Source: a virus
DNA length: 26,008 nucleotides
Reading direction: 5' to 3' (one strand)
IMG/VR virus record: IMGVR_UViG_3300027908_000046
Span: 1 to 26,008 of that record
Shown: positions 1 through 26,008 of the stretch, piece after piece
Layout: every line of letters starts with the position of its first letter
Numbering within the stretch: position 1 is the stretch's first letter
Translations under genes and position numbers: made by a program
The notes under the pieces: model-generated
Told to the model about the DNA's origin: nothing
The model's database searches: none
The model's input: only the letters and a program-made list of their open reading frames with translations

Positions 1-35
1 GCGCGGGTAACTTCCTTCTTTCCACGCTCGCTCAT
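1..35 (-). CDS. N-terminal fragment of a leftward gene cut by the window edge
   Basis: An ATG at 35 on the minus strand opens a frame that runs off the left edge and begins MSERGKKEVTR. A weak AAGGA box lies about nine bases upstream. Only 11 codons are visible, so no function can be given. It would be the last visible gene of the leftward operon that starts at 1978. An 8-bp inverted repeat lies directly upstream. Confidence 0.35.
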   Translation of the reverse strand, partial: MSERGKKEVTR

Positions 36-36
36 C

Positions 37-70
37 CGTTCTGATCCTTTGGTTTTGATTTTTCAGAACG
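37..70. repeat. Perfect 8-bp inverted repeat upstream of the edge gene
   Basis: CGTTCTGA (37-44) and TCAGAACG (63-70) are exact reverse complements separated by 18 AT-rich bases. On the leftward mRNA the second arm lies between the AAGGA box and the ATG at 35. It could be a protein operator or an RNA hairpin that covers the start codon. There is no T-run beyond the stem, so it is a poor terminator. Confidence 0.4.
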
Positions 71-91
71 CACATACTGAACCGCGAACCG

Positions 92-394
92 TTAATTTTT
101 CATTTCCTCATCGGGCTTTGCGGCCACCCATATCGCATCAAAAATCGAGGCCGATCCAAGTGCGGCGAGGCCGGCCTCGGTGATCGCCCACAACTCCGAC
201 CAGTAGACGTCACCACACTGACGCGGCCTGCGCTCGACGTACCCGGCGACCTCGAGGTTCCGCAGGTGGTACTTGGCCCACCCGCCGACCCGGAAGCGCG
301 CCGGGTCCTGCGGGATGACCTGCTCGACCCCGTAGCGGTCGACCGGGCCGTGCTTTTGGAGCGCGGTCAGGATCTTGACGTGGAGAGGGTTCAT
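92..394 (-). CDS. Small winged-helix-like protein
   Basis: A 100-residue protein. Residues about 5-75 have the pattern of a winged-helix DNA-binding domain: a first helix (VKILTALQKHGPV), then a recognition region (KYHLRNLEVAGYVERR) and a wing ending in an ITEAGLAAL-type helix. It probably binds DNA, but no family was identified. Its ATG overlaps the stop of the upstream gene (391-729), so it is translationally coupled in the ATPase operon. Its C-terminus (SIFDAIWVAAK) oddly repeats the helix after the Walker A motif of the ATPase two genes upstream, including an exact 17-bp DNA match; see findings. Confidence 0.6.
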   Translation of the reverse strand: MNPLHVKILTALQKHGPVDRYGVEQVIPQDPARFRVGGWAKYHLRNLEVAGYVERRPRQCGDVYWSELWAITEAGLAALGSASIFDAIWVAAKPDEEMKN

Positions 395-729
395 AGGTCG
401 CGCTCCTGGATGAAGTTTTCCGCCGCCACGCGCGGGCTAAAATGTTTTTCGAAACATCGTGCGGCGACCATGGCGCGACCAACATCGCGCGCCGTGATTT
501 CGTAGAGCGCGTCCGGATAGGGGTAGAATCCCTTGATCCACAAATCTTGGCTACAGCGCGGCCGCAGAACGTCGTCGAAAACTTCTTTCTGCGAGAAGGT
601 TTTCAGGCGCCGGCGCTCGCGCCTTGCGCGGATCATGTTAGCGGCCCACCGCTTGTCTTGAAGCCATTGGGCGAAGGCGATCCACCATCGCGGACCGATC
701 GTCGGAAGTCGGGGCGCTTCACGAGGCAT
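391..729 (-). CDS. Hypothetical basic protein, second gene of the leftward operon
   Basis: A 112-residue Arg/Trp-rich protein with no motif I recognise. It has an N-terminal basic helix (residues about 20-45, ending RARRERRRLK) and a C-terminal part containing ITARDVGRAMVAARCFEKHF. The start overlaps the end of the ATPase gene by 11 bases and the stop overlaps the next ATG by four, so the three genes form one coupled unit. A role with the ATPase in DNA recombination or repair is only a guess from position. Confidence 0.6.
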   Translation of the reverse strand: MPREAPRLPTIGPRWWIAFAQWLQDKRWAANMIRARRERRRLKTFSQKEVFDDVLRPRCSQDLWIKGFYPYPDALYEITARDVGRAMVAARCFEKHFSPRVAAENFIQERDL

Positions 730-1978
730 TTGCCACCGCCCCGTCTACGATCACGAACCCGATCTTGCCGGTCTCGTCGACTCGTTCCAGCCACACCTGG
801 TAATCGCGGGACTTCGCCATCGCGGCGATCACGCCCAGCGACTTGCTGTCGAGCGTGCTTCCCTCGTAGCTGCGGAGGATTCGGAGTTCCGGATTCTCGG
901 CCATGCCGATCGAGCACGAGACGATCAGCTTCTCGGCGTGGCTCGCGTTGGCGAACGGGACGCCGCGGTAGAGGACCTCGCCGTCGCCCAGGTCGAGGCC
1001 ATCGACCGGCATCTTGGCGAGGGCGATCGCTTGCTTGCGCCGGGAGTCGCACTCCTCGATCTGCTCCGTCAGCGCGTCGGACTCGGCCTCGAGCTTGCGC
1101 GCCGCCTGCTCATGCCGCTCGCGATTGTCGAACAGGGCGATCACGCCCTTGATCCGCTCGGCCTCGGAGACCTCCTGGCGAAGCGCGGCGACGTCGATGG
1201 CATCGGCAATTGGGCCGGCATCGGCAACTCGCTTCTTGATCGCGGCCGCGTCTTGCTCAAGCGAGGTTACTCGCGCGCGCAGGCGCTCGGCCTCATCGAG
1301 TTTGGCTTCGGCTTCGGCCAGAAGACGATCACGCTGGGAAATCGCGACGTTGCGCCGACCGTTGAAATCCGCTGCCGCCTGGATCTCATCTATCTTGGCC
1401 GCCACGTCCACCGGCTTGGGCTTCGGCCCCGACGGCAGGTCAATCGACGCCGCAGCCGCGCGCTCGCGCTTGGCGTCGCGATTTACGTCGGTCCGACGAC
1501 TGAACGCCTGCTCGCGGGCGGCCGTGTTGGCTTCGAAATCGAACCCGGTCACGAACCGCTTCAGGGTCTCGAATTGTGATTTCTTGTCGGCCCGGGCGAA
1601 GGCGAGCGGGTCGAACGCTAGGGCGCCAAGGAAGCCGTCGATCACCGCCTGCGGGCTGCGGATCTGGGCACCGTTGCCGGCGGTCACGGTCAGGTCGGTC
1701 GTCAGGTCGCCGTGCTTGTCGCGACTGAACTTCCGCTCGACCACGTAGTCGACCTTGCCGTTCCCGAGGGTCAGCGTGATCGTCGCCCGCTCGGCCCCCT
1801 TGCGGATCGGCTCGACGCCGGCGACGGAGCGTCCCTTGAGCGCCACCCATATCGCATCCAAGATGCTGCTCTTGCCATTCCCATTGGCTCCGGTGATCTC
1901 GACCAAGCCGCCATCCGGGCGGATATTGACGGCACGCAACCTTTTGAAATTCTCGGCCCTGAGTTCGATGATCCGCAT
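719..1978 (-). CDS. AAA ATPase of the SMC/RecF/Rad50 type
   Basis: A 419-residue ATPase. The N-terminus (MRIIELRAENFKRLRAV) is the first strand and Phe-Lys-Arg turn seen in RecF and SMC proteins, followed by Walker A GANGNGKS at residues 30-37. The middle (about 170-320) is rich in Ala, Glu, Arg and Lys and looks coiled coil. The C-terminal head half has AEKLIVSCSIGMA and a Glu near SYEGSTLDSKSL, where the signature and Walker B normally lie, though neither is canonical. Phage proteins of this type act in recombination or end processing; the precise role is unknown. The start is supported by GGAGA seven bases upstream, and the gene is transcribed leftward from the divergent region at 2002-2040. 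Confidence 0.8.
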   Translation of the reverse strand: MRIIELRAENFKRLRAVNIRPDGGLVEITGANGNGKSSILDAIWVALKGRSVAGVEPIRKGAERATITLTLGNGKVDYVVERKFSRDKHGDLTTDLTVTAGNGAQIRSPQAVIDGFLGALAFDPLAFARADKKSQFETLKRFVTGFDFEANTAAREQAFSRRTDVNRDAKRERAAAASIDLPSGPKPKPVDVAAKIDEIQAAADFNGRRNVAISQRDRLLAEAEAKLDEAERLRARVTSLEQDAAAIKKRVADAGPIADAIDVAALRQEVSEAERIKGVIALFDNRERHEQAARKLEAESDALTEQIEECDSRRKQAIALAKMPVDGLDLGDGEVLYRGVPFANASHAEKLIVSCSIGMAENPELRILRSYEGSTLDSKSLGVIAAMAKSRDYQVWLERVDETGKIGFVIVDGAVANAS

Positions 1979-2001
1979 GACGGTTCTCCACAGAATCGGA
2001 A

Positions 2002-2040
2002 TTGACGACTCGATTAAGGCAACTGTCTAATCGCAGTCAA
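2002..2040. promoter_or_regulatory. Divergent promoter/operator A
   Basis: The region between the leftward ATPase and the rightward early genes holds two facing promoter-like sequences: rightward TTGACG (2002-2007), 18 bases, TCTAAT (2026-2031); leftward TTGACT (complement of 2035-2040), 16 bases, CTTAAT. Between the -35 boxes is TAAGGCAACTGTCTAATCG (2015-2033), closely matched at 8782-8800 and, inverted, near 14511-14530. The motif overlaps both -10 boxes, as expected for a repressor site controlling both directions. The promoter calls rest on consensus matching by eye. Confidence 0.6.
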
Positions 2041-2110
2041 CACCGGGACGTTGACCGGCGGCGAATAAATCTGTCTCATCCACACTCAATCCTTCCCGGA
2101 GCGCGCGCAA

Positions 2111-2512
2111 ATGCGATCGATGTCGAAGTCCCTCACGCAATGGCTGCTCGCCGTCGCCGGCGAGTACGCCCGCGCCCGGAACCTGTCGATGTCGTCCGTC
2201 GGGTTCTACGCGGTCAGGGACGCGAAGTTCTTGTCGACCGACGATCTCGGCAACCTAGTCCGGCCGGGCTTCTCGCTGGCGAAGCTCGACCAGGCGATCA
2301 CGTGGTTTTCGGAACGCTGGCCCGCGGGCGCGAGGTGGCCGGACCCGCCGGCGTGGCCCTACCCAATCCCGACCACCGAACCAGGAGAACCGAATGGCAA
2401 AGCGAGCATCGAAGGCGCCGAAGGCGGCCCCCAAGGAAAAAAAGGCCAAGGCGGCCCCAAAGCCAAAGGGCGCCGCAAGAGTGGTGGCGCGCGACGACAA
2501 CCGGGGCGATGA
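2111..2512 (+). CDS. Hypothetical protein, first rightward early gene
   Basis: A protein of 133 residues (130 if the second ATG at 2120 is used; a GGAG box lies about ten bases before the first). The N-terminal ~95 residues (SLTQWLLAVAGEYARARNLS, then a DAKFLSTDDLGNLVRPGF region) look like a normal folded domain. The last ~40 residues are Gly/Lys/Arg-rich and overlap the next gene by 119 bases in another frame, an unusually long overlap; that tail may be meaningless or involve recoding. Function unknown. Confidence 0.55.
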   Translation: MRSMSKSLTQWLLAVAGEYARARNLSMSSVGFYAVRDAKFLSTDDLGNLVRPGFSLAKLDQAITWFSERWPAGARWPDPPAWPYPIPTTEPGEPNGKASIEGAEGGPQGKKGQGGPKAKGRRKSGGARRQPGR

Positions 2513-3062
2513 CGCAATCCGCCAGAACTTCCTGCAGCACCTCAGCCAGTGGCAACAGACCGATGCCAAGCAGAAAGTCCTCGACAAGCAGTGGAAGGAC
2601 ACCAAGGCCGCGCTGAAGGCGGACGGCCACAAGGTCATCCAGATGCAGATCGCGCAGTCGCTCTCCGGGAGCGCCAAGAAGGAGGCAAAGGTCTACGGCG
2701 AGGTCGAGGACCGGCTGAAGGTGGCCCGCTACATCGGGCACAAGCTCGGCGCCCAGTACGATTTGTTCGCCCAGCCCGACCGGACGCCCGGCGACGAGCG
2801 CTGGTACGACGAGGGCAAGCAGGCGTCGATGGAGAACCAGCCGAAGTCGCCGCCCCACGCGCCCGGCACGGTCGCCTACACCAAGTGGATGGAGGGCTAC
2901 GCCGACCACCAGTCGAAGATCATGGCCGGGTTCAAGCCGACCGAGCCGAAAGAGCCCGCGGACGAGCGACCGCGCCCGGTCGACACCGGCGATCCGAACC
3001 GGGCTGCGGCGGGTTGGGGACCGTCGAAGGCCGACCCCGGCCGTCCGCTCGACGCGGCGTAA
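2394..3062 (+). CDS. Lys/Ala-rich protein with a ribosome-modulation-factor-like tail
   Basis: 222 residues from an ATG with a good AGGAGA box. Residues 1-30 are a Lys/Ala/Pro-rich basic tail. Residues about 40-125 are helical and charged (WKDTKAALKADGHKV, then an EVEDRLKVARYIGHKLGAQYD helix), loosely like small alphaproteobacterial GapR/DUF2312 proteins. Residues about 136-172 have the spacing WYDEG..A....PP......W..GY, which resembles the short Rmf/CrpP fold. The assignment is pattern-based and uncertain; a nucleic-acid- or ribosome-binding role is an inference. The codons contain an A AAA AAG heptamer at 2438-2444. Confidence 0.6.
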   Translation: MAKRASKAPKAAPKEKKAKAAPKPKGAARVVARDDNRGDDAIRQNFLQHLSQWQQTDAKQKVLDKQWKDTKAALKADGHKVIQMQIAQSLSGSAKKEAKVYGEVEDRLKVARYIGHKLGAQYDLFAQPDRTPGDERWYDEGKQASMENQPKSPPHAPGTVAYTKWMEGYADHQSKIMAGFKPTEPKEPADERPRPVDTGDPNRAAAGWGPSKADPGRPLDAA

Positions 3063-3067
3063 AAACT

Positions 3068-3364
3068 ATGGCCGGTAAATTCGTTTGGCTGCTCTGGAAC
3101 GGAGTCGTCGGCTGCGAGAAATGGGCAGCCGACGTTCCCCACGAATACGTCAAGCGCAAGGATACCGATCCCGGCCGGGTATTGCTGGCTGAGTATCTTT
3201 TGGACGCGGATCAAGAGAACTGGCCGCTGGCAGCGCTTGCCAAGCAGTTTCCCGCTCCGGAAGGATGGTGGAGAAATCCGACCCGTACCAAAGTCGCCGT
3301 CGAGATCGATGTTCCGGTAGCGAGAGACCAACTTGCCATTGCTGGCGTCAACTTCTGGTCCTGA
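3068..3364 (+). CDS. Hypothetical Trp-rich small protein
   Basis: 98 residues, start ATG 3068 chosen because it lies just after the upstream stop; the ribosome site is weak. The sequence (KFVWLLWNGVVGCEKWAADV at the N-terminus, EGWWRNPTRTKVAVEIDVPV later) has no recognised motif. It ends three bases before the RuvC-like gene and is probably in the same transcript. No signal peptide is seen. Confidence 0.55.
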   Translation: MAGKFVWLLWNGVVGCEKWAADVPHEYVKRKDTDPGRVLLAEYLLDADQENWPLAALAKQFPAPEGWWRNPTRTKVAVEIDVPVARDQLAIAGVNFWS

Positions 3365-3367
3365 TCC

Positions 3368-3910
3368 ATGACCCGCCTGTTCGTCGCCGGATTTGATATC
3401 GCTACTTCGACCGGCTGTGCTGACGGGTTCACCACGTCGAACCGGCCGCGCTGCTGGACTTGGAGTCTGGCGGCGGCCGGCAAGTTCAGGCCGGCGAAGC
3501 TCGCATTGCTGCGCGACTACTGTGACCGGTACTTCGCCGAGAATCCGGTCGACCTGTTCTTCTACGAGCAGGGCTTGCGCACTGCGGTCGCGGCCGAGAT
3601 CGGCATGACAGAGGAGACCGTCGCGCTCCTGCGCGGCGCGATCGGCGTGGCCGAGGCGTGCGCCGCCAAGGCGCGCATCCCGCATATTCAGGCAATCGAT
3701 GTGCAAGACGCGCGCAAGCACCTGACCGGGCAGCGCACGTTCCCGAAGGGAAAGGCCAAGGACGCCGTGTTCCGGTGGTGCCATACGCTGGGCTGGGACC
3801 CGAAGAACCTGGACGAGTCCGATGCCTGCGCCATCTGGTCCTACGGGTGCGGGACCGCCAATCCGCTGGGCGCGGTCGGCGTCACCCCATTGTTCGCGGG
3901 GCGCATGTGA
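3368..3910 (+). CDS. RuvC-like Holliday junction resolvase (RNase H fold)
   Basis: 180 residues. The first strand carries VAGFDIATSTGCA with Asp10 as the first catalytic acid, the FFYEQGL strand gives Glu67, and LDESDACAIW near the C-terminus gives Asp149/Asp152, the usual RuvC-type acidic set. Known relatives cleave branched DNA in phage replication and recombination, often before packaging. The stop overlaps the GTG of the next gene (GTGA), so the two are coupled. A general RNase H-fold nuclease remains possible. Confidence 0.75.
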   Translation: MTRLFVAGFDIATSTGCADGFTTSNRPRCWTWSLAAAGKFRPAKLALLRDYCDRYFAENPVDLFFYEQGLRTAVAAEIGMTEETVALLRGAIGVAEACAAKARIPHIQAIDVQDARKHLTGQRTFPKGKAKDAVFRWCHTLGWDPKNLDESDACAIWSYGCGTANPLGAVGVTPLFAGRM

Positions 3911-4530
3911 AATTGCCTCCAGACCATGTTTTCGCCGGGCTTGAAGCCCGCGGATATCGCGCCCTGATGTGCGACCCGCCCTGGCATTTCCGCGCTAGGA
4001 CCGCCCTCCAAATGAGCAACTGGACTAGTCAGCGCGACGCGGAGAAACATTATCGCGTCATGGGTGTCGACGACATTTCGTCGCTGCCGGTCGCATCGCT
4101 GGTCGACCCGGCGGGATGCCACCTGTTCCTGTGGACAACAGGTCCATGCCTGCCGCAGGCATTCGAGGTCATCAAGGCGTGGGGATTCCGCTATTCTGCG
4201 GTTGCGTTCACGTGGGTCAAGCTCAAGAAATCCTACGATGCGCACCAACTGCGGTGCCTGCCGACGGCGGAGGCCGACCTTCACGTCGGACTGGGCCTGA
4301 CGACCAGGAAGAACGCCGAGTTCTGCCTTCTAGCGCGCCGCGGCAACTGCAAGCGCGAATCAAAGAAAGTCCGCGAGATAATCATGTCGCCGGTGCGCGA
4401 ACACTCCCGCAAGCCGGACGAGGCTTACGCGCGCGTGATGGAATACTGCTCCGGTCCTTATCTGGAGATGTTCGCCAGGACGCAGCGACCGGGATGGACC
4501 TGCTGGGGCAACGAGGTTGAGCGGTTGTGA
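3907..4530 (+). CDS. MT-A70 family adenine methyltransferase
   Basis: 207 residues from GTG 3907; this start overlaps the upstream stop and keeps the catalytic motif DPPW at residues 23-26 well inside the protein, whereas the next ATG (3967) would place it at the extreme N-terminus. The remainder fits the family: LFLWTTGPCLPQAFEVIKAW, FTWVKLKK, GLGLTTRKNAEFCLLARRG and a C-terminal PGWTCWGNE. Phage relatives methylate adenine N6 in DNA, which can block host restriction. Target sequence unknown. A hairpin follows the gene. Confidence 0.85.
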   Translation: MKLPPDHVFAGLEARGYRALMCDPPWHFRARTALQMSNWTSQRDAEKHYRVMGVDDISSLPVASLVDPAGCHLFLWTTGPCLPQAFEVIKAWGFRYSAVAFTWVKLKKSYDAHQLRCLPTAEADLHVGLGLTTRKNAEFCLLARRGNCKRESKKVREIIMSPVREHSRKPDEAYARVMEYCSGPYLEMFARTQRPGWTCWGNEVERL

Positions 4531-4569
4531 CCCGTTGACCGGGCCGGCGAGTCGGTCCTAAATAGAAAA

Positions 4570-4593
4570 CGGCCCGGGGGAGAATCCGGGCCG
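4570..4593 (+). terminator. GC hairpin after the methyltransferase
   Basis: CGGCCCGG (4570-4577) and CCGGGCCG (4586-4593) form a perfect 8-bp stem with an 8-base loop. There is no real T-run afterwards, so it may be a weak or Rho-assisted terminator, or an mRNA-stabilising hairpin. It lies in the 4531-4657 gap, which holds no gene. Confidence 0.45.
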
Positions 4594-4657
4594 GTTCCTA
4601 GACCTCGACGACAGCGTTAGCCCGCTTCGCCGACTGAACGTGAAAGGCCACGTCCCA

Positions 4658-4900
4658 ATGGATAAAACTCCTATTGCATCATTGCGTTCCCGTCAACCTT
4701 GCGATGGCGGGGAAAATCCGTCGCTGTTCTCCGGTGCCATCGGTGATCTCCTGCAGTTTCTTACCGACGTCGGCGTCTCTTCTAGCCAAGCGGTCGAAAT
4801 GGTCTGTGATGCCATCGATGAACATGAAGCCCTCTGCGAATGGGCCAAGACTCTCGACGACCCGATGACGGGACATTCCTGGCCGGAGTTCGTCGTATGA
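4658..4900 (+). CDS. Hypothetical acidic small protein
   Basis: 80 residues from ATG 4658 (an in-frame GTG at 4640 would add six; neither has a clear ribosome site). The C-terminal half is helical and acidic (SSSQAVEMVCDAIDEHEALC). The stop overlaps the next ATG (ATGA), so it is coupled to the replication-associated gene. Function unknown; position suggests a replication accessory. Confidence 0.55.
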   Translation: MDKTPIASLRSRQPCDGGENPSLFSGAIGDLLQFLTDVGVSSSQAVEMVCDAIDEHEALCEWAKTLDDPMTGHSWPEFVV

Positions 4901-5592
4901 GCGCCGCTTTCGAGGAAGTTTTTGGCGCGCTCATCAGCACCGGAATGCTGCCCCAAAAGGCGGCCCAACTTCTCAGTCAAATAGCCCTGGAAGGCGCCGC
5001 TGCAATCGCCAAGCCGGAGCCCTCTGCGGGCACCCTCAGGGTCCGCAAATTTAGGGAACGCCAGCGAGCGTTACAGAAACGCGATGTAACGCCTACAATC
5101 TATATTTCCCAAGAAAATCAATCATCGGATTTGTTACCTGTAACATCCAGTCGATCAATCCCCCTAGAACCCCCTAAAGAATATAACTACCAAGAAAACA
5201 AGAATCCTTTGGTGATTCCAGATTCCGCTAGCGCGGGGCCAAGCGATCTTTTTGGCTACATCAGCTTCGACAAAACCATCACATTTTCGCGCCCAGAAAT
5301 CACCACCCTCGAAACCAAATGCTATTCGCTAACGAACGTCTACGGAACGATCCGTAATCTTTCCGAGAGCCAGTGGGCGGCGAGCATGAGGCCGGAGGAT
5401 CGCAAGCGCGCCGTCTCCAACCAGGTTTTCAAGATGCACAACAACCGCATCAGGAAGCTTGCTCCGAAGCCGGGAGAGAAAGATCAGGCGGCTGTTGACG
5501 AGCGCGACGAACGCATCCGACAAAGAGACGAAGGCGTGGCAGCGCGTGAGCGGATTTTCGCGAAGCGACGGGCGGCGGGCGATGGAACGTGA
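4897..5592 (+). CDS. Replication-associated hypothetical protein upstream of primase
   Basis: 231 residues. An N-terminal helical region (residues 1-36) is followed by a basic segment RVRKFRERQRALQKR, then a low-complexity, clearly AT-richer linker (roughly 5090-5230) and a C-terminal helical part (ETKCYSLTNVYGTIRNLSES) ending in a charged coiled-coil tail. It sits directly before the primase-helicase and overlaps the zinc-ribbon gene by 11 bases, the usual place for a phage replication initiator or helicase loader, but no conserved motif proves that. Its base composition differs from its neighbours, suggesting recent transfer. Confidence 0.55.
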   Translation: MSAAFEEVFGALISTGMLPQKAAQLLSQIALEGAAAIAKPEPSAGTLRVRKFRERQRALQKRDVTPTIYISQENQSSDLLPVTSSRSIPLEPPKEYNYQENKNPLVIPDSASAGPSDLFGYISFDKTITFSRPEITTLETKCYSLTNVYGTIRNLSESQWAASMRPEDRKRAVSNQVFKMHNNRIRKLAPKPGEKDQAAVDERDERIRQRDEGVAARERIFAKRRAAGDGT

Positions 5593-5887
5593 GACTGAGG
5601 CACAGGCGAACTTCCGGCTCCTGGGCCGGACGGGCGCGACGCGCGCGGGGCACTTCCGGTGCCCGCAGTGCTCCGACCAGCGGCGAAAAAAGAACGTCAA
5701 GGTGCTCTCGGTAAAGGCGGCGGACAATGGCGAAGGATTCGTCTTCAGGTGCCACCATTGTGGATTTTCCGGGTTTGCAACACCGGATGGACCCCGAGGC
5801 CGGGGCGTGGCTCACCGAGGTGCGACACGTAAGCCCGGCGACCTGGGAGAAGTTTCCCGTCGCAAGCGGTACGGTGTTTTTCCCTGA
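5582..5887 (+). CDS. Zinc-ribbon part of a T7-type primase, separate frame
   Basis: The frame opens at ATG 5582 and has CPQC at residues 27-30 and CHHC at 57-60, the four-Cys zinc ribbon of T7 gp4-like primases that recognises the priming site. After CHHCGFSG the frame continues only as Arg/Gly-rich sequence to 5887, which looks like out-of-frame translation. The expected rest of the protein (TOPRIM and helicase) lies in the +1 frame from about 5775 on. So this is either a separate zinc-ribbon protein, one half of a frameshifted gene, or a programmed +1 frameshift; see findings. Real coding probably ends near 5770. Confidence 0.6.
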   Translation: MERETEAQANFRLLGRTGATRAGHFRCPQCSDQRRKKNVKVLSVKAADNGEGFVFRCHHCGFSGFATPDGPRGRGVAHRGATRKPGDLGEVSRRKRYGVFP

Positions 5888-7292
5888 GCTGGAGCGCAAG
5901 TCGCCGGCGATCTTCTTCCAGGCGGCGGACGGCGGGTGGAAGGCGCGCGCCTACCCGGACAAGGCGCACACGCAGAAGAAGGGCACCGAGCAGTCGTTCT
6001 GGAATCTCGCCGCGGTACTCGACGGGCCGATGGACCGGGTCTACATCACCGAGGGCGAGATCGACGCCATGTCGCTCGCCGAGGCCGGGATCGGCCCCAA
6101 CCGGATACTGTCGGCGCCGTCCGGGACGACCGGCCTCGCCTACGTCGAGAAGGCGCTCGCCGCCGGGCTGAGCAAGTGCAAGCGGTTCGTGTGGTGCGGC
6201 GACCAGGACGCGGTCGGGCTCGCGCTGCGCGCCGAGATGGCGAAGGTCCTCGGGGTCGCCAGGTTCTACTTCATCGAGTGGCCGGACGGGATCAAGGACG
6301 CCAACGACTTCCTGCGCAAGGACGGGCGCGAGGATCTCAACGACCTCGTTCGCAACGGCGCGATCGAGTGGCCGGCCGAGGGTATATTCCGGCTCTCGGC
6401 GATCGCCGACATGCCGCCTCTCACGCGCTGGCTGACGGGGTTCGACGGGTGGGCGGGGAAAGTCTACCTCGCGCCCGGGACGCTATCGGTAGTCACCGGA
6501 CAGCCGGGAATGGGCAAGACGCAACTGTGGTCGCAGATATGGTTCCAGGTCGCCCATGCCCATGACATCGTCGTCGCGGCCGCGTCGTTCGAAACCCGGC
6601 CGAAGCCGCACTATCAACGCATCCTGCAGCAACTCCACGGCCGCGGGCTGATCCAGAACCTCGACGGTCGCGCGATCGCGGCCGCGAACAAGTGGATCGA
6701 CGATCACTACCTGTTCTTGCTCCACCCGGAACGCCGGCCGACGCTCGAGTGGACGCTCGACCAGGCAGAAATCGCGGTCGTCCGGTACGGCGCAAAGGTC
6801 GTCAAGATCGACCCCTGGAACCGGATGGAGCCGAACCGCGAAGGCAAGGAAAGCGAAACCGAGTATGCGAGCCGGTGCCTACGCGCGCTCTACAATTTCG
6901 CGGTCGACTTCGGCGTTCACGTCCAGGTCGTCGCGCACCCGGCGAAGGCGAACGAGTATCGGCGCTTGGCGGTCCCGACGCTCGAGGACATCGCCGGAAG
7001 CAAGCACTGGGACAACATGGTCGACCAGGGATTCGTCGTTCACCGGCCGCGCCTATTCGACGACGACGGCAACCGGGTGACATATTCCGAAATGCACCAC
7101 GTCAAGGCGCGCTTCGAGGAGCTCGGCTACCCCTCCAAGTTCGGGCTGGAGTTCGACGTCGACCAAGGCCGGTTCGGCGTATGCCCGCTCGCGAAGAAGA
7201 AGATCAAGTCCCCGAGGGAGGAAGCGCAGACCGCCAAATCTTCCGACTACGACCAGGGCAACTTCGACCAGATGAAGGACTTCGAACCGTGA
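5727..7292 (+). CDS. TOPRIM primase and DnaB/T7-type helicase
   Basis: 521 residues from ATG 5727; the first ~19 residues look like read-through of the other frame, and ATG 5787 is an alternative start. TOPRIM: YITEGEIDAMSL (Glu109, Glu111, Asp113), CGDQDAVG (Asp159, Asp161) and KDANDFL near 190. RecA-like helicase: Walker A GQPGMGKT at 258-265, Walker B VVKIDPWNRME with Asp362, and VVAHPAK as a later helicase motif. It would unwind and prime the phage replication fork. The zinc ribbon is encoded just upstream in another frame. The stop overlaps the next GTG. Confidence 0.85.
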   Translation: MAKDSSSGATIVDFPGLQHRMDPEAGAWLTEVRHVSPATWEKFPVASGTVFFPELERKSPAIFFQAADGGWKARAYPDKAHTQKKGTEQSFWNLAAVLDGPMDRVYITEGEIDAMSLAEAGIGPNRILSAPSGTTGLAYVEKALAAGLSKCKRFVWCGDQDAVGLALRAEMAKVLGVARFYFIEWPDGIKDANDFLRKDGREDLNDLVRNGAIEWPAEGIFRLSAIADMPPLTRWLTGFDGWAGKVYLAPGTLSVVTGQPGMGKTQLWSQIWFQVAHAHDIVVAAASFETRPKPHYQRILQQLHGRGLIQNLDGRAIAAANKWIDDHYLFLLHPERRPTLEWTLDQAEIAVVRYGAKVVKIDPWNRMEPNREGKESETEYASRCLRALYNFAVDFGVHVQVVAHPAKANEYRRLAVPTLEDIAGSKHWDNMVDQGFVVHRPRLFDDDGNRVTYSEMHHVKARFEELGYPSKFGLEFDVDQGRFGVCPLAKKKIKSPREEAQTAKSSDYDQGNFDQMKDFEP

Positions 7293-7522
7293 CGGCATAT
7301 TGCGAATCCCGCGCGAAGCTCCGCGAGCAGTTGGAGTGGCGCGGCCCGGGCGGGCGGCCGCAAGGCATCCTGACGCTCACCCGCGCCGAGGCCGAGGCCG
7401 TCCTCGCCAGGCCCGTCGAGCCGCTGGACGTGCTCGACGAGATCGGCCGGCTCGCGGCGTCGGTGTCGAATGAGCAGATCGAGAGCTATGCCGATGCCGG
7501 CGGCATGAGGCCGTCCGCATGA
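7289..7522 (+). CDS. Hypothetical small protein
   Basis: 77 residues from a GTG that overlaps the helicase stop (GTGA); its own stop overlaps the next ATG (ATGA). Charged and helical (LTRAEAEAVLARPVEPLDVL, then EQIESYADAGG); no motif recognised. The double coupling supports a real gene in the replication operon. Confidence 0.6.
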   Translation: MTAYCESRAKLREQLEWRGPGGRPQGILTLTRAEAEAVLARPVEPLDVLDEIGRLAASVSNEQIESYADAGGMRPSA

Positions 7523-7887
7523 GCAAGCGCAAGGCGATCAAGCGCAAGGAGTACCTCGCCGCGGCGCTGGCGTGCCTCCTGCCGCAGGATCAGCGGGACG
7601 CGCTGCGGGCGGCCAGGGTCCCGGCCGAGGCTGTCCTGCGGCTGTTCACGCCAGACCACATCGTGCTGCACTGCTTCGAGACGCCCAGGCGTGATGAATG
7701 GCACAATTTGACGCCGGCGCTCCGGCCCGCGCACGCGGAGAAGAGCCGCCGCGACACGAAGATCGCCGCCAAGGTCAAGCGCCTGCGGGGCGAGACCTGC
7801 GCCGGGCCGAAGAAGAAGATCCCGCAGCGGCGCAACCCGTGGCCGCCGAAGGGGTCGCGGACGTTTTTCAATCGGGCCGCCGAATGA
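7519..7887 (+). CDS. HNH-endonuclease-like protein, possibly degenerate
   Basis: 122 residues. The C-terminal two thirds resemble the second half of small phage HNH proteins: DHIVLHCFE, then NLTPALRPAHAEKSRRDTK, then a basic tail ending KKKIPQRRNPWPPKG. The Cys residues usual before the first His are missing, replaced by a helix (residues about 10-40), so nuclease activity is doubtful. It could be a structural or DNA-binding derivative. The start overlaps the upstream stop and the end overlaps the cytosine methyltransferase ATG. Confidence 0.55.
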   Translation: MSKRKAIKRKEYLAAALACLLPQDQRDALRAARVPAEAVLRLFTPDHIVLHCFETPRRDEWHNLTPALRPAHAEKSRRDTKIAAKVKRLRGETCAGPKKKIPQRRNPWPPKGSRTFFNRAAE

Positions 7888-8777
7888 GTCCGCTTGCCGT
7901 CGATCTTTTCTGCGGGCTTGGCGGGTGGACCGAAGGCCTGCTCGCCGAAGGCTACGACGTCATCGGCTTCGACATCGAGCGCCACCAATACGGCGAGCAC
8001 CGTTATCCCGCGCAGCTCGTCGTCCAGGACGTTCTCACGCTCCACGGATCGCAATTCCGCAATGCCGCGCTGATCGTCGCCTCGCCGCCCTGCCAAGCCT
8101 ACAGCTACCGGGCGATGCCCTGGAAGCGCGCCAAGGCTCTCCCGCCGCCGGACAACACGCTGTTCGAGGCATGCTTCCGCATCCAGCGGGAGGCGAACGA
8201 AGCGAACGGGTGCGACCCCAAGGGGTACTGCATCGAGTGCGACGGAACAGGCAACTTTTATCGCCACGATGAGGACGGCGATTTCCTTGAGTGTGACGAA
8301 TGCCGCGCCACTGGGCGTAAGAGATATATCCCGCTGATCGTCGAGAATGTGCGCGGTGCTCAGAAATGGGTTGGGCGCGCGCGGTGGTCGTACGGCTCGT
8401 TTTACCTTTGGGGAGACGTGCCGGCGCTGATGCCGATTACCATTCGAGGCTTGGCCGTGAAGGCGCCGGGAATGAACCGGAGCGACCAGACCAAGCGCGG
8501 GCAGGACTTCACGCGATTAGCTGGCCAGCATGCGATGGGTCTCAAAAACGCCGGGCCGAAGTGGGATCCCGTTACCAAGAGCGGCGCATACGGCATGAAG
8601 CGCTGGACCAATCCAGATGAAGGCATCAAGTGCGGCGGCGATTGGTTCGGGCCTGGCGTGAAATCAGAAATGCGAAACCACCATTCAGGCTCGACGTCGC
8701 ACAAAGCCGCCAGCGCCATGATCGCCAAGATCCCGTTGCCGCTTAGCCGGCACATCGCGGCGACGTTCCGGTCTTGA
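7884..8777 (+). CDS. Cytosine-C5 DNA methyltransferase with zinc-motif insertion
   Basis: 297 residues. Motif I is DLFCGLGGW (from residue 7), motif IV ASPPCQAYS with catalytic Cys70, motif VI IVENV (Glu154-Asn155), and the C-terminus ends LSRHIAATF, the usual motif X region. Between motifs IV and VI there is CIECDGTG (116-123) and CDECRATG (137-144), two DnaJ-like CxxCxGxG elements that probably bind zinc. The target-recognition part is short. It would methylate cytosine C5 in phage DNA and could start a hypermodification pathway with the glycosyltransferase at 11758. ATGA overlap with the HNH-like gene. The next promoter begins over its stop codon. Confidence 0.85.
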   Translation: MSPLAVDLFCGLGGWTEGLLAEGYDVIGFDIERHQYGEHRYPAQLVVQDVLTLHGSQFRNAALIVASPPCQAYSYRAMPWKRAKALPPPDNTLFEACFRIQREANEANGCDPKGYCIECDGTGNFYRHDEDGDFLECDECRATGRKRYIPLIVENVRGAQKWVGRARWSYGSFYLWGDVPALMPITIRGLAVKAPGMNRSDQTKRGQDFTRLAGQHAMGLKNAGPKWDPVTKSGAYGMKRWTNPDEGIKCGGDWFGPGVKSEMRNHHSGSTSHKAASAMIAKIPLPLSRHIAATFRS

Positions 8778-8813
8778 CATCTAGGGCAATTGTCTTATTG
8801 TGCGCCTTGTCAC
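8774..8813 (+). promoter_or_regulatory. Promoter/operator B
   Basis: TTGACA (8774-8779), a perfect -35 box, then 16 bases and TATTGT (8796-8801) as -10. TAGGGCAATTGTCTTATTG (8782-8800) fills the spacer and -10 and matches operator A at 15 of 19 positions. Its centre GCAATTGT is nearly symmetric. The site drives the small-gene operon from 8846 and lies partly over the end of the methyltransferase gene. Confidence 0.65.
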
Positions 8814-8815
8814 CC

Positions 8816-8841
8816 AGGGCCACGGCCCGCCGCAAGGAGAA
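8816..8841 (+). promoter_or_regulatory. Conserved hairpin-plus-RBS leader, copy 1
   Basis: The 26 bases before the 8846 gene hold GGGC-CACG-GCCC (a possible 4-bp hairpin with tetraloop), then GCCGC and a strong AAGGAGAA ribosome site, four bases from ATG. Nearly the same 26 bases occur on the minus strand at 14478-14503 (24 of 26) and 14304-14329 (25 of 26). The change in the middle falls in the loop. Confidence 0.55.
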
Positions 8842-8845
8842 CGAC

Positions 8846-9109
8846 ATGATCTTCCGCCCCTTCAATCCCGCGACGCTCACCGAACTGGCCGCGATCCAGG
8901 CCGAAATTGATCGGATCGCAGTTGAGCCGACCGGCTCTTTCGGACTGGAGTATCCCGCAGGAATATCTGCGGCGGACTATGATCCATTCACTACGAGCGA
9001 AACTCCCTTGGAACTGAAAAGTAAGTCCGACCGTCTTGATCGTCTCGAAAACGATCGGCAGGCGATCCACCAGGCCGACTACGATCTGTCCCAACAGCAC
9101 CGCGGCTGA
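8846..9109 (+). CDS. Hypothetical protein under operator B
   Basis: 87 residues starting at ATG 8846 after AAGGAGAA; upstream in-frame starts lie in the promoter and are rejected. It has a helical N-terminal part (FNPATLTELAAIQAEIDRIA) and a charged C-terminal helix (SKSDRLDRLENDRQAI), so a small coiled-coil protein is likely. Function unknown. It is the first gene of a transcript that probably continues through the small genes to at least 11040. Confidence 0.65.
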   Translation: MIFRPFNPATLTELAAIQAEIDRIAVEPTGSFGLEYPAGISAADYDPFTTSETPLELKSKSDRLDRLENDRQAIHQADYDLSQQHRG

Positions 9110-9122
9110 AAGGGGCGATGCC

Positions 9123-9308
9123 ATGAACAAGATTTTCACGAGCGCGGATGATCTCTCGGCACTCTTCGACATGCTCGCGCTCTACCACCGGATGACGATC
9201 GCCGTCTGCGTCGCCCTTCTCATGGCGATCGGCGTCGAGGTGTGCGCCATCAAGGAGATGCGGTCGATCGAACGGCCGTCTCCGGTTGCTTTAGCGGTGG
9301 TGCCATGA
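9123..9308 (+). CDS. Small single-pass membrane protein
   Basis: 61 residues from ATG 9123 with a GAAAGGGG site. Residues about 27-47 (MTIAVCVALLMAIGVEVCAI) form one hydrophobic segment, with a short hydrophilic N-terminus and a polar tail. No family recognised. The stop overlaps the next ATG (ATGA). Confidence 0.55.
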   Translation: MNKIFTSADDLSALFDMLALYHRMTIAVCVALLMAIGVEVCAIKEMRSIERPSPVALAVVP

Positions 9309-9508
9309 CGCTTCGCTGCTGGTGCGCCGCCTTCAAGGGCGAGCTCAACTTCTCCTACATCTCGTTCACTGAACGAGACTGCCGGCGCCGGGTGATCGAC
9401 GCCGGATTCGCGTCCCAGGACGAGGCGAAGCGCTCGCACGTATGGCCGCTCCTGCAGTCGCGCGGCTGGGAGGTCGTGCCGGTCAAGATCGATAGGGAGG
9501 ACAGGTGA
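9305..9508 (+). CDS. Hypothetical small protein
   Basis: 67 residues, start ATG 9305 overlapping the upstream stop. It reads MTLRCWCAAF, then ELNFSYISFTERD and a C-terminal WEVVPVKIDR strand; a small alpha/beta protein is likely. No motif recognised. Coupled at both ends. Confidence 0.55.
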   Translation: MTLRCWCAAFKGELNFSYISFTERDCRRRVIDAGFASQDEAKRSHVWPLLQSRGWEVVPVKIDREDR

Positions 9509-10035
9509 TGACGAAGCCGGTCCTGCTCGGTATGAACAACCCCATCTCCACCGATCCGCGCCGCGCGCTGTATCCGGCACCGGCCGGATGCACCGGCCAC
9601 CGCATATTCGAGATGCTGGCCGCGTCGCGGGCGAGGCGCAGCGCATCTCCGCTGCTGCGGCACGAGTACCTCGACGCCTTCGATCGGCTCAACCTCGTCG
9701 AGGGACAGCAGTGGAGCAGTGCTGCGGCCAAGGAGCGCGCCGAGTGGGTGCGGAGGACTTACGCTGGGCGCACGATCGTCGTGTTCGGGGCAGAGACCTG
9801 GCATGCTCTCAAGCTCGTGGAAACGGAATGGTTGGGTCGGGCGCATTCGCCGGGATTGCAGTTTCAGCCATTCCCGCATGAATACGGAAGCCTGTCTCAG
9901 GTCGCCAGCGAGGTCACCAGGGTCAATTCGACATGGTGGCGCTTCCCCCATCCCAGCGGCTTGAACCGCTGGTACAACGACGAGGCCAACTACCGCGCGG
10001 CGAGCGACCTGCTGTGCAGGATCGGAGGACTGTGA
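9508..10035 (+). CDS. Uracil-DNA glycosylase-superfamily-like protein
   Basis: 175 residues from ATG 9508 (GTG 9505 is also possible; AGGGAGG lies upstream). Three blocks resemble the UDG fold: LLGMNNPIS near the N-terminus, PAPAGCTGHRIFEML (residues about 23-37), and FPHPSGLNRWYND near 147-157, where UDG proteins have a conserved His-Pro-Ser loop. IVVFGAETW in the middle fits the central strand. The assignment is by pattern only. Such proteins excise or bind modified bases; a protective or editing role beside the DNA-modification genes is possible. Catalytic residues could not be assigned with confidence. Confidence 0.45.
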   Translation: MTKPVLLGMNNPISTDPRRALYPAPAGCTGHRIFEMLAASRARRSASPLLRHEYLDAFDRLNLVEGQQWSSAAAKERAEWVRRTYAGRTIVVFGAETWHALKLVETEWLGRAHSPGLQFQPFPHEYGSLSQVASEVTRVNSTWWRFPHPSGLNRWYNDEANYRAASDLLCRIGGL

Positions 10036-10142
10036 TGATCCGCGACGTACTGATTGAGGCCGCGAGCCTCGCCGCGGTGTCCGCGTTCGTCGGCGCGCTG
10101 ATCATGTGGGCCGCGCTGCTGACCGGCCACCTTCCGATCTGA
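10035..10142 (+). CDS. 35-residue membrane microprotein
   Basis: ATG 10035 overlaps the upstream stop and follows GGAGGAC. The product MIRDVLIEAASLAAVSAFVG continues into a second hydrophobic stretch ending GHLPI; residues about 10-30 form one TM helix. Too small for a family call, but the coupling and good ribosome site support it. Confidence 0.55.
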   Translation: MIRDVLIEAASLAAVSAFVGALIMWAALLTGHLPI

Positions 10143-10157
10143 GTGGGGGGATATCGC

Positions 10158-10376
10158 GTGACCGGCCTGCAGCTCCAAAGCCTGCGCGACCGATCCGGGT
10201 TCTCGCTGGTGCAGTTCTCGCGCTGGCTGGGCTTCCACGGCAGCGACGCGACGGAGAACCGGCGCATCCGCCGGCTCGAGGCGATGGCCGTCATCCCAGA
10301 CGCCGTCGCCGCCCGCGCTCAAAAGTTCGAGGTCGAGCTCGAAAAGCTCGAATCACAGTGGGCTGACGACCAATGA
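10158..10376 (+). CDS. Xre-type HTH DNA-binding protein
   Basis: 72 residues from GTG 10158, chosen because GGGGGGAT lies six bases upstream; GTG 10143 would add five residues. LQSLRDRSGFSLVQFSRWLG is the first helix and turn of an Xre/Cro-type HTH, followed by RRIRRLEAMAVIP, which fits helix 4 and the linker. A candidate for the regulator that binds the repeated operator, but it lacks an oligomerisation domain and nothing links it directly to those sites. The stop overlaps the next ATG. Confidence 0.65.
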   Translation: MTGLQLQSLRDRSGFSLVQFSRWLGFHGSDATENRRIRRLEAMAVIPDAVAARAQKFEVELEKLESQWADDQ

Positions 10377-10582
10377 CAAGCTGCGGATGCGACAACACGG
10401 TCTACTGTGCCTTCCTGTCCGGGGATTGCCGATGCCGTCCCGGTGTGTGCGAATGCGACGCCCGCAAGCAGGAGTTATCGCGCCGGCGATTTCGTTGCCC
10501 GCGTGGGGTCATCGGATGCAATTGCGGGGCACAATATTGCCGCGACCTTCCGCAGAATCGCGGCCTGCGAACGGAAGGTTGA
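10373..10582 (+). CDS. Cys-rich small protein (frame partly uncertain)
   Basis: 69 residues, with 11 Cys, several in CxC or CxxxC spacing (CRCRPGVCECD near 19-29, CNCGAQYC near 49-56), suggesting metal binding. The start overlaps the HTH gene stop; the stop lies next to the following ATG. The +1 frame over the second half (about 10470-10583) also reads like protein and runs into the next gene, so the true frame there is uncertain; see findings. Confidence 0.45.
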   Translation: MTSCGCDNTVYCAFLSGDCRCRPGVCECDARKQELSRRRFRCPRGVIGCNCGAQYCRDLPQNRGLRTEG

Positions 10583-10583
10583 T

Positions 10584-10781
10584 ATGCCGCGCCTGCCTGA
10601 CCTGTTCGTCCCGAATCGCGACAAGATGCTCGAAGAGTATCGAATCGCCCATGCGGAGCGCCTGGCGGAAGGGAACGTCCGGCTGATCGGCAACCCGAAA
10701 GGCGCCGAAGCGGTTGCGGAAGTCATCGAGCAGATTCCCGGGGTCAAAGCTGATCTGAGGCGAGCGCGACCGAATGACTGA
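10584..10781 (+). CDS. Hypothetical small protein
   Basis: 65 residues from ATG 10584, which has GGAAGG six bases upstream. Helical, charged: NRDKMLEEYRIAHAERLAEG, then GNPKGAEAVAEVIEQIPGV. No motif recognised. The frame stays open upstream to 10407, which matters for the neighbouring frame question. Overlaps the next gene by eight bases. Confidence 0.6.
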   Translation: MPRLPDLFVPNRDKMLEEYRIAHAERLAEGNVRLIGNPKGAEAVAEVIEQIPGVKADLRRARPND

Positions 10782-11040
10782 GATCGTGCGCGAGTGGTCC
10801 GAGCGAATCGACGAGCAGGCCGTCGCCATCTGCGTCTCGATCGAGGAGACCCGCAGCGGCCGAGTCTACGGCGCGTCGACGTTCCTGCTCGCCGAGCGCG
10901 ACCGGTGGTGGCGCCACCGCGACGCGGCCGTGGCGAAGCTCCGGCAGGAGATCCGCGTCGGCAAATTCCGGGAGGGCTTCGGGTACACCGACTGGCGCGG
11001 GCTCGCGCTCAGGGGCTACGTGCGCGACTTGCGGCGCTGA
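10774..11040 (+). CDS. Hypothetical small protein
   Basis: 88 residues. It contains FLLAERDRWWRHRDAAVAKL and a Trp-rich end (GYTDWRGLALRGYV). No domain recognised. The eight-base overlap with 10584-10781 supports coupling. It ends 46 bases before the ParB-like gene, which has its own GAGAGGAAGGGA ribosome site. Confidence 0.6.
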   Translation: MTEIVREWSERIDEQAVAICVSIEETRSGRVYGASTFLLAERDRWWRHRDAAVAKLRQEIRVGKFREGFGYTDWRGLALRGYVRDLRR

Positions 11041-11086
11041 TGGCGCCGACATAGGCTCCCGGCCTCGACGAGAGGAAGGGACCGCG

Positions 11087-11761
11087 ATGGCGAGGGCCGC
11101 GAGCGTCAAGCGAAAGCCGAAACAGAACGGCCAGATCGACCTACGAGACCTGACGATAGAACAGTGGCCTATTGAACGGTTGCGAGGCTACCCCGGAAAT
11201 CCTCGCAAGAACGAGCATGCCGTCGACCGGATGTGCCAGGCGATCCTAGAGTTCGGCTTCCGTATCCCTATCGTCGCAAAATCGGACGGCCTGATTGTAG
11301 ACGGTCATCTACGTCTCAAGGCGGCTATAAAGATCGGTCTCAAAACTGTGCCAATCGCGCTCGCGGACGATCTCACCGAGAACCAAATCAAGGCATTTCG
11401 GCTGCTCGCAAATCAGTCTTCGTCGTGGGCGGAGTGGGACATGCCGTTGCTCAAGATAGAACTGGAAGGTCTAAAGCTCGCAGACTACCCCCTCGAATTA
11501 ACGGGATTTGAACAAGTTCAACTCGTCTCGTTTTTATCCGGGATATCCGATCCGAACGCTGAATGGAGGGGGATGCCTGAATTCGATCAGAAGGACAAAT
11601 CAGCTTTTCGGACGATACCGATTCACTTCAAGGATCAGAATGCCGTCGACAAGTTCGCCAAGCTAGTCAAGGCGAAGATCACAGAGGAGACCCGCTATCT
11701 GTGGTTCCCCGAAATCGAAATCGAGACCTACGCCGACAAGCGCTACAAGGGGAAGAAATGA
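11087..11761 (+). CDS. ParB-N-terminal-domain protein, DNA-modification type
   Basis: 224 residues. The ParB/sulfiredoxin-like nuclease fold is shown by NPRKN (38-42), the FGFRIPIVAK strand and GLIVDGHLRLKAA (68-80) with the family's DGH. The C-terminus (FRTIPIHFKDQNAVDKFAKL, then ETYADKRY) is a separate small domain. In phages such proteins often sit next to DNA methyltransferases, TET oxygenases and base glycosyltransferases rather than acting in partition. ATGA overlap with the glycosyltransferase supports a joint role. Its third positions are visibly less GC-rich than the neighbours, suggesting both genes arrived together. Confidence 0.8.
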   Translation: MARAASVKRKPKQNGQIDLRDLTIEQWPIERLRGYPGNPRKNEHAVDRMCQAILEFGFRIPIVAKSDGLIVDGHLRLKAAIKIGLKTVPIALADDLTENQIKAFRLLANQSSSWAEWDMPLLKIELEGLKLADYPLELTGFEQVQLVSFLSGISDPNAEWRGMPEFDQKDKSAFRTIPIHFKDQNAVDKFAKLVKAKITEETRYLWFPEIEIETYADKRYKGKK

Positions 11762-12648
11762 ATCCCGCGTTCCCGATCTACATCGTCTCCAAAGGCCGAT
11801 GGGAAAGTCGTCTGACGAGCAAGGCGTTCGAGGCGATGGGCGTTCCCTATTCGATTGTTGTCGAGGAGCAGGAATATAAGGACTATTGCGAGGTCATCGA
11901 CAAGGCGAAGGTGCTCGTCCTCGATAAGGCCTACCAGCGCGACTACGACGCTTTCAGCGACCTCGGAGTGAAGGAGAGCAAGGGTTCTGGGCCGGCTCGC
12001 AACTTTGTCTGGGATCACGCACAGGCGCATAGCGCTGCGTGGCACTGGACGGTAGACGACAATATCAAGGGATTTTATCGGTGGAACAAGAACCTGAAAG
12101 TACAGGTCCAGGACGGAACAGTTCTCAAATGCATGGAGGACTTCGTTCAACGCTACGACAATATCGCGATGGCCGGCCCGAACTATTTCATGTTTGCGTC
12201 GCGCAAGAGCAAAGCTCCGCCACTCCAAGTCAATACCCGTATCTATTCCTGCAACCTAATCCGTACAGACGCTCCGTTCCGCTGGCGAGGTCGTTACAAC
12301 GAGGATACAGACCTCTCTCTGAGGATGCTCAAGGCAGGGTGGTGTACGGTTCTGTTCAATGCCTTCCTGCAGCGTAAAGAGGTAACGCTGACGATGAAGG
12401 GCGGCAATACGGACACGATCTACAAAGGCGGCACGCTTCCGAAGTCCCAGATGATCGTCGACATGCACCCCGACATCTGCCGCCTCGCTTGGCGGTTCGA
12501 CCGTGCCCACCACTTCTGCGACTACAAGCGGTTCCAGCATGGCCTAATAAGAAAGGCCGGGATCGATGTCCCGGCCGAGGTCGACAACTACGGTATGGAA
12601 CTCGTGCAGATCAGGCCGCCGACTCCATCTTGCGACGATAGAACTTGA
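11758..12648 (+). CDS. TET-associated-type DNA glycosyltransferase (TAGT-like)
   Basis: 296 residues from ATG 11758 with AGGGGA upstream. GT-A fold features: FPIYIVSKGRW at the N-terminus, a helix and strand ending YSIVVEEQEY, a WTVDDNIKGFY motif with Asp100-Asp101 in the usual metal/nucleotide-sugar position, and YNEDTDLSLRML with Glu182-Asp183-Asp185 as the likely catalytic region. This matches the phage and protist glycosyltransferases that accompany TET/JBP oxygenases and add sugars to hydroxymethylated bases; the substrate here is an inference. The 3' end overlaps the convergent minus-strand gene by 38 bases. Confidence 0.7.
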   Translation: MNPAFPIYIVSKGRWESRLTSKAFEAMGVPYSIVVEEQEYKDYCEVIDKAKVLVLDKAYQRDYDAFSDLGVKESKGSGPARNFVWDHAQAHSAAWHWTVDDNIKGFYRWNKNLKVQVQDGTVLKCMEDFVQRYDNIAMAGPNYFMFASRKSKAPPLQVNTRIYSCNLIRTDAPFRWRGRYNEDTDLSLRMLKAGWCTVLFNAFLQRKEVTLTMKGGNTDTIYKGGTLPKSQMIVDMHPDICRLAWRFDRAHHFCDYKRFQHGLIRKAGIDVPAEVDNYGMELVQIRPPTPSCDDRT

Positions 12649-13468
12649 TGTCTTTCGGCTGGTAATTGCATCCAGGGAAGTCCCGGTTCACGTCCTTGAC
12701 GATCGCATCGTCATCATGGCCGGCCGAGATGCCGGCTTTGATAAGCGCGGCCTTGGTCTGAAAGGCCCCAGACGCCCCCGCCGCCTTCGCGCGGGGCTTG
12801 CTGGCGCGTTTCGCGGGATGAGCGCCGTTATCCCGCGTCTCTGTTTCGGCCTTCTCTCTGGCCTTCCTACGCGCGCTAGCAGGCGTTTCCTCGAACTCGG
12901 CCTGCCGGGCCTCGCGCTGCTCGGCGCGCTTGGTCTTGACGTCCGGCGGGTCCTTGATGACGCGGCCCGGTCCGACCGTCCTTGCTAGCTTCTTGCGCAC
13001 GGCTTCCTTCTCCTCCGGGGTCGATTCGCGCTTCAGGAACGCGGGGATCGCGAGCGGGTCGTCGGCCTGCGCCGCAGTCGCCACCGGGTCGATTCGCGTC
13101 GGCGCCTGGACGGGGGCCGAGCGGAGTTGGCCGGCCTCCCTCATCTGGTCGTAGAACGTCGGCAGCGCCACCGGCGCCTTCGGGGCCATGACGGGGGGGA
13201 TATAGAGCGCCATGGCCGCGACGGCCCTCTGCCCTCCGTTCGCCTTGATCTCGGCCGGCGTCATCGGGGGCACCTCGTCGGTCCGGCGCCATATCCAGCC
13301 CCCGTCGACCTTGGCGGTGGTGAACTCGAACTCGCGCCGGGCGTGCTCGCCGATCGTGAAGACGGCGGCGGCCTCGGCGTCCCTGCGGGTGCGGTAGCGC
13401 TTCGGCTCGTCGGACGGCTTGGCCCTCGTGGGCAGCCTGGCGGTGTTCGCCGCGGTGATGTCGATCAT
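12611..13468 (-). CDS. Hypothetical basic, partly disordered protein
   Basis: 285 residues from ATG 13468, chosen because AAAGGAA lies eight bases upstream; longer starts lack this. Residues 1-90 include RTRRDAEAAAVFTIGEHARR and a GGWIWRR strand; the middle (about 110-235) is Pro, Ala and charged, probably disordered; the C-terminus (DAIVKDVNRDFPGCNYQPKD, then FYRRKM) looks folded and basic. No family recognised. It is the last gene of a leftward coupled chain and ends inside the glycosyltransferase gene from the other strand. Confidence 0.6.
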   Translation of the reverse strand: MIDITAANTARLPTRAKPSDEPKRYRTRRDAEAAAVFTIGEHARREFEFTTAKVDGGWIWRRTDEVPPMTPAEIKANGGQRAVAAMALYIPPVMAPKAPVALPTFYDQMREAGQLRSAPVQAPTRIDPVATAAQADDPLAIPAFLKRESTPEEKEAVRKKLARTVGPGRVIKDPPDVKTKRAEQREARQAEFEETPASARRKAREKAETETRDNGAHPAKRASKPRAKAAGASGAFQTKAALIKAGISAGHDDDAIVKDVNRDFPGCNYQPKDIKFYRRKMESAA

Positions 13469-13611
13469 CGATAAGTTCCTTTCCATCGGTTTGGTTTCCC
13501 GCCATCGAGCGGCTGGGGCGCCCCGCGAGGGAGGCGCCCGGGTCGTCCGATCAGGAATTTGTTGTTGCGAGTAGCCCATGTGGCGAGCGTGGCGAGGATA
13601 TAGAGGGTCAT
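13465..13611 (-). CDS. 48-residue hypothetical protein
   Basis: ATG 13611 has GAGGGA seven bases upstream, and its stop overlaps the next ATG (ATGA). It begins with a short hydrophobic stretch (MTLYILATLATWATR), then a basic Pro/Gly-rich tail. Function unknown. Support comes from the coupling at both ends. Confidence 0.45.
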   Translation of the reverse strand: MTLYILATLATWATRNNKFLIGRPGRLPRGAPQPLDGGKPNRWKGTYR

Positions 13612-13772
13612 CGGCTGTCCCTCTTCATTTCCGCCAGTCTCTGCTCGGTCCTGAATTTGCTATCTTCGGCTTGCCAATACCGGCAATTCTCACACTGGCC
13701 CTGCGAGTCGGGGCAACGATGCCCTTCCGGATACAGGCACAACCAGTCTTATTTGTTGTCATCATTGTCCAT
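13608..13772 (-). pseudogene. Small four-Cys gene with a disrupted start
   Basis: A minus-strand frame ending at 13608 encodes LCLYPEGHRCP, then QGQCENCRYW and a helical charged tail, a likely zinc-binding protein. Its stop overlaps the next ATG, as is usual in this operon. Traced upstream, the frame reaches ATG 13772 but has a TAA at codon 8 (13749-13751). The better-placed ATG 13765 (seven bases after GAGGAG) lies in a different frame, which encodes a 46-residue basic peptide to 13625. So the gene is broken, recoded, or starts at a rare codon (TTG 13742). Confidence 0.45.
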
Positions 13773-13791
13773 CTCCTCGGTTCATGTGGCG

Positions 13792-14295
13792 TCACGCCTT
13801 GGAATGCAGGTCGAGGTACATCGCGGCCCCGATCCGGGTCAGCGCGTAGATCATGGCCGGGATGCAGGCGCCCAGGACCATCGCGCCGTACCCGCGCCAG
13901 TCCGCCGGCGCCTGGGCGGCGAAGGCGAAGGCGTTGAGCGCCGCGCTGCCCGCCAAGGTCGCCCAGATCGCCGGCTTGGAGAACCGCTCGATCGTCCGGC
14001 GCAGCTTGTCGGTCGAGGCCGTCAACTGGGACACCTCGAGCGAGACGAACCCGAGGTCGATGCCGACCGCCATCGCCCAACTCTCCCATGACGGGGCGGA
14101 GGTTACGAGCTCGATCCCGTGGGCGAGGTGGGAGAGGCTCAGGCCGACCAGCGTGGCGGCGACCGTTCCGACCATCGCGGCGGCGTGGGACTGGCGGGCC
14201 ATCTTGCGGGCGAAGTGGCGCGAGCGGGTGAGCGGGCGCTCCCGGCGGGAGGGCGCGGTCTTGGGGAGCTTGAGGACGTTGGCGGCGGTGTTCAT
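13792..14295 (-). CDS. Multi-pass membrane protein
   Basis: 167 residues. A basic N-terminus (residues 1-35) precedes about four hydrophobic segments: near 40-60 (MVGTVAATLVGLSLSHLA), 72-90, 108-128 and 134-155 (MVLGACIPAMIYALTRIGAA). The HLAHG and IDLGFV parts loosely recall DUF2637-like membrane proteins, but that is weak. The start follows a conserved hairpin and AAAGGAGAA leader. It would sit in the host inner membrane; its role is unknown. Confidence 0.6.
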   Translation of the reverse strand: MNTAANVLKLPKTAPSRRERPLTRSRHFARKMARQSHAAAMVGTVAATLVGLSLSHLAHGIELVTSAPSWESWAMAVGIDLGFVSLEVSQLTASTDKLRRTIERFSKPAIWATLAGSAALNAFAFAAQAPADWRGYGAMVLGACIPAMIYALTRIGAAMYLDLHSKA

Positions 14296-14303
14296 CTGAA
14301 TGA

Positions 14304-14329
14304 TTCTCCTTTCGGCGGGCCGTGGCCCT
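14304..14329 (-). promoter_or_regulatory. Conserved hairpin-plus-RBS leader, copy 3
   Basis: On the minus strand this has the same GGGC-CACG-GCCC hairpin, GCCG and AAAGGAGAA as the leader at 8816-8841, differing at one base of 26. It provides the ribosome site of the membrane-protein gene starting at 14295. No copy of the operator motif accompanies it. Confidence 0.5.
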
Positions 14330-14385
14330 TTGATGCTTCGAATCGCTTCGATGGTTGCTTATCCGCGTTGAGGCGTTGGCTATGC

Positions 14386-14472
14386 TCACTCTCCAACGAG
14401 AAGAGTGATTGCAACGCCGATGACTTGGATGGCGACGATCAGGACTACTGCGGTTATGATGAGGTCGATCAT
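14386..14472 (-). CDS. 28-residue membrane peptide heading the leftward operon
   Basis: ATG 14472 follows AAGGAGAA by five bases. The peptide begins MIDLIITAVVLIVAIQVIGV and ends ALLVGE-like as AITLLVGE; almost the whole length is one TM helix. It is the first gene downstream (leftward) of operator C. Similar tiny phage membrane peptides can act as lysis, exclusion or membrane-sensing factors; nothing here decides between these. Confidence 0.55.
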   Translation of the reverse strand: MIDLIITAVVLIVAIQVIGVAITLLVGE

Positions 14473-14477
14473 GTTCA

Positions 14478-14503
14478 TTCTCCTTGCGGCGGGCCTCGGC
14501 CCT
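14478..14503 (-). promoter_or_regulatory. Conserved hairpin-plus-RBS leader, copy 2
   Basis: Minus-strand copy of the leader at 8816-8841, 24 of 26 bases identical; the two differences lie in the hairpin loop (CGAG instead of CACG), while the stem and AAGGAGAA are unchanged. It lies directly between operator C and the 14472 start codon, in the same order and orientation as at site B. Confidence 0.55.
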
Positions 14504-14505
14504 GG

Positions 14506-14546
14506 TTGACGATTAGGATATTGCCTTATCAATCGCGCTTCGTCAA
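14506..14546. promoter_or_regulatory. Divergent promoter/operator C
   Basis: Read leftward, the core TAAGGCAATATCCTAATCG matches operator A (13 of the 17 bases from AAGG to AATC) and more distantly B. TTGACG boxes flank it in both directions: 14506-14511 rightward, with ATCAAT 16 bases on, and the complement of 14541-14546 leftward, for which no good -10 was found. It would serve the leftward 14472 operon and a short rightward transcript that ends at the terminator at 14749. Confidence 0.55.
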
Positions 14547-14750
14547 CGGCGGAATCGAAAAATTATCTGCGGTCAACACCGCAACGTCGTTTTCAGTGCC
14601 GAGTGTGACCGACAAGCCAGTCGACGTTCAAGCAGACCAACGACCAGACATTGAAATTCAAGATGGACTATGGTTTCTAGGGCCCGTCGCTCGGTGCGCT
14701 CGCGCGGCGTTTCCCCAAACTAGAGGCCGCCCTACGGGGCGGCTTTTTTA
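14540..14750 (+). ncRNA. Possible ~200-nt untranslated transcript
   Basis: The only gap over 300 bases (14473-14799) holds no convincing gene. A rightward promoter-like sequence at 14506-14533 and a strong rightward terminator at 14726-14749 bracket about 200 bases that contain no frame with a good ribosome site. This could be a small phage RNA. Alternatively the terminator only stops antisense read-through from the early block. An open frame from GTG 14598 exists but runs through the terminator. Confidence 0.3.
14726..14749 (+). terminator. Rho-independent terminator, rightward
   Basis: GCCGCCC (14726-14732), TACG tetraloop, GGGCGGC (14737-14743), then six T. A textbook intrinsic terminator for rightward transcription. 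No rightward gene lies nearby, so it ends either a short RNA from promoter C or read-through from the early operon. Confidence 0.85.
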
Positions 14751-14755
14751 TTCCA

Positions 14756-14777
14756 GCGGGGTCGAGGGTGCTATCGG
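14756..14777. repeat. 22-bp direct repeat, copy 1
   Basis: An exact 22-base repeat (beginning GCGGGGTCGAGG) occurs here and at 14957-14978, 201 bases apart. On the minus strand each copy encodes ADSTLDPA or PDSTLDPA just after an ATG (14781 and 14982). See the finding on the shared N-terminal sequence. Confidence 0.8.
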
Positions 14778-14799
14778 CCATCGGGGGTCGAGAACGGAG

Positions 14800-15006
14800 T
14801 CAGCCATAAAGAATAACCAAACACGCGCCAATGGAAAAAACGGCTGTGCTAATCGCAACGCCCATCATCAAGTATTGCTGCCAAAGCGGCAGGTATGGTC
14901 CGCGCTCATGATTGAATTTGGGTGGCGGAATTGGAAACATTGTCACCTCCTTTTTGGCGGGGTCGAGGGTGCTATCGGGCATGAACTTGATAGCTCCATT
15001 TTTCAT
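14800..15006 (-). CDS. Small membrane protein
   Basis: 68 residues if started at ATG 15006, which overlaps the stop of the upstream gene; ATG 14982 (MPDSTLDPA) and ATG 14940 are alternatives. ATG 14940 has the best ribosome site (AAAGGAGGTG five bases away) and gives a 46-residue product. The C-terminal ~25 residues (LMMGVAISTAVFSIGACLVI) form one TM helix after a Pro-rich, aromatic segment. Function unknown. Confidence 0.55.
   Translation of the reverse strand: MKNGAIKFMPDSTLDPAKKEVTMFPIPPPKFNHERGPYLPLWQQYLMMGVAISTAVFSIGACLVILYG
14957..14978. repeat. 22-bp direct repeat, copy 2
   Basis: Second exact copy of the 14756-14777 repeat. Here it lies inside the reading frame of the small membrane protein and encodes PDSTLDPA, directly before the strong ribosome site for ATG 14940. 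Confidence 0.8.
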
Positions 15007-15158
15007 AGCTTATCAGGTGACTTTGCTAGTGCATCAACAGTGGTGGGGCATTGCTCGCATTCCCAGCAAGCGAAATACTCTAAGCCCATCCCGAAGCAGC
15101 CGAGCCGGTTCGGCAACCGTTTCCACTTGTGAATATTCATTCGACAAAGCAGGCTCAC
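15003..15158 (-). CDS. 51-residue Cys-motif protein
   Basis: GTG 15158 has GAGGAG six bases upstream and overlaps the previous stop (GTGA); the stop overlaps ATG 15006. The product begins MSLLCRMNIHKWKRL and has FACWECEQCPTT near residues 30-41, a CxxCxxC-like cluster that with Cys5 or Cys20 may bind zinc. The LCxxxxHKW start resembles many small phage zinc proteins, but no named family can be given. Confidence 0.6.
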   Translation of the reverse strand: MSLLCRMNIHKWKRLPNRLGCFGMGLEYFACWECEQCPTTVDALAKSPDKL

Positions 15159-15514
15159 GTCTCACTCCTCTCCCCCTGGGGACGACAAGCGAGGGCGGCG
15201 CGGATAGCCTCAACCGTCGAGTCTCGCGTTCGGTGATGATAATCGTTGTTGTGGTCGCTAATTTCCTTGCGCGCCAGAACGAGCGCCTCTCTCAGCCGCA
15301 CGATCTCAACATCGCGGTCAGAAACCATTTTGCGGGCATCGAGTTGGGCGCGGAGGCCGGCGATCTCGGCATCTTTGGCCTCAATAGCCGCAAACAATTC
15401 CCGCGCCGCCTCGGCTGGCGTCGTGTGGCTGCCTTCGAGCCCCAGTTCACGCACAACCTCGTCGAGATCGTTAGCGTCAGATACCGGCATTTCGACCATC
15501 TTCATTGCGGTCAT
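15155..15514 (-). CDS. Coiled-coil hypothetical protein
   Basis: 119 residues from ATG 15514, which overlaps the upstream stop (ATGA); an in-frame ATG at 15556 inside the upstream gene is less likely. Residues about 40-95 (AARELFAAIEAKDAEIAGLR, then VEIVRLREALVLARKEI) form a long coiled coil. No catalytic motif. Coupled at both ends in the leftward chain 15732 to 14800. Confidence 0.6.
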   Translation of the reverse strand: MTAMKMVEMPVSDANDLDEVVRELGLEGSHTTPAEAARELFAAIEAKDAEIAGLRAQLDARKMVSDRDVEIVRLREALVLARKEISDHNNDYHHRTRDSTVEAIRAALACRPQGERSET

Positions 15515-15732
15515 CCAATGCGCTCCCGCCGAAACCGTATCATCGCCGTAGCGCATTGGATCGCCTCGGTGACCTTTGCGATGTTGTCCTCACCGTCGAG
15601 TTGGCGAAGATCGGCCCACAGCTTGACGAGAAGCGGCGCATGCTTGTCGCGCCCCAGCAGGATGAACATCGGTTCGTCCGGTTCGGCGTTGGCGTAGCAA
15701 TCGAATTGGCCTGGATTGTTCTTTGTTCCCAT
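15511..15732 (-). CDS. Hypothetical small protein
   Basis: 73 residues from ATG 15732 (AAGGG eight bases upstream); GTG 15741 would add three residues. It starts MGTKNNPGQFDCYANAEPDE and contains MFILLGRDKHAPLLVKLWAD, a pattern common in small phage proteins of unknown function, and ends in a basic helix. Coupled to the coiled-coil gene downstream. The 115 bases between it and the 15857 gene contain nothing I can support. Confidence 0.6.
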   Translation of the reverse strand: MGTKNNPGQFDCYANAEPDEPMFILLGRDKHAPLLVKLWADLRQLDGEDNIAKVTEAIQCATAMIRFRRERIG

Positions 15733-15856
15733 CGCGGTCACCCTTGGTCAGATGCGGGGCGGCAGGCTCGCGGGGATTGCCCCCTCCGTCAACACCGCGC
15801 TACTGCGCCGCAGGCCGCCGAATCCGAACAAGCGTAGTCCTGGCCGCTGAATGGCC

Positions 15857-16099
15857 CTATGGCCGCGCGAGCGACGGTCGCCCGTGCGCTTTAACCGGAC
15901 GGCCGCTACCCACCCAGCGGGAGCCCACCGAACGCTCACCAGCGGGCTTCCTACGCGCAGAGACCGGCGGACACATGCCGGTCATACCATCAACCCACCC
16001 ATTGGTACACTCCGACTCAGGCCACCATGGCCACGGCTTGCCGTGCGCCAGCGCCAGCAACAGCGAAGAAGCGATGAGGACTCTGGCGGTCATCGTCAT
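15857..16099 (-). CDS. Small exported protein with signal peptide
   Basis: 80 residues; the start at ATG 16099 has an ideal AGGAGGT eight bases upstream. Residues 1-20 (MTMTARVLIASSLLLALAHG) are a typical signal peptide, followed by KPWPWWPESECTNGWVDGM and a Cys pair. The mature part is short, then basic and low in complexity. It is likely periplasmic or membrane associated; a lysis or superinfection role is possible but unproven. First gene of the leftward block, divergent from the packaging genes. Confidence 0.6.
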   Translation of the reverse strand: MTMTARVLIASSLLLALAHGKPWPWWPESECTNGWVDGMTGMCPPVSARRKPAGERSVGSRWVGSGRPVKAHGRPSLARP

Positions 16100-16129
16100 G
16101 GGCGTCTACCTCCTGTTGCCACCGAGGCC

Positions 16130-16234
16130 GATATTTGGTTGAAATATCCACCGGCCGGACCATGTTTTCGGGAATCGCTCAAACAATCTCAATGTTCACA
16201 GGCACTTCCGCGAAAATAAAATATCGGAAATATC
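16130..16234. promoter_or_regulatory. Repeated AAATATC sites in the divergent late-gene leader
   Basis: The 138 bases between the divergent starts (16099 and 16238) contain an inverted pair GATATTT (16130-16136) and AAATATC (16142-16148), plus two direct copies AAATATC at 16219-16225 and 16228-16234. In such GC-rich DNA four copies of one AT-rich heptamer suggest binding sites for a regulator of the packaging operon. No convincing -35/-10 pair was found. Confidence 0.4.
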
Positions 16235-16237
16235 CTC

Positions 16238-16684
16238 ATGCCGCGCACCAAGGGGGCCAAGAACAAGCGGACGATCGAGCAGGAGATCGTCGCCCGCAAG
16301 CAGGTCGAAGCCGATATCATGGAGGGCAAGGTCACCCAGGCGGCCGACCGGCGCGTCCTCGCCAAGGACAACCTCGACAAGCTGGCGACCATGCTGCTCG
16401 GCCTGACGGCCCACTACCAGCCGCACCCGCAGTGGAACCAGGTGGTCGACGCGGCCGGGAACGTCCGCATCGTGAACGCGAACCCCTACTACGACGAGGG
16501 CAAGTTCCAGTTCTACATCGAGCTCGCGGCGCGCACCTGCGACCGGCTCGCGGCCTATCAGTCTCCGAAGCTGTCGGCGGTCGCGGTCGGGCAGGTCAGC
16601 AAGGTGCAGGTCACGGTCATCGGCGGGCTCGGGCCGCGGCCGGAGATCGCGCCTCCTCCAGCCTCGACGTTGCCTGCGTCTTGA
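16238..16684 (+). CDS. Putative terminase small subunit
   Basis: 148 residues. It starts RTKGAKNKRTIEQEIVARKQ, a basic region common in phage small terminases, followed by helices (LAKDNLDKLATMLLGLTAHY, then FQFYIELAARTCDRLAAYQ) and a short beta C-terminus (KVQVTVIGGLG). It heads the packaging block, two genes before TerL. The family is too variable to be sure; the other candidate is the HTH protein that follows. Confidence 0.5.
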   Translation: MPRTKGAKNKRTIEQEIVARKQVEADIMEGKVTQAADRRVLAKDNLDKLATMLLGLTAHYQPHPQWNQVVDAAGNVRIVNANPYYDEGKFQFYIELAARTCDRLAAYQSPKLSAVAVGQVSKVQVTVIGGLGPRPEIAPPPASTLPAS

Positions 16685-16723
16685 CTTGTGTAACGTGACA
16701 TCGAAAGAAGCCAGGGAGGCAAA

Positions 16724-17107
16724 ATGATCGTTCGTGATCGACCGAGCAGGACGAGAAATGAAGACATCGCAGAGATGGCACGAAATGGCGTCGGCTTCGC
16801 CCAGATCGGCAGGCACTTCGGGATCACCCGAGAGCGTGTGCGTCAGATTGCGAACTCACGCGGCGTCAAGCACGTGGCCGGCACGAAGATGAGGGACAGG
16901 CGCGAGGCCATCGAGCAGCGTCGGGCCGCGCGCGCCGAACTTGCCGCAAGAGTAAGGTACGAAATTGAGGGCAACGGCCTATCCTGGAAGGCGGCGGCCG
17001 CAAAGCTCGGTCTCAACAGAGGCTCAATAGAGAAAATCATCATCAGGAATGGCATCCGTAGTCGCCATCACAGCGGCAATCCCAATTTCAGAAAGGCGCG
17101 CGCATGA
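16724..17107 (+). CDS. Double-HTH DNA-binding protein (sigma region-4-like)
   Basis: 127 residues from ATG 16724 with AGGGAGG upstream. Residues about 13-46 (IAEMARNGVGFAQIGRHFGI, then TRERVRQIANSRG) match sigma-70 region 4.2-type HTH sequence; a second HTH lies at about 86-110 (LSWKAAAAKLGLNRGSIEKI). A charged helix joins them. It may be a transcription regulator of the late genes or the real small terminase. ATGA overlap with the next microprotein. Confidence 0.6.
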   Translation: MIVRDRPSRTRNEDIAEMARNGVGFAQIGRHFGITRERVRQIANSRGVKHVAGTKMRDRREAIEQRRAARAELAARVRYEIEGNGLSWKAAAAKLGLNRGSIEKIIIRNGIRSRHHSGNPNFRKARA

Positions 17108-17202
17108 CTTGGGCCTGGTCCGAGTTCTTCGCCGGCGCGGCGTTCTGCGCCCTCCTCGGCCTATGGGCGGCGAACGCGATCGCGTGGATGGTGGGGCACT
17201 GA
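17104..17202 (+). CDS. 32-residue TM microprotein (WxWxEFFA type)
   Basis: ATG 17104 overlaps the upstream stop and its TGA overlaps the methyltransferase ATG (TGATG). The product is MTWAWSEFFAGAAFCALLGL followed by WAANAIAWMVGH: a short aromatic N-terminus and one TM helix. A paralogue with the same Trp-x-Trp-x-Glu-Phe-Phe-Ala start lies at 20719-20829. Function unknown. Confidence 0.6.
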   Translation: MTWAWSEFFAGAAFCALLGLWAANAIAWMVGH

Positions 17203-18308
17203 TGGGCGTCAGGATCGTTACGGGAGACGTGCGCGAGCGGCTACGGGGACTTGCCGACAATAGCGTTCACGCCTGCATTACATCGCCCCCTTATTGGGGG
17301 TTGAGGTCATACATTGCTGAAGGTGACCCGCTCAAGCCGCTCGAAATTGGGCTGGAGCAGACTTATAGCGAGTACATCGAAAAAATGGTGGCTGTGTTCC
17401 GCGAGGTGCGGCGGGTGCTGCGCGCGGATGGAACGCTGTGGCTCAACCTGGGCGACAGCTACAACAGCGGGACGGCCTTCAATCAGGCAAAGCAAAGTGG
17501 TCTCGACAGCCCTCCGAGATATGGCGAGGCGAGCCAAGCGGGTTGGGGAAAGCACCGCTCATTGGCGATCGGCCTCAAGCCAAAAGACCTCTTCGGTATC
17601 CCTTGGCGCGTCGCATTCGCGCTCCAGGCCGATGGCTGGTGGCTCCGCCAGGACATAATTTGGAGCAAACCGAATCCCATGCCGGAGAGCGTCACAGATC
17701 GCTGTACCAAGGCGCACGAGTATGTATTTCTGCTGAGCAAGAGCGAGCGGTATTATTACGATGCGGAAGCGATTCTCGAAGATTGTAGCCCGAACACCCA
17801 TGCGCGCCTTTCGCAGAATGTGCAGGCCCAGATTGGCAGCGAGCGGGCTCACGCTGGAGGTAAGACCAACGGGAATATGAAAGCGGTCGGGCGCGATAGC
17901 TGGAAGGGGTCGACCTTCGATGGCCCCCGCGACCTCGTTGTACGCCCCGATACAGGCCGCAAGAGAGCATCGGCCGGCAGCGGCATCAAGAATAACGACA
18001 GCATGGATGCGGCCCTCGCGATCATGCCACTCAGGCGCAACAAGCGCTCCGTCTGGGAAGTCTCCACGCAGTCTTTCTCCGAAGCCCACTTCGCCACCTT
18101 CCCCCCAGCCCTGATAGAGCCCTGCATCCTTGCGGGCTGCCCAAAGGGCGGAACGGTGCTCGACCCCTTCGGCGGCGCCGGCACCACTGGCCTCGTCGCC
18201 GACCGCCTCCAGCGCGACGCCATCCTCATCGAACTAAACCCCGAATATGCCGCCATGGCGCGCCGACGGATCGATGGGGACGCGCCCCTGTTCTCGGCCG
18301 CCGAATGA
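17202..18308 (+). CDS. DNA methyltransferase (amino, TSPPY type)
   Basis: 368 residues from ATG 17202. Motif IV TSPPYWGLR is at residues 27-35 and motif I (VLDPFGGAGTTGL, DPFGG at 321-325) near the C-terminus, the motif order of beta-class N4-cytosine or N6-adenine methyltransferases. The target domain lies between (about 60-300). It is placed between packaging genes with couplings at both ends. Third-position GC is visibly lower than in TerL, so it may be a recent insertion. It probably protects phage DNA from restriction; recognition site unknown. Confidence 0.85.
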   Translation: MGVRIVTGDVRERLRGLADNSVHACITSPPYWGLRSYIAEGDPLKPLEIGLEQTYSEYIEKMVAVFREVRRVLRADGTLWLNLGDSYNSGTAFNQAKQSGLDSPPRYGEASQAGWGKHRSLAIGLKPKDLFGIPWRVAFALQADGWWLRQDIIWSKPNPMPESVTDRCTKAHEYVFLLSKSERYYYDAEAILEDCSPNTHARLSQNVQAQIGSERAHAGGKTNGNMKAVGRDSWKGSTFDGPRDLVVRPDTGRKRASAGSGIKNNDSMDAALAIMPLRRNKRSVWEVSTQSFSEAHFATFPPALIEPCILAGCPKGGTVLDPFGGAGTTGLVADRLQRDAILIELNPEYAAMARRRIDGDAPLFSAAE

Positions 18309-20713
18309 ACGCCCTCCCCCCGTTCGCCGCGTTCGGCGACGAGATCAGCCGCCTAGAGGTCAGGCTCCCGATCCTCCACGCGGACCAGGTCGGTGCCTAC
18401 AACACGCCGGGGCGGTTCCTCGCGCTGCGGTGCGGAAGGCGGTGGGGGAAAGCAATATCAATTCAAGAGGTTATTCCGACCCCATCAGGATGGGTCACGC
18501 TGGAGCATGTTCATGCCGGCGATCAAGTCTTCGATGAGCGCGGAAAGGTCTGCACCATAACATTCGTGACCGACATCATGCTCGGCCTGCCGGCCAACGA
18601 GGTCGAGTTCTCCGACGGGACCATCATCATGGCCTGCGATGACCACCGCTGGCTGACTACGACTCATCAGGAGCGCAAGAACACCGCGCGGGGATATGAG
18701 CAGGGGCCGCAGATCAGGACGACGCGGACGATTCGGGAAACGCTGACCTATGGCAAGCGCCGGGACAACAATCATGCCATTGCCAGTTCCAGGCCGATCG
18801 AATGCCCACCGATCATTCCGATCTTGCCGCCTTACGTTCTTGGCGTGTGGCTGGGTGACGGCCATTCAAATGGTCCGAGATATACCAAGCCGGACGTGGA
18901 GATAGCTGAGCAAGTGGCTTTGGAGGGCGTCTCGGTTCATGAATTGAAAGTGACGGATGGAAAGTGCCGACTGTGGTCGATGGCTGGAGAGCAGGAAGGC
19001 GGTCTGATAATCTCTCGTCTCCGAGCATTGGATGTCCTGGAAAACAAGCATATCCCGCCGTCCTATCTGCGCGGGTCGATCGCCCAGCGTGTTGCTCTGC
19101 TCCAGGGCCTCATGGACACGGACGGCTATTCCGATGACAAGGGAACTTGCGAGTTCTGCTCGATCATCGAGCGCCTGGCGATCGACGTCCTGGAATTGAC
19201 GAGGTCGCTCGGGCTGCGGTCCTATCTCGTCACTGGACGCGCGACGCTTAACGGCAAAGATTGCGGTCCAAAATACCACGTCAAGTTCACGACCTCGTTC
19301 CCGGTTTTCAGGCTTCCTCGCAAGCTCAAGAAGCTCCAGAGCCGCATCCAGCGGTTCAATATGGAGCAGCGCATGATAGTCGGCGTTCGGCCGCGCGAGA
19401 GCGTACCGATGCGCTGCATCACAGTCGACAGCCCGTCCCATCTCTATCTCGTCAGCAGGGCGTTCATCCCGACGCACAACACCGCCTTCGACATCGCCCT
19501 CGCAGGCTCGGCCGCGCTCGGCTACAACCGCCGCTACGGCGGCAACGTCGGCTGGTTCGCCCCGGAGAACAAAAAGCTCCGCGAGGCCTACCGCGACCTC
19601 CACGAGTGCCTCGGTCCCGTGATCTCGTCCTCATCCAAGAACGATGGCGAGATCCACCTCATCACCGGAGGCCGCATCGACTTCTGGTCGCTCGAGGACG
19701 AGGCGGCCGGCCGGTCCCGCAAGTACCACCTCGCGATCATCGACGAGGGGGCGTTCACCAAGCCGCGCGTGATGATGGACACCTGGGAGAAGGCGATCAA
19801 GCCGACTCTCTTCGACTTCGGCGGCCAGGCCGTGGTTAGCTCGAACACCGCGGGCGAGGACCCGCAGAACTTCTTCTGGCAGATTTGCAACGAGCCGCGC
19901 CACGGGTTCGCGCAGTACCACGCGCCGACCCGCAACAACCCGCACCTGCCGGAGCGCGACCCTGCGGACAGCGACGAGGTGCACGCCGCCAAGCGGGCGG
20001 AGGCGCTCGCGGCGCTGATCCGGGACAACCCGCCCAATGTCTACCGCCAGGAATACCTCGCCGAGTTCGTCGACTGGTCCGGCGACGCGTTCTTCCAGCG
20101 CGACAAGCTGCTGGTCGACCGCCAGCCGGTGGTCGTGCCTTTCCTCATGGACACGATCTTCGCGGTGATCGACACCGCAGTGAAGACCGGCAAGGAGAAT
20201 GACGGGACGGCGGTAGTCTACTTCGGCGTCGTGTCGAGCGGCGCGCAGCGCACGCTGCTGCTGCTGGACTGGGACGTCGTCCAGATCGAGGGCGCCTTCC
20301 TCGACACCTGGCTGCAGACGGTGTTCTCGACCCTCGACGGCATGGCCGGCGACTACCGCCTGCGCGTGCCGCACATCGGGGCGTTCATCGAGGACAAGGC
20401 GAGCGGGATGGTGCTGCTCCAGCAGGCCAGGAACCGCGGCTGGCCGGCCCACCCGATCGACTCCAAGCTGACCGCGATGGGCAAGGACGAGCGGGCGATC
20501 TCGGTGTCGGGCTACGTGCACCGCGGCCTGGTCAAGTTCACCGCGCCGGCCTACGACCGGGTGTTGACCTACAAGGGCACGTCGGGCAACCATCTCCTCA
20601 TGCAGGTGACCGGCTTCAGGATCGGCTCGAAGGACGCCGGGCGGCAAGATGACCTTCTTGATTCGTTCACATACGGGCTGGCGATCGCGCTCGGCAACTC
20701 GCAGGGATTCTGA
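18305..20713 (+). CDS. Terminase large subunit interrupted by an intein
   Basis: 802-residue precursor: N-extein 1-49, intein 50-392, C-extein 393-802, giving a 459-residue mature TerL. The motor cuts and packages phage DNA. Walker A GRRWGK-T is split exactly by the intein; Walker B is HLAIIDEGAF (Asp480-Glu481). The nuclease domain has AVIDTAVKTGK (Asp623), FIEDKASG (Glu696-Asp697) and RQDDLLDSF (Asp782-Asp783), the RNase H-like acidic set. Without splicing the ATPase site is destroyed, so splicing should be essential. ATGA overlap with the methyltransferase. Confidence 0.92.
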   Translation: MNALPPFAAFGDEISRLEVRLPILHADQVGAYNTPGRFLALRCGRRWGKAISIQEVIPTPSGWVTLEHVHAGDQVFDERGKVCTITFVTDIMLGLPANEVEFSDGTIIMACDDHRWLTTTHQERKNTARGYEQGPQIRTTRTIRETLTYGKRRDNNHAIASSRPIECPPIIPILPPYVLGVWLGDGHSNGPRYTKPDVEIAEQVALEGVSVHELKVTDGKCRLWSMAGEQEGGLIISRLRALDVLENKHIPPSYLRGSIAQRVALLQGLMDTDGYSDDKGTCEFCSIIERLAIDVLELTRSLGLRSYLVTGRATLNGKDCGPKYHVKFTTSFPVFRLPRKLKKLQSRIQRFNMEQRMIVGVRPRESVPMRCITVDSPSHLYLVSRAFIPTHNTAFDIALAGSAALGYNRRYGGNVGWFAPENKKLREAYRDLHECLGPVISSSSKNDGEIHLITGGRIDFWSLEDEAAGRSRKYHLAIIDEGAFTKPRVMMDTWEKAIKPTLFDFGGQAVVSSNTAGEDPQNFFWQICNEPRHGFAQYHAPTRNNPHLPERDPADSDEVHAAKRAEALAALIRDNPPNVYRQEYLAEFVDWSGDAFFQRDKLLVDRQPVVVPFLMDTIFAVIDTAVKTGKENDGTAVVYFGVVSSGAQRTLLLLDWDVVQIEGAFLDTWLQTVFSTLDGMAGDYRLRVPHIGAFIEDKASGMVLLQQARNRGWPAHPIDSKLTAMGKDERAISVSGYVHRGLVKFTAPAYDRVLTYKGTSGNHLLMQVTGFRIGSKDAGRQDDLLDSFTYGLAIALGNSQGF
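18452..19480 (+). mobile_element. Class 3-like intein with LAGLIDADG homing endonuclease
   Basis: 343 residues, in frame in TerL. It begins AISIQEVIPTPSGW, with Ala rather than Cys or Ser as residue 1, and ends FIPTHN before Thr+1. The class 3 triplet is visible: Trp67 (DDHRWLT, block B with His65), Cys322 (MRCITVD, block F) and Thr341 before His342-Asn343. The two LAGLIDADG motifs are VLGVWLGDG (Asp136) and LLQGLMDTDG (Asp224), so the homing endonuclease may be active. Its codon use is less GC-biased than the exteins, consistent with transfer. Confidence 0.88.
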
Positions 20714-20718
20714 CCATC

Positions 20719-20829
20719 ATGAACCATACCCCCACAAACTCATGGCCCTGGCCTGAATTCTTCGCCTCTGCCGGCTTTACCGGAGTGCTGGGGCTGTTCC
20801 TGATCGCGTATGTGAGCATGGGTGGATGA
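20719..20829 (+). CDS. 36-residue TM microprotein (WxWxEFFA type), second copy
   Basis: ATG 20719 lies six bases after the TerL stop; its stop overlaps the start of the TIM-barrel gene. The product begins MNHTPTNSWPWPEFFASAGF and continues as one TM segment (TGVLGLFLIAYVSMGG). It shares W-x-W-x-EFFA-x-A-x-F-x-x-x-LGL with the 17104 microprotein. Role unknown. Confidence 0.6.
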   Translation: MNHTPTNSWPWPEFFASAGFTGVLGLFLIAYVSMGG

Positions 20830-21545
20830 TGACTACTACCAGTAAAGAGACTTCGACTCATCGCGGAGCGCCATCTGTAGAGGTGTTGCCCGTCGTGCCT
20901 ACCTTCATCACATTCACAGGGGCCGACGATCAAACTGACGTGCGCGAAATGATCGCGCTATCTAAATGCTACCCGATCGAGTGGGGCATCCTCTTTAGCC
21001 CATCTCGGCAGGGCCAGGATCGGCGCTACCCCGGCGGCGAGGCGCAATCACGCTTTGCGTGGAGCGGCCTTCGTCTCGCGGCGCATCTCTGTGGCGATTA
21101 CAGTCGGGCTATCATGGAAGGTCGGCTGGACGACATCGTGAAGCGCTTCCCCGTTGACCTGGGTATTTTTAAACGAATTCAGATCAATCACGGCGCGCCA
21201 GATTCGATCCGCATCAACGGCTTCCGAAAAGGCTTTGGGCCGCGGTGCATCGCACAGACGCGAGCGGCATCATTCCCGAAGGACACGTCGATTGACTGGC
21301 TGTTTGATGCCTCTGGCGGCCGCGGCTTAGCGCCAGCCAAATGGCCCACTTATCCCGGCCGCCACAGCGGCTACGCAGGCGGCATTGGGCCTGACAACGT
21401 GCGCGCTGTGATCGACCAGATCGCGGCGTGTGGGCCATACTGGATCGACATGGAAAGCGGGGTGCGAACCGGCGACCGTTTTGACATCGGCCTGTGCCGC
21501 CGCGTTTGCGAGGCAGTCTATGGTCGCCCACTCAACGCCCGATAA
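20826..21545 (+). CDS. Phosphoribosylanthranilate-isomerase-like TIM-barrel protein
   Basis: 239 residues (ATG 20829 is an equal start). The order of motifs suggests an eight-stranded barrel: FITFTGADDQTDV, EWGILFSPSRQG, LAAHLCGDYSR, an IQIN strand, IDWLFDASGGRG, SGYAGGIGPDNVRAVIDQI (phosphate-binding loop type) and YWIDMESGVRT. This resembles TrpF-like barrels, but a phage has no obvious need for tryptophan synthesis, so another phosphate-sugar or nucleotide substrate is likely. Base composition is less GC-biased than TerL; a recent accessory gene. Confidence 0.5.
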   Translation: MMTTTSKETSTHRGAPSVEVLPVVPTFITFTGADDQTDVREMIALSKCYPIEWGILFSPSRQGQDRRYPGGEAQSRFAWSGLRLAAHLCGDYSRAIMEGRLDDIVKRFPVDLGIFKRIQINHGAPDSIRINGFRKGFGPRCIAQTRAASFPKDTSIDWLFDASGGRGLAPAKWPTYPGRHSGYAGGIGPDNVRAVIDQIAACGPYWIDMESGVRTGDRFDIGLCRRVCEAVYGRPLNAR

Positions 21546-21717
21546 CCCAATGCACGGCACCATCCTGACCACCCAACCCGACCCATGTCCCTGTGCCCTG
21601 TGCCGGATCAACGAACTCTATGAGTCCTATGAGGACCTCGAAAAAATCTATGCGCAGATGCTCTCCGTCCGCGGGGTATTGCGCGAATCAGGCGGCGATG
21701 ACGTTGCGCTCCAATAA
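21520..21717 (+). CDS. Small CPCALC-motif protein
   Basis: 65 residues from ATG 21520 (GAGG six bases upstream; overlaps the previous gene by 26 bases); ATG 21550 is an alternative. DPCPCALCRINELYES near the middle has three Cys within five residues and may bind metal; then a helix (YEDLEKIYAQMLSV). No family identified. Confidence 0.5.
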   Translation: MVAHSTPDNPMHGTILTTQPDPCPCALCRINELYESYEDLEKIYAQMLSVRGVLRESGGDDVALQ

Positions 21718-21726
21718 AGGACGACC

Positions 21727-21978
21727 ATGCGCGTCTCCTCGATCCCAGGCGACCCCGGCTACGTCGAGGACACCTACGTCGAGGTGACCGTCGACGGGAA
21801 GTTCTTCACGCTCGGCAGGGTGCTCACGGCCGACGAGGGGAAGGGGTTCGTCGACTACTACGTCGCGGACGAGTACGGCAACATCCAGTGGGACCCCGAG
21901 ACCGGGACCTGGAAGCGCGGGCGGGTGATGGGCGTCGTCAAGGTCTGGACGCGCGACAAGATCGGCGTGCCGTCATAA
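21727..21978 (+). CDS. Hypothetical beta-rich small protein
   Basis: 83 residues. It alternates strands and turns (YVEVTVDGKFFTLGRVL, DYYVADEYGNIQWDPETGTW, GVVKVWTRDKI), probably a small beta protein. The stop overlaps the next ATG (TAATG). High third-position GC matches the structural genes, so it is likely an old member of the block. Function unknown. Confidence 0.6.
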   Translation: MRVSSIPGDPGYVEDTYVEVTVDGKFFTLGRVLTADEGKGFVDYYVADEYGNIQWDPETGTWKRGRVMGVVKVWTRDKIGVPS

Positions 21979-22262
21979 TGAGGAAGGCGACGAGTGCGCG
22001 AAGAACACCTCTCCTCGATGAGCATGGCGCTGACCTCGGGATCATCACCTGGGGCTGGGGCGTCGACGGCAAGCAGGAGTACCACCGGGACGTGCTCTAC
22101 GTGGACCTGCCGACCGGCCAAGTCTCGTTCCACCAGTCCGGCCGCGGGAAGGGCCCGGACTACCTGGGGGAATGGGACGGCAACACAGGCGTCGGCCCTC
22201 AGCGCGCGTGCCTGTGGGCGGCGCGTCTTCTCGAGGCGGCCCGCGCCGGTCAGTTCGCCTGA
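21978..22262 (+). CDS. Hypothetical small protein
   Basis: 94 residues from ATG 21978, coupled to the upstream gene. It contains HGADLGIITWGWGVDGKQEY and VLYVDLPTGQVSFHQSGRG, then a helix (ACLWAARLLEAARAG). A small mixed alpha/beta fold is likely; no family known. TGATG overlap with the next gene. Confidence 0.6.
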   Translation: MRKATSARRTPLLDEHGADLGIITWGWGVDGKQEYHRDVLYVDLPTGQVSFHQSGRGKGPDYLGEWDGNTGVGPQRACLWAARLLEAARAGQFA

Positions 22263-22411
22263 TGGCCGACAGCACCCACGACCCCGCCATGAGGCGCCGG
22301 AACAAGCGGATCAACGCGGCCTGGGCGCGGAAGATGGATGCCCGGTCGAAGCGGAGCCGGAAACGTGTTAACGTCCGCCGCACGAAGGAAGGGCACCACC
22401 GCCATGGATGA
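22262..22411 (+). CDS. 49-residue basic protein starting MADSTHDPA
   Basis: ATG 22262 overlaps the upstream stop; the end overlaps the next gene by eight bases. After MADSTHDPAMRRRNKRIN the rest is rich in Arg and Lys, consistent with nucleic-acid binding. The first nine residues recur almost unchanged at three minus-strand starts near 14781-14982; see findings. Confidence 0.5.
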   Translation: MADSTHDPAMRRRNKRINAAWARKMDARSKRSRKRVNVRRTKEGHHRHG

Positions 22412-22799
22412 CGCCAAGCTTCTCAATGGGACCGCCGATCACCCCGGGCCCGAGGTCGGTGGAAATCCGCCCCAGATGACCCCAGTCCAGATCGCCGAGG
22501 CGGTCCTCAACGCCACTCGGCCGGTCATCGGCACGATGATGAGCGGTTTCCTGGCGACGTGCGGCAACGTCCCGCCCCACGTCGTCCTCAACGCGATCGC
22601 GTACAACGTCGGCGCCTTCATGGCGCAGTCGATCACCGCCGACCTGAAGACGCAGATGGAACTCCGCAAGGGCTTCCGCGACGCGTTCGAGGGCGGGGTC
22701 AAGGCCCAGCAGATGAGGATGCCGGCCGCGCCTCCGGCGCCGGGGCCGGGCGACGTCCACGGCGACGCGCTCGCCAGGATCCTGCGCAAGGGGAACTGA
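22404..22799 (+). CDS. Hypothetical protein before the portal
   Basis: 131 residues from ATG 22404. Residues about 24-80 are helical and mildly hydrophobic (TPVQIAEAVLNATRPVIGTM, then HVVLNAIAYNVGAFMAQSI), the C-terminus Pro/Ala-rich. It lies directly before the portal and may be structural or a scaffold accessory; no motif confirms it. Confidence 0.6.
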   Translation: MDDAKLLNGTADHPGPEVGGNPPQMTPVQIAEAVLNATRPVIGTMMSGFLATCGNVPPHVVLNAIAYNVGAFMAQSITADLKTQMELRKGFRDAFEGGVKAQQMRMPAAPPAPGPGDVHGDALARILRKGN

Positions 22800-22811
22800 C
22801 GAGGGGCCGCC

Positions 22812-24371
22812 GTGAGCGTCATCTCCATCGACGGCAGTTCGCTCGGCAACGCGCTGACGCAGCTCCTGTGCGCCGAGGACATCAGCCCCGGCGACCAGCC
22901 ATCCTACGAGCTGTGTAAGACGATCTGGCTTTTCCACCCACTTGGGGGGAAGCTGGTCGAGGCCCCGATCGAGATCGCCCAGTCTCAGGACCGCGAGATC
23001 AGGATCGGCCGCGGGCCGGAGAAGCGCCTGCGTGACGCGTTCCTCGATCAGTGGCGCGAGGACGGCTGCGACGATCACATCTACAACACGATGGCGACAT
23101 CGCGGGCCTACGGGATCGCCTCGATCGCGATCATCTGCGAGGAGGTTCCGCCGGACCAGCCGATCGAGCCGAAGAACCTCTACAAGCTCAAGATCAGCTT
23201 CTCCACGTTCGACCCGCTCAACACCGCCGGCAGCTTGGTCCTCAACCAGGACCCGAACGCGATCGACTTCCAGAAGGTGATGACTATCGCGGTGAGCGGC
23301 AAGCCGTACCACCGCTCCCGCACCATCACGGTGATGAACGAGAAGCCGGTCTACATCGCCTACACGACGTCGGCGTTCGGCTTCGTCGGCCGGAGCGTAT
23401 TCCAGCGCATTCTGTTCCCGCTCAAGTCGTTCGTGCAGTCGATGATCACCGACGACCTCGTGACCAAGAAGGCGGGCGTGTTCATCGCCATGCTGGAGGC
23501 GGCCGGCTCGATCATCGACAACCTGATGCAGACCTTCGCCGGCATGAAGCGCCTGTTCGTCAAGCAGGCGACGAACGGGAACGTGATCTCGATCGGCCTC
23601 AAGGAGAAGATCGAGACCTTGAACATGCAGAACATCGACGGCTCCTACGGCATGGCGCGCAAGAACATCCTGGAGAACATCGCGGCCGGCAGCGACGGGA
23701 TGCCGGCGCAGATGATCAACTCGGAGACGTTCGCGGAGGGCTTCGGCGAGGGCACCGAGGACGCCAAGAAGGTCGCCCGCTACATCCAGCGGTTCCGCGT
23801 CAAGATGGCGACGCTCTATGCGTTCTTTGACCGGATCGAGATGCGCCGGGCCTGGAACCCCGACTTCTACCGGGTGATCCAGGAGGACTTCCCCGAGTAC
23901 CGCGGCCGGCCCTACGAGCAGGTCTTCATGGAGTGGCAGAACTCGTTCTCGGCGACCTGGCCTAACCTGCTGGTCGAGCCGGACAGCGAGAAGGCTAAGT
24001 CGTACAAGGTCAAGTTCGAGATGTGGGTGGCCGCGGTCGAGGTCCTCATGCCGGCGCTCGACCCCGAGAACAAGGCCAAGCTCGTCGACTGGTTCGCGAA
24101 GAACATGAACGAGGACGAGGAGATGTTCCCCTCGCCGCTCGACCTCGACATCGAGGACATCGCGACCTACGTCCCGCCGGCGCCGGTCGTGGGGGAGGGC
24201 GGGGGCAAGGAGCCGGGGCCGCCGAAGCCGTTCCACGACTCGGCCGGCAAGAGCCTCACGGCGGCGCAGCGGCGGGCCCAGGACGCGATGGACCGCTCGG
24301 TGGCGAACCTGATCGAGGACCTGGCGGCGCGCCGCAAGGCGACGAACGGTCATGCTGGGGTGAAGCACTGA
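22812..24371 (+). CDS. Portal protein (DUF1073-like)
   Basis: 519 residues from GTG 22812 (GAGGGG upstream). Length, position after TerL, and sequence order fit phage portals of the DUF1073 kind: WLFHPLGGKLVEAPIEIAQ, NTMATSRAYGIASIAI, LKISFSTFDPLNTAGS, PVYIAYTTSAFGFVGRSVFQ, a long helical middle, then AAGSDGMPAQMINSETFAEG and an acidic C-terminal helix region. It would form the dodecameric ring through which TerL packages DNA. TGATG overlap with the next gene. Confidence 0.8.
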   Translation: MSVISIDGSSLGNALTQLLCAEDISPGDQPSYELCKTIWLFHPLGGKLVEAPIEIAQSQDREIRIGRGPEKRLRDAFLDQWREDGCDDHIYNTMATSRAYGIASIAIICEEVPPDQPIEPKNLYKLKISFSTFDPLNTAGSLVLNQDPNAIDFQKVMTIAVSGKPYHRSRTITVMNEKPVYIAYTTSAFGFVGRSVFQRILFPLKSFVQSMITDDLVTKKAGVFIAMLEAAGSIIDNLMQTFAGMKRLFVKQATNGNVISIGLKEKIETLNMQNIDGSYGMARKNILENIAAGSDGMPAQMINSETFAEGFGEGTEDAKKVARYIQRFRVKMATLYAFFDRIEMRRAWNPDFYRVIQEDFPEYRGRPYEQVFMEWQNSFSATWPNLLVEPDSEKAKSYKVKFEMWVAAVEVLMPALDPENKAKLVDWFAKNMNEDEEMFPSPLDLDIEDIATYVPPAPVVGEGGGKEPGPPKPFHDSAGKSLTAAQRRAQDAMDRSVANLIEDLAARRKATNGHAGVKH

Positions 24372-24577
24372 TGAGGCCCGATCAAGAACGAATTGCCGCA
24401 GCGATGGAATTCGCCAGCCGCTACGGCGGCATTGATGGCGACCATCACAAAACATGGGTAATAGACCAAATGGTCCGCGCCTTGATGGGCGACAAATACG
24501 AGGAATGGGTGGCCGCCCAAAAGGCGGGGGAAGATGGCCCTGATACATACGACTGGGATGAAGGCATCCCGCCGTGA
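24371..24577 (+). CDS. Conserved-type phage hypothetical protein
   Basis: 68 residues coupled to the portal stop. It has GDHHKTWVIDQMVRALMGD and KYEEWVAAQ, a short helical sequence of a kind seen in many phage genomes without known function, and an acidic Tyr/Trp-rich end. The stop overlaps the next GTG. Confidence 0.6.
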   Translation: MRPDQERIAAAMEFASRYGGIDGDHHKTWVIDQMVRALMGDKYEEWVAAQKAGEDGPDTYDWDEGIPP

Positions 24578-24780
24578 CCGAGCGCCAGGCCGCCATCGTC
24601 GAGTGCTATCGCCAGAAGCAGAGCCTCCGGCTGGTCGCGCAGGAGTTCGGCAGCAAGAAGCCGACGATCCACGGTATCATCAGGCGGTTCGCGCCGCACC
24701 TGATGCGCAAGTCGGGCATAACGTACAAGTGGGAGCGCCCGAAGCGTCGGAATCGTAGGCAGCGAAGTTCCGATGGATGA
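24574..24780 (+). CDS. Small HTH protein
   Basis: 68 residues from a GTG overlapping the previous stop (GTGA). Residues about 4-35 (ERQAAIVECYRQKQSLRLVA, QEFGSKKPTIHGII) match a homeodomain-like HTH of the resolvase or transposase type, followed by a basic tail. No catalytic domain is present, so it is a DNA-binding protein only. Its target is unknown. Confidence 0.55.
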   Translation: MTERQAAIVECYRQKQSLRLVAQEFGSKKPTIHGIIRRFAPHLMRKSGITYKWERPKRRNRRQRSSDG

Positions 24781-25645
24781 CCTCACTGATGTTGACGGTC
24801 CGGACGGTCATGCCTCAAAAGGGGTGATGATTCGCATTATCTCCCTCGGCGCCGGCGTCCAGAGCACCACCATGGCGCTGATGGCCGCGCATGGCGAGAT
24901 CGGGCCGATGCCGGATTGCGCGATCTTCGCGGATACTGGCTGGGAGCCGAAAGCGGTTTACGATCATCTTGCGTGGTTGCGCTCGCCAAACGTGCTGCCG
25001 TTCCCCGTCCATGTCGTAAGCAAGGGAAACATCCGCGAGAACATCCTCGCGCGGCGCAACACGACTGGCGGGCGGTTCGCGTCAATCCCCTTCTTCACGG
25101 TGAACCCGAACGGCAAGGAGGGTATTGGGCGCCGGCAGTGCACCAGCGAATACAAGCTCACGCCGATCATGCACGAGTTGCGCCGCTTGTTGGGCAAAGG
25201 ACCACGCGACCGCATCCGCGCCGGCTCGGTGGAGGTGTGGATCGGCATCAGCCTTGATGAGGCCATCCGCAAGCGCCCAGCGCGGCAGCAGTGGATGACG
25301 AACCGCCATCCCCTGCTCGAGCCATCTACGCGCATGACGCGCAAGGACTGCCTGCTGTGGCTTGATGAGCGCGGCTATCCCTGTCCGCCGAAGTCATCCT
25401 GCGTGGGATGCCCGTTCCATTCAGACGCCCACTGGCGCGACATGCGTGACGCTGCCCAGGACGAATGGGCCGACGCGGTCGCAGTCGACAGGGCGATCAG
25501 GCTAGGCAACGCGCGCGGCATGCGCCCCATCGAGTACATGCACGATAGCCGCAGGCCGCTCGACGAGGTCGACCTGCGAACGGATGACGAGGCTGGCCAG
25601 CCCGACCTTTTCAACAATGAGTGCGAAGGAATGTGCGGAGTGTAG
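24773..25645 (+). CDS. PP-loop / PAPS-reductase-like protein
   Basis: 290 residues from ATG 24773, or 272 from ATG 24827; neither has a strong ribosome site. The family starts at IISLGAGVQSTTMALM (residues 22-37), the PP-loop for ATP. Later RRQCTSEYKLTPI is typical of PAPS-reductase-like phage proteins, and CVGCPFHSDAHWRDM near the C-terminus supplies a Cys pair. Relatives activate or transfer sulfur or adenylate substrates; phage versions are often linked to nucleic-acid modification, but the substrate here is unknown. It splits the portal from the next head gene and looks like an inserted accessory gene. Confidence 0.75.
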   Translation: MDDLTDVDGPDGHASKGVMIRIISLGAGVQSTTMALMAAHGEIGPMPDCAIFADTGWEPKAVYDHLAWLRSPNVLPFPVHVVSKGNIRENILARRNTTGGRFASIPFFTVNPNGKEGIGRRQCTSEYKLTPIMHELRRLLGKGPRDRIRAGSVEVWIGISLDEAIRKRPARQQWMTNRHPLLEPSTRMTRKDCLLWLDERGYPCPPKSSCVGCPFHSDAHWRDMRDAAQDEWADAVAVDRAIRLGNARGMRPIEYMHDSRRPLDEVDLRTDDEAGQPDLFNNECEGMCGV

Positions 25646-25651
25646 CCGCCG

Positions 25652-26008
25652 ATGGACGACCTTACCGACTTCAACAAGCTACTGTCTGAGGCCGTTAACG
25701 ACATGGCCGACCAGGGCTATGTCTCGGCGGAGCGGGTCGCCATGTGGACGCGCCGGCTGCGGGAGGCCGCCGAATCATCGCTGGAGTCGCCCGAGGCGCT
25801 GGAGGCCGAGCTGCGCCGCCGGCTGGAGGATGCCTACCGCGAGAAGGTCGAGAAGGGGAAGATCCTCGACGTGCACCCCGGCGCGCAGCGCTACACGCTC
25901 GAGCGCGTCCGGCCGGCGCTCCGCGGTGAGCTCGACCGCCGGATCATGGCGTCGGCGAACCTGATCCGCCTCAACCGGGCGGAGGCGATCAACAAGACGC
26001 TCCGGCGG
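25652..26008 (+). CDS. Head-morphogenesis-like protein, N-terminal part
   Basis: The frame opens at ATG 25652 and runs off the right edge (119 residues visible). It is charged and helical: MDDLTDFNKLLSEAVND, then ESPEALEAELRRRLEDAYRE, VHPGAQRYTLERVRPALRG and ASANLIRLNRAEAINKTLRR. Position after the portal suggests a MuF-like head morphogenesis or minor capsid protein; the diagnostic part lies outside the window. Its first six residues equal those of the preceding gene. Confidence 0.6.
   Translation, partial: MDDLTDFNKLLSEAVNDMADQGYVSAERVAMWTRRLREAAESSLESPEALEAELRRRLEDAYREKVEKGKILDVHPGAQRYTLERVRPALRGELDRRIMASANLIRLNRAEAINKTLRR

Follow-up and report, generated by a model that had tools for sequence, protein, structure and literature searches.

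The large terminase (TerL) gene of a virus known from a metagenomic contig is interrupted within its Walker A motif by an in-frame intein, which parts the Lys of the motif from the following Thr and is very probably a mobile element of class 3 that encodes a LAGLIDADG homing endonuclease. The assignment to class 3 is based on the signature residues, the profile scores, and the predicted fold. The window analyzed here, 26,008 bases long, comprises an entire IMG/VR virus record. Being a metagenomic contig, it does not imply that the virus is viable.

The terminase gene and the position of the intein

The TerL frame is open across 802 codons (Table 1). Residues 1–49 and 393–802 of the precursor make up a phage large terminase, and residues 50–392 constitute the intein. 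The protein is recognized as TerL by its Walker A motif and by terminase homology along the spliced length: the spliced sequence matches PHROG 2 (terminase large subunit) with E 3.8e-29, and the top relative among viral contigs (L002) shares 61% identity with it over residues 1–459. The Pfam Terminase_6N score is slightly under the cut-off of that profile. The junctions read CGRRWGK/AISIQEV and IPTHN/TAFDIAL, and this placement puts the intein between the Lys and the Thr of the Walker A motif. The sequence-only reading had placed the insertion between the Lys and Thr of GRRWGKT, and the junction is indeed GRRWGK/T; the boundaries that it gave for the intein and the positions of the signature residues were likewise borne out to the base.

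Table 1. Positions of the terminase gene, the intein, and their parts in the window (aa numbering within the intein unless indicated)
Feature	Positions	Strand	Remarks
Large terminase (TerL) gene with in-frame intein	18305–20713	+	precursor 802 aa; 459 aa after splicing
N-extein	18305–18451	+	49 aa; terminal GRRWGK is Walker A up to Lys
Class 3 intein	18452–19480	+	343 aa, Ala1 to Asn343; precursor aa 50–392
Splicing domain, N-terminal part (approximate)	18452–18667	+	aa 1–72; aligned to 6rix residues 2–70; model
Trp67 codon, block B position 12 (B:12)	18650–18652	+	invariant in 74/74 rows
LAGLIDADG homing endonuclease region and linkers (approximate)	18668–19366	+	aa 73–305; Pfam Hom_end
LAGLIDADG motif 1, VLGVWLGDG, Asp136	18836–18862	+	aa 129–137; Asp kept in 71/74 relatives
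LAGLIDADG motif 2, LLQGLMDTDG, Asp224	19097–19126	+	aa 216–225; Asp kept in 72/74 relatives
Splicing domain, C-terminal part (approximate), blocks F and G	19367–19480	+	aa 306–343; aligned to 6rix residues 113–145
Cys322 codon, block F position 4 (F:4)	19415–19417	+	expected first nucleophile; 73/73 rows reaching the position
Thr341-His342-Asn343, end of block G (Thr341 is G:5)	19472–19480	+	73/73 rows reaching the position
+1 Thr codon	19481–19483	+	first C-extein residue
C-extein	19481–20713	+	starts with Walker A Thr (+1 residue)

A search for the host revealed no near match among phages, and in 385 genomes sampled from the class of a Sphingomonas locus, it gave a single good, partial terminase match. 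The databases searched may omit the records closest to this one, and nearer copies are possible.

Assignment to class 3

Class 3 inteins do not need Cys, Ser, or Thr at residue 1, and the intein starts with Ala, as do 117 of the 159 relatives examined. Position B:12 is occupied by Trp67, two residues after His65, and position F:4 by Cys322, which is aligned with the corresponding Cys in the class 3 inteins 6rix and 6bs8. Thr at G:5 is followed by His-Asn, and the +1 residue is Thr; all 159 relatives carry Ser or Thr at +1. This set of residues agrees with the features published as defining class 3, a +1 Ser or Thr among them (PMC5222942, PMC3196547), and upholds the initial claim that, with Ala as residue 1, the Trp, the Cys, and the Thr all stand in class-defining positions.

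Ala at position 1 is also a property of class 2 (KlbA-type) inteins, whose +1 residue makes a direct attack on the first junction. However, class 2 inteins have Ser at G:6 and Asp at F:4 and use Cys+1 (PMC4031507), instead of which His, Cys, and Thr, respectively, are present here. The probability of a class 2 intein is thus negligible, and, as judged from these residues, this class may be considered excluded.

In a PDB sequence search, the nearest solved sequences were class 3 DnaB inteins from Mycobacterium chimaera and M. smegmatis, with E values between 1.2e-23 and 5.3e-22; the Trp, the Cys, and the Thr-His-Asn triplet of the window intein pair one to one with theirs. DnaE, the highest-ranking class 1 mini-intein in the same search, had E 0.0086. 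As neither NCBIfam nor Pfam gave a match above cut-off for the splicing domain, class profiles of this domain were custom-built. The class 3 profile gives the intein 168.2 bits, within the range of held-out class 3 inteins (160–218), while the class 1 profile gives it 0.5 bits, compared with 173–256 for class 1 inteins left out in turn. The comparison, which had been proposed together with the initial reading and could have placed the intein in class 1, thus came out for class 3, and so did the tree.

These scores also bear on the idea that the intein belongs to class 1 but has lost the original residue 1 in favor of Ala, so that it does not splice or is capable of cleavage only. Residue 1 is certainly not a nucleophile, as such an intein would require, and Ala1 does not satisfy the class 1 demand for Cys, Ser, or Thr at this position. 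But apart from the profile scores, Cys at F:4 and Trp at B:12 agree with all class 3 relatives, and genuine class 1 inteins inserted there start with Cys1, carry Asp in position F:4, and are set apart from the window intein by a branch with full support, so degenerate class 1 is extremely improbable.

In a 74-row alignment, Trp is found in 74/74 rows, and Cys and Thr in 73/73 rows that extend that far; the members were recruited with class 3 queries, and these counts describe conservation within the family rather than give independent proof of mechanism. An AlphaFold model of the intein built on the 74-sequence alignment reached a pLDDT of 95.2 and replaced an earlier four-sequence model (pLDDT 54), which was set aside. 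The model overlays the solved class 3 DnaB inteins (6bs8, 6rix, and 6riy) at 1.2–1.8 Å, with Z 21.8 and about 42% identity; in the case of 6bs8, 125 of 125 residues are overlaid at 1.2 Å and 42% identity. Residue 2 is Ile, and residues 5–7 (QEV) differ from the usual ALALDTP start; since, in addition, the class 3 score of 168.2 bits is near the bottom of the held-out range, the splicing efficiency is uncertain.

Homing endonuclease, empty sites, and mobility

The intein fold contains two in-frame LAGLIDADG motifs, each with its catalytic Asp, and the Pfam Hom_end score is 23.2 bits against a cut-off of 21.1. In the model, the entire intein, endonuclease included, resembles PI-SceI (Z 27.3 over 316 residues). 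Lys199, located between the motifs, is conserved in 73 of 74 rows. The LAGLIDADG pair had been described as intact-looking, and it is: the frame is open, with both Asp136 and Asp224 kept.

An Arthrobacter class 3 intein in which the F:4 Cys is absent has been described as a pseudogene (PMC3196547). A dead remnant of this sort, neither splicing nor cutting and turning the terminase gene into a pseudogene, is nevertheless very unlikely here, given the 802-codon open frame with all splicing residues and both LAGLIDADG Asp residues retained, and the exteins, whose conserved motifs align with relatives free of gaps.

GRRWGKT, or a variant close to it, runs on uninterrupted in at least 71 of the 80 viral relatives of the terminase. 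The intein-free site, looked for at the same codon as the initial reading had advised, is therefore real and is the common state among the terminases compared. A search of viral contigs for GRRWGK followed by Ala revealed four terminases with class 3 inteins at this junction (L094, L096, L097, and L106), and a fifth intein of this kind was found in a Chloroflexi genome (L202). In the intein tree, the window intein and these five form one group (SH-aLRT 93). In the terminase tree, the class 3 carriers are scattered, the window terminase sits among intein-free ones, and the terminases of L096 and L202 belong to a different family from that of the window. The class 3 label changes five times on the terminase tree, and strong branch support makes at least three of these changes unavoidable; each tree comes from a quick search and leaves some forks unresolved.

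With the sites mostly empty and the carriers scattered, the intein looks mobile, in line with what the sequence-only reading had suggested. Such a patchy distribution would be expected of homing into one conserved site. The GC content at third codon positions (GC3) was considered as a mark of recent arrival, as it is 72% in the intein and 92–94% in the exteins, but it is a weak one, since every other carrier tested has some gap of this kind.

Two intein classes at one site

The search for GRRWGK followed by Cys brought up nine terminases in which a class 1 intein occupies the identical Walker A position (L109, L110, L111, L114, L116, L117, L119, L121, and L122). These inteins have Cys1 and class 1 blocks, score at most 8.3 bits with the class 3 profile, and are unrelated to the window intein by profile; the four of them placed on the tree lie on the opposite side of the fully supported branch. 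In the terminase tree, L096 and L202 group with L110, L111, L119, and L121 in unresolved order. From the profile scores and the supported branch, two unrelated intein lineages with different chemistry share one position, apparently within one terminase family.

With a length of 136 aa, the class 1 inteins of L117 and L122 are mini-inteins. L111 and L116 apparently bear a second intein further on, ending in ISHN/TPKGYANLYDVYK.

Occurrence of class 3 inteins

The intein as a single-sequence query gave no match in viral contigs; its relatives there were recovered by an alignment-based scan, according to which at least 573 viral stretches encode relatives of this class 3 intein. A scan of bacterial genomes yielded 325. 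The description of class 3 as the rarest class in the sequence-only reading is not supported in view of these at least 573 relatives, since class 2 is narrower, its members known by 2014 all being orthologs of a single archaeal intein (PMC4031507).

Of the 80 viral loci kept, 75 have GK/S or GK/T at the junction, and the P-loop niche of class 3 inteins is derived from this viral count, with each viral host protein presumed to carry a P-loop there. The bacterial GK/S or GK/T count was set aside because it includes 27 loci with LEGK dCTP deaminases, which are not P-loops. In these deaminases (TIGR02274, E 2e-61), class 3 inteins of Chloroflexota and Actinomycetota are inserted at LEGK/SSLGRLG (e.g., L206 and L211; L204–L216 and similar), a non-P-loop Lys/Ser site seen in 27 of 80 genome loci.

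Proposed splicing and homing

Splicing of class 3 inteins depends strictly on the F:4 Cys, with a branched intermediate at block F. According to the established knowledge of the intein family, Cys322 would attack the Lys–Ala1 bond after translation, the N-extein would be transferred to Thr+1, and Asn343 would cyclize. The exteins would thereby be joined into a 459-aa terminase with the whole GRRWGKT loop, and the unspliced motor would presumably be inactive. The endonuclease is expected to cut intein-free terminase genes at the conserved sequence, whereupon the element may be copied in. The site is likely favored because it is conserved and because imprecise loss of the intein would ruin the motor.

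Since the insertion splits the ATP-binding loop, splicing might also serve as a conditional switch: if slow or redox-sensitive, e.g., via Cys322, it could hold back terminase activity until late infection, so that packaging would be switched on post-translationally. A mycobacterial DnaB helicase intein is reported to act as an oxidative stress sensor (PMC6195587), which provides an analogy. Late-gene control by splicing, which the sequence-only reading had put forward as an inference, is suggested here by analogy only. A switch of this kind is unlikely here, as the sequence itself gives no sign of it, at least 71 of the 80 close relatives do without any intein, and GK/S or GK/T is the normal niche of class 3 inteins, for which homing alone accounts.

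Other features of the record

Three DNA methyltransferase genes are present in the 26-kb record, namely, MT-A70 (3658–4530), C5 cytosine (7698–8777), and N6_N4 (17049–18308), the last sharing four bases with the beginning of the terminase gene. A ParB-like gene (11087–11761) is followed by a gene for a TET-associated glycosyltransferase (11701–12648; PF20691, E 3e-43), and this may be a sign of DNA hypermodification. A phosphoadenosine phosphosulfate reductase-like gene (24773–25645; PHROG 424, E 1.3e-48) lies downstream of the portal gene.

A 26-nt element, AGGGCCNNGGCCCGCCGNAAGGAGAA, occurs three times, at 8816–8841 (+), 14304–14329 (−), and 14478–14503 (−), each time directly 5′ of an ATG, and comprises a GC hairpin and then a Shine–Dalgarno sequence. 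It did not recur in any of 100 shuffled sequences and looks like a repeated gene leader. Start-associated sequences occur in some phages, and the element resembles them; its core has no exact match in IMG/VR.

Comparison with known inteins

Although well founded, the case is an ordinary one: there is nothing unusual about the place, the class, or the endonuclease, and both terminase class 3 inteins and inteins between the P-loop Lys and Thr have already been published or deposited. General knowledge of inteins is unchanged by it. It adds one more terminase family to the known holders of class 3 inteins and, together with its relatives, reveals that a single class 3 lineage specific for this site is distributed among two or more terminase families. 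The occurrence of class 3 and class 1 inteins at one position allows two splicing chemistries to be compared, as nature provides them, within the same extein context.

Among solved structures, 6bs8 (M. smegmatis DnaB) and 6rix and 6riy (M. chimaera DnaB) are class 3 inteins that share with the window intein the same Trp-Cys-Thr (WCT) signature, a P-loop type site, and the splicing-domain fold, but they are mini-inteins without an endonuclease and reside in a helicase instead of a terminase. The mycobacteriophage inteins TerL1-a to TerL1-e likewise interrupt a phage large terminase in its ATPase domain (PMC5050341); TerL1-a splits the P-loop after Lys and before Thr, and three others, TerL1-c, -d, and -e, were treated as class 3 in 2016 (PMC5050341). 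Their hosts, however, are Terminase_1 proteins of actinobacterial phages, and the window terminase belongs to another family.

The class 3 signature and a GK/S or GK/T junction are also found in, among others, the phages JeTaime, Vibrio 489E54-1, Clavibacter CMP1, Microcystis Mwe-JY05, and Rhodobacter RcKickapoo, which differ from the window in terminase family, P-loop sequence, and intein lineage; the Microcystis phage protein is annotated as hypothetical, and the others were deposited as terminases. The identity of the window intein to phage entries does not exceed 38%. Further counterparts are the five class 3 inteins at the same GRRWGK/T site (four in viral contigs, one in Chloroflexi), which belong to the same intein group with 46–52% intein identity, whereas the terminases in which they reside share no more than about 48% identity with that of the window.
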